DNA of 64,000 nt from Thioalkalivibrio nitratireducens DSM 14787. GTDB lineage: Bacteria; Pseudomonadota; Gammaproteobacteria; Ectothiorhodospirales; Ectothiorhodospiraceae. The position numbers and the translations under genes were made by a program. The notes under the pieces were generated by a model. That model saw only the letters and a program-made list of their open reading frames with translations. It made no database searches and was not told the DNA's origin. Positions within the stretch are counted from its first letter, which is position 1. Each line of letters starts with the position of its first letter. Positions 1 through 64,000 of the stretch are shown here, in pieces. Location of the stretch: positions 2,728,001 through 2,792,000 of the forward strand of contig NC_019902.2 of the NCBI RefSeq assembly GCF_000321415.2. The letters run 5' to 3'.

Positions 1-1
1 A

Positions 2-67
2 GGCGCGCTGCTGCTGGGGCTGTTCGCCGGCTACCTGATCCTGATCGGCTGGAGTGCCGCCGCATGA
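2..67 (+). CDS. C-terminal end of an upstream membrane protein (probably YrbG-like antiporter)
   Basis: The window opens inside a reading frame that ends at TGA 65-67. Its last 21 residues are strongly hydrophobic (LLLGLFAGYLILIGW) and end in WSAAA, as expected for a final transmembrane helix. The stop overlaps the kdsD ATG in an ATGA arrangement. In many gammaproteobacteria the gene directly before kdsD is yrbG, a calcium/sodium antiporter family protein, so that is the likeliest identity. It is inferred from position only, since too little sequence is present to recognise the family. Confidence 0.55.
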   Translation, partial: GALLLGLFAGYLILIGWSAAA

Positions 68-1044
68 CACTGGACCCCGACAACACCCGCAAGCTCGCGC
101 TGGCCGTGATCGAAACGGAGGCGCGGGCCGTGGCGGACCTGGCGGACCGGATCGACGCGACCTTCCTGGCCGCCTGCGAGCACATCCTGGCCTGTCGCGG
201 CCGCGTGGTTGTCACCGGCATGGGCAAGTCGGGCCATATCGGCGGCAAGCTCGCGGCGACCTTCGCCTCCACCGGTACACCCGCGTTCTTCGTGCACCCA
301 GGCGAGGCCAGTCACGGGGATCTCGGCATGATCACCCGCGACGACGTGGCGATCGCGCTGTCCCATTCCGGGGAAACCGACGAGATCCTGACCATCCTGC
401 CGTTGATCCGGCGCCTCGGCGTACCTCTGATCGCGCTCACCGGAAACCCCGGGTCGCGGCTGGCGACCGAGGCGACCGTGCATCTGGACATCAGTGTCGA
501 GCGCGAGGCCTGCCCGCTCGGGCTGGCGCCGACCTCCAGCACCACCGCCACGCTGGCCATGGGCGATGCGCTGGCGGTGGCAGTACTCGACGCGCGCGGC
601 TTCACGGCCGACGATTTCGCACGCTCCCATCCCGGGGGGCGCCTCGGACGGCGCCTGCTGATCCATGTCGGTGACATCATGCGCACCGGTGATGCTATCC
701 CGCGCATCCACGCCGGCGCGCTGCTGCGCGACGCCCTGCTCGAAGTCTCGCGCAAGGGACTGGGAATGGTCGTGATTTGCAACGACGACGGCGCCATCGA
801 GGGCGTGTTCACCGACGGAGACCTGCGCCGGACGCTGGACCGCGGCCTCGACCTGCACCGCCTGACCGTCGGCGAGGTGATGACGCGCAACGGCTGCACC
901 GCGCGCCCCGACTGGCTGGCGGCGGAGGCCCTGCAGATCATGGAGAGCCGCCGGATCAATGCCCTGCCGGTGATCGACGACGAACGACAACGCCTGGTAG
1001 GAGCGATCAACATGCACGACCTGCTGCGTGCGGGGGTGGCCTGA
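64..1044 (+). CDS. kdsD: D-arabinose 5-phosphate isomerase
   Basis: 326 aa. It interconverts ribulose 5-phosphate and arabinose 5-phosphate, the first committed step to Kdo, in the cytoplasm. An N-terminal SIS sugar-isomerase domain (about residues 35-175) shows GMGKSGHIG at 52-60 and HSGETDEI near 101. HPGGRLGRRLL leads into two C-terminal CBS domains (about 205-326). The length matches the family (about 325 aa). The start ATG overlaps the previous stop (ATGA) and the stop overlaps the kdsC start (TGATG), so the genes look translationally coupled. The next gene is the Kdo-8-phosphate phosphatase, which supports the KdsD call over other SIS-CBS paralogues. Confidence 0.95.
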   Translation: MTLDPDNTRKLALAVIETEARAVADLADRIDATFLAACEHILACRGRVVVTGMGKSGHIGGKLAATFASTGTPAFFVHPGEASHGDLGMITRDDVAIALSHSGETDEILTILPLIRRLGVPLIALTGNPGSRLATEATVHLDISVEREACPLGLAPTSSTTATLAMGDALAVAVLDARGFTADDFARSHPGGRLGRRLLIHVGDIMRTGDAIPRIHAGALLRDALLEVSRKGLGMVVICNDDGAIEGVFTDGDLRRTLDRGLDLHRLTVGEVMTRNGCTARPDWLAAEALQIMESRRINALPVIDDERQRLVGAINMHDLLRAGVA

Positions 1045-1583
1045 TGCCGCTGCCTCCCGAAACCCTGAAGGAGCATCAACGCCGGATCCGCCTGCTGATC
1101 CTCGACGTGGACGGCGTGCTGACCGACGGCAGCCTGTTCCTAGGTGATGCGGGCGAGGAATACAAAGCCTTCAACAGCCGTGACGGCCATGGCATCCGCA
1201 TGGCACAGCAAGGCGGTCTCGAACTCGCGATCCTGACGGGACGAAGCTCGGAGGTCGTATTGCACCGGATGCGGGATCTCGGGGTGGAGCACATCCTGCA
1301 GGGACGTCGGGAAAAAGGGGATGCGGTAACCGAACTGCTCGCACAAAGCGGGTACCAGCCGGAACATGCCGCCTTCGTGGGCGACGACGTCGTCGACCTG
1401 CCGGCGATGCGGCGAGTGTCACTGGGCATCGCCGTTGCCGACGCCCATCCGCTGGTGCTGGAAAACGCCCACTGGGTCACCGCCGCACCGGGCGGACGCG
1501 GCGCAGTACGCGAGATCTGCGAGCAGCTGCTGGCCGCCCGGGGCAGCCTGGAGAAGATCCTCGATGCCTATCTCCGACACTAA
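1044..1583 (+). CDS. kdsC: 3-deoxy-D-manno-octulosonate 8-phosphate phosphatase
   Basis: 179 aa, HAD superfamily without a large cap. It removes phosphate from Kdo-8-P to release Kdo. Motif I is DVDGVLTDG at residues 21-29 (nucleophile Asp21, acid/base Asp23). Motif II is TGRSS at 65-69. Motif IV is GDDVVDLP at 113-120. ATG 1044 is used because it overlaps the kdsD stop and puts the HAD nucleophile about 20 residues in, as in characterised KdsC proteins. A longer in-frame extension upstream would only be kdsD read in another frame. Confidence 0.94.
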   Translation: MPLPPETLKEHQRRIRLLILDVDGVLTDGSLFLGDAGEEYKAFNSRDGHGIRMAQQGGLELAILTGRSSEVVLHRMRDLGVEHILQGRREKGDAVTELLAQSGYQPEHAAFVGDDVVDLPAMRRVSLGIAVADAHPLVLENAHWVTAAPGGRGAVREICEQLLAARGSLEKILDAYLRH

Positions 1584-1675
1584 GCGGCGCGCTCCCTGCC
1601 GAGGCTCCTGGCGCCGGACGCGGGCGCGCCGCGGCGGCGACCCTGGCTGCAGCCCTGGCTGCCCCGTCCGCGTCT

Positions 1676-2158
1676 GTGGCGCTGGAACCCGGCGTGCAGC
1701 TCGACATCACCGGATTCGTGCTGCGGGTCACCGACGAACGCGGCGAGATCACCCATGTACTAGAAGGCGAGAGCCTCCAGCAGTTCGACGAACTGGGCCT
1801 GCAGCGCGCCGAGGATCCGCGTCTGGAATTCCTGACCGACGGCCATATCGACTGGGTCTGGACCGCGCCCGCCGCGGTACACTACCCGGCAGCGCACCGG
1901 CTGGTGCTGCTGGGCACCACGGAGGGTTTGCGCCTGCCGAGCCCGGAGCAGCCGCAGACCGAGATCACGAGTGCCGACGTGACCATCGTGACCGACACCC
2001 GCGAGGTGTTCACCGATGCCCGGGCCACGCTGGTCCGTCCGGGCCTGTTCATGACCGGCATCGGGATGCACGCCGACGTGGCGGCCGACCTCATCGAACT
2101 GCGAAGCGAGGTCGAAACGGTCTATGCTCCGGAAAACCCACGGGACATGCGACGATGA
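1676..2158 (+). CDS. lptC: LPS export ABC transporter periplasmic protein LptC (N-terminus uncertain)
   Basis: Reading from GTG 1676 gives 160 aa. LptC is the bitopic inner-membrane partner that passes LPS from LptB2FG to LptA. The beta-jellyroll part is recognisable, ending in GLFMTGIGMHADVAADLIEL followed by a SEVETVY segment that parallels the LptC C-terminus. It lies exactly between kdsC and lptA, and its stop overlaps the lptA ATG. No ATG, GTG or TTG lies upstream in this frame to supply the usual N-terminal membrane anchor. An ATG at 1564 overlapping the end of kdsC is in frame +1 relative to it. The coding region probably begins near 1564, with either a single-base indel or a non-canonical start; see findings. 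Confidence 0.8.
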   Translation: MALEPGVQLDITGFVLRVTDERGEITHVLEGESLQQFDELGLQRAEDPRLEFLTDGHIDWVWTAPAAVHYPAAHRLVLLGTTEGLRLPSPEQPQTEITSADVTIVTDTREVFTDARATLVRPGLFMTGIGMHADVAADLIELRSEVETVYAPENPRDMRR

Positions 2159-2670
2159 ACGAGACCCGCCCTGCCCCCCAGTCACCTGTCGGTGCCGCGA
2201 CCGCCTTGCTGGGCCTGGCGCTGTTTGCCGCTCCGGCGATCCTGGCCGCCCAGACTCTGGAAGAACTGCCGGTCCATATCAGTGCCGACCGCGCGGAGAT
2301 GGATGACCGGCGCGGCGTCGGAACCTACAGCGGCAGCGTCGAGGTCACCCGGGGCAACCTCACGCTGCATGCCGACCGCATCGTGATCCACGCCCCGGAA
2401 CGGCGCCCGGTACGAATGGAAGCCGAGGGTAACCCGGTCCGGGCCGAATCGCCCGACCCCGCCGGGCAGCCGCGCGTGGCCACCGCCGACCGGATGGAAT
2501 ACACCTTCGACGACCAGATCCTGGTGCTGTTGCAGGATGCGCGGGTGCAGACCGCAACCGAAGATGCCAGCGGTGAGCGCATCACCTACGACCTCGCACA
2601 GGACATCATCGGGATCGAGGGCAGCGAAACGCGGAGGGTACACATCACGATCCTCCCGCGCCCGGAATGA
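2155..2670 (+). CDS. lptA: LPS transport periplasmic protein LptA
   Basis: 171 aa. It forms the periplasmic bridge that carries LPS between LptC and LptD. A signal peptide covers about residues 1-32 (hydrophobic core [13 protein letters not shown]). An OstA/LptA beta-jellyroll follows, starting at the characteristic [17 protein letters not shown] with a [12 protein letters not shown] strand pair; residues 45-165 are all within this fold. The ATG overlaps the lptC stop and the TGA overlaps the lptB ATG, so lptC-lptA-lptB are tightly coupled. The length is normal for the family (about 170-185 aa). Confidence 0.93.
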
Positions 2671-3449
2671 GTTTGGCGATGGGGGCCGCTGGGCCAGAAA
2701 CCCCCTGTCCGGCGAGCGCTGCCGACGCCTGCCTGACTGGAACCGGCCTGACCAAGCGTTACGGCAAGCGGACGGTCCTGTCCCAGGTGGACGTCCACCT
2801 GCGTCACGGCGAGGTGGTCGGGCTGCTGGGGCCGAACGGTGCCGGCAAGACGACCTGCTTCTATATCCTGGTCGGCCTGATCCAGCCGGATGCCGGCCGG
2901 ATCGAACTGGCCAAGCGCGACGTGACCCGGGCCCCGGTACACCTGCGCGCCCGGCTGGGTCTCGGCTACCTGCCCCAGGAGGCGTCGATCTTCCGGCGGC
3001 TGACGGTGTGGCAGAACCTGCAGGCCGTGCTGGAACTGCGCCGCGACCTGGATGCGGCCGGCCGGCGCGAGACCGGCGATGCGCTGATCGAGGAATTCCA
3101 GCTCGAAACGGTCCGCGACAGCCCCGGTATCGCGCTGTCGGGCGGCGAGCGCCGACGCGCCGAAATTGCCAGGGCGCTGGCCGGCAACCCGCAGTTCGTC
3201 TGCCTCGACGAGCCGTTCGCCGGCGTGGATCCGATCTCCGTGGTCGAGATCCAGGACGTGATCGGACATCTGAAACAGCGCGGCATCGGGGTGCTGATCT
3301 CGGATCACAACGTGCGCGAGACGCTGGGAATCTGCGACCGCGCCTACATCCTAAGCGAGGGACGGCTGCTCAGCGAGGGCACCCCCGCGGAACTGCTCGC
3401 CGACCACCGGGTACGTACCGTCTACCTGGGCGAACACTTCCGCCTGTAG
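2667..3449 (+). CDS. lptB: LPS export ABC transporter ATPase LptB
   Basis: 260 aa. It is the cytoplasmic ATPase dimer that powers LPS extraction by LptFG (those permease genes are not in this window). Walker A is GPNGAGKTT at residues 55-63, the ABC signature LSGGERRR starts at 157, and Walker B is [13 protein letters not shown] from 177. The LptB-typical Q-loop region [19 protein letters not shown] is present. The N-terminus carries about 20 extra residues compared with E. coli LptB, so a later start is conceivable, but ATG 2667 overlaps the lptA stop. Confidence 0.95.
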
Positions 3450-3614
3450 CAGTCCCGGGGCGTCTACGCCAGCAGGATTCCCGGCCTGCGACTGGCGCGC
3501 CGGATCTGCGCAAGACCAGCCGCGAACCCGCCCTGGCTGCAGGAGACTGCAAAAGCGCGTGCACAGGCAGTACCATGAAGCCATGAACACCAATGCCCCC
3601 TGTAGTGCCGCCGC

Positions 3615-5033
3615 ATGTTGAAGTCATCCCTGAACCTCCAGCTGGGTCAGACGCTGACCATGACGCCCCAGCTGCAACAGGCGATCCGGCTGCTGCAACT
3701 GTCGACGCTGGAACTGCAACTGGAGGTGCAACAGGCGCTGGAGAGCAATCCGATGCTGGAGCTTGCAGAGGATGCCAACACGAGCGACGGCACGCCGGAG
3801 ACCGAGACCGGCCCCGAGACCGAGGCATCCGCGCCGGACCAGCCCGGAGACGGTGAGTCCTGGGACACCACCGACTACGGCAGCAGCACCGGACAGCGGA
3901 GCGAATCGGACGACCGGGATCCGTTCGAGAACCAGGCGGGGGCGGGTGGCGGCCTGCACGAACACCTGCTGTGGCAGCTGCACCTGAGCCCGTTGAACGA
4001 TGCCGACCGCAGGATCGGCGCGGCGCTGATCGACAGCATCAACGCCGACGGCTACCTCGAGACCGACCTGGACAGCCTGCAGGACACGCTGGGCGGCGAA
4101 ACCGAAGTCGGCATCGACGAAATCGAGGCCGTACTGCACTGGATCCAGCAATGCGACCCGGTCGGCGTAGGCGCACGCAACCTGCGCGAGTGCCTGTCCA
4201 TCCAGTTGCGCAGCCTCCCTCCGGCGACGCCCGAGCGCGACGCCGCGCTGAGGGTGGTCGCAGATGGGATGGACCACTTGGCACGGCACGATTTCAAGGG
4301 CTTGCAACGCGCACTCGGCCTGAGCGAAGCAGAACTGGCCCGGTCCTTGGAACTGATCCGCACGCTGAACCCCCGGCCCGGCAGCCAGATCAGCAACCAG
4401 CCCCCGGAATACGTGACTCCGGACGTCTACGTGCGCCGGGACGGCACCGGCTGGCGCGTGGACCTGAACCCCGAGATCGCGCCACGGATCCGCATCAACA
4501 GCCTGTACGCCGGCATGGTGCGTCGGGTCAGCGACGCCCGCGACAGCGCCTTCATGCGTAACCAGTTGCAGGAGGCGCGCTGGTTTCTGAAAAGCCTACA
4601 CAGCCGCAATGAAACGCTGCTGCGGGTCGCGCGTGCGATCGTCGAGCGCCAGACCGGATTCCTGGAACAGGGCGAGGTGGCGATGCAGCCGCTGATCCTG
4701 CGCGATATCGCTGAGGCACTGGGGATGCATGAGTCGACGATCTCCCGGGTCACCACACAGAAGTACATGCATACCCCGCGCGGCGTGTTCGAGTTCAAGT
4801 ATTTCTTCTCGAGCCACGTGGGCACCCGCGACGGCGGCGAATGCTCCGCGACCGCGATCCGTGCGATGATCCGCCAATTGATCAGCGAAGAACCTCCCGA
4901 TCGCCCAATGAGCGATTCCAGACTCGCCCAGGTCCTGTCGGACCGGGGCATCAACGTGGCCCGGCGTACCGTGGCCAAGTACCGCGAGGCAATGAACCTG
5001 CCGCCATCGAGCGAACGACGGCAGCTCGTCTAG
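3615..5033 (+). CDS. rpoN: RNA polymerase sigma-54 factor
   Basis: 472 aa. It directs polymerase to -24/-12 promoters, which need an enhancer-binding ATPase. The Gln/Leu-rich activator-interacting region I is at the N-terminus (LGQTLTMTPQLQQAIRLLQL). An acidic region II covers about 55-105. The helix-turn-helix and the RpoN box ARRTVAKYRE (residues 449-458) lie near the C-terminus. About 165 bp of non-coding DNA separate it from lptB. The position after lptB and before hpf-ptsN is the canonical gammaproteobacterial arrangement. Confidence 0.96.
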   Translation: MLKSSLNLQLGQTLTMTPQLQQAIRLLQLSTLELQLEVQQALESNPMLELAEDANTSDGTPETETGPETEASAPDQPGDGESWDTTDYGSSTGQRSESDDRDPFENQAGAGGGLHEHLLWQLHLSPLNDADRRIGAALIDSINADGYLETDLDSLQDTLGGETEVGIDEIEAVLHWIQQCDPVGVGARNLRECLSIQLRSLPPATPERDAALRVVADGMDHLARHDFKGLQRALGLSEAELARSLELIRTLNPRPGSQISNQPPEYVTPDVYVRRDGTGWRVDLNPEIAPRIRINSLYAGMVRRVSDARDSAFMRNQLQEARWFLKSLHSRNETLLRVARAIVERQTGFLEQGEVAMQPLILRDIAEALGMHESTISRVTTQKYMHTPRGVFEFKYFFSSHVGTRDGGECSATAIRAMIRQLISEEPPDRPMSDSRLAQVLSDRGINVARRTVAKYREAMNLPPSSERRQLV

Positions 5034-5067
5034 CGCTCGCGTTCCCACCCATGAAAGGAGTGTGAGT

Positions 5068-5397
5068 ATGCAAATCAACCTGACCGGTCATCACGTCGAC
5101 ATCACGAGCGCCCTGCGTGACTATGTCGAGGACAAGTTCCAGCGCCTCGAGCGCCACTTCGATCAGGTGATCGATATCCATGTCGTGCTCACGGTGGAGA
5201 AGAACCACAACAAGGCCGAGGCGAACCTGCAGGTCAGCGGCAACCAGATCCACGCCGACACCACGCATGACGACATGTACGCGGCGATCGATGGCCTGAT
5301 CGACAAGACGGACCGGCAGCTGATCAAGCACAAGGAGAAAATGAAGGACCACCACCGCGCCGAAGGCGCGATGCGCAACCGACAGCAAACCGCCTGA
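5068..5397 (+). CDS. hpf: Ribosome hibernation promoting factor, short form
   Basis: 109 aa. It binds the 30S decoding region and promotes inactive 100S ribosomes in stationary phase. The sigma-54 modulation/S30EA domain fills the protein (MQINLTGHHVDITSALRDYV at the N-terminus). The long-form C-terminal dimerisation domain is absent. ATG 5068 is preferred over GTG 5062 because the ribosome-binding site AAGGAG (5054-5059) sits 8 nt before the ATG and only 2 nt before the GTG. It follows rpoN, as is usual. Confidence 0.93.
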   Translation: MQINLTGHHVDITSALRDYVEDKFQRLERHFDQVIDIHVVLTVEKNHNKAEANLQVSGNQIHADTTHDDMYAAIDGLIDKTDRQLIKHKEKMKDHHRAEGAMRNRQQTA

Positions 5398-5400
5398 GCC

Positions 5401-5874
5401 ATGCGGCTCGCCGACCTCCTCACGCTGGAACGCGTCCAGATCGAGCCGACGGTTTCGAGCAAGAAGCGGGCGCTGGAGACCTTGGGCGAACTGCTGGCCG
5501 GGGGGGCCGACGAGTCGGCCGCCGGGCCGCCCACTCACCTCGTGTTCGATGCTCTATCGGCGAGGGAACGGCTGGGCTCCACCGGCCTCGGCCATGGGGT
5601 GGCGATCCCCCATGGCCGGATGGCTGAACTCGACGCGCCCCGGGTCGCGATCCTACGGGTCGATCAGGGCGTGGATTTTGACGCACTCGATCACGAACCC
5701 GTCGACATCCTGATCGCGCTGGTTGTCCCGGAAGCGTCCACCGGCGACCACCTGGAACTGCTGGCCCAGCTTGCGCGGGCACTGTCCCGGCCCGACAACA
5801 TCGCCGCAATGCGCCGCGCGGTCGACCCACCGGGACTGCAGCAGGCCGCCACCGCTGCGTTCCATGATGCCTGA
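5401..5874 (+). CDS. ptsN: Nitrogen-PTS EIIA component PtsN
   Basis: 157 aa, EIIA fructose/mannitol-type fold, soluble. It is the terminal phospho-acceptor of the regulatory nitrogen PTS rather than a sugar importer. The phosphorylation site is His71 in GHGVAIPHGRM. It starts 3 nt after the hpf stop and its 3' end overlaps the hprK start. Phosphorylated by the downstream HPr-like protein, it would modulate potassium transport, envelope stress and nitrogen metabolism by analogy with E. coli PtsN. Confidence 0.92.
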   Translation: MRLADLLTLERVQIEPTVSSKKRALETLGELLAGGADESAAGPPTHLVFDALSARERLGSTGLGHGVAIPHGRMAELDAPRVAILRVDQGVDFDALDHEPVDILIALVVPEASTGDHLELLAQLARALSRPDNIAAMRRAVDPPGLQQAATAAFHDA

Positions 5875-6823
5875 CAAGCTCACCCTGGCCGACCTGGTCG
5901 CGACCCTCGGGCCACGGATGGGGCTGACCTACGTGCACGGGCAGAAGGTCGCGGCAGATCGCATCCTGCCCGGCACGACCGACAGCGACCTGCCGCTGGC
6001 TGGCCACCTGAACCTGATCCGGCCCAACCGGATCCAGGTGATCGGCGACCGCGAGGCCGCCTACATCGAGAGCCTCGGGCCCACCGAGCACGAGAAGCTG
6101 ATCCATGACCTCGCGGCCACCGGCACCGCCGCGGTCATCTTCGCCGAGGGAACCTGTCCGTTCGAACAACTGCCCGCGCACTGTCCGCACCCGCTGCCAG
6201 TGATCCTGTGCACGAGTTCAAGCAGTCACGAGGTGATTGCGCTGCTGCGTTACTTCCTGCAACAGCGCCTGGCCCACACCGCGGTGCGCCACGGCGTGTT
6301 CATGGAGATCCTGGGAGCCGGGGTGCTGATCTCCGGGGATTCCAGCGTAGGCAAGAGCGAGGTCGCGCTGGAACTGGTCAGCCGCGGGCACCGCCTGATC
6401 GCCGACGATGCGCCTGAGTTCGCCCGCATCGCCCCCGACATCATCCGGGGCACCTGCCCTCCCCTGTTGCGGGATCTGCTCGAGGTCCGCGGGCTGGGAG
6501 TGCTGAACATCCGCGCGATGTACGGCGACTCGGCGATCAAGCGCGGCAAGTACCTGCGCCTGATCATCGACCTGCGCGATCGTGACCGCCCCCCGCCGGT
6601 GCCCGACGACCGCCTGACTGGCTGCCGCGGCGAGATCGAGATCCTGGGCCTGCGGATTCCGCTGGTCAGCCTCCCGGTCGCGCCCGGGCGCAACATCGCG
6701 GTGATGATCGAGGCCGCGGTACGCGCTCACCTGTTGCACCTGCAAGGCTACGTCGCGGGCGACGACCTGCGCACCCGGCAGCGGCTGCAGATGCAGAGCG
6801 CGCGATCGGAGCAGGCGCCATGA
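5864..6823 (+). CDS. hprK: HPr kinase/phosphorylase
   Basis: 319 aa from ATG 5864 (a second ATG at 5867 is equally possible). It phosphorylates and dephosphorylates HPr on a serine. The N-terminal regulatory domain covers about 1-130. The kinase domain carries Walker A GDSSVGKSE and the HprK-specific motif EVRGLGVLNIRAMYG. The ATG lies inside the end of ptsN and the stop overlaps rapZ (ATGA). Enteric bacteria lack hprK. Its presence, with Ser46 in the downstream HPr, marks the extended PTS cluster found in many other proteobacteria. Confidence 0.94.
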   Translation: MMPDKLTLADLVATLGPRMGLTYVHGQKVAADRILPGTTDSDLPLAGHLNLIRPNRIQVIGDREAAYIESLGPTEHEKLIHDLAATGTAAVIFAEGTCPFEQLPAHCPHPLPVILCTSSSSHEVIALLRYFLQQRLAHTAVRHGVFMEILGAGVLISGDSSVGKSEVALELVSRGHRLIADDAPEFARIAPDIIRGTCPPLLRDLLEVRGLGVLNIRAMYGDSAIKRGKYLRLIIDLRDRDRPPPVPDDRLTGCRGEIEILGLRIPLVSLPVAPGRNIAVMIEAAVRAHLLHLQGYVAGDDLRTRQRLQMQSARSEQAP

Positions 6824-7707
6824 ACATGCGCCTGTTGCTCGTCAGTGGACTCTCGGGCTCCGGCAAGACCGTCGCGCTGAACACGCTCGAGGACGCTGGC
6901 TTCTTCTGCGTCGACAACCTGCCCCTGGCATTGCTGGACGCATTGATCCAGGAGCTGCGTGACAGCACCCACCGCAACGAAGGCTGCATTGCCGTGGGCG
7001 TGGACGTGCGCAGCGGGCTACACGCCCTGGGCGCTCTGGCCGCGACCCTCGCCCGCTTGCGCGCCAACGACGTGCAGGTCGAGGTCGTTTTCCTGCAGTC
7101 CTCGGACGAGGTGCTGCTGCGCCGCTATCATCATACCCGCCGGCGGCACCCGCTGGCACGCAAGGGCCTGCCGCTGGTCGAGGCGATCGCGATGGAGCGG
7201 AACTGGCTGGGGCACATCGCGGCCCTGGCGGACGTAACGATCGACAGCAGCCGGATGTCCATGCACGACCTCGCCCGGACCGTGCGCAACCGGCTCGCTG
7301 CCAAGCGCCAGAAGCGGCTGTCGCTGCTGTTTCAGTCCTTCGGCTTCAAGAACGGATCGCCGGTGGATTCCGATTTCGTGTTCGACGTGCGCTGCCTGCC
7401 GAATCCCTACTACGAGCCGGGCCTGCGCGAGTACACCGGGCTCGAGGCTCCGGTGGCCGGGTTTCTGCAGACGCACGCGGAGGTCGCCGCGATGTTCGAC
7501 AGCATCCACTCGCACCTGCAGCAATGGCTTCCACATTTCCTGGAAGATCACCGAAACTACCTGACGGTGTCGATCGGGTGTACCGGCGGCCGGCATCGGT
7601 CGGTCTATCTGGTCGACCGACTGGCCAAGGCGTGGCAAAGCGCCGACAATGTCACGGTGAGTACCCGCCACCGGGAACTCGATACCCCCCTCACGGACGC
7701 GGAGTAA
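6820..7707 (+). CDS. rapZ: RNase adapter protein RapZ
   Basis: 295 aa. RapZ (YvcJ family) binds nucleotide and, in E. coli, delivers the GlmZ sRNA to RNase E to control glucosamine-6-phosphate synthase; whether a GlmZ-like RNA exists here is unknown. A Walker A motif GLSGSGKT is at residues 10-17. The C-terminal RapZ signature includes FDVRCLPNPYYEPGLREYTG and the CTGGRHRSVYL loop. The ATG overlaps the hprK stop. The length is standard (about 285-295 aa). Confidence 0.94.
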   Translation: MNMRLLLVSGLSGSGKTVALNTLEDAGFFCVDNLPLALLDALIQELRDSTHRNEGCIAVGVDVRSGLHALGALAATLARLRANDVQVEVVFLQSSDEVLLRRYHHTRRRHPLARKGLPLVEAIAMERNWLGHIAALADVTIDSSRMSMHDLARTVRNRLAAKRQKRLSLLFQSFGFKNGSPVDSDFVFDVRCLPNPYYEPGLREYTGLEAPVAGFLQTHAEVAAMFDSIHSHLQQWLPHFLEDHRNYLTVSIGCTGGRHRSVYLVDRLAKAWQSADNVTVSTRHRELDTPLTDAE

Positions 7708-7711
7708 CACG

Positions 7712-8137
7712 ATGGCCGTCGGCCTGATGTTGATCACGCACCAGCACCTCGGAGACACCCTGCTGCAGACGGCACGCAGCATGCTCGGAGAGTTGCCCCG
7801 GGCCTGCGAGGCGCTCGCGATGTCCCAGAACGACGACCCGGACACGATCGAGGAACGCGCCCGTGCGCGCCTGCGCAGCCTCGATCACGGCGACGGAGTG
7901 CTGATCCTGACCGACATGTTCGGCTCGACCCCCGCGAACATCGCCGGCCGGCTCGCCCGCGAACCCAAGCGGCGGGTGATCGCGGGCGTGAACCTGCCGA
8001 TGCTGGTGCGGGTACTCAACTACCGCAGCCTGCCGCTGACCGAGCTGGTGAACAAGGCGATCAGCGGAGGCCACGACGGCATCCTACTCTGCGACCAGGA
8101 ATGCTCCGATGCCGCAGCGCGCGGTTCCCATCGTTAA
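7712..8137 (+). CDS. Mannose-family PTS EIIA-like protein
   Basis: 141 aa, EIIA-Man fold. The phosphoryl-accepting histidine is His10 in LITHQHLGDTL, and LTDMFGSTPANIA is the conserved EIIA-Man segment. No IIB, IIC or IID permease genes are nearby. As in other proteobacteria where this gene sits between rapZ and HPr, it is probably a regulatory phospho-acceptor rather than a sugar transporter subunit. It starts 4 nt after rapZ and its last 29 nt overlap the HPr gene. Confidence 0.9.
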   Translation: MAVGLMLITHQHLGDTLLQTARSMLGELPRACEALAMSQNDDPDTIEERARARLRSLDHGDGVLILTDMFGSTPANIAGRLAREPKRRVIAGVNLPMLVRVLNYRSLPLTELVNKAISGGHDGILLCDQECSDAAARGSHR

Positions 8138-8381
8138 CCGTCTGGGCATGCACGCGCGCGCCGCGGCGAAGTTCGTTGGCCTCGCCAGCCGCTACGACGC
8201 CGACGTGTTCGTGTCCCGCAATGGCCGCGAGGTGAATGGCAAGAGCATCATGGGAGTGATGATGCTGGCGGCCGCGCAGGGCAGCGAGATCGAAATCCGC
8301 ACCGGCGGCGCGTCCGACGCAGAGGAAGCCCTGGATGCGCTCAGCGAACTCGTCGCCAACCGTTTCGGCGAGGAGAGCTAG
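8109..8381 (+). CDS. ptsH: HPr phosphocarrier protein
   Basis: 90 aa. It relays phosphate from enzyme I (not in this window) to the EIIA proteins encoded just upstream. It has the catalytic His15 (GMHARAAAKF) and also Ser46 in NGKSIMGVMML, the residue targeted by HprK. The start ATG lies inside the 3' end of the EIIA gene. It may equally be called NPr/PtsO, but the His15 plus Ser46 pair and linked hprK argue for a dual-phosphorylated HPr. Confidence 0.92.
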   Translation: MPQRAVPIVNRLGMHARAAAKFVGLASRYDADVFVSRNGREVNGKSIMGVMMLAAAQGSEIEIRTGGASDAEEALDALSELVANRFGEES

Positions 8382-8438
8382 CCGCGCTCGCGGCCCCGCC
8401 GTTCCCGTCCCATGACCCGAGCAGACCGGAGGTCCGGC

Positions 8439-9563
8439 GTGAAGAAGCGCTTCGCCGCTATGACAATCCGTCCGCGAACGCTGTCGGGTATCGTCGCGTT
8501 ATGCCTCGCACTGGTGTTGGCACCGACGGCGGTGGCGCAGGTGCTCGAACGCCCGGCTGCCGGAACGGCCCCCGTCCGCGCCGTGATCGACGATTTCGAT
8601 GCTGGGGTAAACCACTGGTGGCCACCGGCGCACAGCGGCAACCTCGCCGGAGTGCTGCGCGACGCCGAGGGCCGGCCCGCGGCCTGGCGTGATTACGACC
8701 GCTCGCAGGAGAATCCGCGCAGCGGCCGCAGCGGGGCACTACGCCTGTCCTTCCAGTGGGATCCGGCGATTCGGTTCACGGAACCGGCCCCGGGCGGCGC
8801 GGCCAGCCATCTGGTGCGGCTGCACCTGCCGCCGGAGACGGCCGACACCCCGGCCCGCCGCTTCGGACCCGGCCAGGCCCTCGAGATACTCGTGCACGGC
8901 GACGGCTCGGGCAACCGCTTTCGCTTCGTGGTACGCGACGGCAGGAACCAGCTCGAGGGCTCGCCCTGGATCACGGTGCACTGGACCGGCTGGCGCAGGA
9001 TCATCTGGGATCTCGACCGCGGGCCGGTGATCGGCTGGGTCAACGGCGACGGGGTACTCGACGGCCGGAGTTTCCACTTCGACAGCATCCTGGTCACCCG
9101 TGACGAGGCCGGCACCAGTCGCGGCGGTACGCTGTACTTCGACGACCTGCGCGTGATCGCCCCCGGCGACGGCGTCTCAGGCGCCGAGGCGGCGGCACCG
9201 TCGCCGGCCCGGGAAGTCACCGGGGAGGCCGGGCAGACCCCCGGGTTGCCCGAAGGACGGGAACTGCGGGACATTCCCTGGCCCGGCGCAGCGCTGGAGC
9301 CGCGGGATCTTCCCCCGCCCGACGAAGTCCGGGGTGCTGCTGATTCGACCCCTCACGGGGATACCCCGGTACTGCCCCAGCGATGGCGACGGGGGCGCAT
9401 CGGGTCGGGGCGGCCGCGGCGGCCACCATGCCGCCGGCATCGCCGCCCCAAGGGGCGGACGCATGCCGCCTACTGCAGCGCAGGCAGCAGCTGCAGCAGC
9501 GCGTACCACAGCGGCAGGGTGACGAGCGACAGCGCGGTGGTCAGGGTGACGGCGGCCGCATAG
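8439..9563 (+). CDS. Secreted hypothetical protein with jelly-roll-like domain
   Basis: 374 aa from GTG 8439, chosen because GGAGG (8428-8432) is 6 nt upstream and a KKR-led signal peptide follows (core SGIVALCLALVLAPTAVAQ). Mature residues about 45-245 look like a carbohydrate-binding-type beta-sandwich: an opening VIDDFDAGVNHWW and a closing GGTLYFDDLRV, typical of CBM11/CIA30-like domains. The family could not be named. From about 9340 the composition changes to an Arg/Pro/Ser/Cys-rich tail unlike the rest. The last 94 nt are antisense to the end of the AEC transporter gene. The true C-terminus may be earlier, with an indel or run-on. Export to the periplasm is likely. Confidence 0.7.
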   Translation: MKKRFAAMTIRPRTLSGIVALCLALVLAPTAVAQVLERPAAGTAPVRAVIDDFDAGVNHWWPPAHSGNLAGVLRDAEGRPAAWRDYDRSQENPRSGRSGALRLSFQWDPAIRFTEPAPGGAASHLVRLHLPPETADTPARRFGPGQALEILVHGDGSGNRFRFVVRDGRNQLEGSPWITVHWTGWRRIIWDLDRGPVIGWVNGDGVLDGRSFHFDSILVTRDEAGTSRGGTLYFDDLRVIAPGDGVSGAEAAAPSPAREVTGEAGQTPGLPEGRELRDIPWPGAALEPRDLPPPDEVRGAADSTPHGDTPVLPQRWRRGRIGSGRPRRPPCRRHRRPKGRTHAAYCSAGSSCSSAYHSGRVTSDSAVVRVTAAA

Positions 9564-10405
9564 AGCCCGGTATCGAGGCCGAACCGGTCGCAGAACACGA
9601 TGCCCAGCACCATCGCCGGCATCGCCGCCTCGAGCACCGTGCCAATCCCCGGGACGCCCTGCAGGCCCAGCGCCAGGGCCAGGCCGAGCGCCACCAGCGG
9701 CGCCGCCAGCAACTGAACCACCGCGACCACGGCCAGCGCCCGACCAGCGCGCGCCCGAAAACGATCGAACATCAGCGCTAGCCCGAGCGAGAACAGCATC
9801 AGGGGGGTCACCGCATGGCCGAGGAAACCGAGCCAGCCATCGAGCCATCCGGGCATCGGAACCCCGCCGACGTTGAACACCACCGCCACGAACGCGGCCC
9901 AGATCGAGGGCACAGCAAATAGCCCGCGGAGCGGACCGGTCACCGGTTCGTCATGGGTTCCGAAGTGGCGCGCGATCAGCACACCGACGGTCAGCAGCAG
10001 GGGCAGTGCACCGAACAGGTCGTACTGGATCGCAACCGCCCTGCCGGCATCGCCGAACAGGCGGTCCAGGATCGGCAGGCCGAGATAGACGGCATTCGGC
10101 CAAGCGGCCGCGAGCATCATCGCACCGAGCGTCGCCCGGCCCGGGGCACAGAGCCGGCAGGCGAGTGCGGTCAGCGCGAGCGCGGCGATCACCGTCAGGC
10201 CCGCGACTGCGGCAATCTTCAGTGAAACGAGTCCGAGTGGCGCGGTCCAGAGCACCTTCAGAACCAGCGCGGGAAGCAGCAGGTAGTAGACCAGCGTGGT
10301 GAGAACACGCCGGGTCTCGTCCGCCCGGAGGCCTCCCGGCCGCAGGCGGCCCCAGGCAACCCCACAGGCGATCAGCGCCCCCATCTGCGTCATCACGCCG
10401 AGCAT
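9470..10405 (-). CDS. AEC-family (auxin efflux carrier-like) permease
   Basis: 311 aa, about ten hydrophobic helices in the two five-helix halves typical of AEC/BASS-fold permeases. These proteins export or take up small organic acids such as malate; the substrate cannot be told from sequence. It begins MLGVMTQMGALIACGVAWGR and ends LPLWYALLQLLPALQ. It is the last gene of a leftward run and converges on the secreted hypothetical protein, overlapping its 3' end. Confidence 0.83.
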   Translation of the reverse strand: MLGVMTQMGALIACGVAWGRLRPGGLRADETRRVLTTLVYYLLLPALVLKVLWTAPLGLVSLKIAAVAGLTVIAALALTALACRLCAPGRATLGAMMLAAAWPNAVYLGLPILDRLFGDAGRAVAIQYDLFGALPLLLTVGVLIARHFGTHDEPVTGPLRGLFAVPSIWAAFVAVVFNVGGVPMPGWLDGWLGFLGHAVTPLMLFSLGLALMFDRFRARAGRALAVVAVVQLLAAPLVALGLALALGLQGVPGIGTVLEAAMPAMVLGIVFCDRFGLDTGLYAAAVTLTTALSLVTLPLWYALLQLLPALQ

Positions 10406-10450
10406 GATGATGGGGACGCGTTCTTGCGCCTGCCGGTGAGCTACCGGGCG

Positions 10451-10834
10451 TCAGGCACCCCCGTTGCCGGCTGCCTGCTGCTGCCGCCGGATGTCCTCGT
10501 GCACCTGCGCCATGTCCAGTTCCCGTGCCTTGCCCAGCACGTCCTCGAGCTGGCTCGCGCTGAGCATGCCGGGCTGCGAGAAGATGATCACCTGTTCGCG
10601 GAAGATCATCAGTGTCGGGATCGAGCGGATCTGAAACGCGGCGGCGAGCGCCTGCTGCTCCTCGGTATTGACCTTGGCGAATACCACGTCCTGATAGTTT
10701 TCCGAGGCCGCCTCGAAGATCGGGGCGAACGACCGGCAGGGGGCACACCACGGCGCCCAGAAATCGACGATGACGATGTCGTTCCCGGTCACGGTGGATT
10801 CGAAGTTTTCCTGAGTGAGTTCCTGGACGGCCAT
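10451..10834 (-). CDS. Thioredoxin-family protein with CAPC active site
   Basis: 127 aa, a single thioredoxin fold with no signal peptide, so cytoplasmic. The active site is WCAPC (Cys30, Cys33) in place of the usual WCGPC, within DFWAPWCAPCRSFAPIFEAA. The cis-Pro segment RSIPTLMIF is present. A 20-residue Gln/Ala-rich tail extends beyond the fold. A Gly-to-Ala change between the cysteines should alter redox potential modestly, and CAPC-type thioredoxins do occur in other proteobacteria. It is 46 nt upstream of the AEC permease on the same strand. Confidence 0.88.
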   Translation of the reverse strand: MAVQELTQENFESTVTGNDIVIVDFWAPWCAPCRSFAPIFEAASENYQDVVFAKVNTEEQQALAAAFQIRSIPTLMIFREQVIIFSQPGMLSASQLEDVLGKARELDMAQVHEDIRRQQQAAGNGGA

Positions 10835-10886
10835 GCGAAGCTCCTGTTGAAGTTAGTGCGGACGATACCAGCAGACACCGGCGATG

Positions 10887-11471
10887 TCAGGGATCCGGTG
10901 TCCTGAGCATGGCTGCGCGCAGCCGCCGCAGGCGCTCCAGCGGGTCGTCTTCTTCCAGCAGCGACTGCTTGATGTCCAGCTCCAGCGGCAACAGCTCGAT
11001 CAGGCGTCCGGCCACCCACGCCGAATCCTGCAACCGGCGTTCGAGATGGGACCAGGGCGTTCCGAGCTGATCGAGCAGGCGCTCCAGCAGACCGGCCAGC
11101 GACGCGTATTCGAGCGGAAGGTCCAGTGCCGGCCACTCCGGCACCGATTCGGTGTCGCCGAGGATCAGCCCGTCGGGTCGTTGCCGGTGGCCCAGGATCC
11201 GCACCCGCTCGCGACCGCACGCCAGGATGCCGAGCAGCCCGTCCGGCCGCTGTTCCCAGTCGATGATCTCGGCCCGGGTGCCCAGGGCCGCGAACTCCGC
11301 GGCCGGAGATGTCTCGCTGCCCTGCCCGATCCTGACCACCACGAAGCCGTCACCACCGCCGCGCATGCATTCCCGCACCATGTCGATGTAACGCGTCTCG
11401 AAGATCCGGAGCGGCAGCAGGCCATCCGGGAACAGCACGGTATTGAGCGGAAACACGGGCAGGGTCTTCAT
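10887..11471 (-). CDS. Lon N-terminal substrate-binding domain protein (LonN/PUA-like)
   Basis: 194 aa made entirely of the Lon N-terminal domain, with no AAA ATPase or protease part. The start LPVFPLNTVLFPDGLLPLRI and the segment FETRYIDMV are typical. Such stand-alone proteins are widespread in gammaproteobacteria and their role is unproven; substrate recognition or adaptor function is only inferred. ATG 11471 overlaps the ubiX stop (ATGA), so it is probably co-translated with ubiX. Confidence 0.87.
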   Translation of the reverse strand: MKTLPVFPLNTVLFPDGLLPLRIFETRYIDMVRECMRGGGDGFVVVRIGQGSETSPAAEFAALGTRAEIIDWEQRPDGLLGILACGRERVRILGHRQRPDGLILGDTESVPEWPALDLPLEYASLAGLLERLLDQLGTPWSHLERRLQDSAWVAGRLIELLPLELDIKQSLLEEDDPLERLRRLRAAMLRTPDP

Positions 11472-12097
11472 GTGTCCTCCCCGGCCGGGGTCGGGCCACC
11501 CCAGCGCGGTACGAGATCGTGCGCGACGTCCAGATGATCCAGGATCCGGGCCACCATGAAGTCCACGAGGTCGCCCAGCGTCTGCGGGCGATGGTAAAAG
11601 GCGGGATTGGCGGGCATGATCACCGCACCCATGCGCGCCAGCTGCAGCATGTTGCGCAGATGCACCTCGGAAAAGGGCGTTTCCCGCACGACCAAAACGA
11701 GTGGCCGCCGTTCCTTCAGCACCACGTCGGCGGCCCGCTCGATCAGGCTGCGCGACGCGCCAGTCGCCACCGCCGAAAGCGTCGCGGTGGAACACGGGCA
11801 GATGACCATTGCCCGCGGTACGGCCGAGCCGCTGGCCACCGGGGCCGTCCACTGTTCCGGACCGTAACAGCGGATCTGCCCTTCCGAGGCGCCGAAACGG
11901 TCCGCGAAGAAGCGCGCAATCTCCGCCGGCCGCCCCGGTACGGACAGGTCGGTCTCCAGACCCAGCACCACCTGCGCAGGCCGCGACAGCATCAGGTGGA
12001 TAGCCGCTCCCGACTGCACCAGGCACTCCAGCAGGCGGATCCCGTACTGGGCACCCGACGCTCCGGTCAGGGCCAGCGCGAGGTCATCGGCCGCCAT
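11468..12097 (-). CDS. ubiX: Flavin prenyltransferase UbiX
   Basis: 209 aa. It attaches a dimethylallyl group to FMN, making the prenylated flavin cofactor of the UbiD decarboxylase in ubiquinone synthesis (UbiD is not in this window). Family motifs visible are LTGASGAQYGIRLLE at the N-terminus, MVICPCSTATLSAVATGAS, and the C-terminal MLQLARMGAVIMPANPAFY. The start overlaps the 3' end of mpl by 14 nt. Confidence 0.94.
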   Translation of the reverse strand: MAADDLALALTGASGAQYGIRLLECLVQSGAAIHLMLSRPAQVVLGLETDLSVPGRPAEIARFFADRFGASEGQIRCYGPEQWTAPVASGSAVPRAMVICPCSTATLSAVATGASRSLIERAADVVLKERRPLVLVVRETPFSEVHLRNMLQLARMGAVIMPANPAFYHRPQTLGDLVDFMVARILDHLDVAHDLVPRWGGPTPAGEDT

Positions 12098-13463
12098 CCC
12101 ATTTCTCCCGCAGGCGCTGGAGCAGGGCGTCGTGGAACCCGCCGAAACCCCCGTTGCTCATGATCACCACTGAATCACCCGGGCGGGCCGCAGCCGCCAC
12201 CGCCGCCACGAGTTCCGGAACCTGTGCACCGATGGTCAGGCGATCGCCCAGCTCGCTGCGAAGCCCCTGCGGCGACCAGTCGAGCGTACCCGGCCACAGC
12301 AGGTACACTCCATCGGCCTGCGCCAGCGACGCCCCCAGCGTATCCGCGTGCACGCCCATCCGCATGGTATTGGATCGGGGTTCCAGCGCGACCAGCAGCC
12401 GCCCGGCGTCGCCCGACGCACGCAGCCCCGCCAGCGTCAGCCGGATCGCGGTGGGGTGATGGGCGAAGTCGTCGATCACCCGGATCCCGCCCACTTCGCC
12501 GCGCAGTTCCTGCCGGCGCCGCACCCCGGTGAACCGGGCCAGGATCTCGATCCCCTGCTCCAGCGCCACCCCCGCATGCCGGGCCGCGCCCAGTGCCGCC
12601 AGCGCATTGGCCATGTTGTGCTCACCGGAAAGCGCCCAATGCACCTGGCCCACTGCACGGCCGTCCGCCAGAACCTCGAACCGCGACGCCTGTGCATCGA
12701 GCGCCCGTGCGGCCATGTCTGGAGCGGTTCCGCCGCCGAAACGTTGCACCGGCGTCCAGCAGCCCTGCTCCAGCACCTGGTCGAGCGCGGGACTGTCGGC
12801 GTTGGTCAGGATCAGGCCCTGGCCCGGTACCGTTCTCAGCAGATGGTGGAACTGGCGCTGGATCGACGCCAGATCGGGATAGATATCCGCGTGGTCGTAC
12901 TCCAGGTTGTTCAGCACCAGCGTACGCGGCCGATAGTGCACGAACTTCGCTCGCTTGTCGAAAAACGCGCAGTCGTACTCGTCGGCCTCGATCACGAAGA
13001 ACGGGCCGGAGCCCAGCCGCGCGGAAACGCCGAAATCCCGGGGCACCCCGCCGATCAGGAAGCCTGGATCGAGCCCTGCCCGGTCGAGCAGGAAGGCGAG
13101 CATGCTCGAGGTCGTCGTCTTCCCGTGCGTGCCCGCCACGGCCAGCACCCAGCGCCCGTGCAGGATCCGTTCGGCCAGCCACTGCGGCCCCGAGCTGTAC
13201 TCCAGGCCGCGGTCCAGCATGGCCTCGACCACCGGCATCCCGCGCCGCATCACGTTACCCACGACGATCCGGGCATCGCCGGGGAGATCCTCGGGCCGAT
13301 ACCCCTCGCGGAACGGGATGCCGGCCTGGCGCAACTGTCCGTCCATCGGCGGGTACAGGTTCTCGTCGACGCCGGATACCCGGATCCCGGCAGCGGCCGC
13401 CAGCTGCGCGACCCCGCCCATGAACGTGCCCCCGATACCCAGCACGTGAATCGGGCCGCTCAT
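12084..13463 (-). CDS. mpl: UDP-N-acetylmuramate:L-alanyl-gamma-D-glutamyl-meso-diaminopimelate ligase
   Basis: 459 aa Mur ligase. It joins recycled murein tripeptide to UDP-MurNAc in the cytoplasm. The N-terminal Rossmann part is IHVLGIGGTFMGGVAQLA. The ATP loop is AGTHGKTTT near residue 118. EADEYDCAFFDKRAKFVHY and DDFAHHPTAI are Mpl-type signatures that distinguish it from MurC. ATG 13463 is chosen because it overlaps the end of the upstream membrane-protein gene and places the IGGTFMGG loop about 10 residues in. The open frame continues upstream through shadow sequence. Confidence 0.95.
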   Translation of the reverse strand: MSGPIHVLGIGGTFMGGVAQLAAAAGIRVSGVDENLYPPMDGQLRQAGIPFREGYRPEDLPGDARIVVGNVMRRGMPVVEAMLDRGLEYSSGPQWLAERILHGRWVLAVAGTHGKTTTSSMLAFLLDRAGLDPGFLIGGVPRDFGVSARLGSGPFFVIEADEYDCAFFDKRAKFVHYRPRTLVLNNLEYDHADIYPDLASIQRQFHHLLRTVPGQGLILTNADSPALDQVLEQGCWTPVQRFGGGTAPDMAARALDAQASRFEVLADGRAVGQVHWALSGEHNMANALAALGAARHAGVALEQGIEILARFTGVRRRQELRGEVGGIRVIDDFAHHPTAIRLTLAGLRASGDAGRLLVALEPRSNTMRMGVHADTLGASLAQADGVYLLWPGTLDWSPQGLRSELGDRLTIGAQVPELVAAVAAAARPGDSVVIMSNGGFGGFHDALLQRLREKWDGGR

Positions 13464-13984
13464 ACGGTCGCGATCCCCAGGGCAAACTGGGTGACCACGC
13501 TGGAGACGATCAGGAATCCGAGCGCGATCACGACCCCGGTCATTCGCGACCCCAGGTTCAGCGCCTGCTGCAGGATATGCCCGAACACCAGCAGCAGCCA
13601 GACCACCAGCCCCAGGTAGGCGACCCCCCCCCCGGTGGATACCTGCTCGGCCTCGAAATCGGGGGGAAACAGCCAGAGCAGGCCGCTCATCACCAGCCCC
13701 AGCAACGCGCTGACGCCCACCATCGCGGTATAGGTCTGCAGCCAGCGCCCGGTGAGTCCCTGGAGCCCCAGCAATGTCAGCACGAACAGGTAGAGCAGCG
13801 CGAGATCCAGCGCGCTCAGAAACACGCTGGCGGTGAGCCCGTGCAGCGGCGCCGCGACCAGGATGCCGGAGACCATCGAGGCCCCCATCCAGAACACCAG
13901 CACTCCGTGGTCCGCGGGCAGTTCCTGCGGACCACCGCGCAGGCGCAGGACATTCAGCATCGGCACCACGGTTGCCAGGCTCAT
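13460..13984 (-). CDS. Conserved five-helix membrane protein, unknown function
   Basis: 174 aa with about five hydrophobic segments (roughly residues 27-47, 53-75, 82-105, 119-140, 148-170) and short loops, so an inner-membrane protein. I do not recognise a named family with confidence; the topology resembles Yip1-like proteins. Its ATG overlaps the mlaA stop and its stop overlaps the mpl start, so it is translated as part of an mlaA-membrane protein-mpl unit. A cell-envelope role is suggested only by that context. Confidence 0.78.
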   Translation of the reverse strand: MSLATVVPMLNVLRLRGGPQELPADHGVLVFWMGASMVSGILVAAPLHGLTASVFLSALDLALLYLFVLTLLGLQGLTGRWLQTYTAMVGVSALLGLVMSGLLWLFPPDFEAEQVSTGGGVAYLGLVVWLLLVFGHILQQALNLGSRMTGVVIALGFLIVSSVVTQFALGIATV

Positions 13985-14787
13985 TCCGGCGGATCCTCCC
14001 GTTCCATCGCCTCGAGCGCCTCGAGTTCCTCGAGCGCGTCGAGTTCGTCCAGCCAGGCGTCGTCGTTCGCCATCTCGCCGTCGCGGACCAGGAACTCCCG
14101 GCGCTGCAGCCAGAAGTCCCGCAGCGCCACATAGCGGTCGTCGGAGATCGTCGCCAGCACATCTTCGGTGGACAGCAGCCCCGCCCGCACGTGCACCAGG
14201 TCGAGTGCGGCCAACGCGAGCACCGTGTCCGGATGATCGGAGTACACCAAACGCCCCGGATGGGTATACACATCGACCACCCGCGCCGGCGCATCACGCA
14301 CGGTGCTGGGCCCCAGGAACGGAACCTGCAAGTACGGCCCGGCCGGCACCCCCCAGTATCCCAGTGTCTGCCCGAAATCCTCGTTGTTCTTGGCCAGACC
14401 CATCGGGCTGGCGACGTCGAACAGCCCGAACACCCCGAACGTGGTGTTGAACATCAGGCGCGAAACGTCGGAGGCAGCGTTGTGGAACTTGGCCTGAAGC
14501 ACGTTGTTGAACAACACCACCACGTCGTCGAGATTCGAGAAGAAGTTGCCCACACCGGTGCGTACCGGCTGGGGAAGTTCCTGATAGGCCTCCGCCGCCG
14601 GCTTGAGCACGGCCCGGTCCAGGCCGTCGTTGAACGCGAACACTGCCCGGTTATAGCGTTCGAACGGATCGGAAGGATGCCGATCCTCGGCCGGCACGCT
14701 GGCACACCCGGCCACGACCGACAGGAGCAGCACCGCCGCAGGGGGAACGAGAAAACGGTGCAATGCTGGCTTCATGGGCGCCTTCAA
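13981..14787 (-). CDS. mlaA: MlaA (VacJ) outer-membrane lipoprotein
   Basis: 268 aa from ATG 14787 (ATG 14775 is an alternative). It removes mislocalised phospholipids from the outer leaflet of the outer membrane and passes them to MlaC. The lipobox is LLSVVAGC, followed by the VacJ domain starting DPFERYNRAVFAFNDGLDRA and including GVFGLFDVASPMGL and DFGQTLGYWGVPAGPYL. The C-terminal about 25 residues are unusually acidic (Glu/Asp/Leu/Ala repeats). mlaFEDCB are not linked here. Confidence 0.93.
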   Translation of the reverse strand: MKAPMKPALHRFLVPPAAVLLLSVVAGCASVPAEDRHPSDPFERYNRAVFAFNDGLDRAVLKPAAEAYQELPQPVRTGVGNFFSNLDDVVVLFNNVLQAKFHNAASDVSRLMFNTTFGVFGLFDVASPMGLAKNNEDFGQTLGYWGVPAGPYLQVPFLGPSTVRDAPARVVDVYTHPGRLVYSDHPDTVLALAALDLVHVRAGLLSTEDVLATISDDRYVALRDFWLQRREFLVRDGEMANDDAWLDELDALEELEALEAMEREDPPE

Positions 14788-14846
14788 TGGATTCCGGCCC
14801 CCCGCCGGAAAGACGGCAGCGCCGGAAACCCTCGTTCGTCAGTGGG

Positions 14847-16073
14847 TCACAGCGGGCTGCGGTTCCGGCCGGCGGCAATGCGTAACCGTAGCGCGTTGAG
14901 CTTGATGAAGCCCGCAGCATCCTTTTGGTCGAACGCGCCAGCGTCGTCCTCGAACGTCGCGATCGCGTCGTCGAACAGGCTGTCGCTCTGTGAACGACGA
15001 CCCGCCACGATCACGTTACCCTTGTACAGGCGCAGGCGCACGCTGCCGTTCACGACCGCTTGGGTCTGGTCGATCGCCGCCTGCAGCATCCGGCGCTCCG
15101 GGCTCCACCAGTAGCCGTTGTAGATCAGGCTCGCGTAGCGGGGCATCAGCTCGTCCTTCAGGTGCGCGACTTCGCGGTCCAGCGTCAGCGACTCCAGTGC
15201 CCGGCGCGCTTTCAGCAGAATCGTTCCACCCGGGGTTTCATAGCAGCCGCGCGATTTCATGCCCACGTAGCGGTTCTCGACTAGGTCCAGACGCCCGACA
15301 CCGTTCTCGCCGCCGATCCGGTTCAGTTCCGCCAGCATCTGCGCCGGGGTCACCGGCATGCCGTTGAGCGTGACCGGATCGCCGCGCTCGAACCCGATCT
15401 CCAGCGATGTGGACACGTCCGGGGCGTTTTCGGGCGATACCGTCCAGCGCCACATGTCCTCCTCGGCTTCGGTCCAGGGGTCTTCCAGCGGACCGCCCTC
15501 GTAGGAAATGTGCAGCAGGTTCGCGTCCATCGAGTACGGCGACTTTTTGCCCTGCTTCGCGAAGTCCACCGGAATGGCGTGCTGCTCGGCGTACGCCATC
15601 AAGCGCTCGCGCGAAGTCAGATCCCACTCGCGCCACGGTGCGATCACCTGGATTCCCGGCTTCAACGCGTAGGCGCCGAGTTCGAAACGGACCTGGTCGT
15701 TGCCCTTGCCGGTCGCGCCGTGTGCGATTGCATCGGCCCCGGTCTCGTTTGCGATCTCGACCATCCGGCGCGCGATCAGCGGCCGGGCGATCGAGGTGCC
15801 GAGCAGGTATTCGCCCTCGTACAGCGTGTTCGCCCGGAACATCGGGAACACGTAGTCGCGCACGAACTCCTCGCGCAGGTCCTCGATGTAGATCTCCTTC
15901 ACCCCCATCGCCTCGGCCTTGGCCCGTGCCGGTTCTACCTCCTCGCCCTGCCCCAGGTCGGCGGTGAAAGTGATCACCTCGCAGCCGTAGGTCTCCTGCA
16001 GCCACTTCAGGATCACCGAGGTATCCAATCCACCCGAGTAGGCCAACACCACCCGGGAAACGTTCGTGCTCAT
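14847..16073 (-). CDS. argG: Argininosuccinate synthase
   Basis: 408 aa. It condenses citrulline and aspartate with ATP in arginine synthesis. The ATP-pyrophosphatase loop [15 protein letters not shown] is near residue 10. The substrate-binding segment [13 protein letters not shown] and the C-terminal [11 protein letters not shown] segment are conserved. The length fits class I short-form enzymes (about 400-410 aa). It is monocistronic as far as can be seen, with 59 bp to mlaA and about 400 bp of upstream non-coding sequence. Confidence 0.96.
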
Positions 16074-16475
16074 CTGTTGACTCTGCCCTCTGTAGTCGCG
16101 TTCTGGTGCGCCGTGTTTGTCGCCGGATCCGACTGCGACGAACGCCAGGCCCGTTCCGGCCTTTGCCCGCCCGCCGGACCATGACGCTCAGCGCATCCGG
16201 CGCGCCGAGTACTTTCCCACCACGCACGGTCCCATGCAAATCCCTGTTGCTCGAAGTCGGTGATCCCGCCCGGACTCCGCCGGCCCCGGCGCACGGAATC
16301 GGCGCGGCAGCAGCAACCCCGCGGCCGCTACACAGCCACTGCCAGCGGCAGGGCCGGCAGGCCGCGCGCAATGACGCAGTCAGCGGAATGGAAGCAGGGC
16401 GACGTTGGATTCACGGCAGAACCGGCGCAGTGCTCCGGTCCGGGTGGGTGGCGAACCTTGCGCCCGGCGAGTGTC
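16074..16475. other. Intergenic region, no gene seen
   Basis: This 402 bp stretch lies between the argG start and the 3' end of the DUF2218 gene. Open frames crossing it are Arg/Pro/Ala-rich, lack motifs and ribosome-binding sites, and look like GC-driven artefacts. It should contain the argG promoter, but no convincing -35/-10 pair could be picked out, and no RNA gene or terminator with a T-tract was found. Confidence 0.5.
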
Positions 16476-16802
16476 TTACCCAGGGTCAGGCGAAAGCGTG
16501 CATCGTGTGCTCGGTCTGGCGCGCCGCTCCCAGTGCACCGCGAGCCGAGCACGGCGACTGAACATCGCGACGTGCTGGTCGATGACGCCCTGCACCTGCA
16601 ACAGTGCCGTTTCGTCGGCGGCAACGCAGAAGAACCGCAGGATGTCGCCCTCGGCCCCGATCCGGCACTCCCCCTGCGGGAACTGCGCAACACCCTCCCG
16701 CTCGCCGTTCCTGACAGGAATCTTCTTGGCAAAGTGCCGGCACAGCCGCTCCCGCATCGCTTCGGCGATCGGTGTCTGTACGCGACCGTGGCTCTGGATC
16801 AT
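16476..16802 (-). CDS. DUF2218 protein of the iron-uptake cluster
   Basis: 108 aa. The first 93 residues match the DUF2218 pattern: an opening GRVQTPIAEAMRERLCRHFA, a conserved HFAKKIPV, and a closing FSRRARLAVHWER. DUF2218 proteins are usually encoded with siderophore ABC and TonB-receptor genes, and one speculative role is release or handling of iron from the chelate. The ATG overlaps the stop of the ABC ATPase gene (ATGA), so it is the last gene of the uptake operon. Confidence 0.82.
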   Translation of the reverse strand: MIQSHGRVQTPIAEAMRERLCRHFAKKIPVRNGEREGVAQFPQGECRIGAEGDILRFFCVAADETALLQVQGVIDQHVAMFSRRARLAVHWERRARPSTRCTLSPDPG

Positions 16803-17599
16803 CAGTGCATCTCCTGGTCCTGGTGGTGAGGCTGGCCGGCGCCGTCCACGATGACGATTTGATGGCCGAGCGAACAGCGTTCCACCCGCCCGCTGACGCC
16901 GTAGGCCGTCTGCAGCAGCTCGGCATCGAAGGTTGAGGCGGGGTCGCCCGCCGCAAGCACACCGCCGCGTCCGAGCACGACGACGTGATCGCAGAAACGC
17001 AGCGCGAGGTTGAGGTCATGGATCGCCAGCACGCAGGTCGCAGCCTCGCGCAAGGCCAGGCCACGCACGGCCTCCAGCACCTGGATCTGCCAGCGCAGGT
17101 CGAGTGCGCTGGTCGGCTCGTCGAGCAGTAGCAGCCGTGGCCGCCGGGCGATGACCTGGGCAAGCCCGATCATCTGGCGCTGTCCGCCGGACAGCTCCCC
17201 GAGCCGGCGCAGCGCGAGTTCGCGCAGACCGAGGAGGCCGAACACTTCGTCCACGGCGGCCTCGGCTTCGCGGGCGCCGAAATCGCTGCATCCTGCGCGC
17301 AAGGCGCTCAGCACGACTTCGTAGGCGACAAGCGCCGATGGCTGTGGCAACGACTGCGGAAGATATCCAACCCGGCGCAGGCGTTCGGTCAGAGACAGCC
17401 AGGCAAGGTCGTGCCCATCGAGCAGGATCTCGCCCCGGTAGCGCCGCAGCCCCGCGACGGCCCGGAGCAGTGTCGACTTTCCCACCGCGTTCGGACCGAC
17501 CACTGCGACCAGCGCACCCGACGGAACCGGTGCCAGGTGGACGTTGGCCAGCACGGGACGGCCCCGATAGCCCGTACTGACCGCGCGAAGCTCGATCAT
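16802..17599 (-). CDS. Iron-siderophore/B12-type ABC transporter ATPase (FecE-like)
   Basis: 265 aa. Walker A is GPNAVGKSTLL, with Ala in place of the common Gly (GPNGxGKS). The signature LSGGQRQMIGLAQVIA and Walker B LLLLDEPTSALD are intact, followed by the H-loop IHDLNLALRF. It belongs to the FecE/FhuC/BtuD group. ATG 17599 overlaps the permease stop, while longer readings upstream are antisense or shadow. It probably energises uptake through the adjacent permease; the ligand is not determined. Confidence 0.9.
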   Translation of the reverse strand: MIELRAVSTGYRGRPVLANVHLAPVPSGALVAVVGPNAVGKSTLLRAVAGLRRYRGEILLDGHDLAWLSLTERLRRVGYLPQSLPQPSALVAYEVVLSALRAGCSDFGAREAEAAVDEVFGLLGLRELALRRLGELSGGQRQMIGLAQVIARRPRLLLLDEPTSALDLRWQIQVLEAVRGLALREAATCVLAIHDLNLALRFCDHVVVLGRGGVLAAGDPASTFDAELLQTAYGVSGRVERCSLGHQIVIVDGAGQPHHQDQEMH

Positions 17600-18684
17600 C
17601 GGAGTCTTCCGCGCGCGACGATCAGCAGCATGAACAAGGGCACCCCAACCAGCGCGGTCACGATTCCGATCGGAATAATCACACCCGGTATCAACGACTT
17701 GCTGGCGACCGATGCCAACGACAGCATCAACGCGCCGGCGAGCGCACTGCCGGGAAGGTAGAAACGGTGATCCTCGCCCAGCGCCAGGCGCGCGATGTGC
17801 GGCCCGACCAGGCCCACGAATCCGATGGTACCGACGAACGCCAGCGCGGTGCCGGCCAGCAGGCTGACCCGCAGCAGGACCACCAGACGCAGGCGCTCGA
17901 CATGGATGCCGAAACTCTGCGCCTGCCCTTCCCCACTGCGCAGCGCCGTCATCGCCCACACGCCACGCAGGGAAAAGACCAGGCAGATGGCGAGCACGAT
18001 CGCAACGATGGTGATGTTGTTCCAGTTGGCGCGGCCCAGACTGCCCATGGTCCAGAACACGATCTGTTGCAGCGTGTCGCCGTCGGCGACGTACTGCATC
18101 AACCACACCAGCGCCTCGAAGGTGAACAGCAGCGCGATCCCGAACAGCACGATGCTGTCGGTGGAAGCGCCCCATGCCCGGACCAGCATCAGGATCAGCA
18201 GCGTGGCCCCGGCGGCAGCAAGAAAAGCCATCGCGGGAACGGCGAGATTCTCGCCGAGCAGCGGCAGGTGCAGGCCGAGCACGATCGCGACCGCGGCACC
18301 GAAAGTGGCGGCGGCCGCCACGCCGAGCGTGAACGGACTGGCGAGGGGGTTGTTGAGCACGGTCTGCATCTCCGCGCCCGCGAGCCCGAGCGCGGCGCCG
18401 ACGATCACCGCCATCACTGCATAAGGCAGACGCACGTCCCACAGGATGACCTCGCGCGCGGGATCGAGTGCGCCACGATCAAAAAGGCCAGTCCAGATGT
18501 CGGCCAGTGGAAACAACGACGGTCCGGTCGCGACGTCCCAGATGAAGGAAAGCATGAGCGCCAGCCCGAAGCCCAGCAACGTGGCCCAGCGCGTGAACAC
18601 GAAACGCCGGTAGCGTCGACCCAGCGGCTCGTTCACCGCTGTTTCCGCCTGCCGCTCGCCCACCGGGGCCAACGCCTCGCTCAT
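17596..18684 (-). CDS. FecCD-family ABC permease
   Basis: 362 aa with about nine or ten hydrophobic helices after a 25-residue polar N-terminus. FecCD/BtuC family segments are NNPLASPFTLGVAAAATFGA, VGTIGFVGLVGPHIARL and the C-terminal IPIGIVTALVGVPLF. ATG 18684 overlaps the binding-protein stop. Only one permease gene is present, so it is expected to act as a homodimer, as BtuC does, rather than a FecC/FecD heterodimer. Confidence 0.91.
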   Translation of the reverse strand: MSEALAPVGERQAETAVNEPLGRRYRRFVFTRWATLLGFGLALMLSFIWDVATGPSLFPLADIWTGLFDRGALDPAREVILWDVRLPYAVMAVIVGAALGLAGAEMQTVLNNPLASPFTLGVAAAATFGAAVAIVLGLHLPLLGENLAVPAMAFLAAAGATLLILMLVRAWGASTDSIVLFGIALLFTFEALVWLMQYVADGDTLQQIVFWTMGSLGRANWNNITIVAIVLAICLVFSLRGVWAMTALRSGEGQAQSFGIHVERLRLVVLLRVSLLAGTALAFVGTIGFVGLVGPHIARLALGEDHRFYLPGSALAGALMLSLASVASKSLIPGVIIPIGIVTALVGVPLFMLLIVARGRLR

Positions 18685-19790
18685 TGCAGGCCAACCCAGT
18701 AGGTCCCGTCTAACGGCACCGGCTGGAAGCGCTCGTGGAGCATCCGCAGCGTCGCGTCGGGGTCGAGGTCGTGAAACAGGTCCGGATGCAGCCACTTTGC
18801 GAAAACCTGGACCGCGGCAACGTTCAACGGCGAGGTATAGAAGTGGTGCCAGATGCCGAATGCGCGGCCGTCGCCGATGGCCTTCAGGCCCGATATGCCG
18901 CGCCGTTGGGTCGCACGCCGCAGCGAGTCCCGCGCAACCTTCTGCGTCACGCCGGCGCCGAGCACGATGTTGCGTGCGCCGTCATCCGCGTCGCGACCGA
19001 TGGCGGTGCCAATGTACACCTCCGGCTGCTCGGTGAGCAGGAACTCCAGACTCAGCGTGCCGTGGGTGCCGGGGATCAGTTCCCGTGCGATGTTGCGACC
19101 GCCGGCCAGTTCAACGAAGCGCCCCATCATGCCGTCGCCCATGGTCGAGCAGCACTCCTGGGACAGTCCCACGTGGTTTTCGATGAACACGCTCGGACGC
19201 CCCGTCGTCGCATCGGCGAGGCGCGCCGTGACGCGCTCCAGCTCCCACCGGTACAGATGGAGGAATTCCTGCGCCTCGGCCCGCCGACCAAGCGCCTCGC
19301 CAAGCAGCGCAATGCTCGGCGGAGTGTTGAGGATCGGCTCGCTGCGAAAATCGATGAACAGCACCGCAACGCCGGCAGCCTCCAGGCGCCGCAGCGTTTC
19401 TCGGTCGTGCGGCGACGGGCCGTGCCCTTCGAGTCCGAAAATCGCGAGATCGGCGCGAAGCGCAAGCGCCTGTTCGATGCTGAAACTCTCGCCGGTGCTG
19501 CGGCCGGTCCGCACGATGTCGTCGATCTCCGGAAAGCGCTCGCGGTACTGCGCGTAGCTGGCCGGATCGAAGCGCTCGAACTCGCCGAGCATGCCGACCA
19601 CCCGAGCCAGCGGGTCCTCGCGTTCGAGGATCGCCAGCGCCGGCACGAAACGCCCTTCGCCGAGCAGGATGCGCTCCACTGGGTCGGGCAGCACCACCTC
19701 CCGGCCCGCCAGATCGACAACGGTCCGCTCGGACCCGAGCGCCGCTCCGGCGATGAGAAAGAGCAGCAGGAACCGCAGCAGGGGATGCAT
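18681..19790 (-). CDS. Periplasmic iron-complex binding protein
   Basis: 369 aa with an N-terminal signal peptide (core LLRFLLLFLIAGAALG; no lipobox Cys). TroA/FepB-type segments follow: TVVDLAGREVVLPDPVERIL at the start of the mature protein, then RADLAIFGLEG and EQPEVYIG. It should deliver a ferric chelate or similar ligand to the adjacent permease. Its start region adjoins the receptor stop at 19790 and its stop overlaps the permease ATG, giving the order receptor, binding protein, permease, ATPase, DUF2218. Confidence 0.9.
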   Translation of the reverse strand: MHPLLRFLLLFLIAGAALGSERTVVDLAGREVVLPDPVERILLGEGRFVPALAILEREDPLARVVGMLGEFERFDPASYAQYRERFPEIDDIVRTGRSTGESFSIEQALALRADLAIFGLEGHGPSPHDRETLRRLEAAGVAVLFIDFRSEPILNTPPSIALLGEALGRRAEAQEFLHLYRWELERVTARLADATTGRPSVFIENHVGLSQECCSTMGDGMMGRFVELAGGRNIARELIPGTHGTLSLEFLLTEQPEVYIGTAIGRDADDGARNIVLGAGVTQKVARDSLRRATQRRGISGLKAIGDGRAFGIWHHFYTSPLNVAAVQVFAKWLHPDLFHDLDPDATLRMLHERFQPVPLDGTYWVGLQ

Positions 19791-21838
19791 CAGAACTGCC
19801 AGGTCAGGTTGAGACGGACATCGCGCCCCGGTTCCGGGTAACCGAGAACGGAGTCCCCGCTGCTGAGCCCGTACGTGGACTGATCGAAATAGAACTCGTC
19901 GAACAGATTGTTCACCGCCAGGGTCACGCGCAGCCTGTCATGTCCCAGGGGTTGCCAGTTGGCGTGCACGTCGTGAACGGTGTAGGAGTCCTTCACGAGC
20001 GTGACCACGCCTGCAGCGTTCCTGTGTTCGTGCTTCTCCACCACGCGCGCATTCCACCCGAGGTCCAGGTTCCAGGCAGGAACCACGTAGCCGAGATTAA
20101 GTAGCCAAGTCCGGCCGGTCGATACGCCGAGGCTGAAGTTGGTGTCGTCGAGATCGACCCCGTTGAGCTTGGGCCGGGCCTGCGCCACCGATGCGCCAAC
20201 GCGGAGATGGCCCGCGCGGTACTCGCCGCCGACTTCGTAGCCATCGGATTTGACCTGGCCTACGTTGCCGCGGAAATGATCGTTGGGCGACTCGAACGTT
20301 CGCCGATAGTCGATGAAGTCGTCGATCGTCATGCGAAAAACGGCGACCTTCAGATCCCAGGGTCCGCTGCGGTAGTTCGCTCCCAGCTCGACGTTTGTCG
20401 CCGTTTCCGGCCCCAGGCTGGGATGGGCGGCGTACATGCTCGCGTTATCCACACCACCGCCGTTGTCGATGAAGAAGGCCTCGCCCAGTCCGACACCGCG
20501 TTTCGTCCGCGAGGCGCCGAGACGGAAGCTCAGCGCGTCGGTGGCCAGCCAGGTCACCGCGGCATTCGGGCTCAGTCCGCTGCTCGAAAAATCCTGGCCA
20601 TAGGGATCGGTATAGTCGTACCAGTCATAACGCGCGCCGAGGTCCAGCAGGAACATCGAGCCGAGCGGCATGTCCGTCTCGACAAGAATTCCGCTGACAC
20701 GCGCGCTTTCTTCCGAGGTGTTGGCGCGCCCGATGTTCTCCTTCACGACTCCGGTCATCACCGGGTTGACCGCCCTGGCCTTGCGGTCGTGGTGATTCAG
20801 GCCGTAACGCAAGCGCGCGCTCCCGAGGTCGGAGGTCAGCAACGCATTCACCCCTTCGACCGTGAGCTCCTCACCGTATCGGTAACCTGCCGGTTTCGCG
20901 AAAATGGGAGCGACATTCGTGCGAGCGTTGGAGGTTTCATCGAGGAAGCCGGTGAGTTCGACCGCCGGCAGCCGATCGGCACCGTCGAACCGATATCCAA
21001 CGGTGACCGTATCCTGTTCGAGTTTCTGCGGCATCGCGACGTTGCTGGCGACCGGGTGCGCGAAACCGACCATGTGCGGACGCAGAAAGCGGGTACCCTC
21101 GTCGCTGATCCCATGGTAGCCGAGCGACAGCGCGTGGGCCGGCGCCGGGTGCCAGTTGAATTTCGCGAGGGTGCTGTTCTGTTCCGACGCGGTCTGCGGC
21201 TGCGTATTGCCGTCACCATCCCTGTAGTCGCGCGTTTCGTTGCGGTTGCGGGACACAAGGAAATCCAGATCGCCGGCCAACTCACCGTAGACCGCGGCGC
21301 CAACACGATCGCCTTTGTTGGACGACAGCCCTCCAGTCAGGAGGCCACCGAAGCTCTGACCAGGGCGTAGCAGGTCGCGCGCATCCCTGGTCGTCATGCG
21401 TACCGATCCGGCCAGTCCGCCCGGGCCCACGCTCGCGACCGTGCCGCCCTTGTCGATTTCGATCCGCTTGAGCAGGCTTGGATCCATCATCACGCGTCCC
21501 TGGTGATGGTAGATGTTGCCCCCCTGCGGAACGCCGTCGAGGGTAAAGGTCAACAGCATGTCCTCGATCCCGCGGACGTAGATTTTCTGGGCGATGGCAT
21601 TGCCACCGCCGCCGACGCTGACGCCGACCTCGTTCTGCAGGGCTTCACGGACATCCCGAACAGCGCGCGCGCGGAGTTCATCGCCGGTGACAACGACAGT
21701 GGCATCGCTAAAAGCCTGCCCGCTGACAACGACGGTGTCGAGCACGGTTTCCTGTGCCAGCGCCCCGCCGGGCAGCATGGCAGCCACGGCGGCAGCGACG
21801 AGCTTCGGTCGAAAAGCATGGGAGTTGGCCCTGAGCAT
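19790..21838 (-). CDS. TonB-dependent outer-membrane receptor
   Basis: 682 aa from ATG 21838 (MLRANSHAF), which gives a proper signal peptide ending GGALAQE; upstream in-frame extension would run through the promoter. A TonB box-like VLDTVVVSGQ follows directly. The plug domain includes YVRGIEDMLLTFTLDGVPQG and GPGGLAGSVRM. The rest is a 22-strand-type barrel ending in the expected terminal aromatic (RLNLTWQF). As the first gene of the uptake operon it probably imports a ferric siderophore. The ligand is inferred from neighbours only. Confidence 0.92.
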   Translation of the reverse strand: MLRANSHAFRPKLVAAAVAAMLPGGALAQETVLDTVVVSGQAFSDATVVVTGDELRARAVRDVREALQNEVGVSVGGGGNAIAQKIYVRGIEDMLLTFTLDGVPQGGNIYHHQGRVMMDPSLLKRIEIDKGGTVASVGPGGLAGSVRMTTRDARDLLRPGQSFGGLLTGGLSSNKGDRVGAAVYGELAGDLDFLVSRNRNETRDYRDGDGNTQPQTASEQNSTLAKFNWHPAPAHALSLGYHGISDEGTRFLRPHMVGFAHPVASNVAMPQKLEQDTVTVGYRFDGADRLPAVELTGFLDETSNARTNVAPIFAKPAGYRYGEELTVEGVNALLTSDLGSARLRYGLNHHDRKARAVNPVMTGVVKENIGRANTSEESARVSGILVETDMPLGSMFLLDLGARYDWYDYTDPYGQDFSSSGLSPNAAVTWLATDALSFRLGASRTKRGVGLGEAFFIDNGGGVDNASMYAAHPSLGPETATNVELGANYRSGPWDLKVAVFRMTIDDFIDYRRTFESPNDHFRGNVGQVKSDGYEVGGEYRAGHLRVGASVAQARPKLNGVDLDDTNFSLGVSTGRTWLLNLGYVVPAWNLDLGWNARVVEKHEHRNAAGVVTLVKDSYTVHDVHANWQPLGHDRLRVTLAVNNLFDEFYFDQSTYGLSSGDSVLGYPEPGRDVRLNLTWQF

Positions 21839-21896
21839 GGATGTGAACCTCGCACGGCATGACCCGATCCAGCCGCGACCGAAAAGGCGAGTGGCG

Positions 21897-21930
21897 ATCA
21901 TACCAGATGTGAATGAGAACGGTTTGTATT
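21897..21930. promoter_or_regulatory. Candidate promoter/Fur-like operator between the receptor and AraC genes
   Basis: On the minus strand a -10-like TATGAT lies at 21897-21902, 59 nt before the receptor ATG. Immediately upstream is GTGAATGAGAACGGTTTGT (21910-21928), which keeps about 10 of 19 positions of the enteric Fur box. A Fur or AraC operator here would fit an iron-uptake operon, but the match is partial and no strong -35 was found. Confidence 0.33.
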
Positions 21931-21993
21931 TGCGATTTCTGGCGGCTAGTATTGCATCCCGCCACCGCACAACCGTTTGCCAGGGCAAGAAAG

Positions 21994-23020
21994 ATGTTTG
22001 AGCGAACCGACTTATCGGGCGACCGGACGGCGCCGCAGCAACTCATTCGCAATCGCGATCTGCTGGCGATGTCGAACGACATCGGACCGGATTACCGAAT
22101 CGTCGCTCCCCGCCCGACCCCGGAACAGCCGGCCCTGCGCGGCCGCGTGAGCCATGTGCGGATGCGGCCGGGCCTGTACCTGCACAGCACCGACGTGCTC
22201 GATCTGCGCACGATGGCGGTCCAGGTTTCCCTGGCCCGGCAGCTGAATGTCGTGCTGGTGCTCAACGGAGAGATCGACGTGTCGTTCGATGCCCGGCAGC
22301 TGCGACTCGCTGCCGCCCAAGCCCGGCGAGGCCGTGGTGCGGAAGGGGCCCTGATCGCGATGCCGGAACAGACACTGTTCTCACGCACGTTCCACGAGGG
22401 TCGGCGCGAACGCAAGATCAGCATCTCGGTGGACCTGGCCTGGCTTGCAGACAGCGGTCTGGAACCGTTCCACGCGACTGGGTCGCTGCTCGACGCCTTT
22501 GCCGACGGTCGGCTCGCGATCGCACGCTGGCGCCCCTCGGCAAAGGCCATCGCGCTGGCGGAGCAGATACACAACCCGCCGCCCTACGCCCCACCCTTGC
22601 GCAACCTGTACCTGGAAAGCCGGGCCATCGACATCCTCACCGAGGCATTGCTGCCGGCCACGGGCGTGGCGCCGCGAGCCCGAGAGGCGGCTGCGGCCGA
22701 GGGATCAGTTGCGGATGCGGGAGTTGCGGGACTTCCTCGACCAGAACCCTGACCTGCCCCTTTCGCTCGACGCGGTTGCCTCGCGGGCAGGCAGCAACCC
22801 CAGCACGCTGCAGAAACACTTCCGCGCGGCCTTCGGCATGACGGTGTTCGAGTACCTGCGGGAACGCAATCTCCACCGGGCACGCAGAGCGCTGGAACAG
22901 GACGGCGTGTCCGTGAGCATAGCGGCCGATATCGCCGGCTACAGCAGCGCTGCCAACTTCGCCACTGCCTATCGCCGGCGCTTTGGCATCACGCCGAAGC
23001 AGTCGAAATCCTGGATCTAG
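21994..23020 (+). pseudogene. AraC-family regulator (PchR-like) interrupted by a frameshift
   Basis: The N-terminal ligand-sensing half reads from ATG 21994 (MFERTDLSG) in frame 1 to a stop at 22752. The DNA-binding half is in frame 2: PLSLDAVASRAGSNPSTLQK and SVSIAADIAGYSSAANFATA are the two helix-turn-helix motifs, ending at 23020. Joining them needs one base change in frame at about 22665-22700, in a GC-rich run. Intact, it would be about 340 aa, like PchR-type activators of siderophore receptors, and it is divergent from the receptor. Either the regulator is genuinely inactivated or the sequence has an indel error. Confidence 0.82.
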
Positions 23021-23246
23021 TCGGGTGACCGCGGGTGATTGCTCACCCGCGGTTCCCGCAGCTCCGGACGCGCCCGAAAAGCGGTCCGAGCGCTGGAATC
23101 GCCGCCAGGCGTTCGTCCACCGCCTGACCCGGCGAGTCACCATGGGCTTGCAAAGGCCACCTGCACCCTGAGCTGTCCCGGGGAGGCGCGGTGTGGCGGA
23201 TGACGGCTTTCGGCCTCTTACGCCCTACCGGGCCGCATGGGCTCCA

Positions 23247-23355
23247 GCCGGGAGCGGGATGGACGTGATACGGACCGTCGGCGGCCATGGATGGCCGCCG
23301 CAGGTTGCCCAGGGACGGCTCGAGCGTGCCCGGTCACGTCCATCCCGCTCCGGGC
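23247..23355. repeat. Nested palindrome downstream of lpdA
   Basis: An 18-bp perfect inverted repeat (GGAGCGGGATGGACGTGA at 23251-23268, complement at 23334-23351) extends to about 22 bp with one mismatch. It encloses a second perfect hairpin, GGCGGCCAT (23280-23288) and ATGGCCGCC (23291-23299), with a 2-nt loop. It lies between the AraC relic and the lpdA stop, so it could serve as a terminator-like structure for lpdA although it lacks a T-tract, or be a small palindromic repeat element. No flanking direct duplication was seen. Confidence 0.7.
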
Positions 23356-23374
23356 CTAGCACGACGCGCCGGAC

Positions 23375-25174
23375 TCAGCGCTTGCGCGGCGGCATGATGT
23401 CGGTGATCGAGCCGTGCGCGACCTCGGCGGCGAAGGCGACCGTCTCGGACAGCGTCGGATGCGGGTGCACGGTCAGGCCGATGTCCTCCATGTCGGCGCC
23501 CATCTCCAGTGCGAGCATCGCCTCGCCGATCAGGTCGCCGGCGTTCGGCCCGACGATGCCGGCGCCGATCACCCGGCCATCGGCGTCGAACAGCAGCTTG
23601 GTCATGCCGTCGTCGGCACCCAGCGCCAGCGCACGGCCTGAAGCGGCCCAGGGGAACACGCCCTTGGTGTACTCGATGCCGTCGCGCTTCGCGTCGTCCT
23701 CGGTCACGCCCATCCAGGCGACTTCGGGGTGCGTGTAGGCCACCGACGGGATCGCGCGGGCGTCGAAGTGCACCTTGTTGTGCCCGGCGATCACCTCGGC
23801 GGCCACCTTGCCCTCGTGGGTCGCCTTGTGCGCGAGCATCGGCTGGCCGACGATGTCGCCGATCGCGAAAATGTGCTCGACGTTCGTTCGCTGCTGGCTG
23901 TCGACCTCGATGAAGCCGCGGTCGGTCACCTGCACGCCCGCGGCCTCGGCGCCGATCTGCTGGCCGTTCGGGCTGCGCCCGACCGCAACCAGCACCCGGT
24001 CGAAGACGTCCTTCTCCGGAAGATCCTTCGCCTCGCCCTCGAAACGCACCTCGATTCCGGCCTTGACGGCCTTCGCCTCGGCGACCTTGCTCTTCAGGAG
24101 GATGTTCTCGTAGCGCTTGCGAATGCGCTTCTCGAGCGGCCGCACCAGGTCGCGGTCGGCACCGAGCATCAGGGTGTCGGCCAATTCGACCACGGTGACC
24201 TTGCTGCCGAGCGCGTCGTAGACGCAGGCCATCTCGAGCCCGATGATGCCGCCGCCAACGACCAGCAGGCGCTTCGGGATGTCGGCCAACTCCAGCGCCC
24301 CGGTCGAATCCATCACCCGCGGGTCGTCCCAGGGGAAGCCGGAAAGGCGCACCGCACGCGAGCCGGCCGCGATGATCGCGTGTTCGAAGCCGATCACCTG
24401 CCGGCCATCGGGGCCTTCGACCGCGAGTTCATGGGCCGACGCGAACTGCCCAACGCCCTGCACCACCCGGACCTTGCGCTGCTTCGCCAGACCCTTCAGC
24501 CCCTGCGTCAGCTTGCCCACCGTGCCGGACTTGTACTTGCGCAGCCCTTCGAGGTCGATCTTCGGCTTGCCGAACGCGATGCCGAATTGCGCGAAGCGCT
24601 CGGCCTCGTCGATCACTTCCGCCGCGTGCAGCAATGCCTTCGACGGGATGCAGCCGACGTTCAGACAGACGCCGCCGATCTCCGGGTAGCGCTCGACCAT
24701 GATCGCGTCGAGCCCGAGATCCGCCGCGCGGAAAGCCGCGGTGTAGCCGCCGGGGCCGGAGCCCAGCACCAGCACCTGGCACTGCAGATCGGTGTTGCCG
24801 GAATCGGCCTTCGCGGCGGACGCCGGCTTACTTCCCGATGCGCGGGACTTCTCCGACGATGCCGCCTGGGCCGCACCTACACGCCCGTCGTCTTCTCCCG
24901 GGGCCGCCTCGCCGTCATCCGCGGAGGTCTCGCCGGAGACCTCCAGCTCGAGGATGGGGTCGCCTTCCGACACCCGATCACCCACCTTCACCTGCATCGA
25001 TTTCACGGTGCCCGCCTGCGGCGCCGGGATGTCCATGCTGGCCTTGTCGGATTCCAGCGTGATCATCGGGTCTTCCGGGGCGATCGTGTCCCCCGGGTGC
25101 ACCAGGATCTCGATGATCTCGACGTCGTCGAATTCACCGATGTCCGGGACCTTGATGGTCGTCGTGTTGCTCAT
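23375..25174 (-). CDS. lpdA: Dihydrolipoamide dehydrogenase (E3) with N-terminal lipoyl domain
   Basis: 599 aa. It re-oxidises dihydrolipoamide in the pyruvate dehydrogenase complex, using FAD and NAD. Residues 1-80 form a lipoyl domain with the modified lysine in ESDKASMDIP. An Ala/Ser/Gly/Glu-rich linker of about 40-45 residues follows. The E3 part begins LQCQVLVLGSGPGGYTAAFR (FAD-binding), carries the redox disulfide in GGVCLNVGCIPSK and ends with the interface active site HPHPTLSE. E. coli Lpd lacks the lipoyl domain; this longer form is common in other beta- and gammaproteobacteria. It is the last gene of the operon. Confidence 0.95.
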   Translation of the reverse strand: MSNTTTIKVPDIGEFDDVEIIEILVHPGDTIAPEDPMITLESDKASMDIPAPQAGTVKSMQVKVGDRVSEGDPILELEVSGETSADDGEAAPGEDDGRVGAAQAASSEKSRASGSKPASAAKADSGNTDLQCQVLVLGSGPGGYTAAFRAADLGLDAIMVERYPEIGGVCLNVGCIPSKALLHAAEVIDEAERFAQFGIAFGKPKIDLEGLRKYKSGTVGKLTQGLKGLAKQRKVRVVQGVGQFASAHELAVEGPDGRQVIGFEHAIIAAGSRAVRLSGFPWDDPRVMDSTGALELADIPKRLLVVGGGIIGLEMACVYDALGSKVTVVELADTLMLGADRDLVRPLEKRIRKRYENILLKSKVAEAKAVKAGIEVRFEGEAKDLPEKDVFDRVLVAVGRSPNGQQIGAEAAGVQVTDRGFIEVDSQQRTNVEHIFAIGDIVGQPMLAHKATHEGKVAAEVIAGHNKVHFDARAIPSVAYTHPEVAWMGVTEDDAKRDGIEYTKGVFPWAASGRALALGADDGMTKLLFDADGRVIGAGIVGPNAGDLIGEAMLALEMGADMEDIGLTVHPHPTLSETVAFAAEVAHGSITDIMPPRKR

Positions 25175-25201
25175 CCGCGGATTCCCCGATTTGAATGGGT
25201 G

Positions 25202-26530
25202 CTACAGCAGCATGCGGCGCATGTCGGACAACAGGCCCGCCAGTGTCGTTGTGAAGCGCGCGCCCAGAGCACCGTCGATCACCCGGTGATCGTAGGACAG
25301 CGCAATCGGCAGGATCAGGCGCGGCTCGAAGGCCTCGCCATTCCAGACCGGCCGGATCGACGAACGCGAGATGCCGAGGATCGCGACCTCCGGGGCGTTC
25401 ACGATCGGCGTGAACTGCGTACCACCGATGCCGCCGAGGCTGGAGATCGTCAGGCAGCCGCCCTGCAAGTCCTTGGTTTTCAGCTTGCGGTCACGCGCGC
25501 GCTCGGACAGTTCCATCAGCTCCCGCGCGAGGTCGACCAGGCTCTTGCGATCGACATCGCGCACCACCGGCACGACCAGGCCTTCCGGCGTATCGACCGC
25601 GACCCCAAGGTGGTAGTACTGCTTGATGATCAGGTTCTCGCCGGTCGCATCCAGCGAGGCGTTGAAACGCGGGTACTGCTTCAACGCGGAGACCACGGCC
25701 TTCATCAGGAACGGCAGGAAGGTGACCTTCAGCCCCTTTTTCTCGTACTCGGTCTTCAGCGACTTGCGGAAATCCTCCAGCTCGGTGATGTCCGCCTCGT
25801 CGAACTGGGTGACATGCGGAACGCTCACCCAGTTGCGGTGCAGGTTCTTGCCGGTCAGCTTGTTGATCTTGGTCAGCGGCTGGGTCTCGATCGGGCCGAA
25901 CTGGCTGAAGTCGATATCGGGCATCGGTTCGACCCCCAGCCCCGGCCCCGCGCCCTGGCTCAGCGCACGCTTCACGAACCCCTGCACATCCTCGCGCAGG
26001 ATCCGCTTCTTGCGCCCGCTGCCTTCGACCTTGCCCAGGTCCACGCCCAGTTCCCGGGCAAAGCGGCGCACCGCCGGCGACGCGTGGGCCTTGCGGAAGG
26101 CCTCTTCATCGGCAATGTGTGCGGTGGGCGAAGGGCGTGGGCTGGCGCCCCGCGCCGGACCTGCGGCCCCGGCCTTCGGTTCCGGTTCCGGTTCCGGTTC
26201 CGACTCAGCCTTTTCCGTTCGCGGAGCCGGTTCGCGCGGAGCTTCCGCTTTCGGCTCGTCACCGCCACCCGCAGCATCCTTCCCGGCCGTCTCCGCCTCC
26301 AGGTCGAGGATCGTGTCGCCTTCCGAGACGCGGTCGCCCACATTCACCTTCAGCGCCTTGACCACACCACCCTGCGGGGATGGGATCTCCATTGAGGCCT
26401 TGTCCGATTCCAGCGCGATCAACGGGTCCTCGGGCGCTATCCGGTCGCCGACCCCGACCAGCACTTCGATGATCTCGACGTCCTTGAAATCACCGATGTC
26501 CGGGACATCCACGGTAATGATCTCGCTCAT
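25202..26530 (-). CDS. aceF: Dihydrolipoamide acetyltransferase (E2 of pyruvate dehydrogenase)
   Basis: 442 aa, the core of the pyruvate dehydrogenase complex. A single lipoyl domain (residues 1-78, lipoyl Lys in ESDKASMEIP) is followed by a Glu/Pro/Ala linker with an EP repeat, and a peripheral subunit-binding domain (SPAVRRFARELGVDLGKVEG). The catalytic domain ends in the active-site motif SYDHRVIDGALG. With one lipoyl domain it is shorter than the three-domain E. coli E2 (630 aa). It is 36 bp downstream of aceE and 27 bp upstream of lpdA. Confidence 0.95.
   Translation of the reverse strand: MSEIITVDVPDIGDFKDVEIIEVLVGVGDRIAPEDPLIALESDKASMEIPSPQGGVVKALKVNVGDRVSEGDTILDLEAETAGKDAAGGGDEPKAEAPREPAPRTEKAESEPEPEPEPKAGAAGPARGASPRPSPTAHIADEEAFRKAHASPAVRRFARELGVDLGKVEGSGRKKRILREDVQGFVKRALSQGAGPGLGVEPMPDIDFSQFGPIETQPLTKINKLTGKNLHRNWVSVPHVTQFDEADITELEDFRKSLKTEYEKKGLKVTFLPFLMKAVVSALKQYPRFNASLDATGENLIIKQYYHLGVAVDTPEGLVVPVVRDVDRKSLVDLARELMELSERARDRKLKTKDLQGGCLTISSLGGIGGTQFTPIVNAPEVAILGISRSSIRPVWNGEAFEPRLILPIALSYDHRVIDGALGARFTTTLAGLLSDMRRMLL
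26178..26201. repeat. GGTTCC hexamer repeat (4 units) in the aceF linker
   Basis: Four perfect, contiguous GGTTCC units lie in the part of aceF that encodes the flexible linker; on the coding strand they read as Glu-Pro dipeptides. Being a multiple of three, copy-number slippage would lengthen or shorten the linker without a frameshift. Confidence 0.85.
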
Positions 26531-26566
26531 TTCGGCTCCTGGGACGGAAAAACGGCGGCAGCTGCG

Positions 26567-29230
26567 TCAGGCCTGCAGCGGGTTAAGTCGACCGGTATCA
26601 ATCCCGTACCGGGCGATTGCGTCGGTGACCACGGACGCGTCGATCTCGCCCGCCTCCGCCAGCGACCGCAGCGCGGCGACGGCGATGTAATGGCGGTCCA
26701 CCTCGAAGTGCCGGCGCAGCGCCGCGCGGGTATCGGAACGCCCGAAGCCGTCGGTGCCGAGCACCCGGTAAGGTGCCGGCACCCAGGCACGGATCTGGTC
26801 GGCATAGGCCTTCACGTAGTCGGTCGCAGCAACCACCGGGGCCGTGGAACCGGAGAGGCATTGCATGACCCAGGGCACCGGCGGCTTCGCCTTCGGCTTC
26901 AGCAATGCCTCGCGGTCACAGGCGCGGCCGTCCCGCGCCAGTTCGTTGAAACTGGTCGCGCTCCAGATCTCGGAAGATACGCCGAAGTCCTGGTCCAGCA
27001 GTTCCGCCGCCGCAATCACCTCGCGCAGGATCGAGCCGGACCCGAGCAGCCGGACCTGCTTCTTGCGCTTGCCCGCGGCGGCGAACTTATACATGCCGCG
27101 CACGATCCCCTTCTCCGCGCCCTTCGGCATCGCCGGCTGCGGGTAGTTCTCGTTCATCGCGGTGACGTAATAGAACACGCTCTGCTGCTCGACGAACATC
27201 CGCTGCAACCCGCTGTGGATGATCACCGCAAGTTCAAAGGCATAGGTCGGGTCGTAGGAGATGCAATTGGGCACGTTCGCGGCCATCATCAGGCTGTGGC
27301 CGTCCTGGTGCTGCAGGCCTTCGCCGGCCAGCGTGGTGCGCCCGGCGGTGCCGCCGATCAGGAAACCGCGCGCCTGCATGTCCCCCGCAGCCCAGATCAG
27401 GTCGCCGACCCGCTGGAATCCGAACATCGAGTAATAGATGTAGAACGGGACTGTGGCCACACCATGCGTCGAATACGAAGTAGCGGCCGCGATCCACGAC
27501 GACATCGCGCCGGCCTCGTTGATGCCCTCTTCGAGGATCTGGCCTTTCTTGTCCTCCTTGTAATACATCACCTGGTCGCGATCCTGCGGCTCGTAGAGCT
27601 GGCCGACCGAGGAGTAGATGCCGAGCTGGCGGAACAGGCCCTCCATGCCGAAGGTGCGCGCCTCGTCGGGCACGATCGGCACCACGTAACGGCCGATCTT
27701 CTTGTCGCGCGCCAGCAGCGTCAGCAGGCGCACGAAGGCCATCGTGGTCGACATCTCGCGTTCACCGCTGGATTCGAGCAGCGAACCGAACACGTCGATC
27801 CCGGGCACCTCCAGCGGCGCGGCCAGCGGCCGGCGTACCGGCAGGAATCCGCCCAACGCCTGCCGGCGCTCGAGCATGTACTTCATCTCCGGAGCGTCCG
27901 CCTTCGGCCGGATATATTCGGCGGCCTCGACCTGCTCATCGGTGAGCGGAATGTCGAAGCGGTTGCGGAACGCCTTCATGTCCTCGAGATCCAGCTTCTT
28001 CTGGCTATGGGTCCGGTTCTGTGCCTCGCCGGCGGCACCCATCCCGTACCCTTTCACGGTGTGGGCCAGGATCACGGTCGGCTGCCCGCCGTGCTCCACC
28101 GCGGCCTTGTACGCGGCATAGACTTTCACGGGATCGTGGCCGCCACGGTTCAGGCGCCAGATGTCCTCATCGGACATGTTCGCGACCATCGCCTTCAGCT
28201 CGGGGTACTTGCCGAAGAAGTGTTCGCGCACGTAGGCACCGTCGCGCGACTTGTAGTTCTGGTAATCGCCGTCGACCGCCTCCATCATCCGCCGCTGCAG
28301 CAGGCCGTCCTTGTCGCGCGCCAGCAGCGGGTCCCAGTACCGGCCCCAGAGAACCTTGATCACGTTCCAGCCCGCGCCGCGGAAGATCGCCTCGAGTTCC
28401 TGGACGATCTTGCCGTTGCCGCGCACCGGCCCGTCGAGCCGCTGCAGGTTGCAGTTGACGACCCAGGTCAGGTTATCCAGGCGTTCGCGCGAGGCCAGCG
28501 TAATCGCGCCCAGGGTCTCGGGCTCGTCGACCTCGCCGTCGCCGACGAAGCTCCAGACCCGCCGGTCATCGGTCTTGGCCAGACCGCGGTCCTGCAGGTA
28601 CTTCATGTACCGGGCCTGGAAAATGCTCATGATCGGCCCGAGGCCCATCGACACCGTCGGGAACTGCCAGTAGTCGGGCATCAGCCAGGGGTGCGGATAC
28701 GATGCCAGGCCCTTGCCGTCCACCTCGCGGCGGAAGTGGTCGAGCTGTTCCTCGCTCAGCCGCCCCTCCAGGAACGAGCGTGCATACATCCCCGGCGCCG
28801 AGTGCCCCTGCACGAACAGCAGGTCGCCGCCATGCTCGTGCGACGGCGCGCGCCAGAAGTGATTGAACCCGACATCATACAGCGTGGCTGCCGAAGCGAA
28901 GCTGGCAATGTGACCGCCGAGTTCGGCCGAAACTCGGTTCGCCTTGACCACCATCGCCATCGCATTCCATCGGATGTACGAGCGGATCCGGTGTTCCAAC
29001 GCACTGTCACCCGGGAACACGGGCTCCAGGTGCGGCGGGATCGTGTTCACGTACGCGGTATTGGCCGAATACGGCAGATACGCACCGCTGCGCCGCGCCT
29101 TGTCGATCAGGGATTCCAGCAGCTGGTGGGCCCGCTCGGCGCCATCGGCCTCGAGAACGGCTTCCAGGGCATCGATCCACTCCTGGGTCTCCTGCGGATC
29201 GATGTCGTGCGAGTTGGCATTGCGGTTCAT
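26567..29230 (-). CDS. aceE: Pyruvate dehydrogenase E1, homodimeric type
   Basis: 887 aa, the same length as E. coli AceE. It decarboxylates pyruvate with thiamine diphosphate and acetylates the E2 lipoyl group. The thiamine-diphosphate motif [14 protein letters not shown] and the following [20 protein letters not shown] are typical of the homodimeric E1. ATG 29230 is chosen because AAAGGGAT lies 5-10 nt upstream; the open frame extends further without homology. It is first in the aceE-aceF-lpdA operon. Confidence 0.97.
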
Positions 29231-29348
29231 AGTGATCCCTTTCAGAGGCAGCCCGGCGGCGCCCGGGCCGGGAGTCTCCGGGCCAGGGCCGATCGCCCTT
29301 TCTGCTACCATCGGCAAACATGCGATGCGGGCGCTAAAGAAGTGTGCA

Positions 29349-29378
29349 AGTATCCGGACTGATGCCCGCAGAGGTCAA
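29349..29378 (-). promoter_or_regulatory. Candidate sigma-70 promoter of the pyruvate dehydrogenase operon
   Basis: Read on the minus strand, TTGACC (29373-29378) and GATACT (29349-29354) are separated by 18 nt. The -35 matches 5 of 6 consensus positions and the -10 matches 4 of 6. Transcription would start about 110 nt before the aceE ATG. No PdhR operator was recognised. Confidence 0.45.
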
Positions 29379-29580
29379 GCAAGGACGCGTTCTTGCCGGC
29401 AACGTCCGCGAAAACAGGAAAATTTCGGCCGTTCGTCGCTGATCGGCCCGAACAAACTGCAGCTGTGGCACCATGGTGCCGCGCCGCCCCGCAAGCGGGC
29501 GGCGCCAGGGACCGGCGCGGGGACTATCCGTGGCCGACGAGCCCGGGCACACAGCACCGAAACCACAGCGATCAGGACCG

Positions 29581-30252
29581 ATGACCGAAGCCCAGACACT
29601 GCCCCCAGACGCCCGGCCAATGGCCAACCGCTTCCGCGGCTTTCTGCCGGTCGTGGTCGACGTCGAGACCGGAGGGTTCGATTGCCGCCGGCATGCCCTG
29701 CTGCAGGTCGCCGCTGTGTTCCTGCGCCGGAGTCCGGACAACCACCTGCGCAGGGACCGGACGCTGAGCCTGCACGTACGCCCGTTCGAGGGGGCGCTGC
29801 TCGACCCGAAATCGCTCGAGGTCAACGGGATCGATCCGTTTCACCCGCTGCGCATCGCGCATCCGGAGGATCAGGCCCTCGGCCGCCTGTTCAGCGAGGT
29901 GCGGCGCGAGGTGAAAATCAACCAGTGCAAGCGGGCGATCCTGGTCGGGCACAACGCACATTTCGACCTGGGATTCGTCCACACGGCTGCGGAACGCTGC
30001 GGCATCCGGCGCAACCCATTCCACCCGTTCAGCAGCCTGGATACCGTCTCACTGGCCGCACTGGCGTACGGCCAGACGGTGCTGGCCAAAGCGGCGGAGG
30101 CCGCTGGGTTCGGCTGGGACAGCGAGGCCGCGCACAGCGCGGCCTACGACGCCGAGATGACCGCCGACCTGTTCTGCACGATCACCAACCGCTGGCAGGA
30201 CAGCGCCGGGATTCCGGAAGCGGCGGCACTGCCTCCCACCGCACCGACCTGA
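29581..30252 (+). CDS. rnt: Ribonuclease T
   Basis: 223 aa DEDD-family 3'-5' exonuclease that trims tRNA and other stable RNA 3' ends. Exo I is [11 protein letters not shown], Exo II is [10 protein letters not shown], and Exo III is [14 protein letters not shown]. The RNase-T-specific segments [15 protein letters not shown] and [14 protein letters not shown] are present. ATG 29581 follows AGGA by 5 nt. An internal ATG at MANRFRGF (13 residues in) is a possible alternative. Upstream, 29231-29580 is non-coding and divergent from aceE. Confidence 0.93.
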
Positions 30253-30295
30253 GCCAACCGCTGCGGGGCCGCGATTGCCTCGCCGGCGCGGCGGT

Positions 30296-30622
30296 TCAGG
30301 AGGCGCGCCGGGTGTGCGCCTCGTCGACCATCTTCTTCAGTTCGCCGTTCTCGAACAGTTCCAGCGTGATGTCGCAACCGCCGACCAGTTCGCCGTCGAT
30401 ATAGACTTGCGGAAAGGTCGGCCAGTCCGCGAAGCGCGGCAGATTCTGAAAGACCTCCTGGTCGGCCAGCACGTTCACATAGGCGAATTCGCGCTCGCAG
30501 CGCTTCAGCGCCTCTGCGGCCCTACTGGAAAAGCCACACATGGGGAACTGCGGCGTGCCCTTCATGAAGATCACCACGGGGTTCTCTTCGACCTGCTGAC
30601 GAATCCGATCCATGACATCCAT
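30296..30622 (-). CDS. grxD: Monothiol glutaredoxin, Grx4 type
   Basis: 108 aa. It carries or relays [2Fe-2S] clusters together with BolA-type partners. The monothiol active site is CGFS in FPMCGFSSRA (Cys29). The glutathione-binding segments MKGTPQFP, WPTFPQVYIDGELVGG and GGCDI are intact. The length is typical. It converges on rnt, with 43 bp between the stops. Confidence 0.96.
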   Translation of the reverse strand: MDVMDRIRQQVEENPVVIFMKGTPQFPMCGFSSRAAEALKRCEREFAYVNVLADQEVFQNLPRFADWPTFPQVYIDGELVGGCDITLELFENGELKKMVDEAHTRRAS

Positions 30623-30742
30623 GGGAGCCTCCTGATGACTCGATTTGCCGGCGGCACGGCGCGATTGGCCGTGCCGCGCGAACGTAGTGGTTAACCGCCT
30701 GCAGCGGACCCGGCACGGGAGGTACCGGTGCGCCGCGAAGAA

Positions 30743-31834
30743 TCAGACGTTGAAGCGGAAATGTACAACGTCCCCTTCCTTCATGACGTATTCCTTTCCT
30801 TCCAGGCGCCATTTCCCAGCGTCCTTCGCGCCCAGCTCACCACCGTGGGCGACGAAATCCTCGTATGCAATGACCTCGGCACGGATGAAGCCCTTCTCGA
30901 AATCCGTGTGAATCACACCGGCCGCCTGCGGCGCGGTCGAACCGCGGCGCACGGTCCAGGCGCGCACCTCCTTCGGCCCGCAGGTGAAAAAGGTCTGCAG
31001 GTCGAGGAGCCGGTACGTTGCCCGAATCACGCGGTCGAGCCCGGGTTCCGCGAGCCCCAGTTCCGCCAGGAATTCGGACCGCTCGCCGGCCTCGAGCTGC
31101 GCGATCTCGGCCTCGATCGCCGCGCAAACCGGCACCACCTCGGCCCTTTCGGTACTGGCATGAGCCTCGACCTGGGCCAGCAGCGGGTTGTCGCGGAAAC
31201 CATCCTCGGCGACGTTGGCGATGTAGATCAGCGGCTTGGCCGTCAGCAAGTGCAGATCCCGGAGCAGCGACAGCGTCTCGGGGGACAGCGCCTGCGCCCG
31301 CACCGGCGTACCCTTGTCCAGCCCCGCGGCAACCCGTTCGGCCACCTCCAGCCGCGCGATCGCTTCCTTGTCCTGCGACTTCGCCGCGCGCGTCAGGCGG
31401 GTGATCGCCTTCGACAGCGTGTCTAGGTCCGCCAACGCCAGCTCGGTCGCGATCGTCTCGATGTCGGCGAGCGGATCGATACGGCCGGCGACATGGACGA
31501 CGTCCTCGTCCTCGAAACAGCGCACGACCTGTGCGATCGCGTCGGTCTCCCGGACGTGGGCGAGAAACTGGTTGCCCAGCCCTTCACCCTGTGCCGCGCC
31601 CGCGACCAACCCCGCGATGTCGACGAATTCCACCGTGGTCGGCAGCACGCGCTGAGGCTGCACGATCTCCGCCAGCACCGCCAGACGCGGATCCGGCACC
31701 TCGACCACCCCGACATTCGGGTCGATGGTGCAGAAAGGGTAGTTCTCCGCCGCGATCTCTGCGCGTGTCAGGGCATTGAACAGCGTGGACTTGCCCACGT
31801 TGGGCAGACCGACGATCCCGCACTTCAGACTCAT
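30743..31834 (-). CDS. ychF: Redox-regulated ATPase YchF (Obg family)
   Basis: 363 aa. The G1 loop [14 protein letters not shown] is near residue 8. An altered specificity motif, a coiled-coil arm and a C-terminal TGS domain ([31 protein letters not shown]) are all characteristic of YchF/OLA1, which hydrolyses ATP in preference to GTP and associates with ribosomes. The ATG overlaps the pth stop, the conserved pth-ychF pair. Confidence 0.96.
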
Positions 31835-32427
31835 GACGCCTTCCCGTTCTCGGCGGCCGGCCGTGCATGCAGCCGGCGCACGGCCTTGTCCCAGTCGCCG
31901 ACGATCAGATCATCGGCCGATTCCAGCGCTGCATCGATCGACTCCCGCATCGCCGCCTCCTCGTCGCGGGTCGGACGCTCGAGCACGTAGCCGATCACGG
32001 CCTCGCGATGCCCGGGGTGACCGATCCCGATGCGCAGACGCGCGAACTCCGCTCCCAGGTGGCGATGGATGTCGCGCAGCCCATTGTGTCCACCATGGCC
32101 GCCGCCCATTTTCAGGCGCGCGGTCCCCACCGGAAGATCGAGGTCGTCGTGGACCACCAGGATCTCCTCGGGCGGAATGCGGTAGAACGCGGCGAGCTTC
32201 TGCAACGAACCACCGCTGCGATTCATGAACGTCAGCGGCTTCAGCAACAGGCATCCCGCCGAGCCAAGCTGTACGCGCGAGACTTCGCCCTCGAATCGCG
32301 ATTCGGCGCGGAACACGCCGCCGTGCCGGCGCACTAGGTGATCGACGAACCAGAAGCCCGCGTTATGCCGGGTGTCGGCATAACGCGGGCCCGGGTTGCC
32401 CAGCCCGGCGATCAGACGGATTGGCAT
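31831..32427 (-). CDS. pth: Peptidyl-tRNA hydrolase
   Basis: 198 aa. It releases peptides from prematurely dropped peptidyl-tRNA. [20 protein letters not shown] carries the catalytic His at about residue 21 and the essential Asn. [11 protein letters not shown] holds the catalytic-pair Asp. [10 protein letters not shown] and [10 protein letters not shown] are also conserved. It sits between rplY and ychF on the same strand, overlapping ychF. Confidence 0.96.
32357..32389. repeat. 13-bp perfect inverted repeat inside pth
   Basis: CCCGCGTTATGCC (32357-32369) and its complement (32377-32389) flank a 7-nt loop. It lies in the 5' part of pth, over the codons for the catalytic-histidine segment. 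In RNA it would form a very stable hairpin about 40 nt into the message. Confidence 0.75.
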
Positions 32428-32451
32428 TGTCGGCGCGCCGGTTCACCGCCC

Positions 32452-33090
32452 TCAGACGCTCTCGGCGCCAGGCTCCGGCTCCTCGCCTTCATCGGACGCC
32501 GCCTTCTCACCACGCGGCATCAGCACGCTGACCACGGCGGTGTCGTGATCGCCGCCCTGGACGAGCGCAACCACGCTGACCCGCTCCGGAAGCGCGAGGT
32601 CCGACAGGTGCAGGGTCTCGCCGACCCCCAGCTCGGCGACGTCCACGACGATACTCTCGGGGAGATTCGCCGGAAGGCACTCGACCTCCACTTCCGTCAA
32701 CTGGCGGTTGATCATGCCACCGCCGGTCTTCACGCCCTTGCAGATCTCCTCGTTTACGAAGTGCAGCGGCACGTGCACGCGAATCGCCTCGTCGGCGCTG
32801 ACCCGAAGCAGATCCACGTGGACCAGTGTGGGCTTGAACGGGTGGCGCTGGACGTCGCGCAGGATCGCGCGCTCGGTCTTGCCGCTCAGGTTCACGGTGA
32901 GGATGTGAGAATAAAACGCGTCGTGCTTAAGGTTCTGCAGGATCGCGTTGTGATCCAGTGTAATCGTTACCGGATCCTCGTGACCCCCATAGAGGATCCC
33001 CGGCAGCTTGCCGGCGCGGCGCAGGCGGCGGCTCGCACTCGATCCCTGCTCCAGGCGCGGTTCGGCTTCGATGACGAAATCCAGACTCAT
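32452..33090 (-). CDS. rplY: 50S ribosomal protein bL25, Ctc (long) form
   Basis: 212 aa. It binds 5S rRNA. The N-terminal L25 domain (about residues 1-95) includes [10 protein letters not shown] and [22 protein letters not shown]-terminal TL5/Ctc beta-domain of about 90 residues and an acidic tail ([10 protein letters not shown]) make it the long form, unlike the 94-aa E. coli L25. ATG 33090 ([10 protein letters not shown]) is taken; the open frame upstream has no homology. It is downstream of prs and upstream of pth, an order common in gammaproteobacteria. Confidence 0.95.
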
Positions 33091-33196
33091 CAGTGACGTT
33101 CTCCAAAATGAACGCGCCCCATCCGCGACCAGATGAGGCGCTACAAGGGCTCCGGAGAGCCCGACCCGGTGCCGCCCCGGCACCCTTCAGCGAGTA

Positions 33197-34135
33197 TCAG
33201 TCCACGAACAGCGAACTCACGGACTCTTCCGTGTTGATGCGCCGGATGGTCTCGGCCAGCATCTCCGCGACGGACAGCTGGCGAACCCGACTGCAGGCCT
33301 GGGCGTTCGGCTGCAGCATCAGCGTATCGGTCACCACCAGCTCATCCAGCATGGAACTCTCTATATTAGCAACTGCTGGCCCGGAAAGCACGGCATGCGT
33401 GGCATAGGCGTACACCTTCGCCGCGCCGTGCTCCTTCAGCGCCCGCGCGGCCTGACACAGCGTTCCCGCGGTATCGACCATGTCGTCGATGATCACGCAG
33501 CAGCGGTCCTCGACGTCGCCGATGATGTGCATCACCTGGGCCTCGTTCGTGCGCGGCCTGCGCTTGTCGATGATCGCGAGATCCGCATCGTCCAGGCGCT
33601 TGGCGATCGCCCGGGCGCGGACCACGCCGCCGACGTCGGGTGACACCACGGTCACATCGCCGGCCTCGCGCCGCCATATATCACCGAGCAGTACCGGCGA
33701 AGCGTAGATATTGTCCACCGGCACGTTGAAAAAACCCTGTACCTGGTCCGCATGCACGTCGATGGTCAGCACGCGGTCGGCACCAACCGCCTCGATCATG
33801 TTGGCTACCACCTTGGCCGAAATCGGCACCCGCGCCGAGCGCACACGGCGATCCTGGCGCGCGTACCCGAAGTACGGGATCACGGTGGTGATGCGTCCGG
33901 CCGAGGCCCGGCGCAGTGCATCCACCATGATCAGCAGCTCCATGATATTGTCGTTCGTGGGCTGCCCGGTGGGCTGGATTACGAACACGTCGCGCCCGCG
34001 AACGTTCTCCAGGATCTCGATCTGCACCTCGCCGTCGCTGAACCGACCGACGGTGGCCTTGCCCATGCGCAGATCCAGGTAGCCGGCCACCTTGTGGGCG
34101 AGATGCGGGTTGGCATTACCCGTGAAGATCATCAT
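33197..34135 (-). CDS. prs: Ribose-phosphate pyrophosphokinase
   Basis: 312 aa. It makes PRPP for nucleotide, histidine and tryptophan synthesis. [19 protein letters not shown], the [11 protein letters not shown] loop, IPYFGYARQ and the PRPP-binding [13 protein letters not shown] are all present. Two adjacent ATG codons (34135, 34132) could start it; both precede [16 protein letters not shown], aligned with the E. coli N-terminus. The 106 bp to rplY holds no gene. It may be co-transcribed with rplY-pth-ychF. Confidence 0.96.
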
Positions 34136-34305
34136 ACGGTTCTTGTCGACCACGGCTCTTCCCGGTCTGAAAGGATTGAGTCGGCACGCCCGGAACGAGC
34201 GCGACCAGGGCGGCATCGGCACGTCGCCCCGGCATGATTGTATCGCGGGCCTGCGGAATCCGTGACGCGCCCATCCCACGCGCCACATCATCCAATATGG
34301 CTGGA

Positions 34306-34609
34306 ATATGGCTGGGCCGGCAGGATTACGGCGCGCAAGCGGGGCAGTCGAACCTTGAGGTTCGAACCCTGCCGGCCCCTCCTTCGATCCGCGATGCGGT
34401 TACCCCACACACCGCGGCTTCTATATGGCTGGGCCGGCAGGATTACGGCGCGCAAGCGCGCCGCCCTTCGGGCCGTCGCCTTCGGCGACGTTCTGCCCCG
34501 CAGGCGGGGCAGTCGAACCTTGAGGTTCGAACCCTGCCGGCCCCTCCTTCGATCCGCGATGCGGTTACCCCACACACCGCGGCTTCTATATGGCTGGGCC
34601 GGCAGGATT
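34306..34609. repeat. 105-bp direct repeat containing tRNA-Gln 3'-end fragments
   Basis: A 105-bp sequence occurs twice without mismatch, at 34340-34444 and 34505-34609. Each copy ends in the last 19 bp of the adjacent tRNA-Gln gene (the second copy ends inside the functional gene). A 35-bp tRNA-end-containing unit is also repeated at 34306-34340 and 34423-34457. Each long copy includes a palindrome around TCGAACCTTGAGGTTCGA. The two truncated tRNA ends lack anticodon and acceptor 5' sequence and cannot be functional tRNAs. Confidence 0.85.
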
Positions 34610-34665
34610 CGAACCTGCGAATGCCGGGATCAAAACCCGGTGCCTTACCGCTTGGCGACGGCCCA
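34591..34665 (-). tRNA. tRNA-Gln (anticodon TTG)
   Basis: 75 nt including an encoded CCA end. On the minus strand it starts TGGGCCGTCGCCAAGCGGTA and the acceptor stem pairs TGGGCCG with CGGCCCA. The anticodon loop is GTTTTGATC, with TTG as anticodon. The T-arm is CAGGTTCGAATCCTG. The gene lies between prs and ispE, where many gammaproteobacteria also have tRNA-Gln. Confidence 0.96.
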
Positions 34666-34676
34666 TCGGTACTGCG

Positions 34677-35549
34677 TTACGACACGGCGCCATCCTGCGC
34701 CACCCCGGGGTGCCACGCGCACAACGGCGACCTGTTGCACAGGCGCACCACCCAGCTGCGCCACGCGTCCGGCTGCTGCGAACGTGCCTGCTGCGCCTCC
34801 GCCTCCGTCGCGAAAAGCCCGAACAGACAACCGCCTGTGCCGCTCAGCCGGGCCTCGACACCCAACCCCTCGAGCCAGTGCAGCGCAGCATCGATACGCG
34901 GATGGCTTCGGCGGGCCAGCGGTTCGAAGACGTTTTTCAGCGCCGCGTATCCCGAGTGCGCGATTCTCTCGGCGGGGCAATCCCTTGTCAATTCACCCGA
35001 CCGGAACATGGTTGCCGTCGACACCGCGACCCCGGGATCGATCAGCAGGGCCCAGGGGGTCTCCGGCTCGACCGGAACCAGGCGATCTCCAACACCCTCG
35101 GCCCAGGCCGCCCGGCCGTGCACGAAGACCGGCACGTCGGCTCCCAGCTTCAGTGCCAGTTCGACCAGTTCCCCGAGTTCCAGGCCAAGCCCGAACAGGT
35201 GATTCAAAGCGACCAGCGTGGTGGCCGCATCGGAGCTGCCACCGCCGAGGCCTCCGCCGACCGGGATCCGCTTGGTCAGCTCGATACGGACACCGAAGTC
35301 GCGACCGCTGGCCCCCGACACGATCCGGGCGGCCTGCAGACACAGGTTGTCCGCGGCCTGCAGCTCTGCCGGCGCATCCAGCTCGAACACCCCGCCCGGC
35401 AGCGGCGAAAACCTGAGTTCATCCTGCAGGCCGACGAACTGGAACACCGTCTGCAGCTCGTGGTATCCGTCCGGCCGGCGGCCGGTGATCTGCAGGAAAC
35501 GGTTGATCTTGGCCGGCGCCGGGAAGACGGTTGCAAACGGATCGCTCAC
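34677..35549 (-). CDS. ispE: 4-diphosphocytidyl-2-C-methyl-D-erythritol kinase
   Basis: 290 aa GHMP kinase of the MEP isoprenoid pathway. The N-terminus is FPAPAKINRFLQITGRRPDG, the ATP loop is PVGGGLGGGSSDAAT, and the C-terminal motif SGTGGCLFGLF is intact. GTG 35549 is chosen because it overlaps the lolB stop (GTGA) and places PAPAKIN correctly. It is 12 bp from the tRNA-Gln gene on the same strand. Confidence 0.94.
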   Translation of the reverse strand: MSDPFATVFPAPAKINRFLQITGRRPDGYHELQTVFQFVGLQDELRFSPLPGGVFELDAPAELQAADNLCLQAARIVSGASGRDFGVRIELTKRIPVGGGLGGGSSDAATTLVALNHLFGLGLELGELVELALKLGADVPVFVHGRAAWAEGVGDRLVPVEPETPWALLIDPGVAVSTATMFRSGELTRDCPAERIAHSGYAALKNVFEPLARRSHPRIDAALHWLEGLGVEARLSGTGGCLFGLFATEAEAQQARSQQPDAWRSWVVRLCNRSPLCAWHPGVAQDGAVS

Positions 35550-36199
35550 GACCCCGACGGCACGCCGAGTTGCCAGCGTTGCACGGTCAGCCGCAGGTTC
35601 ATGTCGCCTCGAGTCAACGCCATCGACGTCGGCAGGCGGGCGGGCCCGGCGTCCTCGAACGCGCCGTAGACAATCTCCCAGCCATCCTGGAACAGGCGCA
35701 CCGGCTGCCCGGACCGATCGGCGCGCAGGTCGAACGGGATCCCCGGACGGGCGATTCCCCGCACCCAGTGATCCAGCCCGCTGACCGGGATCTCGCGCCC
35801 GGTCATCACGACCATCAGCGCGTCGGGATCGCGGGCCTCGAAACGCTCGCCGTCGCGCGTGAGCAGCACCGCCCGTTCGCCGCCTAGCACCAGGCGCCCC
35901 CCACCGCGTCCCATCGGCCCGGCCAGGTCGATGATCTGGCTGTCGTCCGCAGCGCGCCAGCTGAGCTGACCGCTCCAGCTCTCGCCGGGCATCTCCAGCA
36001 CCAAGCGTCCGGCGAGGCGCCAGTCCGAGACCGCGGCCACCCGTTCGGCCCGGTCCATGAACGCCTCGCGCGCCTCCACCCGCTCCCCGGGCTGGCCGGG
36101 GAACCCCGCGCAGCCGGAGAGCAACAGCAGCAGCGCCCACCCCGGCAAAGCCCGAGGCATCAAAGACCATCGGCCCAACACATGGGTGATCATGCACAT
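35546..36199 (-). CDS. lolB: Outer-membrane lipoprotein receptor LolB
   Basis: 217 aa from ATG 36199; ATG 36160 (MPRALPGW) is a plausible later start. It accepts lipoproteins from LolA and inserts them in the outer membrane. The lipobox is LLLLLSGCAG. The LolB fold begins AAVSDWRLAGRLVLEMPGES and includes the conserved GLDHWVRGIARPG. ATG 36199 overlaps the TPR-protein stop (TGATG), and the stop overlaps the ispE GTG. The order lolB-ispE is conserved in gammaproteobacteria. Confidence 0.9.
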   Translation of the reverse strand: MCMITHVLGRWSLMPRALPGWALLLLLSGCAGFPGQPGERVEAREAFMDRAERVAAVSDWRLAGRLVLEMPGESWSGQLSWRAADDSQIIDLAGPMGRGGGRLVLGGERAVLLTRDGERFEARDPDALMVVMTGREIPVSGLDHWVRGIARPGIPFDLRADRSGQPVRLFQDGWEIVYGAFEDAGPARLPTSMALTRGDMNLRLTVQRWQLGVPSGS

Positions 36200-37935
36200 C
36201 AATCCAGCAGCTCGCGCTGCACCCGCAGCAACCGCTCGTGCCAGGGATCGCGCTCCAGGGCCTCCTCGATCACGGCCATCGACTCGTCGCGTTCGCCCAG
36301 CTCCCAGAGCACGACCGCAAGGTTGCTCGCGATCTCGCCGTCCTGCATCAGCCGGTAGGCCCTGCGCAGCTTGACGAGGGCCTCGTCCAGACGCCCCAGC
36401 CGGTACAGCACCCAGCCATAGCTGTCGATGACTGCGGCGTCGTCCGGTCGCTGCTCGTAGGCGCGGACGATCAGGTCGTAGGCCTCGTCGTAGCGGTCGG
36501 TGCGGTCGGCCAATGTGTACCCGAGTGCGTTCAGCGCCGTGGCATTGTCCGGATCCTGCTCCAGGATCGCGCGAAAGTCGGCCTCGGCCGCCGGCACATT
36601 GCCGGCGCGTTCGTGCACCAGCCCGCGCATGTAGAGCAGGTCAGGCGCGCCCGGAAACTGGATCAGCCCTTGTGCCAGCCGCCGCACTGCGGCGTCGAGC
36701 GCCCCGCTCTCGCGCAGCGCATTCGCCTCGGCCACATAGGCGCTCTGCGCGTACTGCTCGTCGGAGTCCTCCTGCAATCGTGCAAACAGCGACCGGGCCG
36801 CGTCCGGCCCATCCAGCCGTGCGATCAACCGCGCCCGCCGCAGATCCGCGTCCTGGGCGTGTTCGCCCTCGGTGATCCGGTCATAGGCACGGACCGCGGC
36901 CCGCAGGTCCCCGGCCTGCTCGTGCAGGCGTCCCAGGTAGTAGCGCGCATCGTCGGTGCGCTGGCCACTGTCGAGCAGACGTTCCAGGTAATCCTGGGCC
37001 AGGCTGAAACGCCCTGCCTCCAGTGCCAGCAGGGCCGTCGTCAACAGCAGTTCGGAATCCTCCGGTGCGAGCGCGATCAGGCGATCGAACTCGGGGCGAA
37101 CCCGCTCGAAGTCGTCGACCTCGACCAGCGCCCGGGCGTACGCCAGACGCACGTCGCGCCGGTCCGGATGCGCATCTACCGCTGCGGCCAGCGCCTCGAG
37201 CGCCGCATTCGGATCCTCCAGTTCGCTCAGCGCACGGGCCAGTACCAGGCGCAGCTGCACCGCGTCGGGGAAACGTTCCAAGCCGGCGCGCGCCACGGTC
37301 CGCGCACGCTTGAATTCGTCGAAACGCAGCGCCAGTTCCGCGTGTGCCTGCCAAGCGGTGGGCTCATCCGGATCGGCCGCGACCAGGTTCTCCAGCGCCA
37401 GGAGCGCCGCCTCACGGTCCTCGGCCTGCACCAGCAGGGACACCACCACGCGATAGCCTTCCTCGCCCCCGACCTTGTCACGGACACGCTGCAGCAGAGC
37501 GGCCGCCTCGCGACCCCGCCCCGCGTTCGCCTGCAGCACCGCGGCGATCTGCATGGCCTCGAGGCTGTCCGGCTCCAGCGCGAGCCAGCGATTCGCGGCG
37601 GAAAGGGCACGTTCCTGATGCCGCGCGAACAGGGCTACCCGCGTGGCACGCTCGGCGACCCGAGCGTCGTCGCTGAGACGGGCCGCATCCAGGTAATAGC
37701 GGCTGGCCTGCGAATAGTCGCCCGCCTGCGCGGCCAGTTCCGCCGCTAGCAGGCTGAACAGGGTATCCGCCTCCGGATCCGCCACCAGGGATGGCGGCGG
37801 CGACAGGATCATCGGAACATCCGTCGCGTACGCATCACCCGTCGTGTACTGGTCACCCGAGGAGGCATTCAGGTGAGTCTGCGCACAGCCGGCAACGAGC
37901 AGCGCGGACAGTGCGGCGAAAAACGCTCGCGACAT
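36199..37935 (-). CDS. TPR-repeat lipoprotein
   Basis: 578 aa. A lipoprotein signal (FFAALSALLVAGC, lipid Cys at about residue 17) is followed almost entirely by tetratricopeptide helices, including APDLLYMRGLVHERAGNVPA and DAAVIDSYGWVLYRLGRLDE. It is probably anchored in the outer or inner membrane facing the periplasm as a protein-protein scaffold. Proteins of this type precede lolB in several gammaproteobacteria; the function is unproven. ATG 37953 (MWNPSAM) is an alternative start. It is divergent from hemA. Confidence 0.85.
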   Translation of the reverse strand: MSRAFFAALSALLVAGCAQTHLNASSGDQYTTGDAYATDVPMILSPPPSLVADPEADTLFSLLAAELAAQAGDYSQASRYYLDAARLSDDARVAERATRVALFARHQERALSAANRWLALEPDSLEAMQIAAVLQANAGRGREAAALLQRVRDKVGGEEGYRVVVSLLVQAEDREAALLALENLVAADPDEPTAWQAHAELALRFDEFKRARTVARAGLERFPDAVQLRLVLARALSELEDPNAALEALAAAVDAHPDRRDVRLAYARALVEVDDFERVRPEFDRLIALAPEDSELLLTTALLALEAGRFSLAQDYLERLLDSGQRTDDARYYLGRLHEQAGDLRAAVRAYDRITEGEHAQDADLRRARLIARLDGPDAARSLFARLQEDSDEQYAQSAYVAEANALRESGALDAAVRRLAQGLIQFPGAPDLLYMRGLVHERAGNVPAAEADFRAILEQDPDNATALNALGYTLADRTDRYDEAYDLIVRAYEQRPDDAAVIDSYGWVLYRLGRLDEALVKLRRAYRLMQDGEIASNLAVVLWELGERDESMAVIEEALERDPWHERLLRVQRELLD

Positions 37936-38087
37936 GGCAGATGGGTTCCACATGTTTTCGGGTGGGTTGGACGAATGATGGGCCTGGTCGGTTCCGCCGG
38001 CAATGGCTACCCCCAATGTAACGCGCGCCGTCACGCAGTACACTAAGCGGTTATCGAGCCCATCTTAGCGCGAAAACCATTCCCGAC

Positions 38088-39371
38088 ATGCTGTTCGCCC
38101 TTGGAATCAATCACAAAACCGCCCCGGTCGAGGTACGCGAACGGCTGGCGGTCAACGACGTACAGCTCGGGGAGGCGCTGGATTCCCTGCATTCCGGAGT
38201 GAAAATTCCCGAGGCCGCGATCCTGTCCACCTGCAACCGCACGGAGATCTATTTCCGGGAGAACGGGCGCGACGGCGAGGAGCGGGTACTCGACTGGCTC
38301 GGGGGTTTCCACGGCATCCGCCGCGGCGAACTCGAGAACTACCTCTATCGCCACCACGACAGCGAGGCGGTACTCCACGCGCTGCGGGTGGCCTGCGGGC
38401 TCGATTCCATGGTACTTGGTGAACCGCAGATCCTCGGGCAAATGAAAACGGCCTACCAGCAGGCCCACGCCGCCGGGACGCTCGGGCTGTCGCTGGAGCG
38501 GCTGTTCCAGCACGCTTTCGCCACGGCCAAGGACGTGCGCACTTCCACCGCGATCGGCGCCAGCGCCGTGTCGGTGGCTTTCGCCGCGGTATCGCTCGCA
38601 CGCCAGATCTTCGGTGACCTCAAGCCGCTCACGGCCATGATGATCGGCGCCGGGGAAACCATCGAACTGGCACTGCGCCACCTGGCAGGCCACGGAATCG
38701 GGCATGTGATCGTCGCGAACCGCACCGTCGAGCGGGCCCATACCCTAGGGGACCGCTTCGGCGCCGAGCCCATCGCCCTCACGGCACTGCCGGACTACCT
38801 GCACCGCGCCGACATCGTGATCAGTTCCACCGCCGCGCCGCTGCCGATCCTGGGCAAGGGCGCGGTCGAACGGGCGATCCGCAAGCGCCGGCACCGTCCG
38901 GTCTTCATGGTCGATATCGCGGTTCCCCGGGACATCGAGCCGGAGGTCTCCGAGCTCGAGGACGTCTACCTGTACACGGTCGACGACCTGCACGAAGTGA
39001 TCAACGAGAACATGGCGTCCCGCCAGGCCGCCGCGGAACAGGCGGAGCAGATCATCGCGACCCGCGCCCACGAGTTCATGCGCTGGCTTCGCGCCCGCGA
39101 TTCCGTGGAGAGCATCCGCCAGTTGCGCGACCAGGCCCTGGCGATCCGCCAGGAATCGCTGGCACGGGCCGAGTCCCAGCTGCGCGCGGGACGCGACCCC
39201 AACGAGGTGATGCAGCAACTAGCACATACCCTGACCAACAAACTGATGCACGCCCCCTGCAAGACGCTGAACGCCGCCGCCCATGACGGCGACGCGGATC
39301 TGTTCCGGGCCGCTCACCGGCTGTTCCTGCTGCCGGGCGCCGATGGCCGACTGCCGCCGGACGACCAGTGA
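38088..39371 (+). CDS. hemA: Glutamyl-tRNA reductase
   Basis: 427 aa. It reduces Glu-tRNA to glutamate-1-semialdehyde, the first step of C5-pathway haem synthesis. The catalytic Cys49 is in [28 protein letters not shown], the NADPH-domain [16 protein letters not shown] and [20 protein letters not shown] are all conserved. The C-terminal dimerisation helix follows. It overlaps prfA by GTGA. hemA-prfA-prmC is the classical order. Confidence 0.97.
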
Positions 39372-40453
39372 AGGAATCGTTCCGCCGCAAGCTGGAAGGG
39401 TTGTCCGAACGCCACACGGAGATCGCCCGGCTCCTTGCGGCCCCCGACGCGGCCGCCGATGCCGAGCGTTTCCGTCGGCTGTCGATGGAATACAGCCAGC
39501 TCGAGCCGGTGGCCTCCGCCTGGCAGGCCTTCGTCGAAAACCAGGAAGCCCTCGCATCCGCCCGGGCACTGCTGAACGACCCGGAACCCGAGGTACGGGC
39601 GCTGGCGGAAGACGAAATCCAGCGCCTCGAGACGCAGGACGAACGGCTCGAACAGGAGCTGCAGCGGCACCTGGTACCGGCCGACCCACATGACGACGCG
39701 AACCTCTTCCTCGAAATCCGGGCGGGCACCGGCGGCGACGAGGCGGCCATCTTTGCCGGCGACCTGCTGCGTATGTACAGCCGTTATGCCGAGCAGCGCG
39801 GATGGCAGATGGAGATCCTGAACGCCAGCGAGGGCGAGCACGGGGGCTACCGCGAGGTGATCGTGCGCGTGATCGGACGCGGCGCCTATGCGCGCCTGAA
39901 ATTCGAATCCGGGGCACACCGGGTGCAGCGCGTGCCGGAGACGGAGTCGCAGGGCCGCATCCACACCTCGGCCGCCACGGTCGCGATCCTGCCCGAACTC
40001 GACGAGGTGGAGAGGCCGGAGATCAACCCGGCCGACCTGCGCATCGATACGTATCGTGCGAGCGGGGCCGGAGGCCAGCACGTGAACCGGACCGACTCCG
40101 CGGTACGCCTGACCCACCTGCCCACGGGCATGGTCGTCGAGTGCCAGGACGAACGCTCCCAGCACAAGAACAAGGCCCGCGCGATGAACCTGCTGGCAGC
40201 GCGCCTGCACGAAGCCGAGCGCAGCCGCCAGGCAGCGGAACAGAGCGCCGCGCGCAAAAGCCTGGTGGGCAGCGGCGACCGCTCCGAGCGCATCCGCACC
40301 TACAACTTCCCGCAGGGGCGGGTCACCGACCACCGGATCAACCTGACGTTGTACAAGCTCGACGCGGTCCTGACCGGAGACCTCGACCCGCTGATCGACC
40401 CGCTGACCCATGAGTACCAGGCCGAGCAACTTGCCCTCCTCGCGGACGACTGA
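39368..40453 (+). CDS. prfA: Peptide chain release factor 1
   Basis: 361 aa. It terminates translation at UAA and UAG. The GGQ peptidyl-hydrolysis motif is at residues 235-237 in [19 protein letters not shown]. Upstream lies [19 protein letters not shown], with a codon-recognition loop in between. It starts at GTG 39368, overlapping the hemA stop, and its last 44 nt overlap prmC, whose product methylates the GGQ glutamine of this protein. Confidence 0.97.
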
Positions 40454-41360
40454 ACCGGGAACACTGGCCGCGCTGCTGACCGAAGTCCGCCAGCGCCTGC
40501 AGGCGGCGGGGATCGACGCGCCGGGGCTGGAATCCCGCAGGCTGGTAGGACATGCGCTCGGCCTTGATGACGCCGCGCTGTTCGCGCACGGTGAGCGCCC
40601 GGTCTCCGGGGCAGACCGGAAGGCCGTGCTGACGCTCGCCGCGGCACGCGAGGCGGGGCGACCGATCGCCTACCTGCTGGGCCAGCGCGAGTTCTGGTCG
40701 CTGCCGCTGCGGGTCGACGAAGGCTGCCTGATCCCCAGACCAGAGACCGAACTGCTGGTCGAACGCGCACTGTACCGGATCCCGTCGGGGGCGCGCCGTG
40801 TGATCGATCTCGGAACCGGCTCGGGCGCCATCGTCCTGGCCCTGAAGTCGGAACGGCCCGATCTCGAGGCCTGGGCCACCGAGCTCAGTGCAGCCGCGCT
40901 CGCGGTCGCCGCGGCGAATGCCTCGGCCCTCGGGCTCAGCGTGCACTGGCTGCAGGCGCACTGGCTCGAGGCTTTCGCACCCGCACCGCTGTTCGACGCG
41001 ATCATCAGCAATCCGCCGTATATCGACCCCTTGGATCCGCACCTGGAGCAGGGCGACCTGCGCTTCGAACCCCGCGCCGCGCTGGTGGCGGCGGACCGGG
41101 GCCTGGCGGACCTCGCGGTGATCGCCGCCGAGGCCCGCGAGCACCTGCGCCCCGGCGGCTGGCTGCTGCTGGAGCACGGTTACACACAGGGGCCGGCCGT
41201 ACGAACCCTGCTGCAGAATCGCGGCTTCCAGGAAATCACGACCTACCGGGATCCCGCACGACTCGACCGCGTCACCGAGGGTCGCCGCCCGAACGGAAAC
41301 CCCGTCACCGACGGCCAGGCGCATGACTGGGCAAAGCCGTCGGGGCCAACTACCATGTAG
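40410..41360 (+). CDS. prmC: Release factor glutamine methyltransferase
   Basis: 316 aa. It uses S-adenosylmethionine to methylate Gln in the GGQ loop of release factors. The N-terminal helical domain includes FAHGERPVS and the [10 protein letters not shown] segment. The SAM loop is [13 protein letters not shown]. The catalytic NPPY is in [20 protein letters not shown]. About 25 residues at the C-terminus ([20 protein letters not shown]) exceed the usual length. It starts inside prfA. Confidence 0.95.
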
Positions 41361-41362
41361 GG

Positions 41363-41764
41363 ATGGACACCACCGTGTGCGCCCGGGAACTGGCCTTTCG
41401 TGGCCCACATCGGGAAGCTGATCAGGCTCCCGCGGCGGCGCTGTTGCTGTCGAATTCCCCGGTGGTCCAGGAAGTCGCGGTCACCGGGCCGAACCGGGTG
41501 CTGGTGCGCTATGACCTGCGCGAAGTGACCTTCGCCGAGATCGAATCGGCACTGGAAGAACTCGGCTTCCATCTCGACAACAGCGTGCTCACCCGGCTGC
41601 GCCGCGCCTACTATGAGTACTGCGAGGACACCCGGCGCGCCAATCTGAAAGTCCGGTCGAACTGCTTCGGCCATTGCGCGCGGCGCATCTTCGTGCGCGA
41701 ATACCAGAAACACGAGCACGGGTGCCGTGATCAGCGCCCGGAACACTGGCGCGCGTACTGGTGA
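41363..41764 (+). CDS. Cys/His-containing hypothetical protein
   Basis: 133 aa, starting 2 nt after the prmC stop. Residues about 25-75 (SNSPVVQEVAVTGPNRVLVR and FAEIESALEELGF) resemble the beta-alpha-beta of heavy-metal-associated domains but lack the CxxC pair. The basic C-terminal half has YCEDTRR, SNCFGHCARR and HEHGCRDQ, which could bind a metal. No family is recognised with confidence. Its tight placement between prmC and moeB suggests co-transcription. Confidence 0.72.
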   Translation: MDTTVCARELAFRGPHREADQAPAAALLLSNSPVVQEVAVTGPNRVLVRYDLREVTFAEIESALEELGFHLDNSVLTRLRRAYYEYCEDTRRANLKVRSNCFGHCARRIFVREYQKHEHGCRDQRPEHWRAYW

Positions 41765-41803
41765 CCGCCCCCGTCCACGCCGGATCGCGCCCGCCACTCG
41801 CCG

Positions 41804-42559
41804 ATGAACGACGATGTGCTGCTTCGCTACAGCCGGCAGATCCTGATGCCCGAAGTCGGGGCCGAGGGGCAGGAAAGGCTGGAAGCCGCCCATGCGATCG
41901 TGATGGGGCTCGGCGGGCTGGGATCCCCGATCGCTGCCTACCTCGCCGCCGCCGGCGTCGGACGGCTCACGCTGGTCGACTTCGACGAGGTCGACCTGAC
42001 GAATCTCCAGCGCCAGATCCTGCACGGTCAAGCCGACATCGGCAGGCCGAAGGTCGATTCCGCCGAGGAAAGTCTGCGTAGACTGAATCCGGGCTGCCGG
42101 ATCGACAAGATCCCCCGCGGACTCGAACAGCCCGAACTGGAAACGCTTTGTGCGGGCGCGGACCTGATCCTGGACGGCACCGACAACTTCGCCAGCCGGG
42201 CCCTGATCAACCGTGCGGCGGTCGCCAGCCGCACGCCGCTGATCTCGGGCGCGGTGATCCGCTTCGAGGGTCAACTCGCCACCTTCGACTTCCGGGATCC
42301 CGACGCCCCCTGCTACCACTGCCTGTACGGCGACGGCGGAGAACTCGGCGAGACCTGCAGCGAATCTGGCGTGTTCGCCAGCCTGCCCGGCGTGATTGGA
42401 AGCCTGCAGGCCACCGAGGCCCTGAAACTGCTGATCGGTCTGCCGACGCTCGCCGGGCGGCTGCTGCTGGTCGACGGCCTCACCATGAGCTTTCGCAGCC
42501 TGGCGCTCGCCCGCGACCCGCAATGTCCCGTCTGCGGCCCGACCGCCCGGCCGCACTAG
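41804..42559 (+). CDS. moeB: Molybdopterin-synthase adenylyltransferase (MoeB/ThiF family)
   Basis: 251 aa E1-like enzyme that adenylates a sulfur-carrier C-terminus (MoaD or ThiS). RYSRQILMPEVGAEGQERL, the nucleotide loop GLGGLGSPIAAYLAAAGVG, VDLTNLQRQILH and DGTDNFASR are present. The two zinc CxxC pairs are CYHCLY and CPVCGP. It cannot be separated from ThiF by sequence alone; no moa or thi genes are adjacent. Confidence 0.9.
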   Translation: MNDDVLLRYSRQILMPEVGAEGQERLEAAHAIVMGLGGLGSPIAAYLAAAGVGRLTLVDFDEVDLTNLQRQILHGQADIGRPKVDSAEESLRRLNPGCRIDKIPRGLEQPELETLCAGADLILDGTDNFASRALINRAAVASRTPLISGAVIRFEGQLATFDFRDPDAPCYHCLYGDGGELGETCSESGVFASLPGVIGSLQATEALKLLIGLPTLAGRLLLVDGLTMSFRSLALARDPQCPVCGPTARPH

Positions 42560-42693
42560 TACAGTACGCCGAGGGCGCAACACGGCGCCCGCACAACCCC
42601 GGCAGTGCTGCGGCGCACGGTCCTCGATCCTGTTGTGCCTCGAAACACGACCCAAGCGGCCTACCCGGCCGTGGTACGGCGATGGGCGCGGGG

Positions 42694-43590
42694 TCAGTGG
42701 CGAGTCGAACCGACGTCCGGCTGCGGATCGGCACTGGCAAACAGCGCCTCGGCATCGACCGCATCGAGGCGATAGCGGGCATTGCAGAACTCGCAGGTGA
42801 CCTCGACCCTGCCTTCCTGCGCCAGTGTCGCCCGGACCTCGTCCGCGCCGAGGCCGCGCAGCATCTCCTCGACCTTCTGCCGCGAGCAGCCGCAGGCGAA
42901 ACGCATCGCGTGTCCCTCCAGCAGCCGCACCCTTTCCTCGTGGAAGAGACGCAGCAACAGCTTCTCAACCGGAAGTGCCAGCAGTTCCTGCGGCGAGACC
43001 GTGTCGGCCAGCAGCGTGGCCCGCATCCAGTCCTCGGAGTCCGTGCGCGTGGGAGTATCATCGGCCGCCGGCATGCCCTGCAACAGCAGACCCGCAGCCC
43101 GTTCGGGCCCCGCCGCCAGCCAGACCCGCGTGGGCAGTTGTTCGGAGCGCTCGAAATACCGGTCCAGCGCGACAGACAGCGAGCCGCCGCCGAGCTCGAC
43201 CACGCCCTGGTGGCGTTCGCGGCCTGCCCCCGGATCCAGCGTGATCACCAGCCGGGCGTCGTCCCCGAAGATCTCCGACAGATCGCCGTCGGGCACCTCG
43301 CCGCGGTAGCGCGCCAGACCGCGCAGCGCGCGGCTGCCGGTGGCCTGCACCACCAGCATGTGCAACGGCCCGGAACCGGTGACCTGCAGGATCAGCGCGC
43401 CATCGAACTTCAGCGTCGCTGCGATCAGCGCCACCGCCGCATAGGCCTCACCGAGGCGGGCACGCACCCCCGGCGGGTAGTCGTGGCGTTCCAAAAGTGC
43501 CTTCCAGGAATCGTCGAGATGCACCCACTCGCCACGCACCGCCGTGCGCTCCAGCAGGAAACGGTGCAGGGTGTCCCGCTCGTCGCTCAC
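42694..43590 (-). CDS. hslO: Redox-activated chaperone Hsp33
   Basis: 298 aa. It is a cytosolic holdase switched on when its zinc centre is oxidised. The four zinc cysteines are near the C-terminus in FACGCSRQKVEEML and VTCEFCNARY. The N-terminus RDTLHRFLLERTAVRGEWVH is typical. GTG 43590 is the start that aligns with the family; the open frame upstream is Arg/Ala/Pro-rich with no homology. It converges on moeB. Confidence 0.94.
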   Translation of the reverse strand: MSDERDTLHRFLLERTAVRGEWVHLDDSWKALLERHDYPPGVRARLGEAYAAVALIAATLKFDGALILQVTGSGPLHMLVVQATGSRALRGLARYRGEVPDGDLSEIFGDDARLVITLDPGAGRERHQGVVELGGGSLSVALDRYFERSEQLPTRVWLAAGPERAAGLLLQGMPAADDTPTRTDSEDWMRATLLADTVSPQELLALPVEKLLLRLFHEERVRLLEGHAMRFACGCSRQKVEEMLRGLGADEVRATLAQEGRVEVTCEFCNARYRLDAVDAEALFASADPQPDVGSTRH

Positions 43591-43812
43591 CGGCCGTCCC
43601 GGATTCGGTTGTCCCGCATCGCTGCGTAGCGCGCGTGCCGGAGTGCGCGCTGCGGCGCCGACGAAAACCTCGAACATGCCCGACAAGGCGCGGGATACAA
43701 CGACCCGCGCGCAGGGCCGGGCCCGTTCCGGCGACGCGGGCCGATCGCGACGCCACGACATGCGTTTCCAGGCACCGGGAGCGGGCGCAGGAACACGTTC
43801 ACGGGCGCTCAA

Positions 43813-45246
43813 TCACCCTTGCAACCGCGTGCGCAGCCGCTCGTTGACCTGCGCCGGATTGGCCTTGCCCCGGGTCTTCTTCATCACCTGACCGACGAAA
43901 AACCCGAAGACCTTGTCCTTGCCGGAGCGGAACTGCTCGACCTGGGCCGGGTTCGCGGCGATCACCTCGTCGATGATCGCGTCGATCGCACCGGTATCGG
44001 TGATCTGCTTCAGCCCGCGCGCGTCGATGATCGCATCGGCATCGCCCTCGCCGGCCCACATCGCCTCGAACACCTCTTTCGCGATCTTGCCGGAGATGGT
44101 CTCGTCCTGGATCCGGACCAGCAACTGCGCGAGTGCCCCCGCCGGCACCGGGCTGTGTTCCACTACCAGCTCGGAGCGGTTCAACGCAGCCGTGAACTCG
44201 CCCATGACCCAGTTCGCGGCCAGCTTCGGCGCGTCACAGCCGGCTGCCACCGCCTCGAAGTAGTCGGCCATTTCCCGGCTCGCAGTCAACGATCCGGCAT
44301 CATAGGCCGACAGGCCGTATTCGCTGATGAAGCGGTCACGCTTCGCATCGGGAAGCTCCGGCAGCCGGCCACGGATCGCGTCGACGAACTCCGGGTGGAT
44401 CACCACCGGCAACAGGTCGGGATCCGGGAAGTAGCGGTAGTCGTTGGCCTCTTCCTTCGAGCGCATCGAGCGCGTCTCGTCGCGGTCCGGGTCGTACAGG
44501 CGCGTCTCCTGCACCACCGTTCCGCCAGCCTCGAGCAGGTCGATCTGGCGTTCCACCTCGAAATTGATCGCGCGCTCGACGAAACGGAACGAGTTCAGGT
44601 TCTTGATCTCGGTGCGGGTGCCGAACGCCTGCTGGCCCTTCGGGCGCACCGACACGTTGGCGTCGCAGCGGAAACTGCCCTCCTGCATGTTGCCGTCGCT
44701 GATGCCGAGATAGCGCACCAGCGCGTGCAGCTTCTTCATGTACGCGACCGCTTCCTTCGCCGAGCGCAGGTCCGGCTCGGAGACGATCTCGACCAACGGT
44801 GTTCCCGCGCGGTTGAGGTCGATGCCGGTCATCGCGGCAAAGCCCTCGTGCAGGCTCTTGCCGGCGTCCTCCTCGAGATGTGCGCGGGTCACCCCGATGC
44901 GTTTGCGGCCACCGTCTTCCCGGTCGATGTCCAGATGCCCCTCGGCGACGATCGGCAGCTCGTACTGCGAGATCTGGTAGCCCTTCGGCAGGTCCGGGTA
45001 GAAGTAGTTCTTGCGCGCAAACACCGACCGCGGCGCGATGCGCGCATCGATCGCGAGCCCCAGCATCACCGCCTTCTCGACCACCCCGGCATTCAGCACC
45101 GGCAGCACGCCGGGCAGCCCCAGGTCGACCGCGCAGGCCTGCCGGTTCGGCTCGGCACCGTAGGCAGTCGCGGCGCCGGAGAAGATCTTCGAGACGGTGT
45201 TGAGCTGGGCGTGGATCTCCAGCCCGATCACGGTTTCCCATTCCAT
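43813..45246 (-). CDS. gatB: Aspartyl/glutamyl-tRNA amidotransferase subunit B
   Basis: 477 aa. It is the kinase-like subunit that activates Glu or Asp on misacylated t[23 protein letters not shown] at the N-terminus, [17 protein letters not shown], and the C-terminal YqeY-like domain ending [19 protein letters not shown] are diagnostic. It is 24 bp downstream of gatA. A gat operon implies that Gln-tRNA and/or Asn-tRNA are made by the indirect route in this organism. Confidence 0.97.
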
Positions 45247-45270
45247 CTGTTGCGCTCCCAGGGTCCTGTT

Positions 45271-46725
45271 CTAGACGAACGACGCCGGCATACGCGCATG
45301 CCAGTCGGTATCCCGCTGGAACTGGTGGGCGACCCCCAGCAGCCGCGATTCGTCGAAGTAGTTGCCGATCAACTGCAGACCCACCGGCAGGCAGCCGACC
45401 GTGCCCGCCGGCATCGACAGGCCCGGCAGACCGGCCAGGTTCACCGCGATGGTGTAGATGTCGGAAAGGTACATCCTGACCGGGTCCGCACTCTTCTCGC
45501 CGAGGCAAAACGGCAGCTCCGGAGTCGTCGGGCCGGCGATCACGTCGACCCGTTCGAACGCACGCCGGAAATCGTCCGCGATCAGCCTGCGAACCTTCTG
45601 GGCCTTCAGGTAATAAGCGTCGTAGTACCCGGCCGAAAGCACGTAGGTGCCGATCATGATGCGCCGCTTCACCTCTGCCCCGAAGCCCTCGGCGCGCGAG
45701 CGGGTATAGAGATCGGTCAGGTCGCGCGGCTCCGCGCAGCGATGCCCGTAACGCACGCCATCGTAGCGGGCTAGGTTCGACGAGCACTCGGCCGGGGCCA
45801 CCACGTAGTAGGCGGGCACCGACAGGCCGCTGTTCGGCAGGCTGATCTCGACGAGTTCCGCGCCGCGGTCCTTCAGCACCGCTAGCGCGGCGTCGGTCGC
45901 CGCGCGCACCGACGGATCCAGGCCATCGCCGAAGAACTCGTTCGGCAGGCCGATACGCAGACCCTTCAGGTTCGCGTCCAGCCCGGCGGTGAAATCCTCG
46001 TCCGGGCGCTCGACGCTGGTCGAATCGCGCGGATCGAAGCCCGCCATCGCGTTCAGCATCATCGCGCAGTCCTCGGCGGTCGCGGCCATCGGCCCGCCCT
46101 GGTCGAGACTGGAGGCGAACGCGATCATCCCGTAGCGCGACACCCGGCCGTAGGTCGGCTTGACACCGGTGATGCCACAGAACGCCGCCGGCTGGCGAAT
46201 CGAGCCGCCGGTGTCGGTGCCGGTCGCGCCCGGCACCAGCCGCGCCGCGACCGCGGCCGCGGAACCGCCGGACGAACCGCCGGGCACCCGGTCGGCATCC
46301 CAGGGATTGCGCACCGCGCCGTAGAAGCTGGTCTCGTTCGACGACCCCATCGCGAACTCGTCCATGTTGGTCTTGCCCAGCGTGACCGCGCCGGCGGCGT
46401 TCATGCGCTCGACCACGGTCGCATCAAAGGGGGCGACGAACGGGTCCAGCATCTTGGAACCGCAGCTGGTGCGCACGCCGCGGGTGCAGAAAATGTCCTT
46501 CTGGGCCACCGGAAGGCCGAGCAGCGCCGCCTGTTCGCCCCTGGCCAGCCGCCGATCGGCCGCATCGGCCGCTGCCAGCGCCGCCTCCGGGGTGACGGTG
46601 ATAAAGCTGTTGATCTGCGCATCCAGCCGATCGACACGCTGGAGATAGAGTTCGGTCAGTTCGCGGCTGCTGATGTCCCGCGCGCGCAGTCGCCGGGCCC
46701 AGCCGGCAAGGGTATCGAGTGTCAT
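45271..46725 (-). CDS. gatA: Aspartyl/glutamyl-tRNA amidotransferase subunit A
   Basis: 484 aa amidase that supplies ammonia from glutamine to GatB. The amidase Ser-cisSer-Lys triad lies in LPVAQKDIF (Lys) and in the segment [20 protein letters not shown], continuing to [20 protein letters not shown] 46725 ([13 protein letters not shown]) is chosen; upstream in-frame sequence does not align. 162 bp separate it from gatC. Confidence 0.97.
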
Positions 46726-46887
46726 CGCGTCAGGGTCCGTCGGTGGTACCTGGAAGAGTCGGGGGGCGAGAGAGTCAGCGGGCCTGCCAGCGCAAGGCGG
46801 TTCCCGGGCGCTGGCAAATCCCGTCGTGGTGATCCGCAAGCCGGCGCGGTGCCCGGTCCACGCCCGGCAGGGCCACGGCTGTGGCCG

Positions 46888-47175
46888 TCATTCGATCACG
46901 CGCGGCACGAGATAGAGCCCGCCCTCGACCGCGGGTGCGATGGCCTGGAACACGTCCCGCTGGTCGCTTTCGGTGACCGCGTCGGGCCGCAGGCGCTGCT
47001 CGGCATCGAGCGGGTGAGCCATCGGCTCGATGCCCTCGATCTCGGCCGCGTTCAGGGCCTCGACGAAATCGAAGATGTCGCTGAGCCCGGCCGCGAATCC
47101 CTCCGCCTCCCGGTCGTCCATCGCCAGCCTGGCCAGGTCGGCGATGCGGTGCACTTGGTCGCTGTTCAGAGACAT
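46888..47175 (-). CDS. gatC: Aspartyl/glutamyl-tRNA amidotransferase subunit C
   Basis: 95 aa. A small subunit that clamps GatA to GatB. VHRIADLARLAMDDREAEGF at the N-terminus, IEGIEPMAHPLD in the middle and LYLVPRVIE at the C-terminus match the family. It is the first gene of gatCAB and divergent from mreB, with 126 bp of shared promoter region between them. Confidence 0.94.
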   Translation of the reverse strand: MSLNSDQVHRIADLARLAMDDREAEGFAAGLSDIFDFVEALNAAEIEGIEPMAHPLDAEQRLRPDAVTESDQRDVFQAIAPAVEGGLYLVPRVIE

Positions 47176-47259
47176 GGTTCAGGCCATTTTCCTGCTGGAT
47201 CACAAAGCGCGAAAGTTACCATAAAGCATACCTTGCCCAAAGCCATGGCCGCTTGCTAG

Positions 47260-48348
<1,089 letters not shown>

Positions 48349-48374
48349 TCGTCCCGCCCGCTGGAGGACGTGTC

Positions 48375-49250
48375 ATCGACAAACCGCTGTTCAGCCTGGG
48401 GGTCTCGCCGACCCTGCGCCTGCTGGCGGTGGTACTGATCGCCCTGGCCCTGATGGTACTCGACCACCGCCTCAACCAGCTGCAGACGCTGCGCAACCTG
48501 TTCGCGACCGTAGCCTACCCGGTGCAGCTGGCGGTCGATGCCCCAATCCGGATCGGCAGCCGGATGCTCGAGTCCTTCTCCAGCCACGAGCAACTGGTAC
48601 TCGAAAACCGGCTGCTGCGGTCCGAGCTGATGGAGCTGCGGGCGCGGCAGCTGCGTTTCGACGCGTTGCAGATGGAGAACGACCGGCTCCGCGCGCTGCT
48701 GCACACCTCGACGCAGGCCGCCGAACGGGTACAGATCGCGAAACTGCTGGCGGTCGATCTCGATCCCTTCCGCCAGCAGATCGTGATCAACAAGGGGCGC
48801 CTGGACGGCGCCTACCCGGGACAGCCGCTGATCAACGCCGACGGGGTCGTCGGCCAGATCCTGACGGCACACTGGACCAGCTCGACCGCGTTGCTGATCT
48901 CCGACCCCGGCCATGCGTTGCCGGTCATCGTTGCGCGAACCGGGCTGCGTGCACTGGCGGTCGGCACCGGGAACCCGCGGCGGCTGAGCCTGCGCCACGT
49001 ACCCCCGCAGGAAGACATCGAGGAGGGCGATCTGCTACTGACCTCCGGCCTCGGAGGCCGGTTTCCGGCCGACTACCCGGTCGCCCGCATCGTGTCCGTC
49101 GAGCACCGGCCGGGGCAGTCGTTCCTGCTGATTGCGGCCGAGCCGCTGGCGGCACTGGACCGTTCCCGCGAGGTGCTTCTGCTGTGGACGGAACCGCCCG
49201 AGCCCGACGAGGCAGGGCACGAAGACGGAGCGGCGGATACCCCGAAATGA
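48375..49250 (+). CDS. mreC: Rod shape-determining protein MreC (apparent AUC start)
   Basis: 291 aa if started at ATC 48375. It is a bitopic inner-membrane protein linking MreB to the periplasmic wall synthase. Homology to other MreCs begins exactly here (IDKPLFSLGVSPTLRLLAVV parallels the E. coli N-terminus). GGAGGAC at 48363-48369 is 5 nt before the ATC. No ATG, GTG or TTG occurs in frame until GTG 48429, which would cut into the membrane anchor. After the helix comes a coiled coil (LENRLLRSELMELRARQLRF) and two beta-barrel domains with SGLGGRFPADYPVARIVSV. The stop overlaps mreD. Confidence 0.88.
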   Translation: MDKPLFSLGVSPTLRLLAVVLIALALMVLDHRLNQLQTLRNLFATVAYPVQLAVDAPIRIGSRMLESFSSHEQLVLENRLLRSELMELRARQLRFDALQMENDRLRALLHTSTQAAERVQIAKLLAVDLDPFRQQIVINKGRLDGAYPGQPLINADGVVGQILTAHWTSSTALLISDPGHALPVIVARTGLRALAVGTGNPRRLSLRHVPPQEDIEEGDLLLTSGLGGRFPADYPVARIVSVEHRPGQSFLLIAAEPLAALDRSREVLLLWTEPPEPDEAGHEDGAADTPK

Positions 49251-49738
49251 CGACCGCGCTGGGCATGCCCGCACCGGTCGCGGTCTCGCTGCTGGTCGCG
49301 CTGGCGCTGACCATCGTGCCACTGCCCGATGCCATCGCGGCGACCCGGCCCGAGTGGGTCTTGCTCGTGCTGATTTACTGGGGCATGGCCTTTCCCCGCC
49401 GGGTCGGAATCGTCACCGCCTTCATTGCCGGCCTGTTCCTCGACGTGCTGCAGAACCAATTGCTCGGGCAGAACGCGCTTTCGCTTGCGGTGGCCATGTT
49501 CATCGTACTGCAGATCTATCCGCGCATGCGGGTATTTCCGGTCTGGCAACAATCCGTCGCCGTGGCCTTTCTGGTCACGCTGGTCAGCGTGCTCAATCTT
49601 TGGGTGCGCGGCGCGACGGGCCTGCCACCGGGCAGCATGATGTACTGGGCCCCGGTGCTCAGCAGCGCTCTGGTCTGGCCGCTCCTCTATCACGTACTGC
49701 GCGAGGCCCGCCGCCGCTGGCTGCTGCACCTGACCTGA
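49247..49738 (+). CDS. mreD: Rod shape-determining protein MreD
   Basis: 163 aa inner-membrane protein with about five hydrophobic helices. PEWVLLVLIYWGMAFPRRVG and FIAGLFLDVLQNQLLGQNAL, the latter with the conserved LDxLQ-type segment, identify the family. ATG 49247 overlaps the mreC stop (ATGA). It completes mreBCD; pbp2/rodA do not follow, as a repeat-bearing spacer comes next. Confidence 0.93.
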   Translation: MTTALGMPAPVAVSLLVALALTIVPLPDAIAATRPEWVLLVLIYWGMAFPRRVGIVTAFIAGLFLDVLQNQLLGQNALSLAVAMFIVLQIYPRMRVFPVWQQSVAVAFLVTLVSVLNLWVRGATGLPPGSMMYWAPVLSSALVWPLLYHVLREARRRWLLHLT

Positions 49739-49807
49739 GGCGATGTGAGAATGAATCCCGGCCATCGCGAGGAGGGAGCACGCCGCGTCAGCATCGCCTG
49801 TCTCCTT

Positions 49808-49967
49808 GGGAGCATTACGGATTTGTTCCAATGGGTGACGAACCTGCTCGGCGACCCCTGGTCCCGGCGCGCCTGCGGCGCGTTCGCGAGCAGGCTCGCT
49901 CCTACGCGGTCCAAGGCAGCGCTTATCGGTCTGCCTGGATGAGCCAGAACAATCCGGTAATGCTCCC
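49808..49967. mobile_element. 160-bp MITE-like element with 20-bp terminal inverted repeats and 8-bp target duplication
   Basis: The left end GGGAGCATTACGGATTTGTT (49808-49827) is nearly complementary to the right end at 49948-49967. It is flanked on both sides by a perfect 8-bp direct repeat GTCTCCTT (49800-49807 and 49968-49975). The element encodes no protein. It carries a REP-type hairpin, TTCGCGAGCAGGCTCGCTCC, within 49883-49902. The inverted ends plus exact duplication indicate transposition of a non-autonomous element, but no transposase with matching ends is in this window. Confidence 0.82.
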
Positions 49968-49975
49968 GTCTCCTT

Positions 49976-50346
49976 CCACCCAAGGCTCGGAATGATGCAA
50001 GATCTCGCGCGAACGGCGATGGCGTGGGCGGCGCCCCCGTTGAGGAAAGAGGCGGGAAAGGCCGTCATCCGCCATCTGGCGCCGGGGAGACACGAATGCC
50101 ACGTGACAGATAACGCTGCGCTCCTCCGGCCACAGATCGCCGAGGGGTATCTTTACACAGCAACTGCCTCGCCAGCTGGCCTATCGCCGCCGCCGCCGGG
50201 CAGGGAACCGAACTGAATCTTGAGCAGGCAAGAAGGGGGCTACGAAATGCCTTATTCCAAGTGGCAACGGCGATACCTGCCGAATACCAACAACGAACGG
50301 CGGGCGCCCTTGGTCGCGAGCCGCCTCGACACCTGCGGACCCGCCA
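49976..50346. other. Intergenic region, no gene seen
   Basis: 370 bp between the MITE-like element and rnd. Short open frames here have no motif, no ribosome-binding site and no recognisable composition. It presumably contains the rnd promoter, but no clear -35/-10 pair was identified. Confidence 0.5.
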
Positions 50347-51495
50347 ATGCATGATCATGGGCTGATCACCACGGAGACCGGCTTGCGCGCACTGCTCGAT
50401 GCCATTGCCGGGAGCGAGTGGGTGGCGATGGACACCGAGTTCATCCGCGAAAAAACGTACTTTCCGAAACTCTGCCTGATCCAGCTCGCGACCCCCGATC
50501 ACATCGCCTGCGTCGATCCGCTCGCACTCGGCGGTATCGGGCAGCTGGACCAACTGCTGCAAGACTCGGCGGTACTCAAGGTTTTTCACGCAGCCAGCCA
50601 GGATCTCGAAGTCCTTTACCTCGTCACCGGCAAGGTGGCATCCCCGGTCTTCGATACCCAGGTGGCCGCGAGCCTGCTGGGGCACGGGGAACAGGTAGGC
50701 TATGCCAATCTGGTGGAGGCCGTGCTGCACCGCGAACTCGACAAGACCCAGTCACGCACGGACTGGGCGCGGCGCCCGCTGCAGCCCGCGCAACTCGAAT
50801 ATGCGCGTGATGATGTGCGTTTCCTCACGGAATTGTTCGTGCAGTTGCAAAAGGAACTCGACGCGCTTGGCCGACTGGACTGGCTGCAGCCGGAAATGGA
50901 GGCATTGACCCGGCCCGAACAGTACCGGCCCGATCCGGCCCGGGCCTGGCTCCGGGTCAGCGGGCACAAGCGACTCAAGCCGCGGGATCTGGCGGTGCTG
51001 CGCGAACTCGCGGCCTGGCGCGAAACCGAAGCGCGGGACCTGGACCGCCCCCGCCGCTGGGTGATCAGCGACGACGCTCTGCTGACCATCGCGCGCACAC
51101 GCCCCGCGGATCTTCAGACCCTGCACGCCCAGCGCGGGCTGCCGAGGAATCTGGACGAGCAGCGGGCCCGGCAGATCCTGGAGGCCGTTCAGCAGGGCTG
51201 CGCGGCACCGAAGGAGAGCTGGCCTGCGGTCTCACGAAGGCAACCGTTGAGCGAGGCCGAGGAAGTCGTGGCCGACGTCTGCATGGCGCTGCTGCGCGAA
51301 CTCGCGCGCCGGCAGAAGATCAGCCCCCAAGCCATCGCGAGCCGCAAGGACGTAATGGCACTGATGCGCAGGGAAGACGGCGCCACGCTGGCGCAGGGAT
51401 GGCGGGCACGCGTCGCCGGGGCCCAGCTGCAGCGCTGGCTGGACGGCGCCAGCGCACTGCGCCGCAGTTCATCGGGAATCGAACTGGACCGATGA
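50347..51495 (+). CDS. rnd: Ribonuclease D
   Basis: 382 aa 3'-5' exonuclease of tRNA maturation. The DEDD exonuclease domain covers about 1-200: Exo I VAMDTEFIREKTYFPKLCLI, Exo II VFHAASQDLEVL and Exo III YARDDVRFLTELF. An HRDC domain is around 210-290 (LKPRDLAVLRELAAWRETEA), with a second helical HRDC-like part after it. The length matches E. coli RNase D (375 aa). Confidence 0.94.
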   Translation: MHDHGLITTETGLRALLDAIAGSEWVAMDTEFIREKTYFPKLCLIQLATPDHIACVDPLALGGIGQLDQLLQDSAVLKVFHAASQDLEVLYLVTGKVASPVFDTQVAASLLGHGEQVGYANLVEAVLHRELDKTQSRTDWARRPLQPAQLEYARDDVRFLTELFVQLQKELDALGRLDWLQPEMEALTRPEQYRPDPARAWLRVSGHKRLKPRDLAVLRELAAWRETEARDLDRPRRWVISDDALLTIARTRPADLQTLHAQRGLPRNLDEQRARQILEAVQQGCAAPKESWPAVSRRQPLSEAEEVVADVCMALLRELARRQKISPQAIASRKDVMALMRREDGATLAQGWRARVAGAQLQRWLDGASALRRSSSGIELDR

Positions 51496-51602
51496 GGCGT
51501 ATCCCTGCCCGGCCTGTAACCGGCGGGCGCCGGGCGGACCCATTCCATCGGACCCGTCCAGCCTGCGGTTCCGTTCGTGGAAAGAGGAGGTCCCCAGCGC
51601 CA

Positions 51603-52046
51603 TCAAGGGGCGCTGTATACACCCCGGCGCGGCGAGGCCAGTCGGCCCTGGCGCTTCAGGTACGCCAGCGTCTGGCTGATGTTCTTGGTGTCGATACCAG
51701 CCGCCTCGGCCTGCTCCCGAATCTCGCTCACCATCATCTCGGGCTTGGTCGCGACGATGTCGCACAGCTTCTGGCTGATGGTGCCACCCGCCGCCGTTCC
51801 GCTGCGGCGTCCACCCGCGGCGCGCGCCTTCGGGGTTCGCCCCCCGAGATCCCGGATTTCGCGATCGAGTTCCGCGAGTTCTGCCCGCTGCCGCGCTACA
51901 ATTTCCTTTCGTTTTTTCCGCAGCGCTTCGAGTTTCTTCTTCCGGCTGGCCTCGCGCCGTTCGGCCTCCTGCTGCTCGCGCTCGCGAGCCAGGGCATACA
52001 ATTCCTCAGCGGTCAGGTCAGAGATTTTCTTCGTTTCAGCGTTCAT
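51603..52046 (-). CDS. Small coiled-coil protein with putative winged-helix C-terminus
   Basis: 147 aa from ATG 52046, which follows AGAGGAAA by about 5 nt. Residues about 10-70 form a highly charged helix rich in Glu, Lys, Arg and Ala. A Gly/Arg/Ala hinge (GGRTPKARAAGGRRSGTAAG) separates it from a compact domain ending ISQTLAYLKRQGRLASPRRG that looks like a winged-helix wing. The layout recalls H-NS-type nucleoid proteins, but no family is assigned. It is divergent from the SprT-like gene across 70 bp of unusually AT-rich DNA. Confidence 0.72.
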   Translation of the reverse strand: MNAETKKISDLTAEELYALAREREQQEAERREASRKKKLEALRKKRKEIVARQRAELAELDREIRDLGGRTPKARAAGGRRSGTAAGGTISQKLCDIVATKPEMMVSEIREQAEAAGIDTKNISQTLAYLKRQGRLASPRRGVYSAP

Positions 52047-52116
52047 CAAATTTCCTCTCTCGTTCAATTGCTAGGGTCAAGACTCTTGAGCAACAGATTT
52101 TGTTCCATACAAGTTA

Positions 52117-52680
52117 ATGGAAATTTCACGAACAAACAATAATCCCGTTGGGAGGCCAAACGTTCTCGTGCACCCCCGCCTGAATGCAACACAAGAGGCC
52201 GCGATCCGCGAGGCGGCCGCGCAGTTTTACTACCGCATGGCCGCGCTGCCGGCACCGGCGATCCGGTTCGATCTTCGTGGCCGCTCCGCCGGACAATGGC
52301 GCCTGCGCGGCGGGATTGAAACATTGCGATTCAATCCCGAGGCCTTCCTGCGCGACTGGAATGCACACTTTCCCGCCACCATCGCACATGAGGTCGCCCA
52401 TTCGCTGGTCTACCGACGCTTCACACACGCGCAGCTGCGCCCGCATGGGCCGCAATGGCGTGCCATCATGACCCAACTGGGATTTCCTCCGGAGGTCACA
52501 CATCGGACCCCGCTCAGCGGGCGTCGCAGCCGCTTCTACCTATATCGATGCCGATGCCGCACGCACCGCCTCGGCCCGCGCCGGCATTATCTGGTGACTC
52601 GACGGGGTTACCGGTGTGCCTGTTCTCAATGCGGCGCTACGCTGCATTACGGAAACCAGCTGGAGTGGCGCCAGGCCTGA
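52117..52680 (+). CDS. SprT-like zinc metalloprotease domain protein
   Basis: 187 aa. The zinc-protease helix is TIAHEVAHSLVYR (HExxH), with a third ligand candidate in HGPQWRAIM. The C-terminal zinc ribbon has Cys-containing YRCRCRTH and YRCACSQCGATLHY. This matches the SprT family (E. coli SprT about 165 aa), whose substrate is unknown in bacteria; eukaryotic SPRTN cleaves DNA-protein crosslinks. The ATG has a poor ribosome-binding site, so the start is moderately certain. Confidence 0.87.
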   Translation: MEISRTNNNPVGRPNVLVHPRLNATQEAAIREAAAQFYYRMAALPAPAIRFDLRGRSAGQWRLRGGIETLRFNPEAFLRDWNAHFPATIAHEVAHSLVYRRFTHAQLRPHGPQWRAIMTQLGFPPEVTHRTPLSGRRSRFYLYRCRCRTHRLGPRRHYLVTRRGYRCACSQCGATLHYGNQLEWRQA

Positions 52681-52736
52681 CCTTCGCGCATGGACCAGAC
52701 CCAGTACAGCACTTCGATCCTTCCGCGGTATACCGC

Positions 52737-53759
52737 ATGAGCGCACGCGAGACCGATACGCCGGTACTGGTCGTGGGCCCTGCCTGGGTAGGCGACATGA
52801 TCATGGCCCAAAGCCTGTTCATCACGTTGAGCCGCACCCGGCCGGGGGTCGCGATCGACGTGATCGCCCCGCCGTGGAGCCTGCCGATCCTGGAGCGCAT
52901 GCCTGAGGTGCGTCGCGCCATCCCCCTGCCCGTGGCGCACGGCGAACTCGCGCTGCGCAGACGCTGGCAGCTCGGCCGCCGCCTGCGGGCCGAGGGCTAC
53001 GCGCAGGCGATCGTGCTGCCACGCTCGGCGAAGGCGGCCCTGCCGGTGTTCGCCGCGGGCATCGCGCGCCGCACCGGCTACCGGGGGGAGTTCCGGTACG
53101 GGCTGCTGAACGACATCCGACCGCTGGAGCGCGCACGCCTCTACCGCACCGTAGATCGCTTCGTGAACCTCGGCCTGGAACCCGATTCCGCCCCGCCCGC
53201 GCCGCTTCCCGAACCGCGGCTGCGGATCGCCCCGGCAGCCGCGGCCAGAACAGCCGCTGCGCTGGGCCTGAACGCCGACACCGCGCCGGCACTCGCACTG
53301 TGCCCGGGCGCCGAATACGGCCCCGCCAAGCGCTGGCCGGAGGAACACTTCGCCCGCGTCGCCCGCGACCGCCTCGCCGCCGGTTGGCAGGTCTGGCTAC
53401 TCGGATCGGACCGCGACCGCGCGGTGACCCACGCGATCGCGGCGGCTGCTCCCGGGGCGGTCGATCTCGCCGGACGCACCACGCTGGCGCAGGCGGTCGA
53501 CCTGCTCTCGCTCGCCCGCGCCGTGGTCAGCAACGACTCGGGGCTGATGCACGTAGCCGCGGCGGTCGCTGCGCCGGTGATCGCGCTGTACGGATCGTCG
53601 GACCCGAACTACACGCCGCCGCTGAGCGGCAAGGCGCGGATTCTGAGCCTGGGCCTCGACTGCAGCCCGTGCTTCCGGCGTGAATGCCCGCTCGGGCACC
53701 TGAACTGCCTGCGCCAGTTGGCGCCCGAACGCGTGATCACGCTGCTCGACGAGACCTGA
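52737..53759 (+). CDS. waaF: ADP-heptose:LPS heptosyltransferase II
   Basis: 340 aa GT-B glycosyltransferase, family GT9. It adds the second heptose of the LPS inner core at the cytoplasmic face. VLVVGPAWVGDMIMAQSLF is the WaaF-type N-terminus. LCPGAEYGPAKRWPEEHFA and SNDSGLMHVAAAVAAPVIAL are the WaaF signatures for ADP-heptose binding. ATG 52737 is chosen; upstream open frame belongs to the sprT shadow. Confidence 0.92.
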   Translation: MSARETDTPVLVVGPAWVGDMIMAQSLFITLSRTRPGVAIDVIAPPWSLPILERMPEVRRAIPLPVAHGELALRRRWQLGRRLRAEGYAQAIVLPRSAKAALPVFAAGIARRTGYRGEFRYGLLNDIRPLERARLYRTVDRFVNLGLEPDSAPPAPLPEPRLRIAPAAAARTAAALGLNADTAPALALCPGAEYGPAKRWPEEHFARVARDRLAAGWQVWLLGSDRDRAVTHAIAAAAPGAVDLAGRTTLAQAVDLLSLARAVVSNDSGLMHVAAAVAAPVIALYGSSDPNYTPPLSGKARILSLGLDCSPCFRRECPLGHLNCLRQLAPERVITLLDET

Positions 53760-53838
53760 AGGAAGCGCCCTCGACACAACCTACCACCTGATTATCACGG
53801 AAGCTCTGCAAACTGGAACGGGCCGCCATCGAAACCAC

Positions 53839-54043
53839 CGTCATCGCGAGGAGCGAAGCCTTTAGCCGCGAGCGCAGCGTGGCGGGACGTGGCGATCCAA
53901 ACGGCGTGAGCCCTCCCCACGCCGCCTGGATTATTCGCTGCGCTCACGCTGCGGGCCAGCCTTCGGCTGTTCAATGCGCTGCGCGCATTAGTGCCGCGCT
54001 ACGCACTACGCACTACGCACTACGCACTACGCTCGCAATGACG
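53839..54043. repeat. 205-bp palindrome-ended dispersed repeat inside the MITE-like element
   Basis: The ends CGTCATCGCGAG (53839-53850) and CTCGCAATGACG (54032-54043) are inverted with one mismatch. Internal pieces such as GGCGATCC and TTCGCTGCGCTCACGCTGCG resemble the widespread dispersed repeat with GTCATTGCGAGCG-type ends found in many bacterial genomes. It is nested in the 308-bp element. No target duplication could be defined. Confidence 0.65.
54004..54031. repeat. CACTACG heptamer tandem repeat, 4 copies
   Basis: Four perfect contiguous CACTACG units, with a partial unit before them. It is non-coding and internal to the palindrome-ended repeat. Copy number is likely to vary between strains by slippage. 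Confidence 0.9.
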
Positions 54044-54163
54044 ACCGACGCAGAACGGTGTCGTGCTCGCTGCGGAGGTTTCGTGATAATCAGGACCTAC
54101 CATGGCGTCTACCGGTCGCCGGGGCGCGAACGGCGGGGTCTTTCACGTTGCGGGCCACACGGG

Positions 54164-55249
54164 TCAGACGGCGAGACGGTCGATCCGCTCGCAGACGTCA
54201 GCGACCGTGATCAACTCCATCGCCCGCGGATGCCGGACCCGCGTGCCCCAGCGCAGCGTATCCGGCTCGCGGCCGAGGAACCGGCGCACCGCGTCCGGAT
54301 AGCGGTCGACGACGAACTCGCGATGGCGATAGGGCCCGGTGCGTTGCGGGTTCGAGGTGGCGTACAGGCCGATCACCGGCACATCGAGTGCGCTCGCGAT
54401 GTGCACCGGCCCGGAGTCTGGCCCGATCAGGCCCGCGCAGCGCGCCAGCACCGCAGCCAGCTGCTTCAGGCTGGTCTGCCCCACCAGGTCCACGGGGCGC
54501 ACGCGCGCCCCGGCCACGATCGCGTCCGCGTAGGCGCGCTCGCGTGCCGACGGGCCACCGGTCAACACCACGCGGAAACCGCGCGCGGCGGCGTGGTCCG
54601 CCACCGCCACATAGCGCTCTGCCGGCCAGTCCCGGTAGTTATGCAGCCGCAGGCTGGAGCACGCGCTGATCGCCAGCAGGGGACGGTCCGCGGGCAGTTC
54701 GCGCGCCGCGAAGGCCAGCGCGTCGTCCGGCAGCGGGATCCCCCAGGCGAGCTCCCGCGCGGCCAGTCCAGCCCGTTCCAGGAAGCCGAAGTAAGCGTCC
54801 AGCACGTGCTCGCGGGAGCGCGCGGCGATACGCTCGGAGGTGAACAGCCACTGGCCGTTTACCGCCCGGGCGCGGTCGAAGCCGATGCGCCGGTGCCCCC
54901 GCAGGCTGGTCGCGATCAGGCTGGCGCGCAGCGACGACTGCATCTGCAGGATCACGTCATGGACGCGCCCGGTCTCCTCGGCGCGCAGCCGCGCACGGCA
55001 GCGACGAATTCCCTCACGCTTGTCCAACACCCGGAAAGTCACATCGGGAATATCGCCGACCAGCCCGGCCTCGGTACGGCCCACCACCCAGGTGATCGCG
55101 GTATCTGGCCAGCGCCGCTGCACCGTGCGCAGGATCGGCAGCACATGCGTGGTGTCGCCGATCGCGGACAGCCGGAAGATGCACAGACTGGCGGGCACAC
55201 CCGCCCCGGCGGGCTCAGCCACCCGTGGGATCTGCCGGCGGAGCGGCAT
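54164..55249 (-). CDS. GT9-family heptosyltransferase-like glycosyltransferase
   Basis: 361 aa from ATG 55249; GTG 55198 would give 344 aa, closer to the family and starting just before SLCIFRLSAIGDTTHVLP. GT9 signatures: IFRLSAIGDTTHVLPILR, RIGFDRARAVNGQWLF, GLIGPDSGPVHIASALDVPV. It probably transfers a heptose or related sugar in the LPS core, as WaaC or a WaaF-like enzyme; which acceptor cannot be told. Its 5' end overlaps the kdkA stop, so it is downstream in the hldE-hldD-kdkA-GT9 direction. Confidence 0.86.
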   Translation of the reverse strand: MPLRRQIPRVAEPAGAGVPASLCIFRLSAIGDTTHVLPILRTVQRRWPDTAITWVVGRTEAGLVGDIPDVTFRVLDKREGIRRCRARLRAEETGRVHDVILQMQSSLRASLIATSLRGHRRIGFDRARAVNGQWLFTSERIAARSREHVLDAYFGFLERAGLAARELAWGIPLPDDALAFAARELPADRPLLAISACSSLRLHNYRDWPAERYVAVADHAAARGFRVVLTGGPSARERAYADAIVAGARVRPVDLVGQTSLKQLAAVLARCAGLIGPDSGPVHIASALDVPVIGLYATSNPQRTGPYRHREFVVDRYPDAVRRFLGREPDTLRWGTRVRHPRAMELITVADVCERIDRLAV

Positions 55250-55976
55250 TCGGGTTCCGGTAGCCGGAGAGCAGCGCGGCGAAATCCCGTTCCGAGAAAT
55301 GCCAGCGGTCGAGCAGATGCAGACGCTTCTCCAGGTCTCGGCGCAGTCGCGCCAGGTTGCCCTCGCGCCAGGCGCCGGCGGCGCGCTGGCGCCCGCGATC
55401 CCAGTCGAGCAGCCAGACCCGGCCGCAGACATCGAGCAGAATATTGCGGCTGTTCAGGTCCGCATGACAGTAGCCGGCGTCGTGGAACTGGCGGATGCAG
55501 ACGCCGACCCGGTGCCAGGTCAACGCGCTCACGGCCTCCGTGCGCAGCCGGGAATCCAGCGGGCGGGCGTCCGGGATCCGCTGCGTGACCAGGTCGGCGC
55601 GGTAATACGGGCCCGCGCGCACGATCCGAGCCGCCACCGGCCGCGGGACCGGCAGTCCCAGGTCGCGCATTTCCGCGGTCAGCAGGAACTCACGCCAGGG
55701 ACGGCTACGGCGCAGCCCAGTCCAGAGATAACGGTCGCCGAGCACGCGGGCCACCGAGCCGCCGCGCAGGTAGTGGCGCAGGACCCACTGCCCGTCGTTC
55801 CCCGGGATCGGCGGATCGAAGAACAGAACCTGCCCGCGACCCGCCGCCCCGCGGGCCGCGACCCACCCCTGTTCCACCAGGGCCGCGGGATCGAACATCC
55901 ATCGGGCCGGGACCACATCCAGCGCGGCGTCGTGGATCAGGTAGCCCTCGTCGGTCTGCTGCACCCGCCATTCCAT
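55215..55976 (-). CDS. kdkA: 3-deoxy-D-manno-octulosonic acid (Kdo) kinase
   Basis: 253 aa. It phosphorylates Kdo on lipid A precursor, as in Haemophilus. A small kinase fold carries GQWVLRHYLRGGSVARVLGD, the catalytic HADLNSRNILLD (His-Ala-Asp-Leu-Asn) and the metal-binding LLDWDRGR. The family (KdkA/LPS kinase) usually occurs where Kdo is a single phosphorylated residue. It overlaps the GT9 gene by up to 35 nt and is 27 bp below hldD. Confidence 0.9.
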   Translation of the reverse strand: MEWRVQQTDEGYLIHDAALDVVPARWMFDPAALVEQGWVAARGAAGRGQVLFFDPPIPGNDGQWVLRHYLRGGSVARVLGDRYLWTGLRRSRPWREFLLTAEMRDLGLPVPRPVAARIVRAGPYYRADLVTQRIPDARPLDSRLRTEAVSALTWHRVGVCIRQFHDAGYCHADLNSRNILLDVCGRVWLLDWDRGRQRAAGAWREGNLARLRRDLEKRLHLLDRWHFSERDFAALLSGYRNPNAAPPADPTGG

Positions 55977-56002
55977 CGTCGCCGTGCCCCGTCCGAAGCC
56001 GC

Positions 56003-56968
56003 CTAGTGCGGCTGCATCGTGCCCTGACGGGCGCGGGTATCGGCAACGTAGCGCGCCGCGCCCGCCTCGACGTCACGGAACTCGAGGTCGCAGCCGGCGG
56101 CGCGCAGCGCGGTCAGGTCAGCCTGGGTGTAGCTCTGGTAGCGTCCCTTCAGGTGGTCGGGGAACGGGATGTACTCGATCTCACCGGAGCCCCAGGCCTC
56201 GATGACCGCCCGCGCCATGTCGTTGAAGCTGCGGGCGCGCCCGGTTCCGAGGTTGAAGATCCCGCTCACCTCGGGGTGTTCCAGCAGCCAGAGCTTCACG
56301 TTCACGCAGTCCTGCACGTCGACGAAGTCGCGCTGCTGCTCACCGTCGGCATAGCCGTCGCAGCCCTCGAACAGACGCACGCGCCCCGTCCCGGCCAGCT
56401 GGTTCTGGAAATGGTGCGCGACGCTCGCCATCGACCCCTTGTGCTGCTCGCGGGGACCATAGACGTTGAAATAGCGCAGACCCACGACCGGGGCGGCCAG
56501 CTCGCGCATATGCCGGCGCAGGTACTGGTCGAACAGCAGCTTGGAGTAGCCGTACACGTTCAACGGGCGTTCGTTCGCGGGATTCTCGGCAAACACGCGG
56601 CCCCCACCGTAGACCGACGCCGACGAGGCGTAGATGAACGGGATCCGCAGATCCTGGCAGGCGTGGAACAGCGCCCGGGTGTAGTCGAAATTGTTGCGCA
56701 TCATGTAGCGGCCGTCCCATTCCGTGGTCGCCGAACAGGCGCCGAGGTGGAACACCGCCTCCGCGCGGCCCAGCGCCCGGCCTTCCAGCACCCGCGCCCC
56801 GAAGTCGTCCTTATCCAGGTAGTCGGCGATCGTGCAGTCGGCGAGGTTCAGCGCCTTTTCGCCGCGCGTCAGATTGTCGACCACGACGATGTCGGTCTGG
56901 CCACGGAGGTTCAGCTCGTGAACCAAGTTGCTGCCGATGAAACCGGCGCCACCGGTGACGATGATCAT
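56003..56968 (-). CDS. hldD: ADP-L-glycero-D-manno-heptose 6-epimerase
   Basis: 321 aa short-chain dehydrogenase-type epimerase, NADP-dependent. It produces the L,D-heptose donor for WaaF and related enzymes. The nucleotide loop is [20 protein letters not shown]. The catalytic Tyr/Lys pair is in [30 protein letters not shown] and [20 protein letters not shown] are HldD signatures. ATG 56968 starts the Rossmann loop; the frame extends upstream only through shadow sequence. Confidence 0.96.
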
Positions 56969-57027
56969 CAGATTGAGACTCCTTGGTTCTTGTCCGGGAA
57001 GCCCTCGGGTCCCGGATTGGGTTCGGT

Positions 57028-58467
57028 TCAGCGCGCCGAGCCGCTGCCGCCATGCATGCGTTCGATCATCGCGGTCGTGGAGCAGCCGTCGAGGAAATCC
57101 AGGATTTCGACCGAGCCGCCATTGGCCACCACCGCGTCGTGCCCCGCGATCTGTTCCGGACGGTAGTCGCCGCCCTTCACCAGCACGTCCGGCAGCACCC
57201 GTCCGATCAGCCGGGCCGGAGTGTCCTCGGCGAACGGTACGACCCAGTCCACCGAGGCCAGTCCGGCGAGCACCGCCATCCGCTGCGCGAGCGCATTCAC
57301 CGGCCGGCCTTCCCCCTTCAGACGCTGGACCGAATCGTCGTCGTTCACCGCCACGATCAGCCGGTCGCCACGTGCCCGCGCCTGCTCCAGGTAGCCCACG
57401 TGGCCGGCGTGCAGCAGATCGAAACAACCGTTGGTCATCACGATCCGCTCGCCGTGCGCGCGCGCATCGGCTACCGCCGCGAGCAGTTCATCCTCGCTGA
57501 CCACGCCGTGACTGGCATCGTCCTGCTCGCGCAGCACCCGGCGCAGCTCCGCCACGGTCGCGGTCGCGGTACCGAGCTTGCCGACGACGATGCCGGCGGC
57601 CAGGTTGGCCAGCGCGGTCGCCTGAGGCAGTTCCAGACCCGCAGCCAGGCCGGCGGCCAGCGTCGCAATCACCGTGTCACCGGCACCGGTCACGTCGAAC
57701 ACCTCGCGTGCCCGTGCCGGCAGGTGTACCGGAGGATCGCCTGGATGCACTAGGCTCATACCGTCCTCGCCGCGGGTGATCAGCAGGGCGTCGATCCCGC
57801 AATCGGCGATCAGCGCCTCGGCGCGCCGGACGATCTCACCGGTATCCCCACAGTGGCCCACCACCGCCTCGAACTCGGCCAGATTGGGAGTGATCAGCGT
57901 GGCGCCGCGGTAGATCGCGAAGTCGCGCCCCTTCGGATCCACCAGCACCGGCCGGCCGGCCTGCCGGGCAGTCTCGATCAGCACGTGCGGCGCGCGCAGC
58001 GCACCCTTTCCGTAGTCGGACAGCACCACCACCGACGCATCTGCGAGCAGGGGCCGGTACAGCGGCAGCAGGTCGCGCGCCTGCAGGCCACGAAAACCGT
58101 CCTCGAAATCCAGCCGGATCAGCTGCTGGTGACGGCTGATCACGCGCAGCTTGGTGACCGTTGCCGCATCCGCCTGGCGATGAAGGTGGCAGTGGATCCC
58201 CGCGTTCGCGAGCCGGTGTTCCAGCTCGGCGCCCGCTTCGTCCTCGCCGATGACCCCGATCAGCGCCGGCGATGCGCCCAGCGCGGCCAGGTTGAGCGCA
58301 ACGTTGCCCGCGCCGCCGGGGCGCTGCTCGATGCCGCGCACGTGCACCACCGGCACCGGCGCCTCGGGCGAGATCCGGTCGGTGGCGCCGTGCCAGTACC
58401 GGTCCAGCATCAGATCCCCGGCGACCAGGATCCGCACATCGTCGAAGTCAGGGAGGGTGATCTTCAT
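57028..58467 (-). CDS. hldE: Bifunctional heptose 7-phosphate kinase / heptose 1-phosphate adenylyltransferase
   Basis: 479 aa. The N-terminal ribokinase domain (about 1-315) includes [13 protein letters not shown] and the catalytic [17 protein letters not shown]. The C-terminal nucleotidyltransferase domain (about 340-479) has [15 protein letters not shown], the HxGH signature. It supplies two of the steps to ADP-heptose; gmhA and gmhB are divergent next door and hldD lies downstream. ATG 58467 is taken; a GTG two codons earlier is possible. Confidence 0.96.
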
Positions 58468-58642
58468 AACCACCGGGTTGCGGGATGAGTGAACTCACGG
58501 GAGTATAATAGAAGTATACAGAACACCTGCCGCGGCGGTGCCCAAGAACCCCAGGCGGTGCAGCCTGGCTCGCCGCTCCGACCGGTGGCCATTGCGCGGG
58601 CGCCCTTGGTACGCTAGGTCATTCATCCCGGACGGTGCGGCC
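58468..58642. promoter_or_regulatory. Divergent promoter region between hldE and gmhA
   Basis: 175 bp between divergent heptose-synthesis operons. An AT-rich core reads GAGTATAATAGAAGTATACAG (58501-58521, GTATAC palindrome included), with a perfect TATAAT at 58504-58509 on the plus strand and TATACT on the minus strand. No good -35 lies at 16-18 nt on either side. It may be an activator-dependent or extended promoter serving both directions. Confidence 0.38.
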
Positions 58643-59257
58643 ATGACCCCCGAGACCCTCAGCGAGGTATTGCGCGAGAGCGCACGGATCAAGACGCAGC
58701 TCGCGGACGAGCAAGCCGGCGCTATCCTGGAGGTGATCGAGGCGGTGATCGCGGCTCTGGCCCGGGGCAACACCGTGTTCTTTTTCGGCAACGGCGGCAG
58801 TGCGGCGGACGCCCAGCACCTGGCCGCCGAACTCATCGGCCGGTTCACCCTCGAGCGCCGCCCGCTGCCGGCGCTGGCACTTACCACGGACACCTCGATC
58901 CTGACCAGCATCGGCAACGACTACGGCTTCGACCAGATCTTCCTGCGCCAGATCCAGGGTCTGGGGCGCCCCGGCGACGTTGCCGTGGGCCTGAGCACCA
59001 GCGGCAACTCGCCGAACGTGCTCAAGGCGGTCGAAGCGGCCCGCGCGAACGGACTGATCACGGTCGCGATGACCGGCGAGGGCGGCGGCCGGCTCGCGGA
59101 CCGTGCCCACTTCTGCCTGCGCGTGCCCGCCACCGATACCGCGCGTATCCAGGAGAGCCACATCACCATCGGCCACCTGGTCTGCCAGGGGGTCGACGAG
59201 GCGGTCGCGGAGGGGCGCATCCCGCAGGAGGCCGGCAACGGAAACCCGCGCGCATGA
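58643..59257 (+). CDS. gmhA: Sedoheptulose 7-phosphate isomerase
   Basis: 204 aa, SIS domain, zinc-dependent in characterised members. It converts sedoheptulose 7-phosphate to D-glycero-D-manno-heptose 7-phosphate, the first ADP-heptose step. FFFGNGGSAADAQHLAAELI, GLSTSGNSPNVLKAVEAAR and the catalytic ESHITIGHLVCQGVDE are conserved. The ATG follows GGACGG weakly. The 3' end overlaps gmhB. Confidence 0.95.
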   Translation: MTPETLSEVLRESARIKTQLADEQAGAILEVIEAVIAALARGNTVFFFGNGGSAADAQHLAAELIGRFTLERRPLPALALTTDTSILTSIGNDYGFDQIFLRQIQGLGRPGDVAVGLSTSGNSPNVLKAVEAARANGLITVAMTGEGGGRLADRAHFCLRVPATDTARIQESHITIGHLVCQGVDEAVAEGRIPQEAGNGNPRA

Positions 59258-59814
59258 GTGTCCGCGCGCTGTTTCTGGACCGGGATGGCACGCTGATGGT
59301 GGACGTCGGCTACCCCAGCCTACCGGAGCAGGTGGAACTGCTGCCTGGCGCTGCCGAAGCCCTTGCCGCGCTGCGCGAGGCCGGGTATCGGCTGTCGATC
59401 ATCAGCAACCAGTCCGGCGTCGGCCGGGGCTATTTCGACGCAGCGGCGGTCGAGGCCGTGCATCAGCGCCTGCTGGACCTGCTGGCGGTGCACGGCGTGC
59501 CGATCGACGATGCCGAGTACTGCCTGCATGCACCGGAGGACGGGTGCGACTGCCGCAAGCCCTCGCCGCTGATGATCCGGCGTTCCGCGGACCGGCTCGG
59601 CGTCGATCCCGCGCAGAGCTTCATGATTGGCGATAAGGCCTCGGACATCGAGGCCGGCCGGCGGGCCGGATGCCGCACCATCCTGCTCGACCCCACCGGC
59701 GCGGGAGGTACGCAGGCCGATTTCGTCTGCCGCGACTGGGAAGACATCGTGCAGGCCGTGCGCCGGATCACCGACCGGCCCGTCGCGGCCGGATCGAGGA
59801 CGGGCAGTGCATGA
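59254..59814 (+). CDS. gmhB: D-glycero-beta-D-manno-heptose 1,7-bisphosphate 7-phosphatase
   Basis: 186 aa HAD phosphatase. The nucleophile motif LFLDRDGTLMVDVGY is at the N-terminus. The structural zinc loop C-x-H...C-x-C is CLHAPEDGCDCRKPSP. FMIGDKASDIEAGRRAGC carries the Mg ligands. ATG 59254 overlaps the gmhA stop. With hldE it gives the complete route to ADP-D-heptose in this locus, and hldD then inverts the C6 carbon. Confidence 0.94.
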   Translation: MSVRALFLDRDGTLMVDVGYPSLPEQVELLPGAAEALAALREAGYRLSIISNQSGVGRGYFDAAAVEAVHQRLLDLLAVHGVPIDDAEYCLHAPEDGCDCRKPSPLMIRRSADRLGVDPAQSFMIGDKASDIEAGRRAGCRTILLDPTGAGGTQADFVCRDWEDIVQAVRRITDRPVAAGSRTGSA

Positions 59815-59881
59815 CCGCCCCCGAAGTGGCAACCGACCGGTTCCGGTCGCGAAACAGCAGCCGGCCACGGCTGAGCCCGCG

Positions 59882-61177
59882 ATGAATCTCGCGCGCCGGC
59901 TGCTGTTTCATCTCGCGCGGCAGGTCTACAACGTCGTCATCCACCTGCTGATCCCAGTAGCGCTGCTGCACTTCTTCTGGCGTGCACGCCGCGAAGCCGC
60001 CTATGGCCAGCATGTCGGCGAGCGCCTGTGCCGCGGACCGGCACCGACACCGGCCCCGGATCTCTGGATCCACGCGGTTTCGCTGGGCGAGATGCGGGTC
60101 GCCGGCACGCTGGTGGAAGCTCTGGCACGGAAGCGGCCTAACCTGCGCATCCAGCTGACCACGGTCACCCCGGCCGGCCGCGCGGAGGGGGAACGCCTGC
60201 AGGCCAGCGGACTGCCCGTCGAGGTGCGCTATCTGCCGCTGGATTCGCCGCCGCTGGTACGCCGTTTCATCCGCGAACTTCGACCCGGCGCGCTGGTGCT
60301 GATCGAGACCGAGCTGTGGCCCAACCTGCTCTGGCAGTGCCGCCGGGCAGACCTGCCCGCGGTTCTGGCGAACGCTCGCCTGAGCCCGCGGCTGCGCGAC
60401 ACTTACCGCCGATTCCGCACGCTGTACGGGCCGCTGCTGGCGGGACTGGACTGGGTTGCCGCGCAGAGCCCGGCGGATGCCGCACACTTCCGGGCGCTCG
60501 GGGCGACACGGGTCGAGGTGGCCGGAAACCTGAAGTTCGACGTGGCACCGGGCCGAGCCCGGACCGACCTGATCCGGGGCCATTTCCTCGGGGAACGCCT
60601 GTGGGTGGCCGGCTCCACCCATCCCGGCGAGGAGAGCCGGCTGATCGAAATCCACCACCGCCTCTGCGAGCGCTACCCGCACAGCCTGATCCAGCTGTTG
60701 CTGGCACCCCGGCACCCGGCCCGCGCGGAGTCCATCGTCGCCGAGGTGCGGGAGGCCGGGCTGAGCGCTGTCGCCCGCTCGCAGATGGACCCCTCGGGCA
60801 CTGCCGCGGACGTCATCGTGGTCGATACCCTGGGCGAACTCGCGGCACTCTATGCGCTCGGCGACGCAGCTTTCGTCGGGGGAAGTCTGGTCGCCCACGG
60901 CGGCCAGAACCCGCTGGAACCGATCGCGGGCGGGTGCCCGGTGATTCTGGGTCCGGACACCCGCAATTTCGCCGACATGGTCGCCCTGCTGGTCGAGGCC
61001 GGGGCGGTTTTGCAGGTGGCGGACGTCGACGCGCTGTTCGAGGCGCTGAACGGGCTGCTGGTGGACCGCGAACGCGCCCGTGAACTCGCGCGTCACGCGC
61101 AGGAGACGCTCGACATCCACCGGGGCGCGACCGAGCGCACGCTCGCGCTGCTCAGCCCGCAGCTCCGGCCCGATTGA
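59882..61177 (+). CDS. waaA: Kdo transferase
   Basis: 431 aa GT30 enzyme that adds Kdo to the lipid A precursor at the inner membrane. An N-terminal membrane anchor (YNVVIHLLIPVALLHFFW) precedes the catalytic domains. Signatures: WIHAVSLGEMRVAG, VLIETELWPNLLWQCRR, AFVGGSLVAHGGQNPLEP. It is the last gene of the heptose/Kdo cluster. A mono- or bifunctional character cannot be told, but the nearby kdkA makes a single-Kdo, phosphorylated core plausible. Confidence 0.94.
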   Translation: MNLARRLLFHLARQVYNVVIHLLIPVALLHFFWRARREAAYGQHVGERLCRGPAPTPAPDLWIHAVSLGEMRVAGTLVEALARKRPNLRIQLTTVTPAGRAEGERLQASGLPVEVRYLPLDSPPLVRRFIRELRPGALVLIETELWPNLLWQCRRADLPAVLANARLSPRLRDTYRRFRTLYGPLLAGLDWVAAQSPADAAHFRALGATRVEVAGNLKFDVAPGRARTDLIRGHFLGERLWVAGSTHPGEESRLIEIHHRLCERYPHSLIQLLLAPRHPARAESIVAEVREAGLSAVARSQMDPSGTAADVIVVDTLGELAALYALGDAAFVGGSLVAHGGQNPLEPIAGGCPVILGPDTRNFADMVALLVEAGAVLQVADVDALFEALNGLLVDRERARELARHAQETLDIHRGATERTLALLSPQLRPD

Positions 61178-61322
61178 GGCGCCACCGGACCGGATCCTGC
61201 ACCATGTACGCTAACGATCATGACCATAGGCCACCCCCGACCATGAAAGGCGATCGGCCAGAGGGCTGGCCTCCGGGGGGCGCAGTGCTGTTTAGGGTGG
61301 CCCGCGACGTTGGAATCCACCG

Positions 61323-61416
61323 TGTAGGAGCGAGCCTCGCTCGCGAAACGGCGTTGGGTGGACCGCCAGCGGCCGGCGCGCCTGCGGCGCGTTCGCGTGC
61401 AAGGCACGCTCCTACG
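61323..61416. repeat. Pair of inverted REP-type sequences (BIME-like)
   Basis: TGTAGGAGCGAGCCTCGCTC at 61323-61342 (continuing GCGAA) and TTCGCGTGCAAGGCACGCTC at 61392-61411 (continuing CTACG) are inverted REP-type hairpins separated by about 45 bp. The stretch 61374-61397 is identical to 49865-49888 in the MITE-like element after mreD. REP sequences of this GTAGGAGCGAGC type are known from Pseudomonas and relatives. Confidence 0.75.
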
Positions 61417-61440
61417 GGGAGCGGGGCCATGACCGTGACT

Positions 61441-61685
61441 TTCACGCTAACTGTCATGCCCTCGGCCGCGAGGCACCCCGAAAGATGAAAATACGATGAT
61501 AAATCATAGACATACGATTCTAGGGCGGCGTATTTTCACGCTAACTGTCATGCCCTCGGCCGCGAGGCACCCCGAAGGATGAAACTACGATTATAAATCA
61601 GAGACATACGATTCTAGGGCGGCGTATTTTCACGCTAACTGTCATGCCGCCGGGCGCGCGGCACCCCCGATGATGAAAGATAATG
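61441..61685. repeat. 94-bp direct repeats, copies A, B and a diverged C
   Basis: Copy A is at 61441-61534 and copy B at 61535-61628, each starting TTCACGCTAACTGTCATGCC and differing at only a few positions. A third begins at 61629 and diverges after about 20 bp (to about 61685). Each unit holds a GC-rich palindromic core (CTCGGCCGCGAG) and an AT-rich tail with ATACGATTCTAGGG. The copies are adjacent with no spacer, so this is not a CRISPR array. Confidence 0.88.
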
Positions 61686-61917
61686 GGCGTGCTGTCGCGT
61701 CGGGCTGAGGTCGCGATAATTCTTGATGGCGCCTGACCGCGCACGCTAACTCGACCCGCTGCCCTTCACTCGTACCCCGGATTGCCTGGCATGGCCTGGA
61801 AGGGTCATGGACAGCGCACGCTAAAAAGAGCCGTCGAGTCCCGACAGGCCGTTGAAGGACGGCGCCCTTGGCGACAGCACATCGTGAAGGATAGTGCGTT
61901 TGCCCGAGGAGGTCAGC
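61686..61917. other. Non-coding leader of the IS110 relic, possible bridge-RNA region
   Basis: About 230 bp without a protein gene lie between the 94-bp repeats and the transposase start. In the IS110 group the guide (bridge) RNA that pairs target and donor DNA is encoded in this kind of long non-coding end upstream of the recombinase. The sequence contains two further ACGCTAA boxes (near 61743 and 61818). I did not fold it, so the RNA is only a location-based suggestion. Confidence 0.35.
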
Positions 61918-63137
<1,220 letters not shown>

Positions 63138-63229
63138 GCCGCCACACAGGCTCTTCGAGTCCCGCAAGCAGGCATTTGCGCACCGGCATGCGTCACGCCA
63201 GAATCTCGCTCGCCCCAACGTCAGGTTCT

Positions 63230-63334
63230 TTCACGCTAACTGTCATGCCCTCGGCCGCGAGGCACCCCGAAGGATGAAACTACGATTATAAATCAGAGAC
63301 ATACGATTCTAGGGCGGCGTATTTTCACGCTAAC
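63230..63334. repeat. 94-bp repeat copy D plus 11-bp partial copy, right of the IS110 relic
   Basis: 63230-63323 matches copy B (61535-61628) base for base as read here, and is followed by TTCACGCTAAC at 63324-63334, the first 11 bp of another unit. Together with copies A-C the repeats flank the IS110 relic as direct repeats. The partial unit supplies the last codons and stop of the neighbouring DUF3429 gene. Confidence 0.88.
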
Positions 63335-63933
63335 ATCGGCACCAGTGCGACCAGGGAGAGCGGCGCCGGCAGCAGCAGGGCCGCCCAGCCGGCGATGGCC
63401 GGCAACACCGCCCAGGCCGGGGCCGCAAGGCCCGCCACGCGATAGTTCCGGTCCACCAGATACAGACCCCAGTGCACTCCTCCGAGGAAGGCGAGGATCA
63501 CCGCCCCGTACAGACCCAGCGCATTCAGCGCGAAATCCTGCCACGCGGGTGACCCGAACCAGGAGGCGGCGCCGAAGAACAGGAACGGGACCAGGCCAGC
63601 GTAGCCGAGAGATACCAGCAGCGATGGTGGCGCCCCTGGATCCAAGGGCAGGCGGCCCGTATCCAGGTAGCGACGCAGCTCGGGCAGACCACCGATGACA
63701 CCGTCCCGGGCAACGAACATCGGCAGCATGTGAAATCCGGAGGCCTGTTGCAGCGAGTGAAAGCGGGCACGATTGGCGGCAGAACCCATCCCCCACTCGA
63801 TCCGCTGCCAGCGCCCCGGACGCAGACGATCGAGCAACCCGGCGGCCTCGCGCAGATCGGTGATCCCCGAGGTGATTGCGATGACTTCGTACCGCTCCAG
63901 CGCGGCGGCGACGTCTTCGGGCCAGCGCGTCAC
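63325..63933 (-). CDS. Thioredoxin/glutaredoxin-fold plus DUF3429 membrane protein, C-terminally truncated
   Basis: 202 aa from GTG 63933. Residues about 1-95 resemble a glutaredoxin-like domain that has lost the active cysteines (the expected site region reads NRARFHSLQQASGF), but keeps the PMFVARDGVIGGLPELRRYL end. From about 105, DUF3429 helices follow (GYAGLVPFLFFGAASWFG, YGAVILAFLGGVHWGL). Family members run about 50 residues further; here the last residues (MLA and the stop) are read from the inserted 94-bp-type repeat. The start overlaps the end of an upstream gene (GTGA). Confidence 0.8.
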   Translation of the reverse strand: MTRWPEDVAAALERYEVIAITSGITDLREAAGLLDRLRPGRWQRIEWGMGSAANRARFHSLQQASGFHMLPMFVARDGVIGGLPELRRYLDTGRLPLDPGAPPSLLVSLGYAGLVPFLFFGAASWFGSPAWQDFALNALGLYGAVILAFLGGVHWGLYLVDRNYRVAGLAAPAWAVLPAIAGWAALLLPAPLSLVALVPMLA

Positions 63934-64000
63934 TGCAGCACCGCATGGATCGCGCCCCGCAGGCAGCGATCCTCCGGTCGCACCCGGGTACCGGACGACG
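63930..64000 (-). CDS. C-terminal end of an unidentified gene running off the window
   Basis: On the minus strand an open frame enters from the window end and stops at TGA 63932-63930, giving the last residues RPEDRCLRGAIHAVLQ. The stop overlaps the GTG start of the DUF3429 fusion gene, so the two are probably coupled. Too little is present to name the product. Confidence 0.5.
   Translation of the reverse strand, partial: SSGTRVRPEDRCLRGAIHAVLQ

Follow-up and report, generated by a model that had tools for sequence, protein, structure and literature searches.

What is the 308-bp insertion that lies between two convergent glycosyltransferase genes of Thioalkalivibrio nitratireducens, and which enzyme could have moved it? 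An earlier note on the window (i.e. the whole 64,000-nucleotide stretch of DNA analyzed here) described it as a mobile, MITE-like element with perfect 13-bp ends and a perfect 8-bp duplication, and as a nested composite that holds a palindromic repeat and a fourfold heptamer. From the analyses below, we give a probability of about 0.9 to the reading that this is a non-autonomous MITE, whose ends an IS1595-family DDE transposase would recognize in trans.

Structure of the element

The element occupies positions 53787-54094 of the window and has perfect 13-bp inverted ends (CCTGATTATCACG at 53787-53799, and its exact inverse at 54082-54094), which extend to 24 nt with an 88% match, as well as perfect 8-bp repeats on its flanks (Table 1). 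We scanned all 64 kb for perfect 11-bp inverted repeats that are separated by 80-2500 bp and bordered by perfect direct repeats of 5, 8, or 9 bp. Besides the 308-bp element, with its 8-bp direct repeat, the scan returned two other candidates, one at 23253-23349 with a direct repeat of 5 bp and one at 49808-49967 with a direct repeat of 8 bp. As only three were found, the structure of the 308-bp element is more than what chance would produce. The candidate at 49808-49967, which is perhaps the first MITE of the earlier note, is a short element of 160 bp with perfect 11-bp ends (GGGAGCATTAC) and an 8-bp duplication (GTCTCCTT).

The 308-bp element has no capacity to encode a transposase, being too short for a 315-aa protein such as the one described below. 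In the list of open reading frames, the sole frame of at least 80 aa that enters it (53879-55588) runs antisense over the next gene.

Table 1. Features of the 308-bp element and its surroundings, in window coordinates.
Feature	Position	Strand	Basis or remark
Glycosyltransferase family 9 gene (waaF of the earlier note), putative start codon	52455..53759	+	Ends 27 bp before the element
Left target duplication, 8 bp, ACCTACCA	53779..53786	.	Sequence
Left end, inverted repeat of 24 nt, imperfect except for its outer 13 bp (CCTGATTATCACG)	53787..53810	+	Sequence; genome-wide end pattern; IS1595-family elements have similar ends
Linker from the left end to the core, more variable	53811..53838	+	Mean majority share 0.88, 40 aligned copies
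Nested palindromic core with CGTC at either outer end and inner tails of the CCA/TGG type	53839..54043	.	Also in a second shell and naked in the genome
Heptamer array, four GCACTAC units	54003..54030	+	28-bp expansion missing from the other 42 aligned elements
Right linker, more variable	54044..54070	+	Mean majority share 0.85
Right end, second arm of the inverted repeat (24 nt)	54071..54094	-	Sequence; end pattern
Right target duplication, 8 bp, ACCTACCA	54095..54102	.	Sequence
Convergent glycosyltransferase family 9 gene, putative start codon	54164..55432	-	Family match

A multi-copy family in the T. nitratireducens genome

The earlier note proposed to search the genome for the ends of the element. 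In this genome, where the window lies in one contig of 4,002,350 bases, a 23-base end pattern with up to 3 mismatches has 94 matches (45 + 49), compared with 0 + 0 for the reversed control. The element with its flanks has at least 47 matches, pieces included, a lower bound that comes from scoring 40 of 153 first-look candidates. From 58 loci of this genome we delimited 46 end pairs, which leave 43 elements once 3 overlapping alternatives are dropped. These 43 elements form size clusters of 193-198, 254-256, and 279-284 bp, besides which one element each measures 245, 266, 267, and 327 bp; the size of 308 bp is that of the window copy alone.

The 8-bp flanks of the elements are identical (8/8) in 25 of 43 cases, match at 7/8 in 6, and at 6/8 or fewer in 12. 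When left flanks were paired with the right flanks of different elements as a control, only 3 of 1806 pairs matched at 7 or more positions. In some of the 12 elements that lack a good duplication, another repeat abuts the end. Near-identical copies are also present at different sites, each with its own perfect duplication (e.g. 2 differences in 280 bp), and as such some of the movement is probably fairly recent. The description of a MITE-like 308-bp insertion with 13-bp ends and an 8-bp duplication is thus borne out by sequence, copy number, and duplications, and that of a mobile element by the multi-copy, non-coding family, the target duplications, and two relatives in which this gap is without the element (see below).

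Conservation within the family was counted over 40 rows (3 of the 43 elements were dropped). The mean share of the majority base is 0.97 in one 24-nt end and 0.95 in the other, compared with 0.88 and 0.85 in the two linkers. For the core it is 0.95; more exactly, it is 0.953 when the 28 heptamer columns, which are filled in a single row, are excluded, and 0.96 with them. Conservation of the core is close to that of the ends and above that of the linkers.

The row with the heptamer columns is the window copy, in which the 28-bp insertion takes the element from 280 to 308 bp; the other 42 aligned rows are without it. The four GCACTAC units that had been read as part of a nested composite are therefore present, but as a local expansion and not as a separate nested element. 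Four extra units would have arisen from one heptamer, probably by slippage.

Other repeats were seen in contact with family members. A repeat of ~125 bp, with 18 matches in this genome (L159-L176), starts with TCTTGAGAAAC and finishes with a GC-rich hairpin plus GCTGATTA; it directly abuts several MITE ends, and the first MITE base at these junctions is G, not C. At another locus (L091, 2680-3846), an IS110-family transposase in two frames lies beside a MITE copy, and its frame enters the MITE sequence.

Full-length IS1595-family elements with similar ends

A genus-wide search with the end pattern found ends located 1,045 bp apart in one genome (G012). The element they delimit has matching ends and a duplication (AAATTCAT), and it encodes a protein of 315 aa in which DDE_Tnp_IS1595 and a zinc ribbon are both present. 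The G012 transposase matches NF033547, a model that was matched in 2 of 2 proteins scanned. All transposases scanned carry DDE_Tnp_IS1595, with the zinc ribbon as well in both complete ones (L119 and L132); the three partial ones show the DDE domain alone.

The T. nitratireducens genome itself has two strong IS1595 relatives, one intact and one broken by TAG, plus a short fragment; the survey that showed this fragment covered 369 genomes drawn evenly from the class. The intact copy is a 1,048-bp element with the duplication TCCCTGTT. The TAG-broken copy lacks its left end, and on that side it borders a group II intron that carries a reverse-transcriptase gene.

We also searched for full elements without using any end sequence. 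At 18 loci with IS1595 transposases, requiring an 8/8 duplication and inverted ends that match at 12 or more of 20 positions, we find 11 matches at 15/20 or better, and none at any of the ten shifted offsets used as controls. Ten of these 11 were accepted as full insertion sequences of 977-1072 bp, including the G012 element that had first been found through its ends; 9 of the 10 begin with CCTGATTA or CCTAATTA, and L191 is counted although its ends begin with CATGCC. An 8-bp duplication hence accompanies an accepted full element at 10 of the 18 loci, 8/8 being a condition of the search. For 6 of the 18 loci the search for ends and an 8-bp duplication gave no candidate. The candidates at two more, L179 and L186, were rejected on end sequence and position; the one at L179 has a 17/20 end match, but with another end sequence and a length of 1,556 bp. 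L119 and L143 also gave additional, weaker candidates, which we set aside. One intact IS1595-family element with the duplication TGAGGGGT (L143, 1412-2459, genome G011) lies inside what appears by eye to be a CRISPR array.

Across the seven IS ends that we compared with the MITE consensus, 15-21 of 23 positions match. Specifically, the match is 18-21/23 for a degenerate subgroup, 17-19/23 for G012, and 20/23 for the broken copy of T. nitratireducens, while the ends of the intact copy in the same genome match at only 15-17/23. Given this poor match of the intact insertion sequence, the family may have been spread by a transposase that no longer exists here, or by one that is loose in its choice of ends; the enzyme may have been that of the broken copy or of a lost one.

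Ends that match at up to 21/23 positions could also belong to an internally deleted IS1595-family insertion sequence, i.e. a type I MITE and not a shell defined by its ends. Past the 23-bp ends, however, we find no similarity to the seven IS ends, as the best of 14 comparisons was equalled by 59 of 300 shuffles. Moreover, elements of 198 and 266 bp have the same ends around unrelated interiors. The lack of shared subterminal sequence led us to reject a deleted insertion sequence, which we regard as improbable, and together with the unrelated interiors it indicates a MITE defined by its ends.

A shared target rule

The MITEs and the full IS1595-family elements have in common the target rule C-W-[W-N6-W]-W-G, where the bracket marks the duplicated 8 bp. 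At 31 MITE sites, 61 of the 62 duplication edges are A or T, as are 60 of the 62 bases directly beyond them, and the base after that is C (G on the other side) in 48 of 62 cases. For the 10 IS sites, the corresponding numbers are 20/20 for the edges, 19/20 for the bases directly beyond, and 15/20 for the C/G position. Target duplications of 8 bp are given as usual for the IS1595 family in the sections cited of PMC8101967.

End similarity had been suggested as a way to identify the trans-acting transposase, and it leads to full elements of the IS1595 family that share similar ends, 8-bp duplications, and the target rule with the orphan element. From these three features we infer that its transposase belongs to the IS1595 family and that it moved in trans. 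In the mechanism we propose, an IS1595-family transposase would pair both MITE ends, cut or copy the element, and insert it at C-W-[W-N6-W]-W-G with duplication of the bracketed 8 bp. The palindromic repeat is present in the aligned family members, and would already have been between the ends when the composite spread.

The palindromic core and a second shell

The core of the element is a 205-bp palindrome that resembles CGTC-tagged REP dimers. A sequence from it, CGTCATYGCGAG, has 64 + 92 matches in the genome, compared with 1 + 0 for the control. Of these 156 matches 100 were itemized, and 56 of the 64 forward ones could be classified by shell: the IS1595-type shell accounts for 35 of them and a shell with GGGAAGCGCTGA-type ends for 6, and the remaining 15 are outside both, although two of these 15 (42063 and 2297579) look by eye like decayed shells. 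The second shell, with its GGGAAGCGCTGA-type ends, was seen at seven loci, and TA is found on both sides in 3 of 6 elements for which both ends were delimited. Core copies also occur naked, some of them in tandem arrays, e.g. at 626-714 kb in this genome among the matches listed (reverse ones to near 713 kb). The claim of a nested palindromic repeat therefore holds, in that the core is an independent repeat that is also found in another shell and naked.

Loci that show the second shell are L028, L030, L110-L114, L266, and L245 near 102633, most of which hold the same palindrome core. In the 626-714 kb region (L267, L272, L273, and L274), naked CGTC-like palindromes face each other, partly in tandem, at spacings near 95-120 bp.

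By eye, the core has the CGTC outer ends, the CCA-type inner tails, and the two facing units of CGTC-tagged REP dimers, as described in the sections cited of PMC3733652. However, the stems of 8-9 bp and loops of 4-5 bp given there for the REP families are not seen in the core, where units are, again by eye, much longer, and for this reason we term it CGTC-like and not a member of the class. The same source, in these sections, gives the class as lacking a dedicated transposase, and places the CGTC-1 dimers of H. neapolitanus inside 41-bp palindromic sequences; its section 7 names no transposase for this surrounding palindrome.

Because the core is found in another shell and naked, it could be the part that moves, as a REP-type element served by a RAYT-like or other enzyme, with the ends as passive sequence. 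Against this, the target duplications directly border the CCTGATTATCACG ends on their outer side. Furthermore, two elements (169581 and 315421) have the same ends and no detectable core (no match better than E 0.09), and keep duplications of 8/8 and 7/8. These core-less elements led us to reject mobility of the core alone, which we consider very improbable.

Pieces of the core are common in relatives with few or no family ends (e.g. G021, G009, and G010), which argues against the IS1595 shell as the sole vehicle of the palindrome. CGTC-like dimers might spread in this genome as passengers in unrelated MITE shells, at least the IS1595-type and the GGGAAGCGCTGA-type, with each shell moved by its own transposase; we offer this reading tentatively, at somewhat less than even odds.

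The same gap in relatives and the flanking genes

The suggestion that the insertion separates convergent LPS genes agrees with the convergence of the two neighbors, both of which match glycosyltransferase family 9. The five highest-identity relatives of the flanking gene are from Thioalkalivibrio MAGs. In G011, where the flanking gene has 86% protein identity, both flanking genes are convergent and the gap between them holds a 10-bp tandem repeat (L208) and no element. Both genes are also present in G043 with no element between them, and this genome has many family ends elsewhere. At four other loci (L209 and L211-L213), the first gene gives no alignment beside the second. The earlier note also proposed a search for empty-site relatives, and took sequence conserved at this locus in distant relatives as a sign of vertical origin; the element is instead missing from the gap of G011 and G043, with the same gene order, in gaps too diverged to define an empty site to the base.

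We predicted the gene context of 42 of the 43 copies with a home-made predictor, and find 20 in tandem, 10 in convergent, 5 in divergent, and 7 in undetermined settings, while the gaps of the window, used for comparison, are 27 tandem, 5 convergent, and 4 divergent. Convergent sites make up 10 of the 35 copies with a prediction on both sides vs 5 of 36 window gaps, numbers that are too small, and a prediction too crude, for a preference. Similarly, the absence of copies inside genes (0 by this predictor) says little, because an insertion breaks the frame needed for detection.

The predicted RNA fold of the element is strong on both strands (z = -5.2 and -5.0 vs 100 shuffles). This fold and the convergent position, including the 10/35 vs 5/36 noted above, would favor a hairpin with a regulatory or terminator role that the convergent gene pair has inherited vertically. 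Yet the gap is without the element in G011 and G043, positions 53700-54200 have 0 terminator-like and 0 promoter-like sites, and the copies at 20 tandem and 5 divergent sites place the family in mixed gene contexts. On these three grounds we reject a conserved hairpin, which we find scarcely credible. An Rfam search of the window stretch gave one sub-threshold match, outside the element. We find no evidence that the insertion affects the two flanking genes, and its intergenic position between convergent genes suggests that it is most likely neutral for the host.

Distribution and comparison with known elements

A 324-base query has matches in 23 of 25 genomes of the genus and in 0 of 15 others; many of the listed matches are to the core only, and the copy counts, from at most 18 scored candidates per genome, are lower bounds. 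At least 7 ends per strand are present in 7 of 30 genomes of the genus. The plasmid and phage collections searched gave no match. In the literature, covered as titles and openings of abstracts with few subscription journals, we recognized no description of the 308-bp element, or of a MITE with both an IS1595 link and a CGTC palindrome.

The 308-bp element is, with good support, a further example of a known element type. It resembles IS1595 elements with ISXO2-like transposases in its 8-bp duplication, similar ends, and target rule (PMC8101967, in the sections cited), and differs in being without a transposase and in having only the ~23-bp ends in common with them. MITEAba12 of Acinetobacter is alike in that similarity to its presumed parent insertion sequence is limited to the terminal repeats and that it has no coding capacity. 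By contrast, its parent is ISAba12, its duplications are of 9 bp, its length is 111-114 bp, and the sections cited mention no nested palindrome (PMC6382973). QMITE2 of Coxiella burnetii shares terminal repeats, direct repeats (7-11 nt), and a repetitive extragenic palindrome within the element; it differs in its length of 150-190 bp and in a palindrome that is GTAG and not CGTC, with no IS1595 link mentioned in the sections cited (PMC5896051).

Implications

With the reading as an IS1595-dependent MITE, a high-copy orphan repeat is tied to a named transposase family by its ends, duplication length, and target rule. The part worth following is the palindrome passenger that is common to two shells. 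Since the core is found in two unrelated terminal-repeat shells of one genome, the spread of such palindromes is directly testable. If the passenger reading is true, CGTC-like repeats would not require a dedicated enzyme.
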